DNA of 64,000 nt, taken from NCBI GenBank assembly GCA_004298385.1, contig SCTX01000082.1:1-64000 (forward strand), written 5' to 3'. Both the position numbers and the translations under genes were made by a program. The notes below the pieces were generated by a model. It was not told the origin of the DNA. It saw only the letters and a list, made by a program, of their open reading frames with translations, and did not search any database. Shown in pieces: positions 1 through 64,000 of this stretch (the stretch's first letter is position 1; every line of letters starts with the position of its first letter). Source of the DNA: Betaproteobacteria bacterium (GTDB lineage: Bacteria; Pseudomonadota; Gammaproteobacteria; Burkholderiales; SG8-39).

Positions 1-1322
1 GCAAGCTGCGGCAGCTCCGGATCGGTGCGGCTGCGGCAAAACAGGCTTGCCAGGCGCAGGCAGAACGCCAGCGCCCAGTCGCCGGGGACGGGACTCAGGT
101 CCTGCAGCTTAGCGAGCTTGCCGCGGTGGGCAAGCACCAGCCGCGCCAACTGCGCCTGTTCCATGCGCGAGAAACCGGGCATGTCGGCATTGGCGATGAC
201 ATAGGCCGAGTGCTTGTGGTAGCCGTTGTGAGCGATGGAGATGCCGATCTCGTGCAGGCAGGCGGCCCAGGCGAGCTGCGGCTCGCTTTGGGTCGCGCTC
301 ATGTGCCGATGCAGTCTGGCCGCGAGCTCGGCCACGCGCTCGGCTTGGGCGGTATCGACGTGGTAGCGGCGCATGAACTGGCGCACCGTCAGCTCGCGCA
401 TGTCGTGTTTTTGCACCCGGCCGAGCAAATCGTAGAGCACGCCCTGGCGCAGCGCGGCGTCCGACACGCTCATGTGTTCGATCCCAAGCTCGGCAAACGC
501 AGCGCACATGATGGCCAGGCCGCCCGGAAGGATGGCCGCGCGGTCCTCGCGCATCCCCGGCAGCAACAGGTGCTCGATGTCGCCCGCCTTGAGGAAGGCG
601 CTTCTGAGCTTATCCAGGCCGGCGGCCGAAATACCGTGCTCGCTCCAGCCGTTGGCTTCCAGGATGGAAGCAATCGAGCGCGCCGTGCCGGACGAGCCCA
701 CTGCCCCGGTCCAACCATGCCTCGCGTACTGCTTGACTATGGTCTGCAACTCGCTCCTCGCCGCAAGCTCGGCCTGCTTGAACGCGGACTTCTCGACTTT
801 GCCGTCGGCGAAGTATTTCAGGCTGTAGCTGACGCAGCCCATGTACAGGCTGTCCATCAGCTCCGGCTGCATGCCGGTGCCGATGATGAACTCGGTCGAG
901 CCGCCGCCGATGTCCATCACCAGGCGCTTTTTTCGGCTAAGCGGCAAGCTGTGCGCGACGCCGAGATAAATCAACCGCGCTTCCTCGCGCCCGGCGATGA
1001 CTTCAATCGGGAAACCCAGCGCTTCCTTGGCCTCGGCCAGGAACTGGCGCGAGTTCTTGGCCACGCGCAGCGCGTTGGTGCCGACGACGCGCACCGCTTC
1101 CGCCGGAAAGCCGCGCAAGCGGTCGGAGAAGCGCCTCAGCGCTTCCAGCGCGCGCACCTGGGTGGCGCGGTCGATGCGCTTGTCCCGCGTCAGCCCCGCG
1201 CCCAGGCGCACCTGCTCGCGCAAGCCGTCGAGCAGGTAGATCTGATCATCGACGATCCGGCCGATCTGCAGGTGAAAGCTGTTGGAGCCCAGGTCGACCG
1301 CGGCAAGCGTCTCGTATTGCAT
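1..1322 (-). CDS. ppx: Exopolyphosphatase (Ppx/GppA family), truncated at window edge
   Basis: Reverse-strand translation from 1322: MQYETLAAVDLGSNSFHLQIGRI...VRVVGTNALRVAKN...LVMDIGGGSTEFIIG; typical Ppx/GppA ASKHA motifs. Open at the left edge, so absent from the ORF track. Confidence 0.93.
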   Translation of the reverse strand, partial: MQYETLAAVDLGSNSFHLQIGRIVDDQIYLLDGLREQVRLGAGLTRDKRIDRATQVRALEALRRFSDRLRGFPAEAVRVVGTNALRVAKNSRQFLAEAKEALGFPIEVIAGREEARLIYLGVAHSLPLSRKKRLVMDIGGGSTEFIIGTGMQPELMDSLYMGCVSYSLKYFADGKVEKSAFKQAELAARSELQTIVKQYARHGWTGAVGSSGTARSIASILEANGWSEHGISAAGLDKLRSAFLKAGDIEHLLLPGMREDRAAILPGGLAIMCAAFAELGIEHMSVSDAALRQGVLYDLLGRVQKHDMRELTVRQFMRRYHVDTAQAERVAELAARLHRHMSATQSEPQLAWAACLHEIGISIAHNGYHKHSAYVIANADMPGFSRMEQAQLARLVLAHRGKLAKLQDLSPVPGDWALAFCLRLASLFCRSRTDPELPQL

Positions 1323-1550
1323 GGCGCGATTACCTTAGCACCGGGAACATGGACACGCAACGAATTTGGTGCGAACCTGTGCCAACTGGACATCGAATCG
1401 CGTATAGGCGCGGGCGCCGGCGGGAGCGGCCATCGGATCCGCTAGTCCTGTCGCTCCGGGGATCCTGGCAAAGCAACATAACCATAATCATGTTGCCGCT
1501 TCTCCGAATCGGGTAATATTCCGACAGCATTCAAAGCCGAAGCTTACGCC

Positions 1551-3638
1551 ATGTCAACTAAGAAAAAAGATTCAATGGGCGCCACGCAGGCGCTGTTTCT
1601 CAACCGGGAAATCGGCATCCTGGAGTTCAACCGTCGCGTGCTCGCCCAGGCCGAGGACGCTGACACGCCTTTGCTCGAACGTCTGCGTTTTCTTTGCATC
1701 GTCAGCAGCAATCTCGACGAATTCTTCGAGATCCGCGTCGCCGAGCTGAAGGAGACGATCCGCGTCAATCTGTCCGCCGCGGGGCCAGACGGCATGAGCC
1801 CGCACGAAGTCTTTGCCGCGGTCAACCGCATCGCGCATGAGCTGGTCGAGCGCCAATACCGGCTGCTCAACGAACATATCCTGCCCGAACTGGAAAAGGC
1901 CGGCGTGCGCTTCCTGCGCCGCAACGACCTCAACGAGGCGCAGCGCGCCTGGATCCGCCAGTATTTTTTCAACGAAATGATGCCCGTGCTCACCCCCATC
2001 GGCCTGGATCCGGCGCATCCGTTTCCGCGCGTGTTCAACAAAAGCCTGAATTTCGCCGTGGAGCTGGAGGGGCGCGATGCCTTCGGCCGCGCTTCGCGCG
2101 CGGCAATCGTGCAGGCACCGCGGATTCTGCCGCGCATGATCGCGCTGCCGCGCGAGTTGCGCCAACGCAAGGAGCAGAGCTTCGTCTTCCTCTCCTCCGT
2201 GCTGCACGAACACGCGTCCGAGCTGTTTGCGGGCATGAGCGTGCGCGGCTGCTACCAGTTTCGCGTTACCCGCAACAGCGATCTGTTCGTCGACGAAGAG
2301 GAAGTGAAGAACTTGCGCACCGCGTTGCAGGGCGAACTGCCGCAGCGCAATCTGGGTGCGGCAGTGAGGCTCGAAATCGCCGATAACTGCACCCAGGCCA
2401 TGGCCGAGTTCCTGCTGCAACAGACCGAACTCGGCCCCGAGGACCTGTACCGGGTCAACGGACCGGTGAATCTGGTGCGCCTGATGCAGATTCCCGAGCT
2501 GGTCAACCGGCCCGATCTGCAGTTCCCGGCGTTTCGTCCCGGCCGCCCCGCGGCATTGGAGAAACGGGCAGACATTTTCGCCGCGGTGCGCAAAGGCGAC
2601 GTGCTGCTGCACCACCCGTTCCAATCGTTCACGCCGGTGGTCAATTTCATCCAGCAGGCGGCCAAGGACCCGCAGGTAGTCGCGATCAAACAGACGGTCT
2701 ATCGCATCGGCACCGACTCCGCCATCATGGAAGCGTTGATCGACGCCGCCACCAGCGGCAAGGAGGTGACGGTGGTGGTGGAACTGATGGCGCGCTTCGA
2801 GGAGGTGGCCAACATCAACTGGGCCGAGCGCCTGGAGGAGGTCGGCGCGCACGTCGTCTACGGCGTCGTCGCCCACAAGACCCATGCCAAGATGGTGCTG
2901 GTGGTGCGGCGCGAGGACGGAAAGCTGCGCCGCTACGTTCACCTGGGCACCGGCAATTACCATCCGCGCACCGCGCGCCTGTACACCGACTTCGGCCTGT
3001 TCACCTGCAATCGGGAGATGTGCGCCGACGTCAACGAAGTGTTCAAGCAACTCACCGGCCTGGGTAAGGCGGAAACGCTGCATCACCTGTGGCAGGCGCC
3101 CTTCACCTTGCATGCCAACGTCATTGCCTCGATCAAGAACGAGATCCGCCTTGCCAAGGCGGGCAAGCCGGCGCGCATCATCGCCAAGATGAACGCCCTG
3201 CTCGAACCGACGGTCATCGAGGCACTCTATGCGGCCTCGCAGGCCGGCGTGCGCGTCGACCTGGTGGTGCGCGGCGTGTGCGCGCTGCGGCCCGGGGTCC
3301 CCGGCTTGTCCGAGCGCATCCGGGTGCGCTCGATTGTCGGCCGCTTTCTCGAGCACTCGCGCATTTTCTATTTTCACAACGCCGGCAAGGAGAGCGTCTA
3401 CCTCTCCAGCGCCGACTGGATGGATCGCAACTTCTTCCGCCGCGTCGAACTCTGCTTTCCGCTGCTCGAGAACAAACTCAAGCAGCGCGTCATCAAGGAA
3501 GGGCTCAAGCCCTACCTCAAGGACAACCGCCAGGCCTGGGACATGGATGCGGACGGCCATTACGCGCGCAAGAATCCGCGCGGAACGCTGCCGCGCTCGA
3601 CGCAACTGACGCTGTTGGGGGAACTCGCCCAGGAGTAG
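1551..3638 (+). CDS. ppk1: Polyphosphate kinase 1
   Basis: 695 aa; LNREIGILEFNRRVLAQAED...SSNLDEFFEIRV...VAIKQTVYRIGTDS...VYGVVAHKTHAKM...; divergent from ppx. Confidence 0.97.
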   Translation: MSTKKKDSMGATQALFLNREIGILEFNRRVLAQAEDADTPLLERLRFLCIVSSNLDEFFEIRVAELKETIRVNLSAAGPDGMSPHEVFAAVNRIAHELVERQYRLLNEHILPELEKAGVRFLRRNDLNEAQRAWIRQYFFNEMMPVLTPIGLDPAHPFPRVFNKSLNFAVELEGRDAFGRASRAAIVQAPRILPRMIALPRELRQRKEQSFVFLSSVLHEHASELFAGMSVRGCYQFRVTRNSDLFVDEEEVKNLRTALQGELPQRNLGAAVRLEIADNCTQAMAEFLLQQTELGPEDLYRVNGPVNLVRLMQIPELVNRPDLQFPAFRPGRPAALEKRADIFAAVRKGDVLLHHPFQSFTPVVNFIQQAAKDPQVVAIKQTVYRIGTDSAIMEALIDAATSGKEVTVVVELMARFEEVANINWAERLEEVGAHVVYGVVAHKTHAKMVLVVRREDGKLRRYVHLGTGNYHPRTARLYTDFGLFTCNREMCADVNEVFKQLTGLGKAETLHHLWQAPFTLHANVIASIKNEIRLAKAGKPARIIAKMNALLEPTVIEALYAASQAGVRVDLVVRGVCALRPGVPGLSERIRVRSIVGRFLEHSRIFYFHNAGKESVYLSSADWMDRNFFRRVELCFPLLENKLKQRVIKEGLKPYLKDNRQAWDMDADGHYARKNPRGTLPRSTQLTLLGELAQE

Positions 3639-3665
3639 GCCGGCTGCGCTCGGATAATGCGCAAA

Positions 3666-3690
3666 CTTATCCACAGAGCCTGTGGATAAG
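3666..3690. other. Perfect 11-bp inverted repeat made of two consensus DnaA boxes (TTATCCACA ... TGTGGATAA)
   Basis: CTTATCCACAG-AGC-CTGTGGATAAG read directly, 28 nt after the ppk1 stop codon. Confidence 0.85.
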
Positions 3691-3930
3691 CGGGTGCGCA
3701 GGTTCGCGCCGCGCCCGCAACCTATGAATTCGCAAGGATTTTTCCAAATAGACGCAAAGAATAGGCATCCCGCGCCGCCGCTGTCCCATTTTCATTTGCG
3801 AATGGCACGCCGGTTTTTTTTCGGACAGCACCTGCGGCTATTGTTACAATTCCCCGCCGAAAACGAGAGTATTGCGTGAATAGCCAATACCCCTAACAAG
3901 CAATAATTCCATTTTCCTGTCGAGGTCGCG

Positions 3931-4557
3931 ATGTTCAGCCGCTTCATGCCGCGTCAAGGTAAATTTTTTGATCTGTTCAACGAGCATGCCGAGCTGATCG
4001 TCCAAGGCAGCCGCGAGCTGGCGGCCTTGATGGCGAGCGGTGACGAGCTCGAACGGCGCGCCCACAACGTCGAGTCGATAGAAAAGCGCGGCGACAGGAT
4101 CACCCGCGGCACGATCGAGCTGCTGCACAAGACCTTCATCACGCCGATCGACCGCGAGGATATCCACCAGTTGATCTCAGAAATGGACAACATCCTCGAT
4201 TTGATCGAGGACTCGGCGCAGCTCATGTTCCTGTATGACGTGCGCGTCCTGCCGCCGGATGCGAAGAAACTCGCCGACATCTGCGTCGAGTGCTGCGAGA
4301 AGGTGAAGAGTGCCGTGGCCCTGCTCTCCAGCATGGACAACGCCGATGCGATCATGGCGATATGCCAGGACATCGACCGGCTCGAGTCCGAGGCAGACCA
4401 TGTGATGCGCGCGGCCATGGGGCGCCTGTTCCGCGACGAACCCGACGTGCGCGAGCTGATCAAGCTGCGCACGGTATATGAGCACCTGGAGACGGTCACC
4501 GACCACTGTGAAGACGTGGCGAATATCATCCAAGGCATTGTGATCGAAAACGCTTGA
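3931..4557 (+). CDS. DUF47 / PhoU-like phosphate transport accessory protein
   Basis: 208 aa; MFSRFMPRQGKFFDLFNEHAELIVQGSRELAALM..., directly upstream of a PiT transporter, the usual DUF47-PiT pairing. Confidence 0.9.
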   Translation: MFSRFMPRQGKFFDLFNEHAELIVQGSRELAALMASGDELERRAHNVESIEKRGDRITRGTIELLHKTFITPIDREDIHQLISEMDNILDLIEDSAQLMFLYDVRVLPPDAKKLADICVECCEKVKSAVALLSSMDNADAIMAICQDIDRLESEADHVMRAAMGRLFRDEPDVRELIKLRTVYEHLETVTDHCEDVANIIQGIVIENA

Positions 4558-4588
4558 ACGCCGCGAAGCATAGCCGCGAGGTGTGCCG

Positions 4589-5581
4589 ATGAGTTTCAAG
4601 ATTCTCGTCTTCCTGGTAGTGCTCGCGCTGGCGTTCGACTTTCTCAACGGCTTTCACGACGCCGCCAACTCCATCGCCACCATCGTATCGACGCGCGTGA
4701 TGCGGCCGCAGTGGGCGGTCGCGTGGGCGGCGTTTTTCAATTTCATCGCCTTCCTGTTTTTCGGCCTGCTGGTCGCCGCTACCGTGGGCAAAGGCATTAT
4801 CGATCCGGCCGTGGTCGATCACCATGTCGTGTTCGGCGCACTCATCGGCGCGATCACGTGGAACATCATCACTTGGTATTTCGGCATTCCCTCCAGTTCC
4901 TCGCATGCCCTGATCGGCGGCCTCGCCGGCGCGGCTGTGGCCAAGGGCGGAGTGGATACCCTGATCGCAAGCGGCTTCATCAAGACCACGGCGGCGATCG
5001 TGCTGTCGCCACTGCTTGGCCTCGTTCTGGGCGGGACGCTGATGCTCGCCGTATCCTGGATCTTCTCGGGCACCACGCCGCGCCGCATCGACCGCTGGTT
5101 CCGCCGGCTGCAGTTCGTTTCGGCCTCGCTCTACAGCCTTGGGCACGGCGGCAACGATGCGCAGAAAACCATGGGCATCATCTGGATGCTGCTGATCGCC
5201 GCCCAGGTCACCGGTCCGAAGGATCCCCTGCCGTTCTGGGTGGTGATGATGTGCCAGACGGCGATGGGGCTGGGCACGCTTTTCGGCGGCTGGCGCATCG
5301 TCAAGACCATGGGCCAGAAAATTACCAAACTCAAACCCGTGGGCGGCGCCTGCGCCGAAACCGGCGGCGCCATCACCCTGTTCCTCGCCACCTGGCTGGG
5401 CGTGCCGGTGTCGACCACCCACACAATTACCGGCGCCATCGTCGGCGTGGGCTCGGTGAACAAGTTCAACGCGGTGCGCTGGGGCGTGGCTGGCAACATC
5501 GTCTGGGCTTGGATATTGACCATTCCCTGCTCCGCTTTCATCGCCGCGGTTGCCTGGTTCTTGGGAACGCAATATCTTTAG
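4589..5581 (+). CDS. Inorganic phosphate transporter, PiT family
   Basis: FLNGFHDAANSIATIVSTRVMRPQ...GGNDAQKTMGII...GVPVSTTHTITGAIVGVG; PiT signature motifs. An upstream GTG at 4583 is also possible. Confidence 0.95.
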   Translation: MSFKILVFLVVLALAFDFLNGFHDAANSIATIVSTRVMRPQWAVAWAAFFNFIAFLFFGLLVAATVGKGIIDPAVVDHHVVFGALIGAITWNIITWYFGIPSSSSHALIGGLAGAAVAKGGVDTLIASGFIKTTAAIVLSPLLGLVLGGTLMLAVSWIFSGTTPRRIDRWFRRLQFVSASLYSLGHGGNDAQKTMGIIWMLLIAAQVTGPKDPLPFWVVMMCQTAMGLGTLFGGWRIVKTMGQKITKLKPVGGACAETGGAITLFLATWLGVPVSTTHTITGAIVGVGSVNKFNAVRWGVAGNIVWAWILTIPCSAFIAAVAWFLGTQYL

Positions 5582-5721
5582 CCCGGCCCGCACCGGTCTG
5601 CGATTTCTGCGCTTTGCATCCGGAGCAAGTTTGATTTAAAGCAAAAGGCGTAAGATTGCTTGAGAGCATCATTGCCGGCGCCGGCGCGGCGAAGTACCGC
5701 GTACATTCAAGGAGAATTCAG

Positions 5722-6903
5722 ATGAGCAGAGAAGTCGTGGTAGTGAGCGGTGTGCGCACCGCAATCGGTGATTACGGCAGCGCGCTGAAGGACATCGCCC
5801 CGACCGAACTCGCGGCCAAAGTCGCGCGCGAAGCGGTAGCGCGGGCCAAGATCGATCCCAATGAAGTCGGCCACGTGGTATTCGGCCACGTTATCCATAC
5901 CGAGCCGAAAGACATGTACCTGTCGCGCGTGGCGATGATCAATGCGGGCCTGGCCCACCACACGCCGGCGATGACACTGAACCGCCTGTGCGGTAGCGGC
6001 ATGCAGGCCATAATCAGCGCGACCCAGATCATCCTGCTCGGCGATGCCGACGTCGCGCTTGCTGGCGGCGCGGAATCGATGAGCCGCGGCGGCTACCTGA
6101 TGCCGACGCTGCGCTGGGGCCAGCGCATGGGCGACGGCGGCACGGTCGACATGATGGTGGGCGCGCTCACCGACCCTTTCGACACGGTGCACATGGGCAT
6201 CACCGCGGAGAACATCGCCGCGAAATGGGGCATTTCGCGCGCGCAGCAGGATGAGTTTGCGGTCGAAAGCCACCGTCGCGCCATCAGCGCCATCCAGAAG
6301 GGCCATTTCAAGGAACAGATCCTTCCGATCGAGCTGAAGACGCGCAAGGGCGTGACCTTGTTCGACACCGACGAGCATCCCCGCGCCGATGCGAGCATGG
6401 AGGGCATGGCGAAACTGCGGACGGCATTCAAGAAGGACGGCACGGTTACCGCGGGCAACGCCTCGGGCATCAACGACGGCGCGGCGGCGGTGGTATTGAT
6501 GGAAGCCGGAGTCGCGGCGAAAAAAGGCCTGAAGCCGATGGCGCGCCTGCTCGCCTACGGGCATGCCGGCGTCGATCCCAAGTACATGGGCATCGGCCCC
6601 GTGCTTGCAGTACAGACGGCGCTCGCGCGCGCCGGTCTCAAAGTGAGCGACATGGACGTGGTCGAATCGAACGAGGCGTTCGCGGCGCAGGCCTGCGCCG
6701 TGGCCAAGGACCTGCAATTCGACGCGGCGAAGACCAACCCCAACGGCGGCGCCATCGCCCTGGGCCATCCCATCGGCGCCACCGGCTGCCTGCTCACGGT
6801 CAAGGCGCTGTATGAACTGCGGCGCAGTGGCGGCCGCTACGCCCTCGTGACCATGTGCATTGGAGGCGGACAGGGTATCGCCGCCGTGTTCGAGCGGATG
6901 TAA
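5722..6903 (+). CDS. bktB: Acetyl-CoA C-acyltransferase / beta-ketothiolase (BktB-like)
   Basis: MSREVVVVSGVRTAIGDYGSALKD...NRLCGSGMQAI...NPNGGAIALGHPIGATG...CIGGGQGIAAVFERM; thiolase active-site motifs, closely resembles BktB as I remember it. Confidence 0.9.
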   Translation: MSREVVVVSGVRTAIGDYGSALKDIAPTELAAKVAREAVARAKIDPNEVGHVVFGHVIHTEPKDMYLSRVAMINAGLAHHTPAMTLNRLCGSGMQAIISATQIILLGDADVALAGGAESMSRGGYLMPTLRWGQRMGDGGTVDMMVGALTDPFDTVHMGITAENIAAKWGISRAQQDEFAVESHRRAISAIQKGHFKEQILPIELKTRKGVTLFDTDEHPRADASMEGMAKLRTAFKKDGTVTAGNASGINDGAAAVVLMEAGVAAKKGLKPMARLLAYGHAGVDPKYMGIGPVLAVQTALARAGLKVSDMDVVESNEAFAAQACAVAKDLQFDAAKTNPNGGAIALGHPIGATGCLLTVKALYELRRSGGRYALVTMCIGGGQGIAAVFERM

Positions 6904-6912
6904 CGCCGCCGC

Positions 6913-7200
6913 TTGAACACGTTTGACTGCCTCTCCTGCGGCGCCTGCTGCGCCTACTCGGACGCCTGGCCGGCGTTCATCGGCGATGGCGATGGCGAAG
7001 GCATTCCGGATGAACTGATCGATTTCGACCACGGGCGCATGCGCTGCCACGGCAATCGCTGTTCGGCGCTGGCGGGCGAGATCGGAAATCGAGCGCAATG
7101 CAGAGTCTATAAGAACAGACCCCTGGTGTGCCGCGAGTTTCAGCCGGCGTCGGAGGACTGCATCATGGTTCGACGCAGATTCGATCTGCCCGCGACATAA
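6913..7200 (+). CDS. YkgJ-family cysteine cluster protein
   Basis: MNTFDCLSCGACCAYSDAWPAF...CSALAGEIGNRAQCRVYKNRPLVCREF; Cys-cluster pattern; TTG start. Confidence 0.85.
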   Translation: MNTFDCLSCGACCAYSDAWPAFIGDGDGEGIPDELIDFDHGRMRCHGNRCSALAGEIGNRAQCRVYKNRPLVCREFQPASEDCIMVRRRFDLPAT

Positions 7201-7306
7201 CGGCGGCCTCTCAGCACTTTGACGCCTTGCAACCGCACTAAACTTTTTCCTGCCGATAGCGTGAAGCGAGGCATGACCATCCGGGAACTTCCGCGCCGCG
7301 AGGCGC

Positions 7307-7348
7307 AGGCCCTGAACGGCGCCCGAAATAGGGCGCCGTTCAGGGCCT
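7307..7348. terminator. Perfect 18-bp hairpin, putative terminator/attenuator for the minus-strand pyruvate kinase-like gene
   Basis: AGGCCCTGAACGGCGCCC-GAAATA-GGGCGCCGTTCAGGGCCT; no T-tract, so termination is only inferred. Confidence 0.6.
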
Positions 7349-7349
7349 A

Positions 7350-9269
7350 TCAGTTCTTGGCGGATTTCTTCGTGCCACCCCAAGCATTGAGGGCGCGCAA
7401 CAGCGGCCGCTTCTTAGTCTGATGCGCCTGCATGCGGTGCAGGATATCGTCCAGGGTTCGCATGGCTTCGATAATGTGCGGCCCCTTGTTCAGCATGACG
7501 CATTCGGCCCGTTCCCCCATGGCCGCATCGGTAATTTCCGCGCGCGATGGCAATCCGGTCTTGGCTAGCGTCTCCAACACCTGGGTCGCCCAGATCACCG
7601 GCATATGCGCGGCCTCGGCCGCCCATAGAATCTCCTCCTGGACCTCCGCCAATCGTTCGTAGCCGCACTCCACGGCAAGATCGCCGCGGGCGATCATGAC
7701 CCCGGCCGCCTTGCCGGCCATGGCCGAAAACAGCAGTTCCGGGAGATTTTCAAAGCTGCGGCGGGTTTCGATCTTGAGCACAATGCCTAGATCGGCGGCG
7801 CCGAGTTCGATCAGGCGGGCGCGCAAAGTCTCCACATCCCTGGCCCCTTGTACAAATGACAAGCCCACCAGATCCGCCAGTTTGGCGACGATCTTCAGGT
7901 CCTCGATGTCCTTCGCGCTCAAGGCCGGCAGGTCGAGCTGGCTATCCGGCAGGTTGATGCCTTTGTCGCCGGCCAATTTTTCTCCGACATCCCGGGCCTG
8001 GGTGATTTCGATCTCCAGCCTATCCTTGCCAATGTGGCGGATCACGCCGCCGATGCGGCCATCGTCAAACCAGATTCTCTCCCCAACGCAAACCTGCTCA
8101 AATACTTCCGGTAAGGTGCAAGCCAGCGCGGGCGCCGGGCGTTGCCTTTTTCCCTTTTCCATGTGTGCCGGTTGACCGATGCCGCTGCGGGTCAGGTGCA
8201 GGGTGCTGCCGCGCTCCAGACGCAGCACCCCCTCCCTACGCGGCAACTCGGCCAAGAGATTGGTCCGCGTTCCGATTACCTTGCGCCGCAGCTTGAGCCG
8301 CGTTTCGGGCACCAAGTAGACGGTTTGAGCGCACTCGGCCAGCACACCACTCTCGTCCCGACGAACAACCCGCAGGCTGCGCTCGGCGCCACGGGCGTCG
8401 GTAAGATCGATGTGGTCGCCCGCCTTCATCTGACCCAGCCACTCCGTACTCACCCCAACATGCACGGGCGCGCCGACTATCGGCGCTGTCGCTACCGCCG
8501 TCCGCAGGCCGACGCGGGCGGGAGCAATAATGCGACCGAGATCATCCCGCTGCGGCCGCAGCTTGAGCACGGCAGGTCCGGGGGCAATGGGGCCAGTGCG
8601 CAACTTGGGCCCTCCAAGATCCATGAGTATTCTTACAGGCCGACCTGCCGCTTTGGCTGCACGGCGAACATGGGCCACCATTGCTTTCCACTCGTCAGCC
8701 CCGTCGTGGGCGCAATTGACGCGGGCTATATCCATGCCGGATAGAACCAATCCCCGGACCAGTCCGAAATCGCCGGCGGCTTCCGACGGCAGGGTTACCA
8801 TGATGCGGACCGTCCTCCCCGGGGGCGGCGCCCCAAGCAGATCGGCCGTATGCCGTTCAAGCAGCTTTCGGCTGCTCTGGATTCCGGCCGGTTCGTCCCT
8901 GGAGTGGGCTCGCCAGGGCTGCCCGGTCAAACGGTGCAGAATGCCGAGGACCTTGTCCAGATTGGCCAGAACATGGGATTCGGCGCGTCCAAGGGACGAT
9001 ACACCGATCCGGGCGAGCTGTTCTTGCAACGGGCGCCGGTCGCTCCGGCGGAGAGCCAGATAGTGGGCGAGATTGCGCGCGCTTGCCCTATAGCCGGGGT
9101 CGACACTCCGAAGCCAGGGCGCCAAGGTCACCTCGTTTTTCAGCATACTCGCGCGCAGGGACCACAACTGGTCGATGAGTGCTTTGCACGCCCCTTCGTC
9201 CCATGGATCGACGATCTGCAGCTGTCTATTCTTTCGCATCGCGTTCCCCGCGGGCTGGGGGTTCCTCAT
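7350..9269 (-). CDS. Pyruvate kinase-like protein with N-terminal extension and no C-terminal PK domain
   Basis: RIMVTLPSEAAGDFGLVRGLVLSGMDIARVNCAHD...ILMDLGGPKLRTG...VLKIETRRSFENLPELL...MIARGDLAVECGYERLAEVQEEIL...PVIWATQVLETLAKTGLPSRAEITDAA.MGERAECVMLNKG, then ends. Real start may be 9239. Confidence 0.85.
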   Translation of the reverse strand: MRNPQPAGNAMRKNRQLQIVDPWDEGACKALIDQLWSLRASMLKNEVTLAPWLRSVDPGYRASARNLAHYLALRRSDRRPLQEQLARIGVSSLGRAESHVLANLDKVLGILHRLTGQPWRAHSRDEPAGIQSSRKLLERHTADLLGAPPPGRTVRIMVTLPSEAAGDFGLVRGLVLSGMDIARVNCAHDGADEWKAMVAHVRRAAKAAGRPVRILMDLGGPKLRTGPIAPGPAVLKLRPQRDDLGRIIAPARVGLRTAVATAPIVGAPVHVGVSTEWLGQMKAGDHIDLTDARGAERSLRVVRRDESGVLAECAQTVYLVPETRLKLRRKVIGTRTNLLAELPRREGVLRLERGSTLHLTRSGIGQPAHMEKGKRQRPAPALACTLPEVFEQVCVGERIWFDDGRIGGVIRHIGKDRLEIEITQARDVGEKLAGDKGINLPDSQLDLPALSAKDIEDLKIVAKLADLVGLSFVQGARDVETLRARLIELGAADLGIVLKIETRRSFENLPELLFSAMAGKAAGVMIARGDLAVECGYERLAEVQEEILWAAEAAHMPVIWATQVLETLAKTGLPSRAEITDAAMGERAECVMLNKGPHIIEAMRTLDDILHRMQAHQTKKRPLLRALNAWGGTKKSAKN

Positions 9270-9491
9270 CCGGCCACCCTTGTGAAAGTCAGGTCAGACA
9301 GCGAACTTCCCGGCCTCGATCATGGCATCGATTTCCCACTCGGCCTGCGGCCGATCGTCATGGGACGAGGCGCCCTGGAAACCCCGCCCCTCCGCAATGC
9401 GTTCCGGCGACGCGCCGAACGCAACCGTGCACGACTGCCGAAGATTCAGAGTTAGCTGCGCCGCAGCGACGGCAAAACTTCTGCGCCCCGG

Positions 9492-9995
9492 CTAGAACTC
9501 CAGGCTTTCCTGGATCGCGGCAATGCCCGCCTTGGCGCAGGCCTCGTCCGCCTCCCCGCCCGGGGCGCCGGACACGCCGATCGCGCCGAGCATCTGGCCG
9601 CCGCCTTCGATGATCACGCCCCCGCCCAGGACCACGACATGGGGCAGGTGCCGCACTCCGCTCTGCGCCTTGCCCGGCTGAGTCAAATCGACCAGCGCGC
9701 CGGTGTTGCTGCGAAAACTCGCCGCGGTCCAAGCTTTGCCGCCCGCGGTGCGCGGGGTATGCGGTCCGGCGTAGCGATCGCGCAGGACCACCTGCACTAC
9801 GCCGCTGCGATCGACCACCGCCACGGCGGCCTGCCAGCCGCTGTCGCGGCATTTCTTTAGCGCCGCCCGCGCCGCCTTGAGCGCGGTCTCGAGCGTCAGA
9901 TTGCGCGTGGCATAGGTAGCTGCGTCCTGGGCCAGAACCTGGCCAGGGAAAACCAGCAGCGCCGCGCACAACAGCATGCCTGCTGCTGCTCTCAT
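9492..9995 (-). CDS. GlcG/HbpS-family periplasmic protein
   Basis: Signal peptide plus LTLETALKAARAALKKCRDSGWQAAVAVVDRSGVVQVVLRDRYAGPHTPRTAGGKAWTAASF; HbpS/GlcG pattern. Confidence 0.8.
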   Translation of the reverse strand: MRAAAGMLLCAALLVFPGQVLAQDAATYATRNLTLETALKAARAALKKCRDSGWQAAVAVVDRSGVVQVVLRDRYAGPHTPRTAGGKAWTAASFRSNTGALVDLTQPGKAQSGVRHLPHVVVLGGGVIIEGGGQMLGAIGVSGAPGGEADEACAKAGIAAIQESLEF

Positions 9996-10108
9996 CTCGT
10001 TCTCCTCATGCTATGCTCGCCCTGCGATTCAAAGTTGCGGCGGCGCGCCCAGCGCCATCCGCTGCCAATATAACGCGGTGCCAGCATTCGTATCTTGAGT
10101 TTTGTCAA

Positions 10109-10816
10109 TCCGTGCCGATTCGTTCCCGCCGCCTCGTAATCCTGAGCCTGCTGCTAGTGTTGGCGCCGATTCCCGCGTTCGCGGCCCGCCCGTTCAACAC
10201 CGACGACGCGCGCATCGTCGATGCCGGCGGCTGCCAGATAGAGACCTTCGTCAAACAACAAGGAAAACTCGGCGAGCGCGAGGCCTGGCTCCTGCCCGGT
10301 TGCAATCCCGGCGGAAATCTCGAGCTCACCTTCGGCGGGCTGAATATCAGGAACGATGCCGAAGGGCGCGCGAGCACTCTCGTCGCGCAGGGTAAGACCC
10401 TGCTCAAGCCGCTGCAAACCAATGGCTATGGCCTGGCGACGACCCTGGGTGCGGCCAGGCAGCGCCCGTTCGCCGCCGACCCGGCGTCGCATTGGAGCCC
10501 ATTCGTCAATCTGATCTCCAGCATTTCGCTGCAAAACGATACGACCGTCATCCACGTCAATGCGGGTGCGCAGGACGATCGCAACACGGGGGTGATACGC
10601 TCGACCTGGGGCCTGGGAGCGGAGATCCTGGTCGCGCCGCGCCTGCAAGCGATCGTCGAGAGCTACGGCCAAAAAGGCGAAAAGCCGAGCCAGCAGACCG
10701 GCCTACGCTACTGGATCGTGCCCGAGCGCGTGCAGGTCGACGGCACGCTGGGCTCGCAACGCAGCGGCCAGCCGGCACGCAACTGGATCTCCTTGGGGCT
10801 CCGACTCCTGTTCTGA
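10109..10816 (+). CDS. Hypothetical exported protein (outer-membrane beta-barrel-like)
   Basis: Signal-like N-terminus (SRRLVILSLLLVLAPIPAFAARPFNTDDARIVDAGGCQIET...), C-terminus LISLGLRLLF resembles an OMP terminal strand. Start codon uncertain. Confidence 0.6.
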   Translation, partial: SVPIRSRRLVILSLLLVLAPIPAFAARPFNTDDARIVDAGGCQIETFVKQQGKLGEREAWLLPGCNPGGNLELTFGGLNIRNDAEGRASTLVAQGKTLLKPLQTNGYGLATTLGAARQRPFAADPASHWSPFVNLISSISLQNDTTVIHVNAGAQDDRNTGVIRSTWGLGAEILVAPRLQAIVESYGQKGEKPSQQTGLRYWIVPERVQVDGTLGSQRSGQPARNWISLGLRLLF

Positions 10817-10827
10817 GCCGGCGCCTA

Positions 10828-12306
10828 CTATAGATTGCGCTCCATCCGCTCGACGATGGTCTTGAGGATTTTGACGCGCGCGAAATATTTGTCTTCGGCC
10901 TCGACCACGGTCCACGGCGCGATTTCGGTGCTGGTGCGGTCTATCATGTCGCACACCGCCTGCTCGTATTCGTTCCATTTCTTGCGGTTGCGCCAGTCCT
11001 CCTCGGTGATCTTGAAGCGCTTGAAGCTGGTCTTCTGGCGCAAGGTAAAGCGCTTCAACTGTTCTTCCGCGGTGATCTGCAGCCAGAACTTGCACACGAT
11101 CGCGCCGCCGCGCACCAGTTGCTCCTCGAAATCGTTGATCTCGCTGTAGGCGCGCATCCAGTCGGCGACGCCACAGAAGCCTTCGACGCGCTCCACCAGC
11201 ACGCGCCCATACCAGGACCGGTCGAAAATGGTGATGCGCCCGCGCCGCGGCGCATGACGCCAGAAACGCCACAGATAGGGCTGCGCGCGCTCCTCCTCGG
11301 TCGGCGCCGCCACCGGCACCACCTGGAAATGGCGGGCATCGACTGCGCCGGTGATGCGCCGGATCGCCCCGCCCTTGCCCGCCGCGTCCGAACCCTCGAA
11401 CAGCAGGATCAGCGAGTGCTTCTTGAAGTACTTCCGGTCGCGCGACAGCAGGTTCAGCCGTCCCTGCCATTTCTCCAGTTGGGTGTCGTATTTCTCCTTG
11501 GCGATCTTCTGCGTCATGTCGAGGTTGCGCAGCAGCCCGAGGTTGTCCATTTCCGGCAACGGCGGCACCTGCACCCGGCGTTCCTTGTAATTGCTTTTCT
11601 CCAGCCGCTTTTTCATCGCATCGAGCAGCAGCTTGCCGGCGGTAAGGCTGCGATAGCGCGGATCCGCGCCTTCGATCACCGTCCAGGGGGCGTTGGCATT
11701 GCTGGTTTCACGCAGCGCGCGCTCGGAGACCTCGCGGAACGCGTCGTACCTCTTGAAGTTATCCCAATCCATTTTGGTGACCCGCCAGCGGGTGAGCGGG
11801 TCCTTCTCCAGCTCCTGCATGCGCTTTTTCTGCTGTTTCTTGGAAAGGTGGAACCAGAACTTCAGCAGCAGCACGCCCTCGTCGCAAAGCATTTTCTCGA
11901 AACGCACGATGTCCTCGAGGCTGGCGTTCAGTCCGGCATCGTCGGACTGCCCCAGCACCCGGCTCACGATCGGGGCGGTGTACCAGGAACCGAACATGAT
12001 GCCGATCTTGCCCTTGGGCGGCAGTTCGCGCCAGAAGCGCCACATCCGCGGCCGCTCGGCTTCTTCGTCCGAGGGGTCGCCGAAGGCGCGCGTCTGGATG
12101 TGGCGCGGGTCCATCCATTCGTTGAGCAAGTTGACGGTTTCGCCTTTGCCGGCTCCGTCCACCCCGCCGATCAGGATCAGCACCGGGAATTTTCGCGCCT
12201 GCGCCAGATCGAATTGCGCGTTAAGCAAGGCCTCGCGCAACTTGGGCTCCTGCCTGGCATAGACTTGCTTCGTCACTTTGTGGCCTAACTCAGCGGATTC
12301 AAACAT
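10828..12306 (-). CDS. pap: Polyphosphate:AMP phosphotransferase (two-domain PPK2 family)
   Basis: Two tandem PPK2 domains: VLILIGGVDGAGKGETVNLLNEWMDPRHIQTRAFG... and LILLFEGSDAAGKGGAIRRITGAVDARHFQVVPVAAPTEEERAQPYLWRFWRHAP. Confidence 0.93.
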   Translation of the reverse strand: MFESAELGHKVTKQVYARQEPKLREALLNAQFDLAQARKFPVLILIGGVDGAGKGETVNLLNEWMDPRHIQTRAFGDPSDEEAERPRMWRFWRELPPKGKIGIMFGSWYTAPIVSRVLGQSDDAGLNASLEDIVRFEKMLCDEGVLLLKFWFHLSKKQQKKRMQELEKDPLTRWRVTKMDWDNFKRYDAFREVSERALRETSNANAPWTVIEGADPRYRSLTAGKLLLDAMKKRLEKSNYKERRVQVPPLPEMDNLGLLRNLDMTQKIAKEKYDTQLEKWQGRLNLLSRDRKYFKKHSLILLFEGSDAAGKGGAIRRITGAVDARHFQVVPVAAPTEEERAQPYLWRFWRHAPRRGRITIFDRSWYGRVLVERVEGFCGVADWMRAYSEINDFEEQLVRGGAIVCKFWLQITAEEQLKRFTLRQKTSFKRFKITEEDWRNRKKWNEYEQAVCDMIDRTSTEIAPWTVVEAEDKYFARVKILKTIVERMERNL

Positions 12307-12308
12307 GA

Positions 12309-13856
12309 CTACCCCCTTTCGGAATTTCCATGCGGTGATTTCCAGAACGGCTTCTGTCTCTGCCAATGATCCCATGCGCGCCCAAGCGCGTCGAGTTGTA
12401 GGTGCGTACTGGCCGCGCTCCAGCCTTGGATCATGCCACTGACGCGCGCATCGGGTGCGGGGGCGCGCGCCCGCGCCGCCACCTCCGGCAGCAGGCGCAG
12501 CAAGGTCGCCGCGTCGTTCAGGCGTCCAAGCACTTCCTGTATCCCGGCGAGCGACTGAACGTAAGGCCGCACGCGACGTTGCGGGAACAGGGTCGCAAAG
12601 AATTCCGCCGCATAGCGCAGTTTCTTGGCCGCGATACGTAGGCGATGGCGCCCGGCGGCATCGAGTTCGTGCAGACGTTGCCCCCGCTTTTGCAAAGTGG
12701 CTTCGCGCTGCTGCAACAGGCTTGCGGCAAAGCCCGCGAGCGGCAGGGAAAACGCCGCATGCTCCGGCATCGATACGCCCTCGGTGAGCAGCCGTCCGAG
12801 TTCCAGCCACAGGCGCTGCCACGCGGGCGAGGCGACAATGCCCTGCGCGGCGCGCAGGTGTATGCGTCCCAACCGGGCGCAGCGCCGTTCGAACGCGATC
12901 ACCGCAGATTCGTCTGCGCGCTGCTCGCGCAGCGCGCGCAGCGTCTCGTGCACGAACACATCCCAGTCGCGCGCCTTCCCCAGTGCGGCGCCCTGCTCCT
13001 TGAGCTGGACCATGACCGGCGCGAACGCGGCCTGCGGAATTACGTTCTTGAACAAGCTAAAGCAGGCGCGCAAGCGCCGCAAGGCGACACGCACTTGGTG
13101 CAGGTATTCCGGATCCTTGCCTGCGAGAAAACCGGTCTCGTTCGCCTGCACCTGCGCCATGCAACTGTGCATGATGGTGGTGAAAGCCGTCGCCACGCTG
13201 CCGCGCTCGTCCAGTTCGAGTTGCGCCGCCTTGACCGGACACGCCGGCTCCTTGCGCGCGAGCGCGTAGCCGCGCTCGGCCTTGCTCGCCTGGCCGAGGC
13301 GCAGCGGCAGTCGCTCGAGCAATTCCAGCGCAAGCTCGTACAGGCGCGCGGGGCTGCCGGCGAGCAGCTCTATTTCGGCTTCGCTGATCGGGCTCGCACA
13401 CCGGCCGCTGCGGATGTTCCCGCTGTCCAGGCAGAGCTCGGCCAGGCTGCCGTCGGCGAAACCAAGGCGCAGGCGGGTGCGCGCGAACTCGGTCGCAAAA
13501 ACCGGCGCGAGCTTCGCCCGCAGACTCGGGGCGCGAAACAGCTTCCCCTCCGGCGTCGCGGCGAGCAGGCCGAAATCCAGCGCCTCGCCCGCCAGAGGCC
13601 ATTCCCACTCTTCGCGCACATGCAGCCCGGCCGCTGCCTTGCCTTCGGTCTTCAGCGTCTGCAGCCAGCGCCCGCCGTCGGAGCGCAGGCGCAGCGCAAG
13701 GCCTGCGCGCAGCAAAGCCCGCTCGGGCGTGTCGTAATAGATGCTGCGGACGCCGCGGGTCGATGCGCGCCCCTGCTGCAGCGCCTTGATCCGCGGATCA
13801 CGGCGCAGCCGGCGCAAATCCTGCGGCGCGAGCAACAGCTTGAGTTCGGTTTCCAC
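12309..13856 (-). CDS. CYTH and CHAD domain protein
   Basis: N-terminal CYTH (METELKLLLAPQDLRRL...), C-terminal CHAD (EYLHQVRVALRRLRACFSLFKNV...RLRIAAKKLRYAAEFFATLFP). GTG start overlaps the relA stop (TAGTG). Confidence 0.92.
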   Translation of the reverse strand: METELKLLLAPQDLRRLRRDPRIKALQQGRASTRGVRSIYYDTPERALLRAGLALRLRSDGGRWLQTLKTEGKAAAGLHVREEWEWPLAGEALDFGLLAATPEGKLFRAPSLRAKLAPVFATEFARTRLRLGFADGSLAELCLDSGNIRSGRCASPISEAEIELLAGSPARLYELALELLERLPLRLGQASKAERGYALARKEPACPVKAAQLELDERGSVATAFTTIMHSCMAQVQANETGFLAGKDPEYLHQVRVALRRLRACFSLFKNVIPQAAFAPVMVQLKEQGAALGKARDWDVFVHETLRALREQRADESAVIAFERRCARLGRIHLRAAQGIVASPAWQRLWLELGRLLTEGVSMPEHAAFSLPLAGFAASLLQQREATLQKRGQRLHELDAAGRHRLRIAAKKLRYAAEFFATLFPQRRVRPYVQSLAGIQEVLGRLNDAATLLRLLPEVAARARAPAPDARVSGMIQGWSAASTHLQLDALGRAWDHWQRQKPFWKSPHGNSERG

Positions 13857-16063
13857 TATCTTCTGCTCGCGGTGAGCACGCCCTGCACTTCCCTCACCAG
13901 AGCGAGGGTTCGCTGCAACTGCTCCAGATCGGAGACTTCGACGGTGAAAGACATGTAGGCCCTATGCTGCTTCGATTGCGTGTAGACCCCGGTGACGTTG
14001 ATTTTCTCTCGCGCGAGCACCTCCGAAATATCGCGCAGCAGCCCCTGGCGGTCCTGCGCCTGCACCACGATGTCGACCGAAAACACGCCATCGTTCCGCT
14101 GACCCCAGGCGGCTTCGATCATGCGTTCGGGTTGAAGCTCGGCCAGGCGTTGCAAGTCGCGGCAGTTGCGGCGGTGAATCGACACCCCGCGGCCACGGGT
14201 GACGAAACCAGCGATGACATCGGGTGGCGCAGGCCTGCAACACTTGGCCAATTGCGTCAGCAGCTTGTCCATGCCGACGATGAGAATACCGCTGCCTGTC
14301 GCATCGGCTCGGATCTTGCCCGGCAACAGGGATTCCGGCTCCGCCCCGGCCGGCATCGCGCCGCGCAGAACGGTCTGAAGCTGCTTCGCCCCGATTTCCT
14401 CGCGTCCGGCGGCGGCGAACAATTCCTCGCTCCTGGCGTAGCCGAGCTGCTGCGCCAAGTGGTCGAGATTGGCGCCGGTCATGCCTACACGCTGCAGTTC
14501 GCGCTCGACCATGGCGCGCCCCTGGGCGACGGTCTCGGCCAGCGACTGCGCGTTGAACCACTGCCTAACCTTGCTGCGCGCGCGCGAACTGTGGATGTAC
14601 CCCAGTGCCGGATTCATCCAGTCGCGGCTCGGTCCGCCGGTCTTGGCGGCGACGATTTCCACCCGCTGGCCATTGGCGAGCCTGTAATTGAGCGGCACCA
14701 TCACGCCGTCGACCTTGGCGCCGCGGCAGTGGTGGCCGAGATCGGTGTGCAGACGATAGGCGAAATCCACCGGTGTCGATCCCTGCGGTAAATCCAGTAC
14801 CCGCCCCTGCGGCGTGAGCACGTAGACCGTGTCGTCCGGCGCCGTCTGCTTGAACCGCTCGGCCCGGTTGACGGATTCGACTACGTCGTCGCGCCAGGCG
14901 AGCACCTGCCGCAGCCAGGCGATTTTCTCGTCGAAGGGGTCCGGCCTGGAGACGGAGGCCGCTCGCCCCGTCCCTGCCTCCTTGTAGCGCCAGTGCGCGG
15001 CCATCCCCAGTTCGGCGTGGCGATGCATGTCGTGAGTGCGGATCTGCACTTCCAGCGCCCGTCCGTCGGCGCCGACCACCGCGGTATGTAGCGAGCGGTA
15101 GTCGTTGCTTTTCGGGCGCGAGATGTAATCGTCGAACTCTTTCGGAATCGGCGTCCACAGGTTATGCACTATGCCGAGCGCGGTGTAGCAGTCCTTCACC
15201 GAGTCCACCAGCACGCGCAGCGCGCGCACATCGTAGAGCTCGGAGAAGTCCAGCGACTTGCCGCGCATTTTGTTATAGATGCTGTAGATGTGTTTGGGCC
15301 GGCCCTGCACTTCGGCGCGTAGGCCCGCCGCCCGGAGTTCGGCGTCGAGGCCGGCCACCGCGCCAGCGATGAAATTCTCGCGTTCGTCGCGTTTCTCGTC
15401 CAGCATGGACGCGATTTTTTTGTACACCTCGGGCTCGAGATAGCGAAACGCGTAGTCTTCCAACTCCCACTTGAGTTGCCAGATGCCCAGCCGGCTGGCG
15501 AGCGGGGCAAAAATGTCCAGCGTCTCCTGCGCATAGGGGCGGCGCAGCGCGTCGGGCGAGCGCGCCAGGAAGCGCAGCGTCTGAGTGCGGCTCGCCAGCC
15601 GCACCAGCACCACGCGGATGTCCTCGACCATGGCGAGGAGCATCTTGCGCAGCACCTCGGCCTGCGAACTGCGCGCCGCGCCGGCTTCCTGTCCCGGCAG
15701 TCCGCGGGTGAGCATGCGCAACTGGTTCAGCTTGGCGATGCCCGCCACCAGCGCCGCTACGGCCGGGCCGAAGGCGGAGACGAGCTTGTCCTGACTGTCG
15801 GCCAGATACTGCGGCAGCGCGAACAGGATGCCGGCGATGCGCGTCTCGGCGTCCAGCCGCAGCGCGGCGAGGGAGGAGGCTAGGCCCAGCGCATGTTCCA
15901 GCGCCGGCTCGCCCGTGCCGAGCAGCTTGTCCGCGTACACCGACACGGCGAACTCGTAGGCACGGCGCAGCCGGGCGGCATCGGCTTCGGGCAAGCCGGT
16001 GGCGATCGGAACCAGCGCCGGCTCGGCCAAATCGACTTGTGCGCTGTGCACGGCGGTGCCCAT
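13856..16063 (-). CDS. relA: RelA-type (p)ppGpp synthetase with degenerate HD hydrolase domain, TGS and ACT domains
   Basis: GRPKHIYSIYNKMRGKSLDFSELYDVRALRVLV...YISRPKSNDYRSLHTAV...LEVQIRTHDMHRHAELGMAAHWRYKE; the HD position reads ILFALPQYLAD, so HDxxED is lost. Confidence 0.94.
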   Translation of the reverse strand: MGTAVHSAQVDLAEPALVPIATGLPEADAARLRRAYEFAVSVYADKLLGTGEPALEHALGLASSLAALRLDAETRIAGILFALPQYLADSQDKLVSAFGPAVAALVAGIAKLNQLRMLTRGLPGQEAGAARSSQAEVLRKMLLAMVEDIRVVLVRLASRTQTLRFLARSPDALRRPYAQETLDIFAPLASRLGIWQLKWELEDYAFRYLEPEVYKKIASMLDEKRDERENFIAGAVAGLDAELRAAGLRAEVQGRPKHIYSIYNKMRGKSLDFSELYDVRALRVLVDSVKDCYTALGIVHNLWTPIPKEFDDYISRPKSNDYRSLHTAVVGADGRALEVQIRTHDMHRHAELGMAAHWRYKEAGTGRAASVSRPDPFDEKIAWLRQVLAWRDDVVESVNRAERFKQTAPDDTVYVLTPQGRVLDLPQGSTPVDFAYRLHTDLGHHCRGAKVDGVMVPLNYRLANGQRVEIVAAKTGGPSRDWMNPALGYIHSSRARSKVRQWFNAQSLAETVAQGRAMVERELQRVGMTGANLDHLAQQLGYARSEELFAAAGREEIGAKQLQTVLRGAMPAGAEPESLLPGKIRADATGSGILIVGMDKLLTQLAKCCRPAPPDVIAGFVTRGRGVSIHRRNCRDLQRLAELQPERMIEAAWGQRNDGVFSVDIVVQAQDRQGLLRDISEVLAREKINVTGVYTQSKQHRAYMSFTVEVSDLEQLQRTLALVREVQGVLTASRR

Positions 16064-16131
16064 GGCTGAATTATACTCGCCACGGTAGGGTGATCCGCCG
16101 TGAGCAAACGCAAATCGACGATAATCTCCTC

Positions 16132-16896
16132 ATGTTGGGATTTTTCAAAACTTGGCGCAGAAAACGCGTGCTGCGAAACGAAAGGCTGGACCAGTCACTG
16201 TGGCAGCGGGTAACCGGCAGCCTGCCTTTCCTGCGCGGCCTGACGGCTGCGGAAGAGCAGCGTTTGAAGGAATGCGCCGCGCTGTTCCTGGACGAGAAGG
16301 AAATGCACGGCGCGCGCGGCTTTGTCCTGACCGATGCGGTGCGCCTTTCGATCGCGGTGCAGGCCTGCCTGCCCATCCTCAATCTTGGCCTGGACGCCTA
16401 CCAGGGCTGGGTGGGCATCGTGATCTATCCGGGCGAATTCAAGGTGCGGCGCGAGGAAACGGACGCGAGCGGCGTGGTGCACGAATACGACGATGAACTC
16501 TCGGGCGAAGCCTGGCCCGGCGGGCCGGTGATCCTTTCCTGGCAAGACGTCAAGCTGGGCGCGGCTGGCTACAACGTGGTGATCCACGAATTCGCGCACA
16601 AGCTGCATATGAGCGGCGGCGATATGGACGAATTTCCGCTGCCGCACGCGGATATGGATCGCGAGCGCTGGCTGGCGGTGTGGGATTCGGCCTACGACGA
16701 TTTTTGCGACAACGTCGACCGCGGTATGAACACCGTGATCGATCCTTATGCAAGCGAGCAGCCGGCGGAGTTCTTCGCCGTGCTCACCGAAGCTTTTTTC
16801 ACCGCGCCGCGGACAGTGCGTTCGCTTTATCCGGAACTCTATGGCCAGTTGGCCCTGTTCTACCGGCAGGATCCGGCTGCGCGGGTTCAGGCGTAG
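16132..16896 (+). CDS. mtfA: MtfA-family (M90) zinc peptidase
   Basis: MLGFFKTWRRKRVLRNERLD...NVVIHEFAHKLHMSGGDMDEFP; HEFAH motif. Confidence 0.87.
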   Translation: MLGFFKTWRRKRVLRNERLDQSLWQRVTGSLPFLRGLTAAEEQRLKECAALFLDEKEMHGARGFVLTDAVRLSIAVQACLPILNLGLDAYQGWVGIVIYPGEFKVRREETDASGVVHEYDDELSGEAWPGGPVILSWQDVKLGAAGYNVVIHEFAHKLHMSGGDMDEFPLPHADMDRERWLAVWDSAYDDFCDNVDRGMNTVIDPYASEQPAEFFAVLTEAFFTAPRTVRSLYPELYGQLALFYRQDPAARVQA

Positions 16897-16914
16897 TTAT
16901 GAAGCGGAAGATTT

Positions 16915-17148
16915 GCGCGCTGCGCGCGCCAACCGTGTTTCCCGCGCGGACGAAAAACGTATCCGCACGGAAAACACGGTTATGAATAAAACCAAAATCG
17001 GTTTGGGGTGGCTTTTGTCCAAGATCGTCGATTGCGCGCGGATGTGCTTTTCATCCGTGCGCTATCGACGATCCGCGCGGACGGCTTCTCGTCCGCGCGA
17101 CATCTCAACCCCGCAACGACGGGGCGCGAATAATGTCGCCGTGTATAG
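16915..17148 (-). repeat. Modular palindromic intergenic repeat, copy A (inverted relative to copies B and C)
   Basis: GC box 16915-16930, hairpin-2 16931-16981, hairpin-1 17023-17073, clamp hairpin 17074-17099, left module to 17148; same modules as 38240-38471 and 41775-41934. Confidence 0.9.
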
Positions 17149-17163
17149 TCATGAAAGACACTA

Positions 17164-18024
17164 TCAGTCCGCCAGCAGAAAATCGCGCACGATCGCGATC
17201 TGGTCCGCATGTATCAGCGTCGGCGCATGGCCGACCCCGGAAATCTCCACGGTCTTCGGGCGCGGGCCGCGGCCGGCCATTTCCGCAAGGGTCTCGCGCG
17301 TGAGCAGGTCGGACAGGGCGCCGCGGATCACCAGCGTCGGGCAGCGAATGGCATCGTAAGAGGGCCACAATTGGATGTCCTTGCCGGACTTGGCTGCGTT
17401 GAAAGGCACGGCGATGGCCGGGTCGTAGTGCATGTGGAAACTGCCATCGGGCTGCCTGCGCGTGACGTGCTCGGTGAGCGTGGACCATTGCGCATCGCTG
17501 TGCGCCCCGAACGTCGCGGCGATCGTGCGTATGTATTGCACTGCCGCGGCGAAATCCGGAAACTGCGGCGCGACACCCAGATACTCGCCGATGCGCGCGA
17601 GCGAGGTCGCCGTAAGAACGGGTCCCACATCATTCAGCACCAGCTTTTGCAGCGGCGTCTCCGGCAGGCTCGCGAGCGTCATGCCGATCAAGCCGCCCAT
17701 CGATGTGCCCACCCAGTGCACGCTGTCGGCATCCACGCGCGCGAGCAGCGTCACCATGTCGGCGACATAGGTCTGCACCTGGTATTCCATGGGATTTTTC
17801 AACCAGCCGCTCAGGCCTCGGCCGGGCACGTCGGGACAGACCACGCGGTAATGGCTGGACATGACCCGCGCCAGGGAATCGAAATCGCGGCCGCAGCGCG
17901 ACAGACCGTGCACGCACACCAGCAACCTGCGGTTCGCCGGATCGCCCCATTCCGTGTAAGCGAGCTGATGCAGGCCACTTGGGGTGATGCACTGCACCTG
18001 GCGCTGCCTGAATTCCGCGTTCAT
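17164..18024 (-). CDS. Alpha/beta hydrolase
   Basis: LVCVHGLSRCGRDFDSLARVM...VHWVGTSMGGLIGMTLAS...; nucleophile elbow GTSMGG, late H. Confidence 0.9.
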   Translation of the reverse strand: MNAEFRQRQVQCITPSGLHQLAYTEWGDPANRRLLVCVHGLSRCGRDFDSLARVMSSHYRVVCPDVPGRGLSGWLKNPMEYQVQTYVADMVTLLARVDADSVHWVGTSMGGLIGMTLASLPETPLQKLVLNDVGPVLTATSLARIGEYLGVAPQFPDFAAAVQYIRTIAATFGAHSDAQWSTLTEHVTRRQPDGSFHMHYDPAIAVPFNAAKSGKDIQLWPSYDAIRCPTLVIRGALSDLLTRETLAEMAGRGPRPKTVEISGVGHAPTLIHADQIAIVRDFLLAD

Positions 18025-18179
18025 TCATCGCTCCCTGAATCGCTCGCCGCGCCCCACGGTGGCCGGGCTGACAGCTCGCTTGCGCCAAAAGTATAGCAGG
18101 CCGGACACGCGCCGATCACCGGCGCGAATGCGCCGCCTTGGCGCCGGGAAAGATAGATACGCCGCGCGGACCAAGCGTT

Positions 18180-20576
18180 TCATTCCGCATACCAGTAACG
18201 CCTTCTCAGCCCGCGATAAGGCTGCACGCTGATTCCCTCGCCCTCAAGCCGCACCAGCACCGCGCCGGCGCTGTCGGTGCGCAGCATTTGCGCGCCGACC
18301 GCGCGATAACGCGCAACGACCGCTTCCTTCGGGTGGCCGAGGCGGTTGCGGTAGCCGACCGGGAAAACGGCCCAGCGTGGCTGCACCGCGGCGATGAATT
18401 CATCCGTGGACGAAGTGCGGCTGCCATGGTGCGGCACCACCAGCACGTCCGCGCGCAGCTCGCCCGGCGCACGCTCGAGCAACTCCTCCTCCGAGCGCGC
18501 CTCGATGTCGCCGGTAAGGAGCACCGTACCGCGTGCGGCGGAGATTTTCAGCACGCAACTGCGGTCGTTGGATTTAAGCCTGTCTACGGCATAGCTGCCG
18601 GCGGTCGGATGCAGCAGGTCGAAACGCACCCCATCCCAGTCCCATCCCTGCCCTGCCGCGCACGGCAGCCTGTATGCGGGTGCAACGAGCAGTGCCGCAT
18701 GGCTTGCGGACAACGAGGAGTAAAGAACCCCGACCGGCAAGCTCGAGAGCACCGCGACGGCGCCGCCCGCATGATCGTTGTCGTCATGCGTAAGGACCAT
18801 CGCGTCCAGCCCTGCGATACCTGAGGCGCGCAGATAGGGCAGGATGACGCGGGTGCCGCTGTCGGCATCCGGACCGTAGGCGGGACCGGTATCGTAGAGC
18901 AGGGCATGCCGCTCGGTCTGCACAAATACCGCCAGCCCCTGGCCCACGTCGAGCACGCTGATCCACGCGCCGCCGGGCGCGGGCGCCGGCGGCGCCACGG
19001 CAAACATCGGCAGCATCAGCGGCAGCCCCAGCCAGCGCGCCGGCACCCCCCGCGGCAGCAGCATCCAGGCGGTCCCGAGAAGCGCCAGCGCCACGGTCCA
19101 GGCAGCGGGCGCATGCTGCTGCCACACCGCCAGCGGCAGTCCGGCGCACCATTCAAGCAGCCACATCTGCACTGCCATCGCCGCATGGGCGAGTTCCAGG
19201 ATGAAATCCCAAGGCAGCACGCTGCCGGCGAGCGCCAGAGGCGTCACCACCAGGCTCACCAGCGGTATCGCCACCGCATTGGCGAGCGGCGACACCAAGG
19301 ACATCTGCTGAAACCAAACGAGCAGCAGCGGCGCCAATGCCAGCGTGATCGCCCACTGGACGCATCCCCATTGGACGAGCCTCTGGCGAAGCGCAAGGCC
19401 ATGGCCAGGCGCAAGCTCCTGCCTTGCCCGCAGCCGGCCCGTCACCACGTAAAGAATGACCGCGACAGCGCCGAAAGAAAGCCAGAAGCCCGGCGCGAGC
19501 ACCGCCCAGGGATCGAGCAGCAGCACCAGCGCGAGCGCCAGACACAGCACGCGCGATACCGAACTCATGCGGTTCGCCCATAGCGCCAGGGCCACCACAC
19601 CCACCATGTAAAGCGTGCGCTGCGCCGGCACGGCGAAACCGGCGATCAGGCAATAGGCGAACGCGGCGAAGAACATGGCCAGTGCCGAAGCCTTGCGCGC
19701 CGGCAGCGCCAGCATCAGCGCGGATGAGCGCCGCCACAACCAGTGGACGAGCAGCGCGAACAGGCTGGCCACCATGGTGACATGCAGACCGGAAATGGAC
19801 ATCAGGTGCGATACGCCGGTACGCGCGAACAACTGCCATTGCTTCGCATCGATGGCGTTTTGGTCGCCGATCGCGAGCGCGATCAGGATGCCGGCGTAGG
19901 GATAGCCGGACAGCGTATCCCAGTGGCGCTCGCGCAGGATTTCGCGCGCACGCTCGATAAGGTATGCCGGCCGCGGCACCAGGTCGTCCAGGCGCGCCGT
20001 GCCTCCGGGACGGACATAGCCCGTTGCACCGATGGCGCGTTGCATCAGCCAGGATTCGTAATCGAAGCCGTGCGGATTGGCATTGCCGTGCGGACGCCGC
20101 AGGCGCACGCTGAAGCGCCAGCGCTCTCCGGCGCGGATGAACGCGACGTCCTGAAACTCTTCGCGGGTGCCGCCTTCGTACCATGACAGCGCAATGCGCC
20201 GCGGCAACCGGGCCTCGGCCGGTTCGACTTGTTCGACCTCGAAATCGAAGCGTACGCCGCGCTCGAAAGGCTGCGGCAACCCCGCCACCACGCCGGTCAC
20301 GCTGAGATCCGGGCCTTCCCACTGTGGCGCTAGGCGATCGGCCAGGCGCCACTGCGCCCAGGCCGCGGCATAGAAATATCCCGCCGCGGCAAACATGGCG
20401 TTCGCCAGCAGCATGGCGGCGAGCTTCGCGCCGCGGCCATCGGCTGCGCGCAGGCTCAAGCGCCACCACAAAACCAGGATCGGCGCCAGCAGCAAAGCCC
20501 ACGCAAGCGGCGGCAGTTGCGGCTGTTGCTGCAACAGGCAGACGCCCAGGGCAAAACCGATGATATTGAATCTCAT
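18180..20576 (-). CDS. comEC: DNA internalization-related competence protein ComEC/Rec2
   Basis: 798 aa; competence membrane domain (LLMSISGLHVTMVAS) plus metallo-beta-lactamase domain (DVGQGLAVFVQTERHALLYDTGP...LTHDDNDHAGG...VLVVPHHGSRTSS). Confidence 0.94.
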   Translation of the reverse strand: MRFNIIGFALGVCLLQQQPQLPPLAWALLLAPILVLWWRLSLRAADGRGAKLAAMLLANAMFAAAGYFYAAAWAQWRLADRLAPQWEGPDLSVTGVVAGLPQPFERGVRFDFEVEQVEPAEARLPRRIALSWYEGGTREEFQDVAFIRAGERWRFSVRLRRPHGNANPHGFDYESWLMQRAIGATGYVRPGGTARLDDLVPRPAYLIERAREILRERHWDTLSGYPYAGILIALAIGDQNAIDAKQWQLFARTGVSHLMSISGLHVTMVASLFALLVHWLWRRSSALMLALPARKASALAMFFAAFAYCLIAGFAVPAQRTLYMVGVVALALWANRMSSVSRVLCLALALVLLLDPWAVLAPGFWLSFGAVAVILYVVTGRLRARQELAPGHGLALRQRLVQWGCVQWAITLALAPLLLVWFQQMSLVSPLANAVAIPLVSLVVTPLALAGSVLPWDFILELAHAAMAVQMWLLEWCAGLPLAVWQQHAPAAWTVALALLGTAWMLLPRGVPARWLGLPLMLPMFAVAPPAPAPGGAWISVLDVGQGLAVFVQTERHALLYDTGPAYGPDADSGTRVILPYLRASGIAGLDAMVLTHDDNDHAGGAVAVLSSLPVGVLYSSLSASHAALLVAPAYRLPCAAGQGWDWDGVRFDLLHPTAGSYAVDRLKSNDRSCVLKISAARGTVLLTGDIEARSEEELLERAPGELRADVLVVPHHGSRTSSTDEFIAAVQPRWAVFPVGYRNRLGHPKEAVVARYRAVGAQMLRTDSAGAVLVRLEGEGISVQPYRGLRRRYWYAE

Positions 20577-20628
20577 CGAAGCTTAACGAACGAGCATGGT
20601 TGCGGTTGAATTGCCTTACAATTGCAGC

Positions 20629-21213
20629 ATGGAAACAGTGATTTCGACTGCCGCTCCGATGCCACGCAAGTTCTTCAGGAAATATCTGCCCAGCCACGAG
20701 AGCGTGCGCGATAACAGGCATATCGCGCGCTTCGGCGGTTTTCTGCGCCACCCCAACTTATGGCATCTGAACCGCCACTCGGTGGCGGGCGGCGTGGCGG
20801 TCGGAATGTTCTCCGGCCTGGTCCCCGGCCCGTTCCAGATGCTGGCCGCGGCGCTGCTCGCCGTGCCGTTGCGAGTCAACCTGCCGGTGGCGCTTGTCAC
20901 CACCCTGTACACCAATCCCGTCACCATCGGCCCGCTGTACCTGCTCGCCTACCTGATCGGCCGATTGATCATGGGCGGTGAAGGCGTGCCGCTCAGCCCG
21001 CCGCCCGAAATGGAGTGGTCGCGCTTGGGTGCGTCGCTCGAGGCTTTTCTGGGCTGGGTCCTGTCCATGGGCGCGCCGCTCGCCGTCGGCCTGCTGGCCC
21101 TGGCGCTGATCCTTGCCGCTCTCGGTTACGCTTGCGTGCAGATCGGCTGGCGCGCCTATGTGATCCGCGCGTGGCGTCAACGTCGCCATTTACGAAACAA
21201 ACATGCCCGCTGA
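20629..21213 (+). CDS. DUF2062 domain membrane protein
   Basis: KYLPSHESVRDNRHIARFGGFLRHPNLWHLNRHSVAGGVAVGMFSGLVPGPFQMLAAALLAVPLRVNLPVALVTTLYTNPVT. Confidence 0.88.
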   Translation: METVISTAAPMPRKFFRKYLPSHESVRDNRHIARFGGFLRHPNLWHLNRHSVAGGVAVGMFSGLVPGPFQMLAAALLAVPLRVNLPVALVTTLYTNPVTIGPLYLLAYLIGRLIMGGEGVPLSPPPEMEWSRLGASLEAFLGWVLSMGAPLAVGLLALALILAALGYACVQIGWRAYVIRAWRQRRHLRNKHAR

Positions 21214-22234
21214 TACCATCGCGCAGCGCGCTTACCAGCGCTTCGCCGCCCCGGCGCTGGCCCTGGTCGGTGTCCACGTCATCGGCATGGTCGGCTACAA
21301 GATCATCGGCGGCGCGCAGGTATCGTGGTTGGACTGCCTGTACATGACCTTCATCACCGTCGCCACCATCGGTTTTGGCGAGATCGTCGATCTCGCGCAT
21401 TCCCCGGGCGGACGCGTGTTTACCATGTTCATCGCCCTGATCGGCATCGGCGTGACAACCTACTTGATTTCCATACTGACCGCCTTCATCCTCGAAGGCG
21501 ACATGAACCAGGCACTACGGAGGCGAAGAATGCAAAAAAGCATCGCGGCACTGCGGCGGCATTACCTCATCTGCGGCATCGGCCGCGTTGGCACCAACGT
21601 CGCGCACGAGCTAGAAGTCACCGGCCGTCCCTACGTGGTGATCGAAAGCGACAGGGAGGCGATGGAGCGTTATCTTGAAAGATACCCCGACGCATTGTGG
21701 ACGCACGCCGATTCCAGCGAGGACAGCGCGCTGACCGAGGCCGGCATCGAGCACTGTGCCGGCGTGTTCGCGGTCACCGGGGACGACAGCAAGAACCTGG
21801 TGATCACGCTCTCGGCCAAGCTGCTCAATCCGCAGGCGCGCGTGGTGGCGCGCTGCCACGAGGTCAACTATATCGACAAGATACGCAAGGTCGGCGCCGA
21901 CGCCATCGTTTCTCCCGATTTCACCGGCGGCATGCGCATCGTGTCCTCGATGGTGCGGCCGCAAGTGGTGAGCTTCCTCGACGAGATGCTGCGCGCGGAC
22001 AACGCGTTGCGGGTGGAGGAAGTGCATATCCCCGAGGGCTTTGGCGCAGGCACCATCGGAGGGCTCAAATTGAACCGGCGCGCCTACATCCTGCTGGCGG
22101 TGCGCGCCCTGGACCAGTGGGAATTCAACCCCGCGGACAACTATTTCATCGGGCCGGGCAATACCCTGGTAGTGATGACGACGCCAGAAGGGCGCAAGTC
22201 GCTCGAACGCAGCTTGGGGGCGACCGCAGCGTAG
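21203..22234 (+). CDS. Potassium channel with TrkA-N (RCK) domain
   Basis: Pore TVATIGFGEIVDLAHSPGGRVFTM; RCK domain YLICGIGRVGTNVAHELEVTGRPYVVIESDREAMERY. Confidence 0.9.
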   Translation: MPADTIAQRAYQRFAAPALALVGVHVIGMVGYKIIGGAQVSWLDCLYMTFITVATIGFGEIVDLAHSPGGRVFTMFIALIGIGVTTYLISILTAFILEGDMNQALRRRRMQKSIAALRRHYLICGIGRVGTNVAHELEVTGRPYVVIESDREAMERYLERYPDALWTHADSSEDSALTEAGIEHCAGVFAVTGDDSKNLVITLSAKLLNPQARVVARCHEVNYIDKIRKVGADAIVSPDFTGGMRIVSSMVRPQVVSFLDEMLRADNALRVEEVHIPEGFGAGTIGGLKLNRRAYILLAVRALDQWEFNPADNYFIGPGNTLVVMTTPEGRKSLERSLGATAA

Positions 22235-22255
22235 GAATGCCATACTTGCAACTGC

Positions 22256-22936
22256 TCAGTCCGGATTCAGGACGCCATCCTGCAACCGCAACACGCGCTG
22301 GGTGCGCGCGGCGATGCCCGGGTCGTGGGTAACGATGACGAAGCTGGTGCCGCGGCTTCGATTGAGATCCAGCATCATCGCGAACACCTGGGCCGCGGTA
22401 TGGCGATCGAGGTTGCCGGTGGGCTCGTCGGCAAGCACACAGGCGGGCCGGGTCACCAGCGCCCGCGCCAGCGCCGCGCGCTGGCGCTCGCCGCCGGAGA
22501 GTTCGGCCGGCGTATGTGAAAGACGGCTGCCCAGCCCGACTTCCTCTAGAATGGCCGCAGCGCGGCTCTGCGCCTCGCTCGCGGGCATGCGTCGTATCAA
22601 CAGCGGCATGGCCACGTTCTCCAGGGCGGTGAATTCCATCAGCAGATGATGGAACTGGTAGACGAAGCCGAGCGATTCGTTGCGCAGGCGGCCGCGCGCC
22701 GTCTCGGAGAGGCTTTGCATGGGACGGCCGAGGATGGTGACCTCGCCCGACGTCGCGCTGTCCAGCCCCCCCAGCAAATGCAGCAAGGTACTTTTTCCAG
22801 AACCCGAAGCGCCGACGATGGAAACTAGTTCCCCGGCGCGCACTTCCAGGTCCACGCCGAGCAATACCCTCACCTCGACCGCGCCCTGCCGGTAGATCTT
22901 GGCGAGCCTGGCGCAGCCGAGAACGAGGTCACTCAT
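22256..22936 (-). CDS. lolD: Lipoprotein-releasing ABC transporter ATP-binding protein
   Basis: Walker [19 protein letters not shown], signature [15 protein letters not shown], Walker [12 protein letters not shown]. Confidence 0.93.
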
Positions 22937-24188
22937 AGCGCAAGGCCTCGGCGGGATTGACGCGCGATGCGCGCCAGCTCGGATACAGCGTGGCGAGCAG
23001 GCTCAGCACGAACGAAATCGCGGCGATCGCGATCACGTCGCCGCCTTGCAGGTCGGACGGCAGCTCGCTGATGTAATACACGTCCTTTGCCAGGAAGTGC
23101 ACGTTGAACAGGCTCTCCATGAAAGGCACCACCACGTCGATGTTGAGCGCGAGCAGCACGCCGCCGCCGACGCCCATCAGCGTGCCGATGACGCCGATCA
23201 GCGCGCCCTGCACGATGAAAATCGCCATGATGCCCGAGGGCGCGGCGCCCAGGGTGCGCAGGATGGCGATATCGGGCTGCTTGTCGGTGACCGCCATCAC
23301 CAGGGTGGAAACGATGTTGAACGCGGCCACCGCGACGATCAGAAGCAGGATGATGAACATCACGTTCTTCTCCATCTGCACCGCGCGGAAAAAATTGGCG
23401 TGGCTGCGCGTCCAGTCGCTGATGTACACATCCGGGCCCAGCTTGGGCAGCAGCGCCATTGCCACTTGGCGCGACTCGAACAGGTCGTGCAGCTTCAAGC
23501 GCACGCCCGACACCCTGTCCTCCATGCGGTACAGCTTCTGCGCATCCTCGAGGTGGATCAGCGCGAGTCCGGAGTCGTATTCGAACATGCCCATTTCGAA
23601 AATCCCGACCACGCGGAATTGTTTCAGGCGCGGCACGATGCCGGCCGGCGTGACCTGCCCCTGCGGCGCGATCAGCGTGAGCTTGTCCCCGGCCATGACG
23701 GCGAGCGCGCGCGCGAGCTCGCTGCCGAGGACGATGCCGAATTCACCCGGCTTGAGCGCGGCCAGCGTGCCCGACTTCATGTGGCGGCCGATTTCCGCCA
23801 CCCGGTCCTCCCGCTCGGGCAGGATGCCGCGAATGACCGCGCCGCGCACCGCGCCGTCGAACGTGAGCATGCCCTGCACGTTGACGTAGGGCGCCGCCGC
23901 AACCACGCGCGGATTGGACGCCGCGAGTTCGGCCACCGCCTGCCAGTCGGCGAGCACATCGCCCGTCCCGCTGATCTGCACATGCGAGGCCACCCCCAGG
24001 ATGCGCGTGCGCAGCTCGATCTGGAAGCCGTTCATCACCGACAGCACCGTGATCAGCGCCGCCACGCCGAGAGCAATGCCCAGCATCGAGGTGAGCGAGA
24101 TGAAGGAGATGAAATGGTTGCGCCGCTTGGCGCGGGTATAGCGCAGGCCGATGAACAGTTCGTAGGGGAGTTTGGTCATGGTCGTCAT
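22929..24188 (-). CDS. lolC: Lipoprotein-releasing ABC transporter permease (LolC/E)
   Basis: [49 protein letters not shown]; overlaps lolD. Confidence 0.93.
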
Positions 24189-24271
24189 TGCGCGCCCGGT
24201 CGCCGTCTTTCAGGGGTATTTTGACACACTCGGGCCCGGCTAATGCGTGTGCCGGGGTGATAAACTTTGGC

Positions 24272-25297
24272 ATGCATTGCCATCTGCTGGTCCCTGACCT
24301 GTTCTGGCCCGACCGCGAATTCCGCGACATTTATCGCGGACTCGACACGCCGGCGCTGGCGCAGCTCCTCGCCAAAGGACGGCGGCGGCACGCGGAAACC
24401 GCATCGGTCGAAGCCTGGCTCTGCGATCAATTCACCGTGGAGCGGCGACAGGACTTGCCGGTCGCGCCCTATAGCCTGCTCGCCGACGGCGGCGCACCGG
24501 GCGCGCACCATTGGCTGCGCGCGGATCCGGTGCACCTCAAGCTCGAGGGCGGGCGGCTGGCGCTGGCCGACAGCAGCATGTTTTCCATATCACAGCAGGA
24601 GGCCGATGGCTTATGCGACAGCCTCAACGCGCATTTTTGCGCAGACGGTCTGACTTTTTGTCCGCTACGGCCGGACCGCTGGTATTTGAGCGTCGAAACG
24701 GCGCCGGCGCTGGAAACGACCGAACTCGCCGCAGCCGCGGGAAGGGGCATTGATGACCTGCTGCCGCGCGGCGCCGACGCTCAAACCTGGCGCGCGCGCC
24801 TGAACGAGGTACAGATGCTGTTGCACGGCCACGCGATCAACGAGGGGAGAGAGGGCGCAGGCAAGCCGCCGATAAACAGCGTCTGGATCTGGGGCGGCGG
24901 CACCATGTCGGAGCTCGAGCCGGCGCCGTTTGATGCGGTCTGGTCGCGCGATCCATTCGCCGCGGGACTGGCACAGGCGGCGCGCGTCGCCGCGCGCGAT
25001 CTGCCCGATAGCGCGGCGGACTTGTTGCGCGCGAGCGCCGGCGAAGGCATCAACCTGATCGTGCTCGACGCCTTGCGCGGAGCGGTGCAGCATGGCGATG
25101 CCCATGGCTGGCGCGAAGGCCTCGCGCTGCTCGAACGCGAATGGTTTGCCCCGCTGCTCGAAGTGCTCAGGCAGGAGCGCATCGGCATGCTGAGCGTGCA
25201 CGCGCTCGGGCCCGCGGGCGTGCTTTCGGCCGAGGTCACGCGCGGCGACCTGCGCCGTTTCTGGCGACGGATCGGGCCGCTGGCGGATTTCGCATAA
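24272..25297 (+). CDS. RpfE-like regulatory / phosphoglycerate mutase-like protein
   Basis: MHCHLLVPDLFWPDREFRDIYRGLDTPALAQLLAKG...PPINSVWIWGGG; resembles the betaproteobacterial RpfE family next to recJ. Confidence 0.7.
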   Translation: MHCHLLVPDLFWPDREFRDIYRGLDTPALAQLLAKGRRRHAETASVEAWLCDQFTVERRQDLPVAPYSLLADGGAPGAHHWLRADPVHLKLEGGRLALADSSMFSISQQEADGLCDSLNAHFCADGLTFCPLRPDRWYLSVETAPALETTELAAAAGRGIDDLLPRGADAQTWRARLNEVQMLLHGHAINEGREGAGKPPINSVWIWGGGTMSELEPAPFDAVWSRDPFAAGLAQAARVAARDLPDSAADLLRASAGEGINLIVLDALRGAVQHGDAHGWREGLALLEREWFAPLLEVLRQERIGMLSVHALGPAGVLSAEVTRGDLRRFWRRIGPLADFA

Positions 25298-25299
25298 GC

Positions 25300-27030
25300 A
25301 TGACCGCTATCGTCGCCCGCCGCATCCCCTCGCGCGCGCGCGACCTGCTGGTGCAGCAGGGCTTGCATCCAGTGCTGGCGCAATTGTATGCCGCGCGCGG
25401 TGTGCGCGACAAAAGCGAGGTGGGGAGCGAATTCTCCGGCTTGATCCCGCCCGAGCGCCTGCTGCATGCGGCCCGGGCCGCGGTGCTGCTCGCCGATGCC
25501 ATCGAAATGAGGCAGCGTCTGCTGATCGTCGCCGACTACGACTGCGATGGCGCCACGGCCTGCGCCGTCGGCGTGCGCGCCCTCTCCGCCTTCGGCGCGG
25601 ACGTCGCCTATCTCGTGCCCAACCGCTTCGAGTATGGCTACGGGCTCACTCCGGAAATCGTCGAGCTCGCCGCGCGCCAGGCGAAGCGCCCCGACCTCTT
25701 GATCACCGTGGACAACGGCATCGCCAGCAACGAGGGCGTGGCGCGGGCGAGCGCGCTTGGCATCGACACGCTGATCACCGACCATCATCTGCCCGGCGAC
25801 GTCCTGCCGCAGGCAAACTGCATCGTCAATCCCAACCAGCCCGGCTGCGACTTCCCGAGCAAGGCCATCGCCGGTGTGGGCGTGATGTTCTATGTCATGT
25901 TGGCGCTCAGGGCCGAGCTGCGCCGGCGCGGCCACTTCAACAACCGGCCGGAATTCAATCTGGCGGCGCTGCTCGATCTGGTGGCTCTGGGCACGGTGGC
26001 AGACGTGGTGCGGCTGGACCGCAACAATCGCATCCTGGTGGCGCAGGGGCTGAAGCGCATCCGCGAAGGCAAGATGCAGCCCGGGATCGCCGCGCTGCTG
26101 CGCGTCGCCGGGCGCGAGGCACGACGCGCATCGTGTTTCGACCTGGGCTTCGCCGCCGGACCGCGGCTCAATGCCGCCGGGCGCCTCGCCGACATGGCCC
26201 TGGGGATCGAGTGCCTTATCACCGACGACACGGCGCGCGCACTCAACATCGCGCAGGAACTGGACCAGCTGAACCGCGAGCGGCGCGAAATCGAAACCAC
26301 CATGCAGGATCAGGCGCTGGCGATGCTGGAGGCGCTGGGCCCGGACCTGGCTCCGGCCGTGGCGCCGGACGCGGAAGCGGCCTATACCCTGACGCTGTTC
26401 GATGCGTCCTGGCACCAGGGCGTGGTGGGCATACTCGCGGCGCGCATCAAGGACCGGCTGCACCGGCCGGTGATTGCGTTTGCCGCCGGCAATGCGGGCG
26501 AACTGAAAGGCTCGGGGCGCTCGATCGCCGGGCTGCATCTGCGCGACGCGCTCGATCTCGTCGCCAAGCGCGCACCCGGCCTGATCCTGCGCTTCGGCGG
26601 TCACGCCGCCGCCGCCGGACTCACCCTACGCGCTGAAGGCCTGGCGCAGTTCAGGGAACTGTTCGAGAGCACGGTGCGCGGCCTCCTCGCCGCTTCCGAT
26701 CTGGCGCGCAGCACCGAGACCGACGGCCCGCTCGCATCGGCATACATTAATCTGGACACCATACGCATGCTGGAGCGCGAGGTCTGGGGCCAGGGCTTTC
26801 CGCAGCCGCTGTTCTGCGACCGCTTTGTCGTCGCCAGCCAGCGCGTGGTCGCGGACAAGCACCTGAAGCTGCGGCTGCAAAAAGACGGCAAGTCGTTTGA
26901 CGCGATACGCTTCAATTCGCTCGCGCCTGCCGGCGCCGCCATCCGCGCGGCCTATCGCCTGGCGGTGAACGAGTACAATGGCGTGCAGAGCGTACAGCTC
27001 ATCGTCGAGGAGTGGGAGCTCGCTGCATGA
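25300..27030 (+). CDS. recJ: Single-stranded-DNA-specific exonuclease RecJ
   Basis: RLLIVADYDCDGATACAVGVRAL...LITVDNGIAS...LITDHHLPG...CDFPSKAIAGVGVMF...; DHH/DHHA1 motifs. Confidence 0.95.
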   Translation: MTAIVARRIPSRARDLLVQQGLHPVLAQLYAARGVRDKSEVGSEFSGLIPPERLLHAARAAVLLADAIEMRQRLLIVADYDCDGATACAVGVRALSAFGADVAYLVPNRFEYGYGLTPEIVELAARQAKRPDLLITVDNGIASNEGVARASALGIDTLITDHHLPGDVLPQANCIVNPNQPGCDFPSKAIAGVGVMFYVMLALRAELRRRGHFNNRPEFNLAALLDLVALGTVADVVRLDRNNRILVAQGLKRIREGKMQPGIAALLRVAGREARRASCFDLGFAAGPRLNAAGRLADMALGIECLITDDTARALNIAQELDQLNRERREIETTMQDQALAMLEALGPDLAPAVAPDAEAAYTLTLFDASWHQGVVGILAARIKDRLHRPVIAFAAGNAGELKGSGRSIAGLHLRDALDLVAKRAPGLILRFGGHAAAAGLTLRAEGLAQFRELFESTVRGLLAASDLARSTETDGPLASAYINLDTIRMLEREVWGQGFPQPLFCDRFVVASQRVVADKHLKLRLQKDGKSFDAIRFNSLAPAGAAIRAAYRLAVNEYNGVQSVQLIVEEWELAA

Positions 27031-28292
27031 ACCTGGGCTTTCTCGAAGCCACCGGCCTGGCGCCGCTGCCGGCCTTCCTCACCAGCCTCGCCCTGGGGCT
27101 GCTGATCGGCCTTGAGCGCGAACGCAACCCGGCGAGCAAAGCGGGCCTGCGGACCTTCGCCCTGGTCGCGCTCCTCGGTACGCTCGCCAGCCTGATCGCC
27201 GAAAAGACGGGTTCGCACTGGATCCTCGGGGCAGGGCTCGCCCTGGTCGGCCTGATGATGATCGCCGCCTACGCGCGCGAAAGCGACGAGGCGGCCGACC
27301 CCGGAACCACTTCGGTGGCGGCGGTGTGCGTGTGCTACAGCCTGGGCGCGCTGATCTGGCTGGGCTATCCCACGCTGGCGGTGATGCTGGGCGTGATCAC
27401 CACCATGCTGCTCTACTTCAAACCGGAACTGCGCGGCCTGTCGCAGAGCCTGACGCGCCAGGACCTGTTCTCGATCCTGCAACTGGCCGCGCTCACCTTC
27501 GTCATCCTGCCGGTGCTGCCCGACCAGGACTACGGGCCCTACAACGCGCTCAACCCGCACCAGATCTGGCTCATGGTGGTGCTGATCTCCGGCATCAGCC
27601 TGGCCGGCTACGTCGCGCTGCGGATCACCGGCGGACATCATGGCGTGCTGCTGCTCGGCCTGTTCGGCGGGCTGGTTTCGAGCACCGCCACCAGCATGGT
27701 CTACGCGCGTCACGCGCGCGACCCGGGGATGCTGCAGCTCGCAGCGGTGGTTATCCTCACCGCCAATCTGGTGGTGCCGGCGCGCCTCGCGGTGCTGGGC
27801 GGCGTGGTCTCGCCCGGCCTCCTGCCGCTGCTCTTACCGGCACTCGGCTGCGCGCTCGTCGGCAGCGCCGCCGGCGCGCTCTACTGGTGGCGCAGGCTGC
27901 GCGAGCAGCCCGCGCTGGTGGTACCCGAAATCCGCAATCCGACCGAGATCCGCACCGCGCTGGGATTCGGGCTACTGTTCGCCGCGGTGCTGTTCTTTTC
28001 CGCCTGGTTGTCGGACGTCGCCGGCAGCCGCGGCCTGTACGCGGTGGCGCTGGTGTCCGGCCTCACCGATGTGGACGCGATCACGCTTTCCACCCTGCGT
28101 CTGTACGATCTGGGCAAGCTCGAGCCCGTGCAGGCGGCGAGCGCCATCGTGCTGGCGCTGGTATCGAACATGGCGTTCAAGCTCGGCCTCGTGTTCGCGG
28201 TCGGCGGCGCCGCGCTCGGACGCCGCTGCGCGCCGGCCATGCTGGCAGCGGCGTCCGGCGCCGGCATTACCGTCGCGTTGCTTCCCGCCTGA
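27027..28292 (+). CDS. MgtC/SapB family membrane protein (DUF4010)
   Basis: LTSLALGLLIGLERERNPASKAGLRTFALVALLGTLASLIAE...; long hydrophobic C-terminal DUF4010-like region. Confidence 0.88.
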   Translation: MNLGFLEATGLAPLPAFLTSLALGLLIGLERERNPASKAGLRTFALVALLGTLASLIAEKTGSHWILGAGLALVGLMMIAAYARESDEAADPGTTSVAAVCVCYSLGALIWLGYPTLAVMLGVITTMLLYFKPELRGLSQSLTRQDLFSILQLAALTFVILPVLPDQDYGPYNALNPHQIWLMVVLISGISLAGYVALRITGGHHGVLLLGLFGGLVSSTATSMVYARHARDPGMLQLAAVVILTANLVVPARLAVLGGVVSPGLLPLLLPALGCALVGSAAGALYWWRRLREQPALVVPEIRNPTEIRTALGFGLLFAAVLFFSAWLSDVAGSRGLYAVALVSGLTDVDAITLSTLRLYDLGKLEPVQAASAIVLALVSNMAFKLGLVFAVGGAALGRRCAPAMLAAASGAGITVALLPA

Positions 28293-28326
28293 GCGCGACT
28301 GCCATCAGGCGCGGTCTTGCGTCGCG

Positions 28327-29250
28327 CTAGAAACTGCGCATATGCTGCACCATGCGTCGGCGCATGGCCGCATCGGGCAGTCGCCCCACAGCCGCGCCCA
28401 TGTTGTCCACCAGGTAATCCGGGTTGCGCGTGGCGGGAATGGCGCAGGTCACCGCCGGGTGGGAAAGGATGAACTTCAGGAAAAACCGCGCCCAGCTATT
28501 GCAGTCGAATTCCTCGGCCCATTGGGGCAATTCCCTGCCCTTCACCCTGCGGAACAGATCGCCTTCCTCGAACGGTCGGTTGACGATCACCGCGGTCTGA
28601 TACTCCGCGCAAACCGGCAGCAGGCGCTGCTCCGCCGCCGTGGCCAACACGTTGTAATTGAACTGCGCGAAGTCGAGCTGCTCCGACTTGATCAGGCGCT
28701 CAAGCTCGGAGTAGGCGCCCTCGTGGTAGTGGGTGATGCCGAGGTAGCGAATCCTGCCCTGTTCCTTCCACTCGCGCAGGGTCTTCAACTGGGTCTTCAC
28801 GTCGGTGAGGTTGTGCACCTGCATCAGGTCCATGGCCCGCGGGCTGAGCGTCAGGGTGCGCATGCGGCGCATGGATTCTTCCATCTGGCGGATACCCGCC
28901 TCGCGTCCGCTGCTCCAGACCTTGGTGGCGAGGAACAGCGATTTTTCCACTCCGAGAGCGGCGGCAAGGTCGCCGACAACCGCCTCCGAACTGCCGTACA
29001 TGGGCGAGCTGTCCACCATCTGCCCGCCCGCTTTGACGAAGCGCGCGAGCACTTCGCGCGCTTCCGCGCGGCCAATCGCGTTGTTGCCGACGTCGAAGGT
29101 CTGCCAGGTGCCCAGTCCTACCGCGTGCAGCAATTCGCCCGTCCTCGGAATGGGGCGCTTGAGCGGCGCTTCGGCCGCGCGCGCCGGCGGAACCAGAACC
29201 ATGGCGGGCACGCCGGCAATCAGTTTCAGAATCTTGCGGCGCGATAACAT
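28327..29250 (-). CDS. Aldo/keto reductase with Tat-like signal
   Basis: [28 protein letters not shown]...[12 protein letters not shown]...[11 protein letters not shown]. Confidence 0.87.
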
Positions 29251-29346
29251 GAGTCAATATTGCGTTTACAAGCTCGGGAGAACCGAGGCCGAACCCAGTG
29301 GGAAGCACGCGAGTATAATCGCACAATTCCGACAAAAAAGCCGATC

Positions 29347-30451
29347 ATGGAAGCCGAAAAAATCAACGCCCTCGCCAACAGCCTCGCCGACCTTGGCGCC
29401 CGCGCCGGGGAAATGCGGAGGTATCTTTGACTTCGACGCCAAGCAGGAACGCCTGATCGAAGTCGGGAGGCAGCTCGAACAGGCGAACGTCTGGAGCGAC
29501 GCGAAACACGCGCAGGAGCTCGGACGCGAAAAGAAAATTCTCGAGGGTATCGTCGGCAACCTCGCGCTACTCGACAGCCAGCTACGCTATGCCAGCGAGC
29601 TGTTCGAGATGGCGCGCGCTGAAGACGATGACGCTGCCCTCGCGAGCGTGGCCGCGGACATCGCTGCGGCGGAGAAGCTGGTGGCGGGCATGGAGTTTCG
29701 CCGCATGTTCTCCAATCCACTTGACCCGAACAACTGCTTCGTCGACATCCAATCCGGCTCGGGCGGCACCGAGGCGCAGGACTGGGCATCCATGCTGGAG
29801 CGCATGTACCTCAAGTACTGCGAGCGCAGCGGTTTCGCGGTCGAAATCCTGGAGGAATCCGAGGGCGAGGTGGCGGGGCTCAAGAGTGCGACCATCAAAG
29901 TCTCGGGCGAATACGCCTACGGGCGACTGCGCACCGAAACCGGCATCCATCGCCTGGTGCGCAAATCGCCGTTCGATTCAGGCAACCGGCGCCACACTTC
30001 GTTCGCGAGCGTATTCGCCTACCCCGAAGTGGACGACACCATCGAAGTCGAAATCAACCCCGCGGACCTGCGCATCGACACCTACCGCGCCTCCGGCGCC
30101 GGCGGCCAGCACATCAATAAGACCGACTCGGCGGTGCGCATCACCCACCTGCCCACCAATATCGTGGTGCAGTGCCAGAACGACCGTTCGCAGCACCGCA
30201 ACCGCGCCGAAGCCATGGCGATGCTGAAGTCGCGCCTGTACGAGCGCGAGCTGCGCAAACGCCAGGACGAGCAGCAAAAGCTCGAGGACTCCAAGACCGA
30301 CATCGGCTGGGGCCACCAGATCCGCTCCTACGTGCTCGACCAGTCGCGCGTCAAGGACCTGCGCACCGGCGTCGAGACCGGCAACACCCAGGCGGTGCTG
30401 GACGGCGACCTGGATCAGTTCATCGAAGCGAGTTTGAAGAAGGGCGTTTAG
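29347..30451 (+). CDS. prfB: Peptide chain release factor 2, via programmed +1 frameshift (29347-29427 joined to 29429-30451)
   Basis: ORF1 [30 protein letters not shown]; slippery site GGAGGTATCTTTGAC; ORF2 [19 protein letters not shown]...[22 protein letters not shown] (GGQ). Confidence 0.96.
29419..29431 (+). promoter_or_regulatory. RF2 programmed frameshift signal (internal SD-like GGAGG, CTT TGA C)
   Basis: AGGTATCTTTGAC read directly; in-frame TGA at 29428-29430. Confidence 0.95.
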
Positions 30452-30512
30452 GCGCGCGCAGAGCCCACGCAGGTCCCGCTTGGGATGCGCCATCAACCAA
30501 TCGAGAACCAAT

Positions 30513-32030
30513 ATGGCTGAAGAAAAGCAAACACCCGTCGTCGACGAAAACCAGATCATCGCCGAGCGCCGCGCCAAGCTGGCCGCGCTACGTGAACAGG
30601 GCAATGCCTTTCCCAACGACTTCGAGCGCAAAGACCTGGCTGCCGACTTGCACGCGGCGCACGATGCGAAATCCAATGAAGAGCTCGAGGCCAGACTGGT
30701 GCATGTGGCGGTCGCCGGGCGCATGCTGCTCAAGCGCGTCATGGGCAAAGCGAGCTTTGCCAGCATCCAGGACTTGAGCGGAAAGAACATGGACGGCCGT
30801 ATCCAGCTCTACATCACCAACGACCACGCCGGCGTTGCGGTGCACGAAACGTTCAAACACTGGGACCTGGGCGACATCCTCGGCGCGGAAGGGACCTTGT
30901 TCAAGACCAAGACCGGCGAGCTATCGGTGCGCGTGTCCGGGCTGCGCCTGCTCACCAAGGCGCTGCGGCCGCTGCCGGAGAAGTTTCACGGCCTCACCGA
31001 TCAGGAACAGCGCTACCGCCAGCGCTATGTCGATCTGATCACCAACCCGGAGGCGCGCAGGGTGTTCAGCGTACGCAGCCGGATGATCCAGGCGATCCGC
31101 GCCTTCATGGTGGGCAAGGGCTACCTCGAAGTCGAGACGCCGATGATGCATCCGATCCCCGGGGGCGCCGCGGCCAAGCCCTTCGCCACGCACCACAACG
31201 CGCTCGACATGCAGTTGTTCCTGCGCATCGCGCCCGAGCTGTATCTGAAACGCCTGGTGGTAGGCGGCTACGAGAAGGTATTCGAGATCAACCGCAATTT
31301 CCGCAACGAAGGCATTTCCACCCGGCACAATCCCGAATTCACCATGATCGAGTTCTACGAGGCTTACCGCGATTACCGCTACCTCATGGACTACACCGAG
31401 GAGCTGCTACGGACGGTGGCGCAGGAGGTGCTCGGCAGCACGGTCCTGCCCTACGCCGGGCACACGGTCGACCTGGGCAAGCCGTTCGAGCGGCTCACCG
31501 TGGCGCAGGCAATCCGCAAGTATCATCCGCAGATCAGCGCGGCCGAGCTGGCCGACCGCGAATACCTCACGCGGGCGCTGAAAAAGCTCGGCGCCGATGT
31601 CTCGCGCGCGCATGGCCTGGGTTCGCTGCAGCTCATGCTGTTCGAGGAAACCACCGAAACCCTGCTGATCCAGCCGACCTTCATCATCGATTATCCGGCG
31701 GAGGTGTCGCCGCTGGCGCGCCGCAACGACCACAACCCGGACGTCACCGACCGCTTCGAGCTGTACATCACCGGGCGCGAGATGGCCAATGGCTTTTCCG
31801 AGCTGAACGATCCGGAGGACCAGGCGGCGCGATTCGCAGAGCAGACGAAGCAGAAGGAAGCGGGTGACGAAGAGGCCATGTACTACGACGCCGATTACAT
31901 CCGCGCGCTCGAATACGGCCTGCCGCCCACTGCGGGCGAAGGCATAGGCATAGACCGGCTGGTGATGCTGTTCACCAATAGCGCAAGCATCCGCGACGTG
32001 ATCCTGTTCCCGCATATGCGGCCGGAGTGA
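30513..32030 (+). CDS. lysS: Lysyl-tRNA synthetase (class II)
   Basis: [30 protein letters not shown]...[29 protein letters not shown]...[31 protein letters not shown]. Confidence 0.97.
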
Positions 32031-32032
32031 GC

Positions 32033-33382
32033 TTAGTTCGATCCCCGGCGTAGCGCCAGCGCGAGCAGCGGCAGGCCGGCGGCGAGCACCGCGACGCCGA
32101 CCAGTGCGCCCATGCGCGTATAAACCAGGCTGGAATACAGCAGCCAGGCGCTGCTGGCGCAGAAGGCCAGCGGCAGGAACGGATACAGCGGCACCCGGAA
32201 TGGCCGCTCGCGCTTCGGCTCGCGCCGGCGCAGCACGAACAGCGCCAAGCCGGTAAGCAGGAAAAACAGCCAGAACACCGGCGCGGTATAATCCACCATG
32301 GTCTCGAAGCCCTGGCGCATGAACGCGCCGAACGCGATCAGCGCCAGCGCCACAGCCCCCTGCGCGAGCAGCGCCTGCGTGGGCGAGCCTGTGCGCGCAT
32401 TCCAGCGCCCGAGAAAGCCGAGCAGCGGCCAGTCGCAGCCCAGGGCGTAGTTGCTGCGCGCGCCGACCATGATGGTGGCATTGATCGAAGTCAGCGCCGA
32501 TAGCGCGATCATGACGCTGATCAGGCGCGCACCCGCGCTGCCCCACACCTGCTGCAGCAGATCCGCCGCGACCACCTGCGAGCGCGCCATGCCGGCCAGA
32601 CCCAATCCGCGCAGATAGGCGAGATTCACCAGCAGATAGAGCGCGGTGAGGAAGAACATGCTCCACACCAGCGCGCGCAGCATGTTCTTCCGGCCTTGCT
32701 TCAATTCGGCCGAGATATAAGCGGCTTCGTTCCAGCCGCCGTAGGTCAGCAGCACGAACACCATGCACAGGCCGAATGCCGGCTGTCCCGGCGCGGCGGA
32801 GACGGGCAGCGCCACTGCGGGTACAGCCGGCGCAAGCATCGAACCGGCAACGGCGACTACGAGCAATCCGAGCACTTCCACCATGGTCAGCCAATTCTGC
32901 GTCCCCGCGCCGGCCTTCACGCCGGCGATGTTGACCGCGGTCAGCACGATCACGATCAAGGCGGCGTAAAGCGCGGACGAATGCTCGCCCAGCGAATAAA
33001 GGCGCGAACAATAATCGCCGAACACGAATGCGAGCAAGGCGATCGAGCCGGTCACGATCACCGCCAGGCGCGCCCAGGCGAACAAAAACGATAATTTCCT
33101 GCCGTAGGCGCGGGTGAGAAAATGGTAATCGCCGCCGGCATGCGGAAAGGCCGTGGCGAGTTCGGCGTAGCACAGCGCGCCGATCAGCGAAACGATCCCG
33201 CCCAAGAGCCAGGCGGCGAGCATGGTCCATGCGCCGCCCGCATTGGCCGCCACCAGCGAAGGCGTCTTGAAGATGCCGGCACCGACGACGAGGCCGACGA
33301 TCAGGGCGATTGCATCCCGAAGATCGAGCACCGGCTCAGGCTGCGCGGCCTTGTGCATAGTATCCTCGCGCTTCTCGCTCAT
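32033..33382 (-). CDS. APC-family amino acid permease
   Basis: LDLRDAIALIVGLVVGAGIFKTPSLVAANAGGAWTMLAAWLLGGIVSLIGALCYAELATAFPHAGGDYHFL. Confidence 0.92.
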   Translation of the reverse strand: MSEKREDTMHKAAQPEPVLDLRDAIALIVGLVVGAGIFKTPSLVAANAGGAWTMLAAWLLGGIVSLIGALCYAELATAFPHAGGDYHFLTRAYGRKLSFLFAWARLAVIVTGSIALLAFVFGDYCSRLYSLGEHSSALYAALIVIVLTAVNIAGVKAGAGTQNWLTMVEVLGLLVVAVAGSMLAPAVPAVALPVSAAPGQPAFGLCMVFVLLTYGGWNEAAYISAELKQGRKNMLRALVWSMFFLTALYLLVNLAYLRGLGLAGMARSQVVAADLLQQVWGSAGARLISVMIALSALTSINATIMVGARSNYALGCDWPLLGFLGRWNARTGSPTQALLAQGAVALALIAFGAFMRQGFETMVDYTAPVFWLFFLLTGLALFVLRRREPKRERPFRVPLYPFLPLAFCASSAWLLYSSLVYTRMGALVGVAVLAAGLPLLALALRRGSN

Positions 33383-33596
33383 GCCCTGGATTATGCGGTG
33401 ATCGCGCACCGCGGCCAAGTGCTCTGGTAGACCCCGAAAATCAATCGACGACGCCGGATCCGCGCCGGGACTTGAGAATTGCGCTGGAGCGCATGCAACT
33501 GCCGCTCTCGGGCTAGGCGTTGCGCGCCGAAACCCTGCCCGGCGGCTGATTCCCGCCAAGGCGGCGACCGAACCCGGCTGCTCGTTCGAACCAGCC

Positions 33597-34562
33597 TCAG
33601 CCGGGGTTACGGCTCCGAAAGTCCCGGTAAGCCGCCGCTATGCCCGCATCGATGCGGGTGCGCGGCCGCCATCCCAATGCATTGATTCGGCCCGAATCGA
33701 GCAGCTTGCGCGGCGTGCCGTCGGGCTTGGAGGTGTCGAATCGCAGGCTACCGCGAAAACCGACCACGCGCGCCACCGTTCGCGCGAGCTCCGCGATGCT
33801 CAGGTCTTCGCCGTAGCCGATGTTCACCAACGGCGGACCGGCATTGCCGAAGAGTCCTTCGGATGTTTCGGTCGGAAGTTCCAGCAAATGGACGCAGGCT
33901 TCCGCCATATCCTCGCTGTAAAGGAATTCGCGCATCGGCGTACCCGTGCCCCAGACGGGCACTTCCGCGAGGCCGCCCTTCATCGCCTCGTGCATTTTCC
34001 GGATCAGGGCGGGCAGGACGTGGGAGTTGTTCAAATCGTAGCTGTCGCCCGGCCCGTAGAGATTGGTCGGCATCGCCGCGAGGAAGCTGGTTCCGTACTG
34101 CCGGTTGTAGGACCAGCACATCTCGATGCCGGCGATCTTGGCAATGGCGTAAGGGCGGTTGGTCGCCTCCAGCGGTCCGGTGAGCAGATATTCCTCCTTG
34201 ATCGGCTGGGGACAATCGCGCGGATAGATGCACGAAGACCCCAGGAACAGCAGGCGCATTACGCCGGCCCTCCAGGATTCGTGAATCACATTCGTCTGGA
34301 CCGCAAGATTGCTGTGGATGAATTCAGCCGGATAACTGCTGTTGGCGATGATGCCCCCGACCTTGGCGGCGGCGAGAACAACGCAATCGGGCCTTTCCCG
34401 CTCGAAAAAATCCCGCACCGCTGCCTGATCGGCGAGTTCCAGCTCGGCATGGGTGCGCAACAACAAGTTGCCGTAGCCTTTATGCCGGAGCTGTCTGACA
34501 ATCGCGGAACCGGCCAGGCCGCGGTGGCCGGCAACGTAGATTTTCGACGTTTTATCCATCAC
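33597..34562 (-). CDS. fcl: GDP-L-fucose synthase
   Basis: [24 protein letters not shown]...[44 protein letters not shown]. Confidence 0.96.
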
Positions 34563-35644
34563 TCATGCCGGTCGAAGGTCTTATGGCCGTGGCTCTTGAC
34601 GAGCTCGTCGCGCTCTGCCGAGCGCAGGTCTTCGCGCACCATCTCCGCCACCAGTTCTCCGAATTTCACTTTGGGCACCCATCCCAATTTTGCTTTCGCT
34701 TTCGCCGCATCGCCCAAGAGCGAGTCCACCTCGGTCGGACGGAAGTAACGCGGATCGACGGCGATGACGCAGCGGCCGTTGTGGTCGTAGCCTTTCTCGT
34801 TCTTGCCCTTCCCTTTCCAGGTGAGTTGCATGCCCAGTTCGGTCGCGGCGGCCTCGACGAATTCGCGCACGCTGTGCTGCTCGCCGGTGGCGATGACGAA
34901 GTCTTCCGGCTGCGGCTGCTGCAGCATCAGCCACATGGCCTCGACGAAATCGCGCGCGTGCCCCCAGTCGCGCCGGGCGTTGAAATTGCCGAGGTAGAGG
35001 CAATCCTGCAGGCCGAGCTTGATGCGCGCGAGCGCGCGCGTGATCTTGCGCGTGACGAAGGTCTCGCCGCGCACCGGCGACTCGTGGTTGAACAGTATGC
35101 CGTTGCAGGCGTAGATGCCGTAAGCCTCGCGATAGTTGACGGTGATCCAGTAGGCGTAAAGCTTGGCCACGCCGTAGGGGCTGCGCGGATAGAACGGCGT
35201 GGTTTCCTTCTGCGGCGTCTCCTGCGCGAGGCCGTAAAGCTCGGAAGTGGACGCCTGATAAAAACGGGTTTTCTTCTCCAGGCCGAGGATGCGGATGGCC
35301 TCAAGCAGGCGCAGGGCGCCGAGGGCATCGGAATTCGCCGTGTATTCGGGTTCCTCGAACGACACGGCGACGTGGCTCTGCGCCGCAAGATTGTAGATTT
35401 CGTCCGGCTGGGTCTGCTGGATGACGCGCACTAGGTTCGACGAATCGGTGAGATCGCCGTGGTGGAGAATGAAGCGGCGTTCCGCTTCGTGCGGATCCTG
35501 ATACAGATGGTCGATGCGGTCGGTATTGATCAGCGAGGTGCGCCGCTTGATGCCGTGGACGACGTAGCCTTTGCCGAGCAGAAATTCGGCCAGGTAGGAC
35601 CCGTCCTGCCCGGTGATGCCTGTGACAAGCGCGACTTTGGCCAT
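34559..35644 (-). CDS. gmd: GDP-mannose 4,6-dehydratase
   Basis: [48 protein letters not shown]...[30 protein letters not shown]. Confidence 0.97.
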
Positions 35645-35651
35645 TGTGTGC

Positions 35652-37091
35652 TTACTTCCTTCCATAGTTGTCTTCAAGACGAACGATATCGTCTTCGCCG
35701 AGGTAATCGCCGCTCTGCACTTCGATCATCACGCAATCGTCTTTGCCGGGGTTGGCGAGGCGGTGGGCGGTACCGGCGGGAATGTAGGACGACTGGTCCG
35801 CGCCGAGGATGATTTCGTGCTCGCCGTTCACTATCTTGGCGCTGCCCGAGACCACCACCCAGTGCTCGCTGCGGCGGTGGTGATATTGCAGCGACAGCGA
35901 GGCGCCCGGCTTGACCACGATGCGCTTGATCTTGAAGCGCGGCCCTTCCTCCAGCACGGTGTAAGTGCCCCAGGGTCGATGCACGGTGCGGTGCAGGCGC
36001 GCACTCTGGTGGCCGCTATCGTTCAAGCGGCGGACGATGCTCTTCACCTCCTGTGCGCGGCTGCGGTCGGCGATCAGCAGGGCGTCCGGCGTATCCACCA
36101 CCAGCAGGTTTTGCACGCCCAGCGCCGCCACCAGCCGGTCTTCGCTGCGGATGAAACAATCGCTGCTGTCGACGAGCACCGCCTCGCCCTGAACGCGATT
36201 GCCGTCCGCGTCGGCGGGAACGAGTTCGCCGAGCGCCTGCCAGGAGCCGATGTCGCTCCAGTCGAAACGTCCCGGCACGACTGCGACGCGCGTCGCTTTT
36301 TCCATCACGGCGTAGTCCACCGAGATGTCGGCGATGCGCGCGAACGATTCCGGGTCGATGACGAGGGGCGCCTGGTCGCGCGGCGTTGCCTGCCAGGCCG
36401 CCGCCACGGCGTCCGAAACCTCGGGCGCGCAGCGCGCCAGCTCGCCCAGGAATTCGCCGACGCGAAAACAGAACATGCCGGAGTTCCAGTAATAGCGCCC
36501 CGATGCCAGATATTCCTCGGCCTTCTCGCGCGACGGCTTCTCGACGAAGCGGCGCACGCTTAAGCCCACGCCGCCAAGCTTGCGCGATTGGTCTGCCTCG
36601 ATATAGCCGAATCCGGTATCGGCGCCGGTCGGCGCAATGCCGAAGGTGACCAGATAGCCTCGACGGGCGAGTTCGCCGGCGGCCTCGACCGCTTCGGTGA
36701 AGGCGGCGAAATCGTGGATCAGGTGGTCCGAGGGCAGCACCAGCATCGTCGCCTCGTCGCCGAATTGTTCGCGTATGCGCAAGGCCCCCGCCGCGATGGC
36801 CGGCGCGGTATTGCGGCCGGCGGGCTCGAGCAGGTAATCGAGGGCTATCCCGGGGGCCAGCGCCATTTCAGCATACGCATCGCGGGTGATGAAGAAATAG
36901 TCCCGGTTGGTGATGGTTAGAATCGAGTCAGGTTTCAATGCCGCCGCGCGCAGCAGCGTTTTCTGCATCAAGCTCTGTCCGTCGGGCAGAACGATGAAGG
37001 GCTTGGGATGCGCCTCGCGCGATACCGGCCACAGGCGGGTGCCGGCGCCGCCGGACAGAATGACTGGGATCAGCAAGTGAAAAACCCGCAA
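35652..37091 (-). CDS. manC: Mannose-1-phosphate guanylyltransferase / mannose-6-phosphate isomerase
   Basis: [24 protein letters not shown]...FGYIEA...[48 protein letters not shown]. Exact start uncertain. Confidence 0.95.
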
Positions 37092-37175
37092 GCGACGAGC
37101 ACGTCTTGGATTCCAAACCGAAACAAGCTTGGATTTTAGCTCACATCAGGAGCGGCGACAGACCTTGCTGGCAGA

Positions 37176-38183
37176 TCAACAGTAAGTGGGGCGTCCGCTA
37201 ATGGCATAGCGCGGATCGTTGAATCCCGGCGTTGACGGGTGCCCGCTCTTGACCATGGAATCGACGAGCGCCTCGTCCTCCGCGGAAAAACGATGCTCCA
37301 GCGCACCCAGGTACTCGGTCCATTGCTCGAACGTGCGCGGCCCCGCCAGCACCGACGTGACGATGCGATTGTTGAGCACCCAGTTGAGCGCGAACTGGCC
37401 CGCGCTCATGCCGCGCTTCCCCGCATGCGCCTTGAATTTCTGTGCCATGGCAAGGGACTCCTCGCGGAACTCGGTCTCCATCATGCGCTTGTCCTTGCGC
37501 CCGGCGCGGCTGTCGGCGGAAGGCGCCTCGCCCGGCACGTACTTGCCGGTGAGCACGCCGCGCGCGAGCGGGCTGTAAGGCACCACGCCCAGGCCGTAGC
37601 AGGCGCAGGCCGGCAGGATCTCCGTTTCCGGCATGCGGTTCATCGCGTTGTAGTAAGGCTGGCATACGATCGGCGCCGGCAGGCACAGCTTGGCGCACAG
37701 CTCGGCGATCTGCGCGATGCGCCAAGCGCGGTAGTTCGATACGCCGAAATAGCGCGCCTTGCCCGAGCGAATGATGTCGCCCATCGCGACCAGCGTTTCT
37801 TCGATCGGCGTGTCGGGGTCGTCGTGGTGCAGATAATAAATATCGACATGGTCCATGCCCAGGCGTTTCAGGCTGCCGTCGATTGCGCGCATGATCCAGC
37901 CGCGCGACAGGCCGGTTTCGTTGGGGCCCTTGCCCATGGGGTTGCCGACCTTGCTCGCCACCACCCACCGGTCGCGATCATCGGCAAGCAGCTTGCCGGC
38001 AAGCCGCTCGGATTCGCCCCTGGCGTAGACGTCGGCGGTGTCGATGAAGTTGATGCCCGCGACTCGCGCCGAATCGACGATGCGGCCCGCTTCGGCGGCG
38101 TCGGTGCTCGCGCCGAACATCATCGTGCCGAGGCAAATGGGCGAGACTTTGATGCCGCTATTGCCCAGTTTGCGATATTCCAT
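37176..38183 (-). CDS. Aldo/keto reductase
   Basis: MEYRKLGNSGIKVSPICLGTMMFG...FIDTADVYARGESE...DIYYLHHDDPDTPIEETL. Confidence 0.93.
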   Translation of the reverse strand: MEYRKLGNSGIKVSPICLGTMMFGASTDAAEAGRIVDSARVAGINFIDTADVYARGESERLAGKLLADDRDRWVVASKVGNPMGKGPNETGLSRGWIMRAIDGSLKRLGMDHVDIYYLHHDDPDTPIEETLVAMGDIIRSGKARYFGVSNYRAWRIAQIAELCAKLCLPAPIVCQPYYNAMNRMPETEILPACACYGLGVVPYSPLARGVLTGKYVPGEAPSADSRAGRKDKRMMETEFREESLAMAQKFKAHAGKRGMSAGQFALNWVLNNRIVTSVLAGPRTFEQWTEYLGALEHRFSAEDEALVDSMVKSGHPSTPGFNDPRYAISGRPTYC

Positions 38184-38239
38184 GTCACTCTCCCTTAAAG
38201 AACACTATCATCCTTAGCGCGACCGAGGATCCCTCTTTT

Positions 38240-38471
38240 CTATACGTGGCGACGTAAATTGCGCCCTCGTTGTTACACAATTGCGATGTTGCGCGGACGA
38301 GAAGCCGTCCGCGCGGATCGTCGATTGCGCGCGGATGAAAAGCGCATCCGCACGCAATCGACGATCTTGAATAAAACCCCCACGGCCTGTTTGGTGTTAA
38401 CAATAACAGTGTTTTCTGTACGGATGCGCTTTTCATCCGTACAGAAAACACGGTTGGCGCGCGCAGCGCGC
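38240..38471 (+). repeat. Modular palindromic intergenic repeat, copy B
   Basis: Left module CTATACGTGGCGACG, clamp 38291-38314, hairpin-1 38316-38366 (22-bp arms), hairpin-2 38409-38451 (18-bp perfect), GC box 38456-38471. Confidence 0.92.
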
Positions 38472-38474
38472 AAA

Positions 38475-38506
38475 GCCGCTGTTGCCCAGTTTCCGATATT
38501 CCATGT
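38475..38506 (-). repeat. Duplicate of the first 10 codons of the aldo/keto reductase gene (30/32 nt match to 38154-38185)
   Basis: GCCGCTGTTGCCCAGTTTCCGATATTCCATGT versus GCCGCTATTGCCCAGTTTGCGATATTCCATGT. Confidence 0.88.
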
Positions 38507-38517
38507 TCCTGTTCCCT

Positions 38518-39876
38518 CTATGCAGCGAGTCGTCCCCACAAATCGTGCGCGTCGGCGCGCTCGATCTCGACCGTGGCCCAATCACCCGGTTTGAGTTTCT
38601 TGCCGTCGGTAATAATCACCAAGCCGTCGATTTCCGGCGCATCAGCCGCGGAGCGCGCGAGCGCGCCGTCCTTGTCGACCGCATCGACCAATACCTTGAG
38701 CGCCTTGCCGACCTTGCGCTTGAGGCGCCGCCGGCTGATTTTCTCCTGCACCGCCATGAAACGCGTGCGCCGCTCCTCGCGCACGACCTCCGGCACCTGG
38801 TCGGGCAGCACGTTCGCCTTCGCCCCCTCGACCGGCGAATAGGCGAAGCAGCCGACGCGGTCGAGTTCGGCTTCCTCGAGAAAATCGAGCAACTGGCGGA
38901 ACTCGGCTTCGGTCTCGCCCGGAAAACCGGCGATGAAAGTGCTGCGGATGGTGATGTCCGGACAGATGGCGCGCCAGGCGCGGATGCGCTCGATGTTCAT
39001 CTCGCCCGAGGCCGGCCGCTTCATCAGCTTGAGGATGCGCGGGCTGGCGTGCTGGAACGGCACGTCGAGATAAGGCAGGAGCCTGCCTTCGGCCATCAGC
39101 GGAATGACTTCGTCCAGGTGCGGATAAGGATAGACGTAATGCAGGCGCACCCACAAGTCCCCGGCGGATCCACCGAGTCCGCACAGCGCGCGCACCAGTT
39201 CGGTCATGCGCGTCTTCAGCGGGCGGCCCTGCCAGAAGCCGGTTCGGTACTTGATGTCCACGCCGTAGGCGCTGGTGTCCTGCGAGATCACCAGGATTTC
39301 TTTCACCCCGGCCTTGGCGAGGTTCTCCGCCTCCTGCATCACCTCGCCTAGCGGCCGGCTCACAAGGTCGCCGCGCATGGATGGGATGATGCAAAAGGCG
39401 CAGCGGTGGTTGCAGCCTTCCGAAATCTTGAGATAGGCATAATGCGCGGGCGTGAGCCGCACGCCCTGCGGCGGCACCAGGTCGGTATGGGGATCGTGCG
39501 GCCGGGGCAGGTGCGCGTGCACCGCCTGCATCACTTCCCCCGCGGCGTGCGGCCCGGTCACGGCCAGTACCTTGGGATGGGCTTTGCGCACGATGTCGCC
39601 CTTGGCGCCGAGGCAGCCGGTGACGATCACGCGTCCGTTCTCCGCCAGCGCCTCGCCGATAGCCTCGAGCGATTCCTCCACCGCGGAATCGATGAAACCG
39701 CAAGTGTTCACCACCACCAGATCGGCCGCTTCATAGGAAGGCGAGACGGCGTAACCCTCTGCGCGCAACTGCGACAGGATGCGCTCCGAATCGACCAGCG
39801 CCTTGGGGCAGCCGAGCGAAACGAATCCGACCTTAGGGATATCGGCGGGGACGGCAGTGAGTTTTGAACGGGTCAA
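38518..39876 (-). CDS. rimO: Ribosomal protein S12 methylthiotransferase RimO
   Basis: [24 protein letters not shown]...[22 protein letters not shown]; radical SAM CxxxCxxC. Confidence 0.96.
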
Positions 39877-39891
39877 AAGCAGGGCGACGCT

Positions 39892-40524
39892 TCAGGACTT
39901 GTCGCCTTCGTCTTTTTTTTGCGGGGCGGGCTGTCCGGGAAAACCGGGGAAAGGAAAGCCGGCGAAAATGTTCTTGGTCTGGTTCTGCAATTGGTCCTGC
40001 ATTTGCATGAACACATTCTTGCTCTGATCCATGTAGGCCGACATCATCCCTTGCATGGCCGAACCCTGGAAATTCATGAACTGTGTCCACAGATCCTTGT
40101 TGACGTTGCTGTTGTCGCCGAACATCGTGCGCGACTGCTCCTGCAACTGCTTCTGCACCTGGACGAAAGTCTGCATGTTCTTCTCCAGGTAATTGCCGAC
40201 CATGCCCTGCATCGCATTGCCGTAGAAGCGGATCAACTGTGACAGCAGGTCGGAGGTGAACATGGGCATGCCGCCCGCCTCTTCTTCGAGGATGATTTGC
40301 AGCAGGATGGAGCGCGTGAGGTCCTCGCCGGTCTTGGCATCGACGACCTGGAATTGCTCGTGCTTGAGCACGAGTCGCTTCACGTCGGCCAGCGTGATAT
40401 AGATCGAGGTGCGCGTGTCATAGAGGCGACGGTTCGGATATTTCTTGATCAGCCGCAGCGTATCGGTCGCGGTGTTATCCGGTCTACCCGTTTGATTTGA
40501 CGCAGTTCCATGCTTATGTTGCAT
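39892..40524 (-). CDS. phaR: Polyhydroxyalkanoate synthesis repressor PhaR
   Basis: LIKKYPNRRLYDTRTSIYITLADVKRLVLKHEQFQVVDAKTGEDLTRSILLQIILEEEAGG. Confidence 0.95.
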   Translation of the reverse strand: MQHKHGTASNQTGRPDNTATDTLRLIKKYPNRRLYDTRTSIYITLADVKRLVLKHEQFQVVDAKTGEDLTRSILLQIILEEEAGGMPMFTSDLLSQLIRFYGNAMQGMVGNYLEKNMQTFVQVQKQLQEQSRTMFGDNSNVNKDLWTQFMNFQGSAMQGMMSAYMDQSKNVFMQMQDQLQNQTKNIFAGFPFPGFPGQPAPQKKDEGDKS

Positions 40525-40681
40525 CGCCGCATCCCTCTTGATTTTTCCGATTAGCAGAGTACAAGCTTGTCATGTTGACAATGCAGCATTATCGTTTTCA
40601 GCCTAGCACAAATCCCCTCGCCGCGCGCTGCCTTGCCCGTCCCTCGCCGGCTCGGAACGTGAAAACAAGCGCAATCTTCAT

Positions 40682-40860
40682 CCTGTCGCCGGCCTCCCCT
40701 TCTAACGGGTTGTATCCGCGCAAGCGAGGCCCCCGCTCCGCCCGCCGAAGGCGCCGGCTCCGAACCGTACAAGTCATTTAACCTATTTCCCTGTCGCCGG
40801 CCTTCCCTTCTACGGGGTCGCATCCCCGCAAGCGGGGACCCCTGCTCCGCCCTCCGAAGG
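40682..40860. repeat. Pair of about 70-bp imperfect direct repeats (40682-40751 and 40790-40860)
   Basis: CCTGTCGCCGGCCTCCCCTTCTAACGGG...CTCCGCCCGCCGAAGG versus CCTGTCGCCGGCCTTCCCTTCTACGGGG...CTCCGCCCTCCGAAGG. Confidence 0.85.
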
Positions 40861-40861
40861 T

Positions 40862-41614
40862 TTATTGCATGTGCTGGCCGCCGTTGATGGCGATGTTGGC
40901 GCCGGTCACGAACGCCGCCTCTTCCGAGCACAGGTAAATGATGAGCCCGGCCACTTCCTCCGGCTTGCCCAGGCGCCCCACCGGAATCTGCGGAATGATT
41001 TTGCTGTCCAGAATCTCCTTGGGAATCGCAGTCACCATCTTGGTGCCGATATAACCCGGCGAGATGGTGTTCACGGTGACACCCTTTTTCGCCACTTCCA
41101 GCGCCAGCGCCTTGGTGAAGCCGTGCATGCCGGCTTTGGCGGCGGAATAGTTGGTCTGGCCGAATGCACCTTTAGAGCCGTTCACCGAAGACACGTTGAT
41201 GATGCGGCCCCAGCCGCGGTCGACCATGCCGTCGCACACCGGCTTGGTCATGTTGAACACGCTGTCAAGGTTGGTGCGCATCACCGCGTCCCAGTCGGGC
41301 TTGCCCATTTTCCTGAAGGTCATGTCGCGGGTGATGCCGGCGTTGTTGACCAGTATCTCCACCGGCCCCACGTCGGCCTCTATATTAGCCACGCATGCCT
41401 GGCAGGAATCGAAGTCGGACACGTCGACGGGCACGGTGTGAAAGTCGTACCCCCGCGACTTCATGTCCGCGTTCCACGCCGCCACGTTCTTGTTTCCCGG
41501 CGAGTGCGTCACCACTACGCCAAAGCCGGCGTCATACATCTTGGTGCTGATCGATTCGCCCAGCCCACCCATGCCGCCGGTAATCAGCGCAATCCTCTTT
41601 GGCACGACAGTCAT
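40862..41614 (-). CDS. phaB: Acetoacetyl-CoA reductase (PhaB), paralog 1
   Basis: RIALITGGMGGLGESISTKMYDAGFGVVVTHSPGN...NNAGITRDMTFRKM...GRIINVSSVNGSKGAFGQTNYSAAKAGMHGFTKALA. Confidence 0.95.
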   Translation of the reverse strand: MTVVPKRIALITGGMGGLGESISTKMYDAGFGVVVTHSPGNKNVAAWNADMKSRGYDFHTVPVDVSDFDSCQACVANIEADVGPVEILVNNAGITRDMTFRKMGKPDWDAVMRTNLDSVFNMTKPVCDGMVDRGWGRIINVSSVNGSKGAFGQTNYSAAKAGMHGFTKALALEVAKKGVTVNTISPGYIGTKMVTAIPKEILDSKIIPQIPVGRLGKPEEVAGLIIYLCSEEAAFVTGANIAINGGQHMQ

Positions 41615-41707
41615 AATTGCTCATCCTTTTTCGATGCGGTCCGGTACCGCCTCTACCAATCTTACCGAACGATTATGGCATCAAATCGACGCGCATCCTA
41701 ACGCGGT

Positions 41708-42049
41708 CGCTGGCCGCAACCAAAATGACCAGAACATTCGCGCTGATGTGGCAATCGTTGCGGGGTAATTGCATAACCCAGTTTTCTGAACGGATGTGCT
41801 TTTCATCCGTTCAGAAAACTGGGTTGGCGCGCGCAGCGCGCAGGTTTTGGCAAGACCTGCGCGGACGAAAAACCGTCCGCGCGGATCGTCGCTTGCGCAC
41901 GGATGAAAAACGCATCCGTGCGCAAGCGACGATCTTGGATAAAACCCCCACGCCATGTTTGGTGTTTACCTTAGCGCTGCCGCTGGCCGCAACCAAAATG
42001 ACCAAAACATTCGCGCGGATGCGGCAATTGTCGCGGAGTAATTGCATAA
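41708..42049. repeat. 69-bp direct repeats (41708-41776 and 41981-42049, 63/69 identical) flanking repeat copy C
   Basis: CGCTGGCCGCAACCAAAATGACCARAACATTCGCGCKGATGYGGCAATYGTYGCGGRGTAATTGCATAA present on both sides. Confidence 0.9.
41775..41934 (+). repeat. Modular palindromic intergenic repeat, copy C (circularly permuted module order)
   Basis: Hairpin-2 41775-41825 (perfect 22-bp), GC box 41826-41841, clamp 41859-41882, hairpin-1 41884-41934 (perfect 22-bp). Confidence 0.93.
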
Positions 42050-42059
42050 ATACCCGCGC

Positions 42060-42800
42060 TCAGCCCATGTGCAAGCCGCCATTGATCGAAATGTTGGCGC
42101 CGGTGATGTAGCCGGCGGCGTCGGAGGCGAGATAGGACACCAGTCCGGCGATTTCGTCCGGCTGCGCCAGCCGCCCCATCGGGATCGTGGCCACGATCTG
42201 CTCGCGTACCTCGGCACGGATCGCCATCACCATGTCGGTCGCGACATAGCCGGGGGAGATGGTGTTCACCGTCACGCCCCTTCTCACCACCTCGTGGGCC
42301 AGTGCCTTGGAAAAACCGTGCATGCCGGCCTTGGCCGCCGAATAATTCGTCTGCCCGAACTGGCCCTTTAACGCATTCACCGAGGATATATTGATAATCC
42401 TGCCCCAGCCGCGATCCGTCATGCCCTCGACCACATGGCGGGTTACGTTGAACACGCTGTTCAGGTTGGTGTTGATCACGTCGTACCAGTCGCTCTCCGG
42501 CATGCGCTTGAACACGCCGTCGCGGGTGATGCCGGCGTTGTTGACCAGGATATCGACCGGCCCGATGAGGGAGCCGATGCGGTAGAACATGTCGGCGCAG
42601 GAATCGAATTCTTCCACATTGCCCTCGGCAGCATGCACGGCATAGCCCTGCGCGCGCATGCTGCCGAGCCACTCGTCTTTCTTGTCGTAACCGGGCAGGC
42701 AATTGGCCACGACCTTGTCGCCGTTCGCAGCCAGACGCTTGCAGATCGCAGTGCCGATGCCGCCCATGCCTCCGGTCACGAACGCTACCCGGTTAGCCAT
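42060..42800 (-). CDS. phaB: Acetoacetyl-CoA reductase (PhaB), paralog 2
   Basis: RVAFVTGGMGGIGTAICKRLAANGDKVVANCLPGYDKK...NNAGITRDGVFKRM...GRIINISSVNALKGQFGQTNYSAAKAGMHGFSKALA. Confidence 0.95.
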   Translation of the reverse strand: MANRVAFVTGGMGGIGTAICKRLAANGDKVVANCLPGYDKKDEWLGSMRAQGYAVHAAEGNVEEFDSCADMFYRIGSLIGPVDILVNNAGITRDGVFKRMPESDWYDVINTNLNSVFNVTRHVVEGMTDRGWGRIINISSVNALKGQFGQTNYSAAKAGMHGFSKALAHEVVRRGVTVNTISPGYVATDMVMAIRAEVREQIVATIPMGRLAQPDEIAGLVSYLASDAAGYITGANISINGGLHMG

Positions 42801-42870
42801 CTATACGTCCTTTTGCAATAATCCCAAACCGGACAAGCCGGAATCCGCAATGACATTCAAGCAACTCGAG

Positions 42871-44598
42871 CTACACCCTCACTTTCACATACCTGCCCGG
42901 CGCCGGCTCGATCGCCTTGAATTTTGCGTTGCCCGATTTCTTCGGCGCCGCACGCACGCCCCCGGAAAAGCCTTCCAGCCACGCATTCCAGTTCGACCAC
43001 CAACTGCCCGGCGTCTCCTCGGCGCCAACCAGCCATTCTTCCGCGCTCGCGCACAAGTGATCGTTCCTCCAGAAACTGCGCCGTTTCTTCGACGGCGGAT
43101 TGATCACGCCGGCGACGTGACCGCTTGCGCCGAGCACGAAACGCGTGTCGCCCTTGAGGTGCCTGGTCGAAAGATAAGCCGTTTTCCACGGCACGATATG
43201 ATCTTCGCGCGTCGCCAGGATATAGGTCGGCAAGCGGATGGCACCCAGATCGACCGGCACGCCGCACATGCTCAGTTCGCCCGGCTCGCGCAGCTTGTTC
43301 TCCAGGTACATGTTGCGCACGTACCAGCAGTACATGGGCCCGGGCAGATTGGTGCTGTCGGCGTTCCAGTACAGAATGTCGAACGCTTCCGGTGTCTTGC
43401 CCTTCAGATAGTTGTTGACCACGTAGGACCAGACCAGGTCGTTGGCGCGCAGCGCCGAAAACACGAAGGCGAGTTCCCTGCCCGACAGGATGCCACCCTT
43501 GCCTATCGCCGCCTCGCGCGATGCCATGCTGGCCTCGTCCACGAACACGCCAATGTCGCCGGGATAGCTGAAGTCCAGCATGGTGGCCAGCAATGTGACG
43601 CTCGCCACGCGCTCTTCGCCGCGTGCGCGCAGCAGCGCGAGCGCCGCGGCAAGCAGCGTGCCGCCCACGCAAAATCCGAGCGCGTTGATCTTGTCGGACT
43701 TGCCGATCGCGCGCGCCACCTCGATGGCTTTCATCACGCCGTCGGCGATGTAATCATCCCAGGTAAGCCCGCCCAGATTGTCCTCGGTGATGTTGCGCCA
43801 TGACACCATGAACACGGTATTTCCCTGCTCCACCGCGTAGCGCACAAAGGAGTTCTCCGGCTGCAGGTCGAGGATGTAGAACTTATTGATGCAGGGCGGC
43901 ACCATCAGCAGGGGCAGCTTGCGCACATTCGCAGTTGCCGGCTGGTACTGGATCAACTGGATCAACTCGTTTTCGAACACCACCTCGCCGGGGGTGACGG
44001 CGAGGTTCCTGCCGACCTCGAAGGCGGACTCGTCGCTCATCGATACCCGCCCCTGCTTCACATCCTCGATCAGGTGCCGGATGCCGGCGTGCAGGCTCTC
44101 GCCCTTGGTATCGAGCGCGAGCCGCAGCGCCTCGGGATTGGTCGCGGCGAAGTTGGCCGGGCTCATGGCATCGATCAACTGGCGCGTGTAAAAGCGCAAG
44201 CGGTGCTTCGCCGGCTCGTCCAGTTCCGCCGTTTCCACCACGTCGTTGAGAAAACGGGAATTGAGCAGGTAGACCTGCCGCAAATAGTCGTAGTAGGGAT
44301 TCTCGCGCCACTCGCGTCCGGCAAAGCGCTTGTCGCCCTTGTCGGTCGTCGCAACAGGGCCCGCGGGCTTGCCCGGCTCGCGCGCCAGCATGGACCCCCA
44401 CAGGGCCAGTTGCTGCTGCAAATAGGCGGTTTGCAGGGTACCCAGACGGGATGGATCGGCGCTATGCGCGGCGAGCAGCGACTGCCAGACCTGGCCAAGC
44501 TCGGAACCGAGCGGGAACAGCTTTAGGAAATTTTGCAGCAGCGCCCCGCCCGCCTGCGCGAAGCTGCGGGATTGGTCTTCAGAAATGTGTACTTGCAC
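42871..44598 (-). CDS. phaC: Class I poly(3-hydroxyalkanoate) synthase
   Basis: VPPCINKFYILDLQPENSFVRYAVEQGNTVFMVSWRN...INALGFCVGGTLLAAALALL (lipase-like GFCVGG box)...VLGASGHVAGVINPP. Confidence 0.96.
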   Translation of the reverse strand: MQVHISEDQSRSFAQAGGALLQNFLKLFPLGSELGQVWQSLLAAHSADPSRLGTLQTAYLQQQLALWGSMLAREPGKPAGPVATTDKGDKRFAGREWRENPYYDYLRQVYLLNSRFLNDVVETAELDEPAKHRLRFYTRQLIDAMSPANFAATNPEALRLALDTKGESLHAGIRHLIEDVKQGRVSMSDESAFEVGRNLAVTPGEVVFENELIQLIQYQPATANVRKLPLLMVPPCINKFYILDLQPENSFVRYAVEQGNTVFMVSWRNITEDNLGGLTWDDYIADGVMKAIEVARAIGKSDKINALGFCVGGTLLAAALALLRARGEERVASVTLLATMLDFSYPGDIGVFVDEASMASREAAIGKGGILSGRELAFVFSALRANDLVWSYVVNNYLKGKTPEAFDILYWNADSTNLPGPMYCWYVRNMYLENKLREPGELSMCGVPVDLGAIRLPTYILATREDHIVPWKTAYLSTRHLKGDTRFVLGASGHVAGVINPPSKKRRSFWRNDHLCASAEEWLVGAEETPGSWWSNWNAWLEGFSGGVRAAPKKSGNAKFKAIEPAPGRYVKVRV

Positions 44599-44639
44599 GG
44601 ACGCCCGTGTCTCCGAAAGCAGTGCACCAAGAGTAGGGG

Positions 44640-44715
44640 AGCTCTAATTAAGTCCATGACTTAATTAGAGCTTCCTCTGACTTAGGGGATTTACAAGGGG
44701 GCATCGCCCCCTTGT
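44640..44715. promoter_or_regulatory. Two perfect hairpins in the phaC upstream region
   Basis: AGCTCTAATTAAGTC-CAT-GACTTAATTAGAGCT (44640-44672) and ACAAGGGGGC-ATC-GCCCCCTTGT (44693-44715). Confidence 0.75.
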
Positions 44716-44891
44716 TCACAACATCCACGTCCAGTCCGACCCTGATAAGCCCAGGGAAAAACTAGCTAAAGCGGTTCATTTTGCGCTGCACCAATGAGGC
44801 TGTCAAGGCGAAAACTGCGGCTAGAAATACTGCAAGCCGGATTTCGGCGCCGACCGCCGTAATCTAGGCTAAGCCATTGTACCAAAAAGTC

Positions 44892-45269
44892 TTATCGTCC
44901 CAGAATTCTCAAGACATGTGGGCCAAACACGAGTGCGCCGACGATCAAGGATCCGATCGCTGCGATCAGAACGGCTGCAGCGGCCACGTCCTTTGCTTTG
45001 CCGGCGAGCGGGTGGGGGTTCGGGGATGCCAGATCGACCAGAAACTCGATTGAGGTGTTCAGCGCTTCCGCGACCCATACGCACACGATGGCCAGCGCGA
45101 TCAGCGCCCATTCCGCCGGCGAAATGCGCAACAGAGCCCCAGCGGCGGCGACCAGAATAGTGGCCACGGCGTGAATCCTGGCGTTGTGCTGCGTCCGCAG
45201 CAAGACCGCGACGCCGCGAAAAGCATGCCCGAAACTGCGCAAGCGTCCGGTCGGATAGGAAGTTCGCAT
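44892..45269 (-). CDS. dgkA: Diacylglycerol kinase
   Basis: RLRSFGHAFRGVAVLLRTQHNARIHAVAT...VCVWVAEALNTSIEFLVDLASP...AGKAKDVAAAAVLIAAIGSLIVG. Confidence 0.9.
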   Translation of the reverse strand: MRTSYPTGRLRSFGHAFRGVAVLLRTQHNARIHAVATILVAAAGALLRISPAEWALIALAIVCVWVAEALNTSIEFLVDLASPNPHPLAGKAKDVAAAAVLIAAIGSLIVGALVFGPHVLRILGR

Positions 45270-45416
45270 CGGTGTGGTCCTGGGCAAGCGCGTTGGGGTG
45301 AGCGTAGGCCTGTAATTCAGTTGTGCAATTATCGATTGGTACACGTCGCACACGGCGACAGGGCGACAGGGCGATTATGCCCGATTGAAACGCATTGCAG
45401 GCGCGTCGCCGCGACC

Positions 45417-46004
45417 TCATCGCCTCGCCTCCGCCAAAGTCTTCCTCCGGAGTATTTCGTCCCGGAGCTGCCCGAAGCGTGCGCGCGTTTCGAACTCCAC
45501 GAGGACGCGACCGATGATCGGGGGCACCCAAGCATCCGGAATTGATTCCAGGTGATACGCGATGCGGGTGCCGCTTGCGTCGGCAACGAGCCTGGTCGTG
45601 GACTCGTTTTTTTTCATGTTGCCGCTGACCATGCGCGCCTGCATTTTCTCGTACGGGATCAGGCGCACTTCGGTCACCGTTTCGATCGTCAGCGAAAACG
45701 GCCCGTAGCCCATCTTGCCTTTTTGCGACACCACGAGCAGCTCATCGGTACGCGACAGAATGACGCTTTTTTCCAGTTTCGAGATGAAACCGGTGGCGTG
45801 ATCGTAGTCGGTCATCACCGCCCAGGCCTCCTGCGGCGTGGCGCGAACATGGAAGTTGACGTCGACGAATACCTCTTCATCGTGAATCCGCACGTCAACG
45901 GCTATCGCTTCGCCAGAATCTGCAAGCGTGGGAACCGCGAATAAAGAGAAGAGCGTCGCGGCAGCAAGAACAAGAAATCGTCGAATGAAGCGGTTCTTGA
46001 GCAT
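45417..46004 (-). CDS. Exported SRPBCC/START-like protein
   Basis: Signal peptide; VDVNFHVRATPQEAWAVMTDYDHATGFISKLEKSVILSRTDELLVVSQKGKMGYGPFSL. Confidence 0.8.
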   Translation of the reverse strand: MLKNRFIRRFLVLAAATLFSLFAVPTLADSGEAIAVDVRIHDEEVFVDVNFHVRATPQEAWAVMTDYDHATGFISKLEKSVILSRTDELLVVSQKGKMGYGPFSLTIETVTEVRLIPYEKMQARMVSGNMKKNESTTRLVADASGTRIAYHLESIPDAWVPPIIGRVLVEFETRARFGQLRDEILRRKTLAEARR

Positions 46005-46252
46005 TGTCGATGATTGATTGAGTCCCACTTTTATTGGACAATTTATAGTGTGTCCAAGCGGTGGTTGCACTCCAGCCCTTGTTTAGGCTATTGTTATAAT
46101 TCTTTGCAGGGAGGGAGCGAAAATCGCTGAGGTATGATTTTTCTCAATATAGTATTGCGGTCCTAGTCGAGGATACTAGCTTGGAATCAGCAAGGCAAAG
46201 GGCAAATTATTCGTTTCATAGTTTTGATGACGTACGTCTAAGGGAGGTTCAT

Positions 46253-47056
46253 ATGCGCCGGTCATTGTTGGTGGCATTATGTTTTGGTTTATGGTCCCTG
46301 ATCGCAGCACCTTTTGGATTTGCCAACGGGGTTTATCAGAGCGTGACCGGAGACGTGAAAGCTGCGGCGGGCACGGCCGCAGCCGCAAGCGTTGCCAAGG
46401 ACCAGCGCGTCGTCCCGGGAACGACCATCACCACCGGGCCCGGCGCACAGACCGTCATCCGATTCGATGACGGCCACACGGTAGTCCTGAACGAAAACAG
46501 CGAATTTCGCGTCAACCAATATATTTTCGACAAGGACAAGCCGCAAAGCGACAGCATTGCGATGCAGATCGTCAAGGGCGCAATGCGCTCGGTGAGCGGC
46601 CTGATCGCATCAAGGAACCGTACCGCGATCGCTCTGCTCGCTCCGCAGGCGACCATCGGCATACGCGGCACGGACTTCATGATCGCGCTGGTCAACCCGG
46701 CTTATCTCTCGGTATTGCAAGGCACGATCGGGGTAACCAACGCGGCGGGGTCGGTTGCGTTTGCGGCCGGCGCAACCGCAACCGTGGCATCGGCCACGAC
46801 GCTCGCCGTGGCGATTTCTGCCGCCGCGCTGCCCGCCGCCGTGGCGGCGTCCTTCAGCAACATGGCCTCGGTCGCCGTCGGTGCGGCGGGTGCAGGCGCG
46901 GCTTCGGGCGCGGCGACCGGTGGCATTACGGGAGGCATGGTCGCAGCCGGTGCCGCCATTGTCGGCGTGGCTGCCGCGGCGGCGTCCTCGGACGACGGCA
47001 CGAGCACCCCTGGAACCACGACCACGACGACCACGACGACCACGACGAAGAAATAG
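46253..47056 (+). CDS. FecR-domain exported protein with Gly/Ala-rich hydrophobic segment and poly-Thr C-terminus
   Basis: Signal peptide; QSVTGDVKA...VVPGTTITTGPGAQTVIRFDDGHTVVLNENSEFRVNQYIFD...LLAPQATIGIRGTDFMIAL; ends TTTTTTTTTTTKK. Confidence 0.87.
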   Translation: MRRSLLVALCFGLWSLIAAPFGFANGVYQSVTGDVKAAAGTAAAASVAKDQRVVPGTTITTGPGAQTVIRFDDGHTVVLNENSEFRVNQYIFDKDKPQSDSIAMQIVKGAMRSVSGLIASRNRTAIALLAPQATIGIRGTDFMIALVNPAYLSVLQGTIGVTNAAGSVAFAAGATATVASATTLAVAISAAALPAAVAASFSNMASVAVGAAGAGAASGAATGGITGGMVAAGAAIVGVAAAAASSDDGTSTPGTTTTTTTTTTTKK

Positions 47057-47154
47057 ATCGATCGGGGGGGCAGGACGCCCCCCGACAATCGAATGGCAAT
47101 TGAAGCCGGCGTGCCGACTTAGGCGGGCAAGCTCCTAGAAAGGCGAGGCGCCGT

Positions 47155-47847
47155 TCACACACACGGCGTCCAGTCCGCCGCCGCGGACCAGATGGTCATG
47201 CCACTGGCTAGCGGCAAATCGTCGATGACATGCGGCTGCCGGCCGGGATCGTCGATGCGCACCGCTACCCGGTCCGCGTCCACTGCCGTCACTTCACCGC
47301 GGATCCAGTCGCGCACCGCAATGCCGACCAGCAGCGCGCGGCAAACCCTCACCCCTGGTTTTGCTACCGCCGCGAGGGCCTCCGTTTTCGCCCGCGCGCG
47401 CGCGATCATCATCGGCGTCGGCATGCCGGTGATCGCATCGTGCGCCCAAGGCCCGGTGTAGCGATCGCCCGAGGGCCACTCGTACACGCCATGGCCATGG
47501 CGCAGATCGTTCAGATAGGTACCGCTATAGCTCTCGCCCGCGGACGGACCACGCGGGCTCCAGGTGTACTTGCCGGCGCCTTCCTTCCGGTCCTCCACGA
47601 ACTCGCCTTCGTAACGGTCGCCCGAAGGCCAGGTCTTGACGCCCTTGCCATGCTTGCGACCGGCGCGAAAATCTCCGCGGTATTCGGCCGACCCCTTCGC
47701 GTCACCGTAGCCCTCGGCCAGCCCGTCCTTGCATCCACCCTGGTAGATCCCGGCGAGTTCCGAATCGTGCACCCGGCACGCGGTCTGTGCGCCCGCGCTT
47801 AGCGGAAAAAGCGCCGCTGCGGCGATGCACGCGAAAAACGATCTCAA
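47155..47847 (-). CDS. Exported MORN-repeat protein
   Basis: [62 protein letters not shown]...[29 protein letters not shown] start overlaps the upstream stop. Confidence 0.87.
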
Positions 47848-50800
47848 TTCAACCCCCAGGCCAGATTGATGCCTGATGGATGAATCAGCACGCGCGGTTC
47901 GCCTCTTTTCGGCGCGCGGGAAGATTCCCAAAATACCCTGCCTATGGCGTAACCGAGCACGCTGCCCGCGACGGTGTCAGACACCCAGTGCTGGCGGCTG
48001 CCGACACGGGCGAGGTTGGTGACCGCCGCGAGGCCATATAACCAGGGCGCGTTGTATTCCTCCGCAAAAGGGGTCGCGACCGCCCAGGAGATGATGGTGT
48101 GTCCGGACGGAAGCGAATCGTAACCGGCTCTCGTGGAAAATGGTTTGAACGCGTGGTTTCCGAGTTCATTCCCCGGACGCGCGCGGCCGAATGCATATTT
48201 CAGCCCCGTCACCGCTAGAAACGCGGTGCCCCCCGCCTCCAGCGCGGCGTAGCCGGCGCGCGAACGCGCAGGATCGCTGCCGTCCAGGGCCGCCACGGCA
48301 CTACCGGCGAGCGCCAGCCAGGGAAGCGCATTGCCCATGCTGTTCACGCTTTTCAGCCATCGGTTTCCGCTATGGTCCTTGGCAAACTGGTCGGCACGTC
48401 GATCGAGTGCACTGCTCGCAAGCACCAGGCCGGTGCCGAACATGCCCAGGCGCAGCCAGGTGGTATCCGCGGCAACGCGGGCCGCGCCGGAGATGTCGTC
48501 CGCCACCCGGCCGGCCGGTTGCGTCGCCAGCGCCAGCAGATCGGCAAGGCGCGAATCTTCCGCTTTGGTATCCACGTCGTCTATGCGTGCGAGCGGATCC
48601 TGTTCCCGCGCGGATGGATTCAGGTAGTCGACGGCGACGGAGTCGGAGAGTTGGGCGGCGCTGATCTTGCCATCAAAGTAGCGCTGGAGCCTCGTCAAAT
48701 CAGCAAAGTTGTAGGTCACGACGGGATCGGTACCTTGCGCGAATACAATCCGGATTTCACGCATGTCCAGCGGCCCGAGTCGCAGCGCCGTGCGCACCGC
48801 GCGCCCGACCGCGCGGCTGATCGGATTCGCGTGCAAGCGCGCTCCCACGGGGTCCGCGAGTGCAACAGTCAGCCGGCGCGATGCATCGTACGCGACGCGG
48901 ATGTTGCGGAACTGCTGCCGGTACAGCGCCTCGACCAGGCGCTGCTCGTAGCCCGGCGCATCCGCTGCCCATTGTTCCGCGGCCGGTTTCGGCGCGACGC
49001 GTGAATAAGGCTCCGGCCCCTTACGCGGCGGGTTCCAGGTCTCGCGCCGGTCGGCGGGGATCGTTTCATCGTTCGGCGGCGGTGCCGCTTTATAGCTCAA
49101 AGTGCGATCGTCGCGAGCGCTGGTAAGGCCGTACAACTGGACGCTGCGGTTCAGTTTGGCGCCGCCATCGCGGGTGAGGGGTTTCCAAAGGACGTTGGCG
49201 AAACTGTTGCTGGATCGGGTGAGAAAGGCGTCGAAGGGAACGCTCAGGTACACGCCCTTGTCGAAACTGCCCTCGCCGAATTTCTCCGCCGATACGTTGG
49301 TCTTGGTGAAGAACGCGCCGACCGTAACGCCGTTCTGAAACACGCGCGACATCGCGACCGTGACGCCTGCGTCTTTCGCCAGATAGCGCCCGGCGCTAAT
49401 ATTGGCCTGCACGTCGTTCCATCCGGTATCCCAGTACAGCGTCGCATGTCCGGTAGCCACGCGATAGCGGGTCTGCGTACCGGCATTGCCGAAGCCCAGG
49501 TCCTGTGCAAAATTGCGCTGCTGCACCAGATTCGCGTCCACGCCGAAAGCAAGCCGGCTGGCGAACGGCCGATATAGCCATTCGCCGCCGACGCCGGCGA
49601 ACATCGACTCGAGGTAGCCGCCGTACAAGCTGTAGTATTGATTCCCGCCGAGCCTGCCGGCATGCGTGGCCTGCAGATAAGGCAGGATGAGCTTCGAGGT
49701 GGTCACGTATTCCCGCAGATACGTGCGCACCCGCGGCAAGTCACTTGAACCGCGATTGCTGAACTTATTGTAGTTGTCGATCAGGCCGAGTTGCAGGCTG
49801 CCCTGCAGCCAGGTGTCGTCGCGCAGCCGCAGCTTGACCTGCTCCGCCACCCCGGCCTGGAACAGCACAAATCCGTCGGGACCACCCAAGGTCTGCTGGT
49901 AGTGGGGCGCCAATCCGGTCTCGAGCATCGGCAGCGTGTCCTGATACAGCGTAGATTGGAGCGCCTCGGTCTCGGCCGCGCGTGCGATCATTGCTGCACG
50001 CTGCTCCCGCGGCGCCAAGGACTGCGTCTGCTGCGCGACCCAGGCGTCGCGGTCGATCACGTGTTCGGCCACATCCACCCCGCGCTGGCGGTAGGTGAGC
50101 GCAAACCGATCAACAATCGCCGGGGCATCGCGGTGAAGCACCGCGGCCGCCCGATCGGCGCGCTCGCGCCAATAGACGGCGCCCGCATCGTCGAGTGTCA
50201 CCCGCAGCTCGCGCCCGCGCTGCTCGATTCTGCGTACGTGCCAATCGGTCTGCGCCGCGATATCGCGGCTGGTCGTCGACCAGTCGGGTGCCTGCTGCGG
50301 ACGGCCGGCGGCCACGGCCACCCGCGGCGGATCGTTCAACTTGGGCATGGAAAGCCCGTCCAACTGGGTGTGCAAGGTGACGCCCAGCATGGCCGTATTG
50401 CCGCGCTCGACGCCGAAGGCGATATCCACCGCGCGCCCGGCCCGGTACACCGCGCCGAAGTTCCAGGCGGAGCTTTGCCGCAAGTTATTTCCCAGGCCTT
50501 CGTGCTGATAATCGTTGCCGTCGTACTCCAGTTTCAGGATTATCGGCTCCCAGGGCGTCTGGTATTGAACGCCGCCGAACAAGGCGGTGGGACCCCGAAA
50601 ATAGCTCCCAAAGGCGAAATTGCCGGCGGTATCTGTCGCGCGCCGCGTTTCGAACGATGATCTGATGAGCGCCAGCGGGTTGCGCAGCTTGCCCCGCGAG
50701 CCCACGTTGCCCCAACCCAGGCCGAGACTCCAATCGAATGCGCCGGTACGCTTGCTCGCCACCAGATACTCGCCGGAGAAAATTCCTGTACCGCCGAAGT

Positions 50801-52376
50801 CGCGCATGCCGAGCGCGACTTGCGGCACATAGGCCGATTCGGTCAAGAGCCTGAATTTGGCGTCGAAGCTCTTGTCTTTGTAGGCTTGATCACCGCTAAA
50901 GGCCGGGTCACTGCTGTAGAGCCGGTTGCTCACGCTGGTGTAGCGAAATCCCGCCTCCAGCCAGTCCAGCGGTTGCACCATGATGTTGCCCTGAAAATAG
51001 GGATAGATGCGGCTGAAGTTGACAGTGAAATGACCGGCCTGCTCCATGCGCGCACTGGGCGTCTGCAACAGACCGACCCCGCCCCAGTCGCTTGCAGTGG
51101 TTTCGAGGCTGCGTGAACGCGAGGGAACGCTAGTCGGAGGTGGCAGAACGGCGATCCCGTCCGCGTCAGATACGCCTGCCCCGCCGGGCCTCAACCGGTC
51201 TCCCGGGCCTGGTGCTGCCCCACCAAGTTCAGGAAGCCCCGCTGCCCACGCCTCGGATACCCCCCCCGGAGCGGCCTTAGGGGCATTCACACGCGATTCA
51301 GCTACCATATCAGGGTTCGTGGGAGCGGGCATGCGCCCCGAAGGTCTTGATCCCCCTTCCTCGGCCCCGCTTCCTCGGCCCCGCTTCCTCGGTCCCGCTT
51401 CCTCGGTCCCGCTTCCTCGGTCCCGCTTGACGGGAGACGGGAGACGGGAGACGGGAGACGGGAGAGGGGAAAATCCCAACCTCTTCGGGTGGTCCCGACC
51501 TTCGGTCTCCCACCTTGGGGGACTTGCGAGCGGCTGCGGATCGGGAGCGGGCCCTTGCGTAGCCAGGAACGCAATGAGCTGATGCGATAGGTGCTGCGGA
51601 AACCCACCATCTCGAGGCGGCGCCCAGATCCAGGCGCCAGGCGCGGGTTCGTCCTGCGTCTCGCGGTTCCAAGCGGCGACACCGAAGCGCTGCACCTTCC
51701 CGTCCGGCTGCGCCACCCACGCCCACTCCGTTCGCTTCGCACTGCCGGGGCTGCAAGCCTGTACGTAGGCCATCGCCTCGAGACCGGCGGAATGAACCAC
51801 CGAGCAGCGCTTGCCGCGCGCAGTAACCACCGTAACCGTACGCGGACGCTTGGGCAACACCGCACTATGACCAGGCTGAAGCACGGGGTCTCGAGCCGGG
51901 TTGGCCTGCAGCCAGCGTGCATCGGACACGGCGACCGGAACGCGACCAGTGACTGAAAGCGTGCGCACCCAGTCGCGCAACCGCCCCAAAACCTCGCTAT
52001 CGGCCTTCACCCCGCGATCAAGGCCGGAGAGACTGTGCAAAAGGTCGAGGCGCAGCTGGCTCTGAGCAGTCACCTCCCCCGGAACCCGCCAACTCAAACC
52101 CAGCGGATAGGCGTCCGCGCTGGCGGGCTGTTCCAACAGCCAATCACTCAGCCGTTTCGGAGCAAGCTGCGCGTATAGAAGCGAGGGCGCCAGCACGAGT
52201 AACCCAATAAGGCCAATTGCAAGTTTATGCAGAAGCGCCCTTAGCTCCCAGCTCCCTCGCGGCAGCGACAGGCGATTTTCTCGCTCACCCCTCTTGCGAC
52301 CGAAGCGAGTCCCCGTGGGATGGGGAGCGAGCAGAGGTGAGGGGGAAACCGCGCCTTGAAATGACCCCGCCTTCAT
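47844..52376 (-). CDS. Fused exopolysaccharide assembly protein: GfcC/YjbG-like N-terminus, repeat-rich linker, GfcD/YjbH barrel, C-terminal PAP2 phosphatase
   Basis: About 1510 aa; GfcC-like [18 protein letters not shown]...; YjbH-like [47 protein letters not shown]...; PAP2 KYAFGRARP...SLPSGH...[14 protein letters not shown] overlaps the gfcB stop. Confidence 0.85.
51356..51470. repeat. Tandem repeats inside the coding linker: 14-mer CTTCCTCGGYCCCG x5 and 7-mer GACGGGA x5 plus one degenerate copy
   Basis: 51356-51425 and 51429-51470 read directly; neither unit length is a multiple of 3. Confidence 0.95.
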
Positions 52377-53089
52377 CACTTCTGCCCGCCCGCCCGTACC
52401 GGCCACCTCTGCCAGGTAAAACACAGGTCCGGCGCAAGGCACTGCTCAGCATAGACAACCGTTTCCGCCCCCGCGCGAAGGTCCACCGCATAGCGTGCGG
52501 GCAGTAGCGGAAGATCTGCGCTTGGTTCATTGCCGAAAATCGCCGCGAGCCCCGCAATCGATCCAGACTCAACCCGTTCCTCGAACCAGGTCAGGCGCTG
52601 CGGATCTAGCCCCCTCAATTCGCTCCGCATCGGCGCCGCAACAACGCGAAGCGACAGGACGTCTTTCACCCCGAACCGGTACCCGGGCATGATGTCTCGA
52701 GCCCGCGTCCATAGGCTTGCCTGACTGGCACGAGCCGCTGCAGACCAGGACGGAGGTTCAGACAGCGACACATCGCGCCATTCCGTCGTGAGGCCAACCG
52801 CCCCGACGAGGCGCCCATTTTGCAGCCGCAGCACTTCCCGCTCTGCGCTGTACCACACCTCGATCGGGCCCTGTGCATGGCTGTCCAGGTTGCCCAGCGC
52901 AAGCAGAGCCACGCGGCCACCAAGGGTGACCCGGAGATAGCGGAAATTTGGATTCAGGCGGGCGTTATCAACGCCTAGGTTTCGCCCATAGGCGTAGGGC
53001 AAGGTCTGCAGGATTGCATTGCCGCCCGCGGAGCAAGCGGATAGCGTAGCGACCAACGAAAGTACCGCAGCGCGGACTTGGATTTTCAC
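52376..53089 (-). CDS. YjbF/GfcB-family lipoprotein
   Basis: VKIQVRAAVLSLVATLSACSAGGNAILQTLPYAYGRNLGVDNARLNPNFRYLRVTLGGRVALLALGNLD; lipobox LSAC; GTG start. Confidence 0.83.
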   Translation of the reverse strand: MKIQVRAAVLSLVATLSACSAGGNAILQTLPYAYGRNLGVDNARLNPNFRYLRVTLGGRVALLALGNLDSHAQGPIEVWYSAEREVLRLQNGRLVGAVGLTTEWRDVSLSEPPSWSAAARASQASLWTRARDIMPGYRFGVKDVLSLRVVAAPMRSELRGLDPQRLTWFEERVESGSIAGLAAIFGNEPSADLPLLPARYAVDLRAGAETVVYAEQCLAPDLCFTWQRWPVRAGGQK

Positions 53090-53342
53090 GTGTACTGGGA
53101 CGGAACTCAATGGCACTATCTTAAGCCATGCGCTCGCCGCTATGGGTTCCCTCTTTGATAAAGAGGAAAATGCCCTGGCCGGCATACGTCTCCCCCTTTT
53201 GCTAGAGGGGAACAAGGGGGATTTCACCGTGGGAACAATCGGGCGATCGATAGGCCCCTTTCCGACGTATTGTCCGCGTACCGCCCCGTCTTCTACTAAC
53301 TCGTCACAAAGCCCGCAACGTGTAGGACGCTACAGAAACAAA

Positions 53343-53369
53343 AAATCCTTGGCCACAGGCCAAGGATTT
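53343..53369 (-). terminator. Rho-independent terminator between the gfcA-like and gfcB-like genes
   Basis: Minus strand: AAATCCTTGGCC-TGT-GGCCAAGGATTTTTTG; 12-bp stem with T-run. Confidence 0.88.
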
Positions 53370-53386
53370 CGCTAAGTTCAGTCGAA

Positions 53387-53623
53387 TTACTTTGTCGTAG
53401 TTGTGGTCGTAGTCGTGGACGCGGCCGCGGTGCTGTCGTTTTGGGATGCGGCAATGGCTACTGCAACTATAGCCACGGTGGCGGCAATCATGCCGGCCGT
53501 CATCCCGCCGACCGCTACGGTTGTAGCCGGAACAGCACCAGCAACAGGTGCAGCGGGCGCTTGCGCCAAGGCACTGCCCGCAACAAATACGGACGCAATC
53601 AAAACAGCCAGCGCTTTCTTCAT
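53387..53623 (-). CDS. GfcA/YjbE-like small exported protein with poly-Thr C-terminus
   Basis: MKKALAVLIASVFVAGSALAQAPAAPVAGAVPATTVAVGGMTAGMIAATVAIVAVAIAASQNDSTAAASTTTTTTTTK; first gene of a YjbEFGH-like order. Confidence 0.75.
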   Translation of the reverse strand: MKKALAVLIASVFVAGSALAQAPAAPVAGAVPATTVAVGGMTAGMIAATVAIVAVAIAASQNDSTAAASTTTTTTTTK

Positions 53624-53698
53624 CTTTCTCTCCTGAATTTATCTGAGCAGAAACCGAACTCGAAGGAACATCCAAATAATGGGACGTAATCGGACGTT

Positions 53699-53797
53699 CA
53701 TTATCCACAAATACCAGAAAGTTGCAAGCTTGAACCGCCTAGCTCGCATTCTCTTTGATCGCCATTATCCACAAAAAATTAGAATGTTGCAAGCCCT
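53699..53797 (-). promoter_or_regulatory. Tandem promoter-like repeats with embedded DnaA boxes upstream of the gfcA-like gene
   Basis: Minus strand: TTGCAA-N17-GATAAT and TTGCAA-N16-GATAAT; TTATCCACA on plus at 53701-53709 and 53765-53773. Confidence 0.65.
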
Positions 53798-54097
53798 AGC
53801 CAGTCCGCTCCCCCCCTGCGCCCCGGAACAAATGCACGTTGGCAGTGAAATAGTCCTTATCGAGAATGATTGACGATCGACCGTCAAATCCTTTCTGCCT
53901 GCTGCAGGCGTCCAAATAGCCGCCGATTATCCCGGAGCAACGAGAGGAGAGTAGCAGCGACCCGGATGCTTAAGGTACCCATAATGCAAATTCTAATTAT
54001 CTTTCTGATCTAACCATCGTTCAAACATTTCAAAGTAGACGTTCTCCAGGGACATTGCCAAGCCGCGCGCATCGCACAACGGGCACGCAGCGATCAG

Positions 54098-54520
54098 CTA
54101 TTTCAAGAACGCTTTGTTATCGCGCACTTTCTTGTAGCCCACCTGGCGCAAGGTGAAATCGAACCAGAGCGTCCCATCCGGGTTATTGACACGAACCATT
54201 GTGTCGTAAAGCGCGAGTTGGTACAGACCGATTCCCTGCGGATAGCTCACGCCGTCCTGGATCGGCGTGACCACCTTCGCGTTCCACGTCAGTCGGAATG
54301 CCGTGAAGGAAAACGCCCCCTCCGGCGTCAGCATGGGATTTACCGTGTGCATGAGCTCCAGCACGTTTGCCAGCGTCTGGGCGCGCGCGTTGGATTGCTG
54401 TAATCTGGACACCGAAGCGAGTTCGGTATTTATCCAGCTGAACAAGGCCGCCCCCGTGCCGCTGATCAACACCATGGCGACTACCGCTTCAAGCAAGCTA
54501 AAACCTCGCTGCCTTGTCAT
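54098..54520 (-). CDS. gspI: Type II secretion minor pseudopilin, GspI-like
   Basis: MTRQRGFSLLEAVVAMVLISGTGAALFSWINTELASVSRLQQSNARAQTLANVLE; prepilin motif; position after GspH. Confidence 0.75.
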   Translation of the reverse strand: MTRQRGFSLLEAVVAMVLISGTGAALFSWINTELASVSRLQQSNARAQTLANVLELMHTVNPMLTPEGAFSFTAFRLTWNAKVVTPIQDGVSYPQGIGLYQLALYDTMVRVNNPDGTLWFDFTLRQVGYKKVRDNKAFLK

Positions 54521-54524
54521 CGCC

Positions 54525-54917
54525 TCAACTGCCGGAACTCACCTTGCAGGCGGGAGGAACGAGATCGAATCTTTCCATTACGTTATCGGGTGCGATCAAG
54601 GTCACTTCCCCGCCCCCGCAAATTCCGTTGAAAAGAAAAACGATCGGTTGCTTCACGCGAAGCTGCCAGCCCTCAGGCATTTCGATCGGATATTCCGCTC
54701 GGACATCAGACGCGCTGCTCGACAGCGTGACCGATTTACCGGACAAATATGCCTCGTAGCTCAATTCGCCTAAGCGGCCCAAAATCGCATCGCGTTCTGT
54801 TTTCAGCTGCGAAGTGCGCGCCATTCGCTCCATAGACGGAAACACCACCGCCGTCAGCAGCCCGACCAGGAAAAGCACAACCAGCAACTCGATCAGGGTA
54901 AATCCGCGCACTGGCAT
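54525..54917 (-). CDS. gspH: Type II secretion minor pseudopilin GspH
   Basis: MPVRGFTLIELLVVLFLVGLLTAVVFPSMERMART. Confidence 0.82.
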   Translation of the reverse strand: MPVRGFTLIELLVVLFLVGLLTAVVFPSMERMARTSQLKTERDAILGRLGELSYEAYLSGKSVTLSSSASDVRAEYPIEMPEGWQLRVKQPIVFLFNGICGGGEVTLIAPDNVMERFDLVPPACKVSSGS

Positions 54918-54935
54918 TGCGACGCGCGCCCAGTC

Positions 54936-55373
54936 TCAGGGGGCAGGCAGATATCCGACGTCCGCGTCTGTACCTTCGCCGCCCCGCCTGCCGTCGGCGC
55001 CGAAGGAATACAAGGCGAAGGGCTGGCCTTTTGAGCCTGGCACCGAGTACTGATATGGCGTTCCCCAAGGATCAAGAGGAACGTCATCGTCCAGATACGG
55101 TCCGCGCCAACGGCCGCGAATCTTCTCGTCCTTGGGCGAGGTGTTAAGCAGCGCCAATCCCTCCTCGGGCGTGGGAAAGCGCCCGATATCGAGACGCATC
55201 GACTCGAGCGCCCCTTTCAACATTCTTACCTGCGTCTGCGCCGTCTGCACCTTGGACGAATCGACTTTTCCGAACAGCTTAGGTCCCACTAATCCGGCCA
55301 GCAGCCCAATGATCACCAACACCACCAACATTTCGATCAAGGTAAAACCAGCAACTTGACGATCTCGATTCAT
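54936..55373 (-). CDS. gspG: Type II secretion major pseudopilin GspG
   Basis: MNRDRQVAGFTLIEMLVVLVIIGLLAGLVGPKLFGKVDSSKVQTAQTQVRMLKGALESMRLDIGRFPTPEEGLALL...DPWGTPYQY. Confidence 0.95.
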   Translation of the reverse strand: MNRDRQVAGFTLIEMLVVLVIIGLLAGLVGPKLFGKVDSSKVQTAQTQVRMLKGALESMRLDIGRFPTPEEGLALLNTSPKDEKIRGRWRGPYLDDDVPLDPWGTPYQYSVPGSKGQPFALYSFGADGRRGGEGTDADVGYLPAP

Positions 55374-55465
55374 TTGCGCAACCACACTAGAAAAAATTGC
55401 CAAAAAAAGTGGAACATGCAGTGGCAGCCATACCGCACCGATCTGCGCCATTTTACACGCAATGG

Positions 55466-56665
55466 CTATCGAACCGAGGTGCTCAAGCCCGTTATGGCCA
55501 TCATGATGGCGATCATGATGGTGCCGATCACCGCGCCGATCAACAAAATGGCCACTGGCTCCAGCAGAATCAGAAACCGTTTCATGCGCTCGCTCGCTGC
55601 TGTCTCGTGCAATGTAGCCAGCGTGCGCAGCATGGCTGCCAATTCACCAGAGCGCTCACCGACCCGGATCAGGTTCAGGCCTGTTGGGGCGAACATGGCG
55701 GTCGATGTCAAAGCGTCCGCCAGGCGTTTTCCGGCGCGTAGATCGCGCAGCGCCAACTGAAACTTGAATCGCATCTCGTCCAACCGCACGGCCTCCTGCG
55801 CCAGCTCCATTGCGCGCACAATGGGAACCCGGTTCTCAAGCAATATCCCAAGCAGCGCCGCCCATCGCCCGATCTCCATCTCCACCAGCCAGCGGCCCAG
55901 CAAGGGCGCCTGGGCTAGGCGCCTCCAGGCCCACGCCCGCACGCCGGGTCTGGAAAACGCAGCCACTACGGAAAAGATCAGCGCCAGCACTCCCAGACCG
56001 AGCCACAACAGATTTTCCTTTACGAACAATCCAAACTGCAATACCCAGACCGACAACAAGGGCAGATCGGCGCGGCTGTTCTTGAGCAAGTTGGCGAATT
56101 TCGGAACGACGACGATGAAGGTCAACAAGGTCGCGCCGATACCGGACAGCACCAGCACGCTCGGATAGATCAAGGCATTGCGCATCTCCTGCTGCACCCG
56201 CTCCTCGTACTCCATCTGGGTCGCCGCATCCGCCAGCGCCTGGGCGAGTTTCCCGGTCATCTCGGCCGCTGCCGTCATCTGGTACACGTAAGCCGGCAAT
56301 ATCAAGCCCGAATCGGACAATGCAGCCGAAAAGCGCGCCCCCCCGCGCAAAGCGGCATGCACGCGGGAGAATGCCTCGCCGATCTGACTGGCCGCATGCG
56401 CTCCCGCAAGCGACTCGACGGCCTCGCCCAGAGGGACTCCAGCCTTCAGCAGCGTTGCCAGTTCACGCAGCGCGAGGCGCCGGTCCTGTGCCGATGCCCG
56501 GCCGCGTTTCTTGGTCCCTTTGGCCGCATCAAGCTCCAGTAACGTCGGCGTCAGCCCCTGTTGCTGCAACAGGCGCACGGCCTCGGCCTGATTCGCAGCC
56601 GGCAAGTGGCCGCTAACCGCCTGCCCGGCCGCCCCCGTTGCCTGGTAGCGAAACTCCATGCTCAC
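55466..56665 (-). CDS. gspF: Type II secretion inner membrane protein GspF
   Basis: 399 aa; MSMEFRYQATGAAGQAVSGHLPAANQAEAVRLLQQQGLTPTLLE...LRELATLLKAGVPLGEAVESLAG. Confidence 0.95.
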   Translation of the reverse strand: MSMEFRYQATGAAGQAVSGHLPAANQAEAVRLLQQQGLTPTLLELDAAKGTKKRGRASAQDRRLALRELATLLKAGVPLGEAVESLAGAHAASQIGEAFSRVHAALRGGARFSAALSDSGLILPAYVYQMTAAAEMTGKLAQALADAATQMEYEERVQQEMRNALIYPSVLVLSGIGATLLTFIVVVPKFANLLKNSRADLPLLSVWVLQFGLFVKENLLWLGLGVLALIFSVVAAFSRPGVRAWAWRRLAQAPLLGRWLVEMEIGRWAALLGILLENRVPIVRAMELAQEAVRLDEMRFKFQLALRDLRAGKRLADALTSTAMFAPTGLNLIRVGERSGELAAMLRTLATLHETAASERMKRFLILLEPVAILLIGAVIGTIMIAIMMAITGLSTSVR

Positions 56666-58365
56666 CCGCCCTCGTTATCCATGCCGGTGACGCGCAACAC
56701 CTCCTCCAGGCTGGTCAAACCCCGCCATGCCTTGATCAGTCCGTCCTCGCGCAGGCTGCGGCTGCCGGCAACGCGCGCCAACTGCGCCACCTCGGAAGAA
56801 GATGCGCGCCGCAGGATCGCCTTCTGCATGGCCTCGTCCACCGCAATCAACTCGTAGATGCCCAGCCGGCCGCTATAAGCCGTGCCACGGCACCGTTTGC
56901 ACCCCACCGGGGCGCGCCACTGAGCAGGCGCTGACATCAATTGAGGAATGCGCGCCTGCAGCGCCTGGATGCCGGGTGCGAAAGCCGCCTCCAACCGAGC
57001 CGGCTGCGCGCACTCGCACAGTTTACGCACGAGGCGCTGTGCCCCCACCGCGCGGACCGACGAGGCCACCAGAAACGGCTCCAGGCCCATATCCAGCAAG
57101 CGGTTGAAGGCGCCGGCCGCATCGTTGGTGTGCAGGGTGGATAGCACGAGATGGCCGGTCAAGGCCGACTGCACGGCGATCGCCGCCGTTTCTGAATCGC
57201 GCATCTCGCCGATCATGATGATGTCCGGATCGTGGCGCAGGATGGAGCGCAGCGCGCGCGCGAAATCGTAACCGATGTCGCTCTGCGCCTGAATCTGCAC
57301 CACCCCGCGCATCTGAAATTCGACCGGATCTTCCACCGTCACGATCTTGCGCGACTGATCGTTCACGCCCTCCAGCGCCGCGTATAGCGTGGTGCTCTTG
57401 CCCGAGCCGGTCGGCCCGGTAATCAGCACGATGCCGTGCGGCTGGGCAACCGCCTGCGTAAATTGCGCCAGATGATCCGGCTCCATGCCGAGGTGCGCCA
57501 ATTGCAGTTGCGCACGCTCCTTGGGCAGCAGGCGCGCCACCACCGATTCCCCGGTGGCACAGGGGATCACCGACACGCGCACATCCAGTTCCACGCCGCT
57601 CACCCGCACCGTGAGGCGGCCATCCTGCGGCAGGCGACGCTCCGCAATATCCAATCCCGACACCAGTTTGATCCGGGACACCAGTGCATCCATGCGCGCG
57701 CGCGGCAATTCCAGATGCGTCTGCAATACGCCGTCGATCCGGTAGCGCACCACAAGTTGCCGCGCTTCTGGCTCGAAGTGAATGTCCGAGGCTCCCGCAT
57801 CCGCGGCCGCGGACATGATCGCGTTGAGCAATTCGATTACCGGCGCCTCTTCCGCCAGTTCGCGCAGGTGGGCGACATCCTCCCCGCCGGGGGACTGACC
57901 GTCATCGTGCAGTTGGCGCAGTGCGGTCTCGAGATCCTGGCCGCGAGCCAGATACCATAGGCTGGCCTGCAGCGGGAAAGCCGCCGCCACCGCCTCGCGC
58001 AAGCCGCTATCCAGCGGGTTGCGGGCGACGCAATGGACGACGCCCTCCGCGCCTTGCCACAGCAGCAACTGCTGGGCCTGCAACCACTCGCCAGCCATCA
58101 CGCCTGCGCCAAGCGCTTCCCTGGCCAGCGGGAGATGCTGCCAAAGCGCCTGCGCATCGAGCAGCGGCAGATCCAGTTGCTGCGCCAGGACCGGCAATAG
58201 CACATCCTCGGACACGGCTCCCATGCGCACCAGGACTGCACCCAGCCGACCGCCGGATTCGCGCTGATAGGCCAACGCGCGCTCCACTTCGGCCGCCGGT
58301 ACATGGCCCTGCGCCACCAGCAACTCCCCAACCATCGCGGCCCGCTGTGCGCCTGCGTTCGTCAT
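56662..58365 (-). CDS. gspE: Type II secretion ATPase GspE
   Basis: HGIVLITGPTGSGKSTTLYAALEGVNDQSRKIVTVEDPVEFQMRGVVQIQAQSDIGYDFARALRSILRHDPDIIMIGEMRDSETA. Confidence 0.97.
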   Translation of the reverse strand: MTNAGAQRAAMVGELLVAQGHVPAAEVERALAYQRESGGRLGAVLVRMGAVSEDVLLPVLAQQLDLPLLDAQALWQHLPLAREALGAGVMAGEWLQAQQLLLWQGAEGVVHCVARNPLDSGLREAVAAAFPLQASLWYLARGQDLETALRQLHDDGQSPGGEDVAHLRELAEEAPVIELLNAIMSAAADAGASDIHFEPEARQLVVRYRIDGVLQTHLELPRARMDALVSRIKLVSGLDIAERRLPQDGRLTVRVSGVELDVRVSVIPCATGESVVARLLPKERAQLQLAHLGMEPDHLAQFTQAVAQPHGIVLITGPTGSGKSTTLYAALEGVNDQSRKIVTVEDPVEFQMRGVVQIQAQSDIGYDFARALRSILRHDPDIIMIGEMRDSETAAIAVQSALTGHLVLSTLHTNDAAGAFNRLLDMGLEPFLVASSVRAVGAQRLVRKLCECAQPARLEAAFAPGIQALQARIPQLMSAPAQWRAPVGCKRCRGTAYSGRLGIYELIAVDEAMQKAILRRASSSEVAQLARVAGSRSLREDGLIKAWRGLTSLEEVLRVTGMDNEGG

Positions 58366-58520
58366 TTCATAGCCTCAAACCGGCATCAACGCGACATGAT
58401 AGCCATTCCTTCCGGCCCCGGCGAGATCCAAATGCGGGACAAGAAGAAAGCCGACGTACAAGGCCGGCTCCAGTTCCCGGTAGCACTCGTCACGCGCCAG
58501 GTCGAACCTGAACTGGAATG

Positions 58521-58551
58521 AAAAAAGGCGGCTTGCGCCGCCTTTTTTTTT
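58521..58551 (-). terminator. Rho-independent (bidirectional) terminator downstream of the secreted-protein gene
   Basis: AAAAAAGGCGGC-TTGC-GCCGCCTTTTTTTTT. Confidence 0.93.
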
Positions 58552-58614
58552 ACTTCTGCAACCACTCGCCAAGTTACACGGGTATTTCCACCCCCGGCGA
58601 GGTATGCGAACCAA

Positions 58615-60087
58615 TTACTCCTTGCCGTGAATGATGGAGAATTGGCCGCTCGGCGTGAATACGTAGGTCTGCACATCCATGCCATTGGTCGGCGCAGTGA
58701 GTCGAACACGCGGACGCGCACCTACCGCCTGCGCGCCAAGTACTCCCTCGATAGCCGAGGAGGTTATCGTGGCGGCCCCACCGGACACCAAGTTCGAAAC
58801 AAGCGTCCCGGATGTGCCAACAACACCAGTCGTTTCATTGATAAATGCTCCAGAAACGTTGGCCGTGACCGTACCGGTATTAATGATGCGCAGAATCGTC
58901 GACCAGCCCGTATTCGCCGCCGGCACGTAGTTGCGTACGTCCACCTGCGAGCCGTTGTATGCCAGCGTGTACAGGCTGCCAGCCGCCGTGGTCGCCGCAT
59001 CCGTAGTGGTCGTCTTCGTGAACGTAAAGCTCGCCGTCGGCGTGCCAAGCGGTATCTGCGCCGTGGTCGCCGGCACAGTAAGGCAGACGTAGTTAGCAGT
59101 CCCTGATGTCGGCAATGTGCCGCCCGAGAACGTGAAGGTCGTCAACGCGGTGTTCAGGGTGCCCGAGCTACCTGCGACAATGCCAGCCGTGCAAGCAAGG
59201 TCCGTGGTCAGCGCCATGGTGGACGAGGCTTTGAAGGTCCCGGTAACCGTGCCGGCGAGAGTCGCCGCCGTGCCACGGCCCGCTATTGTATAGGCAGTCG
59301 TGCCGTCGACGGCCATCGTCGTGGCAACGTTCGTAAATGTGAGACTGCCGAGGTTAACGACGGTCGTGGAATTGGCGTTGGACGACGTCGTACCGGGCGC
59401 CGTAAAGCGGCTGCCAGGAGTGGTCGCCAATAGATCCACCTTCTGCGTCTCCGCCACTGCGAAAGTGCTGGATGCAGCAATTGCGGCAGTGATCGCCGAG
59501 CCAGAAGTTGCCAAAGTTACGGCAGTGCTTGCGCCATTGTCCAGATCAGCCGGCAAAGCGGTGCTCGCGCTAGGCGAACTCGAGGAACTCGCCATCGAGC
59601 CTTGAATCGTGACAGCACCGGCAGCAGCAGCCAGGGTGGTGTTAACGGCGCCCACGCTATTCGCTGCAGGGGTCCAAGTCATGGTACCGCCTACGCCAAT
59701 GGTCTGGTTAACGGTGCTGGTGTTGGTAATGGTAACCCTTACCGTCGACGAGTCAGTGACTATCGAGGTCGCAGTTGCGGCCAAGCCCGAGATGCCGGCG
59801 CCAAAAGCAAAATCGGCGACCGTCGCGGCCGCGAATGTTCCGCCGCTCAATCGCAGATACGCATAGATAACGCCGGAGGGGTTGATGACAATGCCGCCGG
59901 GGGTATTGAAAGTGTAGACCGCGGCCGAGGGTTTAATGAGCACGTTCGTAGCAGAAGCACTCGACCCGAACAGCTCTGTGGCAAACTTGACCGCTGTAGC
60001 AGACATTACACCCGCTTGCGCGCCGCCCGCCATATTCAGCAAGGCGCTGGCTACAGCTGCGTGAAGAATTACATTACTTCTTTTCAT
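58615..60087 (-). CDS. Large Ala/Thr/Ser-rich secreted protein (S-layer-like or T2SS substrate candidate)
   Basis: 490 aa; signal peptide MKRSNVILHAAVASALLNMAGGAQA; very low Lys/Arg, A/T/S/V-rich; lies between the two gsp blocks. Confidence 0.7.
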   Translation of the reverse strand: MKRSNVILHAAVASALLNMAGGAQAGVMSATAVKFATELFGSSASATNVLIKPSAAVYTFNTPGGIVINPSGVIYAYLRLSGGTFAAATVADFAFGAGISGLAATATSIVTDSSTVRVTITNTSTVNQTIGVGGTMTWTPAANSVGAVNTTLAAAAGAVTIQGSMASSSSSPSASTALPADLDNGASTAVTLATSGSAITAAIAASSTFAVAETQKVDLLATTPGSRFTAPGTTSSNANSTTVVNLGSLTFTNVATTMAVDGTTAYTIAGRGTAATLAGTVTGTFKASSTMALTTDLACTAGIVAGSSGTLNTALTTFTFSGGTLPTSGTANYVCLTVPATTAQIPLGTPTASFTFTKTTTTDAATTAAGSLYTLAYNGSQVDVRNYVPAANTGWSTILRIINTGTVTANVSGAFINETTGVVGTSGTLVSNLVSGGAATITSSAIEGVLGAQAVGARPRVRLTAPTNGMDVQTYVFTPSGQFSIIHGKE

Positions 60088-60539
60088 ATTTTAACTCCAT
60101 AAAATAGTTGATCAAACTATGTGCAGACACCTAGGTTGGTTCATCATGCAGCTTGCGTGCAAGTCTTAAAAAAACAGATTTAAGGCACATCGGTAATATA
60201 GCAGGCTAAAGCAATGTGTCAAGTGAACTAATTCGCACTCAAGCACAAGCACCGCACACCAACTCACCTATGCCACCCTTAACTGTCGACGAAGTATAGC
60301 AACGCGAAGCGACGTGTCAACGCCGAGCCACCTTTTTCTGGAAGGCTGTTGCAGAAAAACAACAGGTTTGCTATTTCTTGTCATTTCTTTCTATTTTTCT
60401 TTATATTCGCCGAAAATTTGCTTCGAAACAGAGCGATACCTCGGCTGGACACATCGTGCTAGGATCAAGGTGGTTTTGGCTGGCAAGCAAATGCAATAGC
60501 GTTCAGCCGGCCTCGAATTGCCCGCTTGACGGATGCCAG

Positions 60540-61169
60540 ATGCTCCCTTCTCTTCACCCGCTTTGGCGCAAGCTAAGCTCCCAGCATGGCTTCACTCTGG
60601 TGGAGATGCTCGTGGTATTGATCATTGTCGGCATGGTCAGCGGCCTGTTGTTCGAAGGCGCCACACAGCTAATGGGCATGCAAGCGCGGCTCGAACGTCA
60701 ACTGAAAGCGCTGCGCGGCGATGCCTTGAGCGCGGACTGGTTGCGCCAGGTGGTGCAGGGCCTGCAACCGGATTACCCGGAGGGCAAGCAGGTTTTCAAG
60801 GGGTCGCCACGCGGCTTTTCCGGCCTGAGCACCAATCCGCTTGCGTCCGGCTACGGCGCGCTGCAACCATTCGCAGTGACGCTTGCGCACGATGTGGCGA
60901 CAAACAGGATGTTGTTGCGCTATGGCGGCGCAAACAATGCATCCGTCCTGTTGAGTTGGACGGGCGACCGCGGAGGCCTGCGCTACCTGGATGAACGCGG
61001 CGAAGCGCACGAGGACTGGCCTCCGCCGCTCGGCTTGTGGCCGCAGCTGCCACGGGCGATCACCCTGGAGGGGGAAGGCAATGGCGCATCGTGGTTGATC
61101 GCCGCCGCGCCGTTCGGGCCGAGCTCGCCGTTCCCGCGTCCGCGCGATATAGTCGGAGCCACGCGGTGA
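60540..61169 (+). CDS. gspJ: Type II secretion minor pseudopilin GspJ
   Basis: SQHGFTLVEMLVVLIIVGMVSGLLFEGATQLMGMQARLERQLKALRGDALSADWLRQVVQGL. Confidence 0.8.
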   Translation: MLPSLHPLWRKLSSQHGFTLVEMLVVLIIVGMVSGLLFEGATQLMGMQARLERQLKALRGDALSADWLRQVVQGLQPDYPEGKQVFKGSPRGFSGLSTNPLASGYGALQPFAVTLAHDVATNRMLLRYGGANNASVLLSWTGDRGGLRYLDERGEAHEDWPPPLGLWPQLPRAITLEGEGNGASWLIAAAPFGPSSPFPRPRDIVGATR

Positions 61170-62206
61170 CAGCGCTCCGCTCGGTGCAAGCGGGCCGGAG
61201 CATCCAGCGCGGATTCGTGCTGGCCGCCACGTTGTGGATGCTGGCGATTCTGACCGTGTTCGCAATCTACTTCGCCCAGCGCATTCAGCGAGCCCGGGAA
61301 CTGACACAACTGGCCGCGACGCATGCAGCGGCCTTGCTGGACCTCAGCAATACGCGCGCCGAAATTCTGTTTCGAATCGCCACCACCCCTTTTTCAATTT
61401 ATGGCCTCGGCACTTCGGCAAACGACGCGATCGCGTTGGACGACCGCCCTTACCTGGAGCCGGGCGATACGCTAGTCCGGTTGCAGGACAACCGCGGACT
61501 GCTCAATCTGAATCTAGCCGACGATGATCGCCTCGATCGTTTTCTCAATGTGTTGGGGGCGCCTGCCACCAGCCGCGCCGCATTGATCGATGCATTGCGC
61601 GATTACATCGACGAGGATGACCTGAAGCATTTGAACGGCGCCGAAGCCACGGATTACGCGGCGGCGGGCCTGCCCGCGCCGCGCAATGCCAAACTGGTCA
61701 CGCCGATGGAAGCACGAAGGATTTACGGCTGGGCAGCCGTGGCGCAGCTATGGCAAGATAATCTGCTGCCCAGGCTCGCCAGCACAAGCGGTTCGTATTC
61801 GCTCAATCCGAACACGGCCTCCTGGCAGGTGCTGGCAACCATGCGCGGAATGACGCCTGAGGGGGCGCTAGCCATAGTTCAGGCACGCAAGCTTGCGCCC
61901 ATTGTCAATCCCGAACAGATCGAAGCGCTGACCGGAATCCGAATATCCACCGATCCGTTCCAGGCCGGTGCACTCGCTTTTCCCGCCGACAGCGTGCGCG
62001 TCACGCAACAGCCCAAGGCGATGAGTTGGGGCTGGGAATACAACGTAACGCTCACACCGGTCAGCGATACGGCGCCATGGCGCATTGACTATTCTTATCG
62101 TGTTGAATTACCATCCTTCGATGCCGCTAGGCAACCCGTACGGCCTCTTCCGGCGCGCGTGGCGCCCACCGCGTCTCAACCTGGGAGCCTTGTTCCATTC
62201 CTCTGA
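61166..62206 (+). CDS. gspK: Type II secretion protein GspK
   Basis: RGFVLAATLWMLAILTVFAIYFAQRIQRARELT...LIDALRDYIDEDDLKHLNGAEATDYAAAGLPAPRNAKL...; GTG start overlaps the gspJ stop. Confidence 0.87.
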   Translation: MTALRSVQAGRSIQRGFVLAATLWMLAILTVFAIYFAQRIQRARELTQLAATHAAALLDLSNTRAEILFRIATTPFSIYGLGTSANDAIALDDRPYLEPGDTLVRLQDNRGLLNLNLADDDRLDRFLNVLGAPATSRAALIDALRDYIDEDDLKHLNGAEATDYAAAGLPAPRNAKLVTPMEARRIYGWAAVAQLWQDNLLPRLASTSGSYSLNPNTASWQVLATMRGMTPEGALAIVQARKLAPIVNPEQIEALTGIRISTDPFQAGALAFPADSVRVTQQPKAMSWGWEYNVTLTPVSDTAPWRIDYSYRVELPSFDAARQPVRPLPARVAPTASQPGSLVPFL

Positions 62207-62208
62207 CC

Positions 62209-63291
62209 GTGTATAGCCAATTACGGCGCGCATTGCGCCTCAATCCGAGGATCTTCGTCCATTTCCCCGACCACGTGCAGCAGCCGGACGCCGGTTTTGG
62301 CAAAATCGAATGGGTGCTGACCCGGGGGTTGTGCCATTTCAAGCTGATTGACCTGTCGCACGTTCCCTTGCGCGAACGTGCGCGGGCGTTGTCGCTGCAA
62401 GTCGGGCAGTTCAGCCCCTATGCGAGGAGCGACCATTATACGGTGTGGCAGGATGGCAGAGCCCTAGTCTGGTATTGGGACCGGGAATCCGTGCAACGCC
62501 GCATGAGGGAGGCGGGGCTGGCGCCGGAGCGGGTACGGGTGCTACCGGAAAGCGTTCTTTACGCGCAGGGTAATTCCGGATTGCGTCTGATCAGGAATCT
62601 GCAGGGCGTGGAAGGACAGTCTTGGCAGGATGGTCGTCTGCTGCAATCCCGCTGGTGGAAAGACGTTCCCGACGCAGCCGAGTGGCTTGCGTTTCAGCGT
62701 GACCTCGGCTTGGGCAGCGAAACACGTCAAGCGGAAGCGCCGCCGCCGCTCGGGCTCGAACTGCATCATGCGCCACAGTTCGTCTCTAGTGCCCGCGGCG
62801 AAGGCGCGAACTGGCGTGATGAGCGCGTCCTCTATGCGCTGCTCGTCCTGGCGCTCTTTATCCCCACCGCATGGGCCGGCGCAAAGCTGATCAAGTCAGA
62901 ACTGGCGAGGCGGGCGGTCCTGGACTCGACTGCCGAGCTCGAGGGTAAGGCCGCGCCGCAGATGAAGGCGCGCGAGCAGGCCCTGCGCGCGGCGGCGCGC
63001 TCCCAAGCCCTGCACAATCTCGATCCGTATCCAAACCAGCTCGAATTGATGGCGAGGGTCGCAGGCGCCCTGCCAAAGGGGGCCACATCTCTCAAGGAGT
63101 GGGACTTCCGTGACGGAAAGCTGAAAATCGTGCTGGTGCTGCAAAACGAAGCGTTTTCAAGCAGCGCGCTCGTCGGCGCCCTGCAGAAAGCCGGCGGTTT
63201 CGACAATGTGCAGGCTGCGCCTGGCACCGACCCCAAGATACTGGCCATCAACATGGATGTCGCCGGCGTTAACGCGGTTCCCCATGCTTGA
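62209..63291 (+). CDS. gspL: GspL-like type II secretion protein
   Basis: Order J-K-L-M; cytoplasmic region, one TM (VLYALLVLALFIPTAWAGAKLI), periplasmic domain with LELMARVAGALPKGATSLKEWDF. Confidence 0.7.
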   Translation: MYSQLRRALRLNPRIFVHFPDHVQQPDAGFGKIEWVLTRGLCHFKLIDLSHVPLRERARALSLQVGQFSPYARSDHYTVWQDGRALVWYWDRESVQRRMREAGLAPERVRVLPESVLYAQGNSGLRLIRNLQGVEGQSWQDGRLLQSRWWKDVPDAAEWLAFQRDLGLGSETRQAEAPPPLGLELHHAPQFVSSARGEGANWRDERVLYALLVLALFIPTAWAGAKLIKSELARRAVLDSTAELEGKAAPQMKAREQALRAAARSQALHNLDPYPNQLELMARVAGALPKGATSLKEWDFRDGKLKIVLVLQNEAFSSSALVGALQKAGGFDNVQAAPGTDPKILAINMDVAGVNAVPHA

Positions 63292-63883
63292 ACAACTTCA
63301 GGCGGAGCTCAAGGGCAATGCACGATTGCGCATTGCGATCGTACTGATTTTCGCCGTGCTTTGGCTCTACCTCATCCTCGTGATGCGCGATGCGCTTGAC
63401 CACAGCGCGCGCGAGCATCGCAGCGCCGCGGTCAAATTGGGCAGGCTGCAATCGGTCATCGAACAAGGAGACTGGACAGAACGGTTGAATGCTGCGAAGA
63501 CCTTACAGGCGCAAATGGAAGGTGCGCTTTGGCGCGGCGACACCTTGGGCCTGGCGCACGCTTCCTTTCAGGATTGGCTCAATCAACAGATGCAGCGGGC
63601 CGCGGTATCGCGCCCTGTCATTTCGATGGGAACCGCCACCGAGGAAGCGCCGGGCGAGCAGGCGCGCGCGGCAGGACTGGACGACTTGTGGAAGGTAAGA
63701 GCGAAACTGGCATTCGACTTCAACCCCGAAAGTCTTAACAAGCTGCTCCTACAGATGATAAGCCATACGCAGCATGTCGCAATCGAGAATCTGCGTATCA
63801 CCAAGGAGCCGATCCCGCGCGTCGAAATCGTGGCAACTGCGTATTTCCAGAAGTCCGAACCTCAGCCATCGCCGGGCCAATAG
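63284..63883 (+). CDS. gspM: GspM-like type II secretion protein
   Basis: N-terminal TM (LRIAIVLIFAVLWLYLILVMRDAL), ferredoxin-like-sized periplasmic part; overlaps gspL. Confidence 0.6.
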   Translation: MLEQLQAELKGNARLRIAIVLIFAVLWLYLILVMRDALDHSAREHRSAAVKLGRLQSVIEQGDWTERLNAAKTLQAQMEGALWRGDTLGLAHASFQDWLNQQMQRAAVSRPVISMGTATEEAPGEQARAAGLDDLWKVRAKLAFDFNPESLNKLLLQMISHTQHVAIENLRITKEPIPRVEIVATAYFQKSEPQPSPGQ

Positions 63884-63885
63884 CC

Positions 63886-64000
63886 ATGCAGACCTTTCTT
63901 GATCACCTTGGCAAACTGACCGCGCTAGCGCTGACGCTCGCCGCGGGCCTGTCATGGTGGCTTGCACCGGAACCACCGGCATGGCAACCGGCGCAGGGGC
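63886..64000 (+). CDS. Truncated CDS, small T2SS-associated membrane protein (partial)
   Basis: MQTFLDHLGKLTALALTLAAGLSWWLAPEPPAWQPAQG; runs off the window end. Confidence 0.45.
   Translation, partial: MQTFLDHLGKLTALALTLAAGLSWWLAPEPPAWQPAQG

Follow-up and report, generated by a model that had tools for sequence, protein, structure and literature searches.

The 64,000-nucleotide stretch analysed here (the window), taken from the draft MAG of an uncultured Burkholderiales bacterium, carries three copies of a dispersed repeat which we consider, with a probability of roughly 0.7, to be a non-autonomous, TA-inserting element with terminal inverted repeats (TIRs) that carries a mosaic, BIME-like hairpin cassette. 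The complete form measures 275-281 bp (~280 bp) and comprises, in this order, the left module with its TIR, a clamp hairpin, a first hairpin (H1), a spacer, a second hairpin (H2), a GC-rich hairpin and the right module with its TIR. H1 and H2 have 22-bp stems with loops of 7-9 nt and stand in mutually opposite orientation; H1 is preceded by CGCGCG and mostly followed by TTG, while H2 mostly follows CAT and precedes GGCGCG. The TIRs are imperfect, 19 bp long and start with TA, the left end being TATACGTGGCGACTTAAAT and the right end, reverse-complemented, TATATACGGCGTCTTAAAT; the termini are of the TATACGNGGCGACTTAAAT type, and 15 of the 19 positions of the pair are identical in an ungapped comparison. 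The element is apparently gene-less, with hairpin modules occupying its length, and stable folds are predicted on both of its strands. Such an element joins features of MITEs and BIMEs, which are usually treated apart, in uncultured bacteria.

Copy A lies on the minus strand at 16915-17147, between mtfA (Peptidase_M90, ending at 16896) and a convergent alpha/beta hydrolase gene, and both this location and the modules and coordinates named by the earlier note were confirmed. Its left TIR TATACACGGCGACATTA, which starts with TA and has 18 similar left ends in the genome, forms together with the left module the stretch 17099-17147 (the left module as the earlier note had delimited it covers 17131-17147). 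On the same strand follow the clamp hairpin GCGCGGACG-AGAAGC-CGTCCGCGC (17075-17098), H1 (17023-17073; stem of 22 bp with a GATC foot, a CGGATG apex and an A-rich loop), the spacer (16982-17022), H2 (16931-16981; stem likewise of 22 bp, with an AACC foot and with apex and loop in the reverse orientation to those of H1) and the GC box hairpin GGCGCGCGCAGCGCGC (16915-16930). H1 and H2 both show covariation, and the spacer of other copies contains a weak internal hairpin, AAAAGC..GCTTTT. Folded as single-stranded DNA, copy A was more stable than every one of its dinucleotide shuffles (z = -8.5; 0/200 shuffles as stable). With a left terminus but neither right module nor right TIR, this copy is right-truncated.

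The same modules had also been proposed at 38.3 and 41.8 kb. Both matches to copy A are real (81% over 238 bp and 89% over 89 bp, respectively, both sites on the plus strand), but only the first shares its layout. Copy B consists of the left TIR (38241-38259) with the left module (together 38241-38290), followed within 38291-38471 by the clamp (38291-38314), H1 (38316-38366), the spacer, H2 (38405-38455) and the GC box (38456-38471); its core scored 194 bits with the covariance model R1 and, like copy A, it is right-truncated and has no right TIR. A 32-bp stretch from the start of an aldo/keto reductase gene (38154-38185) is duplicated at 38475-38506 with 94% identity, and this duplicate sits beyond copy B, at the expected position of the right terminus. 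Copy C is permuted, with the order H2-GC box-linker-clamp-H1. H2 (41775-41825, with a perfect 22-bp stem) and the GC box span 41775-41841, and the short linker AGGTTTTGGCAAGACCT, the clamp (41859-41882) and H1 (41884-41934, likewise with a perfect 22-bp stem) span 41842-41934 and scored 116 bits. This core is flanked by a 77-bp direct repeat (41699-41775 and 41972-42048, 88% identical): a long alternative spacer module stands on its left (41699-41774), and on its right the left half of the spacer is followed by a second copy of the long module (together 41935-42048), all on the plus strand. Since the 77-bp module is also found at three other loci (L182, L186, L189), it is part of the mosaic and not of the host site.

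The element is far more abundant than these three copies. With copy A as query, BLAST gave 69 matches in the source genome (G000), and a covariance model trained on 24 copies gave at least 150 scored strand matches; once the two strands had been merged by hand, at least 89 core matches without mutual overlap remained, distributed over about 70 sites. The reading of the genome covered the stretches around matches. Restriction to three sites, which the earlier note had set as a refuting outcome, did thus not occur. Its statement that the repeat fits no nameable family also holds: Rfam gave no match above the curated cut-off in the window and, for copy A, only sub-threshold matches, none of which was credible at relaxed thresholds, and searches of plasmid, phage and viral collections gave zero matches.

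The mode of insertion is best read from empty orthologous sites, which were sought by joined-flank searches, as had been suggested, and were found, with TA duplicated at several of them. In genome G011, one filled site reads CAAT[TA]TACG..CGTATA[TA]TATCC (C177), compared with CAAT-TA-TATCC at the empty site in G000 and G005, and a second insertion (C54) shows the same TA duplication relative to the empty GAAT-TA-G in G000. The C5 site of G000 is empty in ten genomes of the genus, with TA at the junction in three and CA in the others, and TA is also present where G008 and G010 lack an insertion. Two other sites have CA or CG instead of TA in the empty genomes available, which fits a duplication of 2 bp and is no proof of TA. 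Given this precise insertion at TA with duplication of TA, the behaviour of the complete form is that of a MITE, a TIR element that does not move autonomously. In the comparison of G000 with G011, the C5 site is filled in G000 only and the C177 and C54 sites in G011 only; these differences in both directions imply movement since the two genomes parted. Apparently one further insertion site is shared, being filled both in the named MAG SKS1.bin129 (L046) and in G000 (L005), so that some copies seem to be inherited rather than new. A deletion derivative that kept both ends and lost nearly all of the core was seen at L065 (1500-1614), at a site that is empty in G010.

We therefore favour the MITE-like reading for the complete form, bounded by its TA-starting imperfect TIRs, which inserts at TA and duplicates it, as seen at several sites. 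The most likely mover would be a TA-targeting DDE transposase of the IS630/Tc1-mariner type acting in trans. Against this reading stand the tandem and permuted arrays, which are untypical of MITEs, the many copies without one or both TIRs (complete copies with both are L005, L032 and L034), and the search for an IS630-type transposase: an IS630 DDE gene (PF13358) was not detected in G000, a draft MAG, and none of the 16 IS630 loci of the genus, which also come from draft MAGs and are partly cut by contig ends, has matching TIRs. Likewise, a search of G000 with the left TIR for a longer autonomous element returned the 18 left ends mentioned above, all of which belong to this element or to its truncated or deleted derivatives. 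MAGs often lack genes that are repeated in the genome, and an autonomous partner could be absent from the G000 assembly, which is a draft. With no transposase being visible, the mobiliser is a concrete target for further work.

An alternative mover could be a RAYT (Y1/HUH) transposase whose gene lies elsewhere in the genome, with H1 and H2 as REP-like single-stranded hairpins of a REPIN/BIME system. The traits of BIMEs are indeed seen: inverted hairpin pairs, alternative linkers, tandem copies and positions at the 3' ends of genes. The orientation of the loops is moreover conserved, as strand-specific recognition would require, and Y1 genes, for the most part matching RAYTs weakly, were found in 11 of 14 genomes of the genus and in 11 of 12 other positive genomes of the family; as these counts cover element-positive genomes, they do not constitute a correlation of Y1 genes with the element. 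However, no Y1/RAYT locus examined (the loci fetched from among the Y1 matches) showed the arrangement that the earlier note proposed to look for, a RAYT gene between copies of these hairpins; near one fragment there is an IS200-type gene. Furthermore, the GTAG tetranucleotide is absent from the hairpin foot in both the H1 and the H2 contexts, the genome G002 has 118 strand matches of the model and no Y1 match, though it is 89% complete, and complete copies have TIRs and duplicate TA. Mobilisation by a RAYT is consequently quite improbable in our view, and since neither a flanking RAYT at the loci examined nor a GTAG foot was found, we did not file the element under REP/REPIN. The original description as "REP/BIME-type or MITE-like" is hence right in outline: its MITE half is borne out by the TIRs, the TA duplication and the empty sites, and its BIME half by the inverted hairpin pairs, tandem arrays and sites downstream of genes, whereas a REP/RAYT affiliation was not supported. 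At the level of the hairpins, the element may nevertheless work in a REP-like manner.

The hairpins themselves have evolved with their pairing preserved. Within one genome, double changes that keep the pairing were found at 20 of 59 pairs, compared with 7.2 in shuffles (0/500); the shuffles leave relatedness in, and still none of the 500 reached any of the pair-counting measures. Sliding of the pairing partners abolished the covariation signal. Variation is concentrated in the mid-stem, while foot and apex are nearly fixed, and on the same strand the loop is A-rich in 85 vs. 0 cases for H1 and T-rich in 110 vs. 1 for H2, a constancy which argues that the hairpins are not being flipped. Such drift of the stems under kept complementarity, with nearly fixed feet, apices and loops, suggests that it may be a folded strand that is recognised or maintained. 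Alternatively, pairing could be kept by mutation instead of selection, with template switching in the palindrome copying one arm onto the other; this would compete with our account of how the pairing arose and leave that of the insertion untouched. Truncated and permuted copies, too, have long stems with perfect or near-perfect pairing, and this, as well as the many double changes and few broken intermediates, is what template switching would leave behind. It accounts less well for a mid-stem that varies while feet, apices and loops are fixed, for loops that do not flip, and for mismatches that persist, e.g., the A.C at position 16 of H1, present in 31 of the 92 distinct H1 sequences, and we regard it as possible but somewhat unlikely. 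In either case, dozens of paralogous paired stems with sequence turnover provide a natural data set for setting selection on a folded nucleic acid against palindrome-correcting mutation. Two further signals were considered and set aside: the strand bias of the wobble pairs does no more than suggest a functional strand, the H1 signal coming from two positions, and loop-loop pairing between H1 and H2 gave a weak signal (P = 0.004, uncorrected for relatedness) that we do not rely on.

The position of the element relative to genes could hint at a role on the RNA level. According to an ORF and GC3 heuristic, 24 sites lie between convergent, 28 between co-directional and 2 between divergent genes, with 7 overlapping a predicted ORF and 4 at an edge. 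Gene pairs of the window, classified by the identical heuristic, are 5 convergent, 33 co-directional and 5 divergent, which corresponds to a convergent excess with Fisher p = 0.0007, on a small baseline of one window. A preference for locations downstream of genes is shared by REP families (PMC3733652). At least one gene lies upstream of 52 of the 54 classified sites, and this, together with stable folds on both strands and strong covariation, would suit hairpins whose main role is that of RNA structures in 3' untranslated regions, e.g., in mRNA stabilisation, RNase III processing or termination, with this function maintaining the pairing. Such a role would be compatible with transposition; we nevertheless consider it unlikely, as the orientation relative to co-directional genes is about even (13 vs. 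15), Rfam gave no match, and the excess of G.T vs. A.C suggests one strand for H1 and the other for H2, with the H1 part resting on two positions. For the TA-inserting element, the predominance of 3'-end insertions would most likely reflect selective removal of copies from promoters and genes.

Among known systems, RUP of pneumococcus and the Correia/NEMIS repeats of Neisseria are short repeats that do not code for protein, carry TIRs with TA at the ends, duplicate their target site and are present in many intergenic copies (PMC2229807, PMC5039591), and the element described here shares TIRs, TA ends, target-site duplication and high copy number with them. It differs in its size of about 280 bp, in not being AT-rich, and in its several internal covarying hairpins and mosaic or tandem forms. 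RUP, moreover, has a matching IS630, whereas no matching IS was found for this element. The Correia repeat begins with TATA, as does this element, but no relationship is shown, since an ungapped comparison gives identity at just 10 of 25 positions. REP/BIME/REPIN sequences form inverted hairpin pairs with variable linkers and tandem arrays between co-directional or convergent genes (PMC8266576, PMC3733652), all of which applies here too; the 22-bp stems, the loops of 7-9 nt, the TIRs and the TA duplication set the element apart, as do the missing GTAG foot and the lack of a hairpin-flanked RAYT among the examined genes. CGTC-tagged REPs, with stems of 8-9 bp and CGTC as an unpaired tag on one side (PMC3733652), are likewise hairpin repeats without a known dedicated transposase, but the stems here measure 22 bp and their feet are GATC or AACC. 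A further system is the Caulobacter CIR, an intergenic repeat of two long hairpin arms and a linker with TA termini (PMC2229807), which shares these features with our element and differs, in a comparison by description only, in being listed without terminal inverted repeats and in occurring in Caulobacter and Brucella.

Beyond the source genome, strand-match counts are at least 150 or close to that number in most genomes of the genus, with just 3-10 matches each in G003, G006 and G012. The range within the family is patchy, with matches in 9 of 26 genera including its own; G071, e.g., has four strand matches and its sister G070 none, and some outlying matches are weak and strongly diverged. 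Named records carrying the core are MAGs assigned to Burkholderiales, Betaproteobacteria or Proteobacteria, one of them titled groundwater. Cassettes without TIRs occur in tandem or permuted series with alternative linkers both in this genome and in related genera, and the H2-linker-clamp-H1 order of copy C recurs in G018 and G042, which belong to other genera. In other genera, the stems of ~20-22 bp are nearly perfect while the mid-stem sequence is largely replaced. We infer that the cassette, in which H1 and H2 in opposite orientation are combined with the clamp and the GC hairpin, is older and that enclosure between TIRs is one way in which it has been packaged. More speculatively, and with considerable doubt, the hairpins could represent an old superfamily across the family (stems of ~22 bp with a free mid-stem, conservation of the foot, the apex and an A-rich loop, arrangement in inverted pairs) that would serve as substrate of an enzyme recognising folded single-stranded DNA, with one lineage having repackaged the cassette inside a TIR element. 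At two loci of G073 (L246 and L261) there are hairpins in alternating orientation, with TCTCC as foot and GGGTC or GGAGC as apex, which are possibly a strongly diverged relative.
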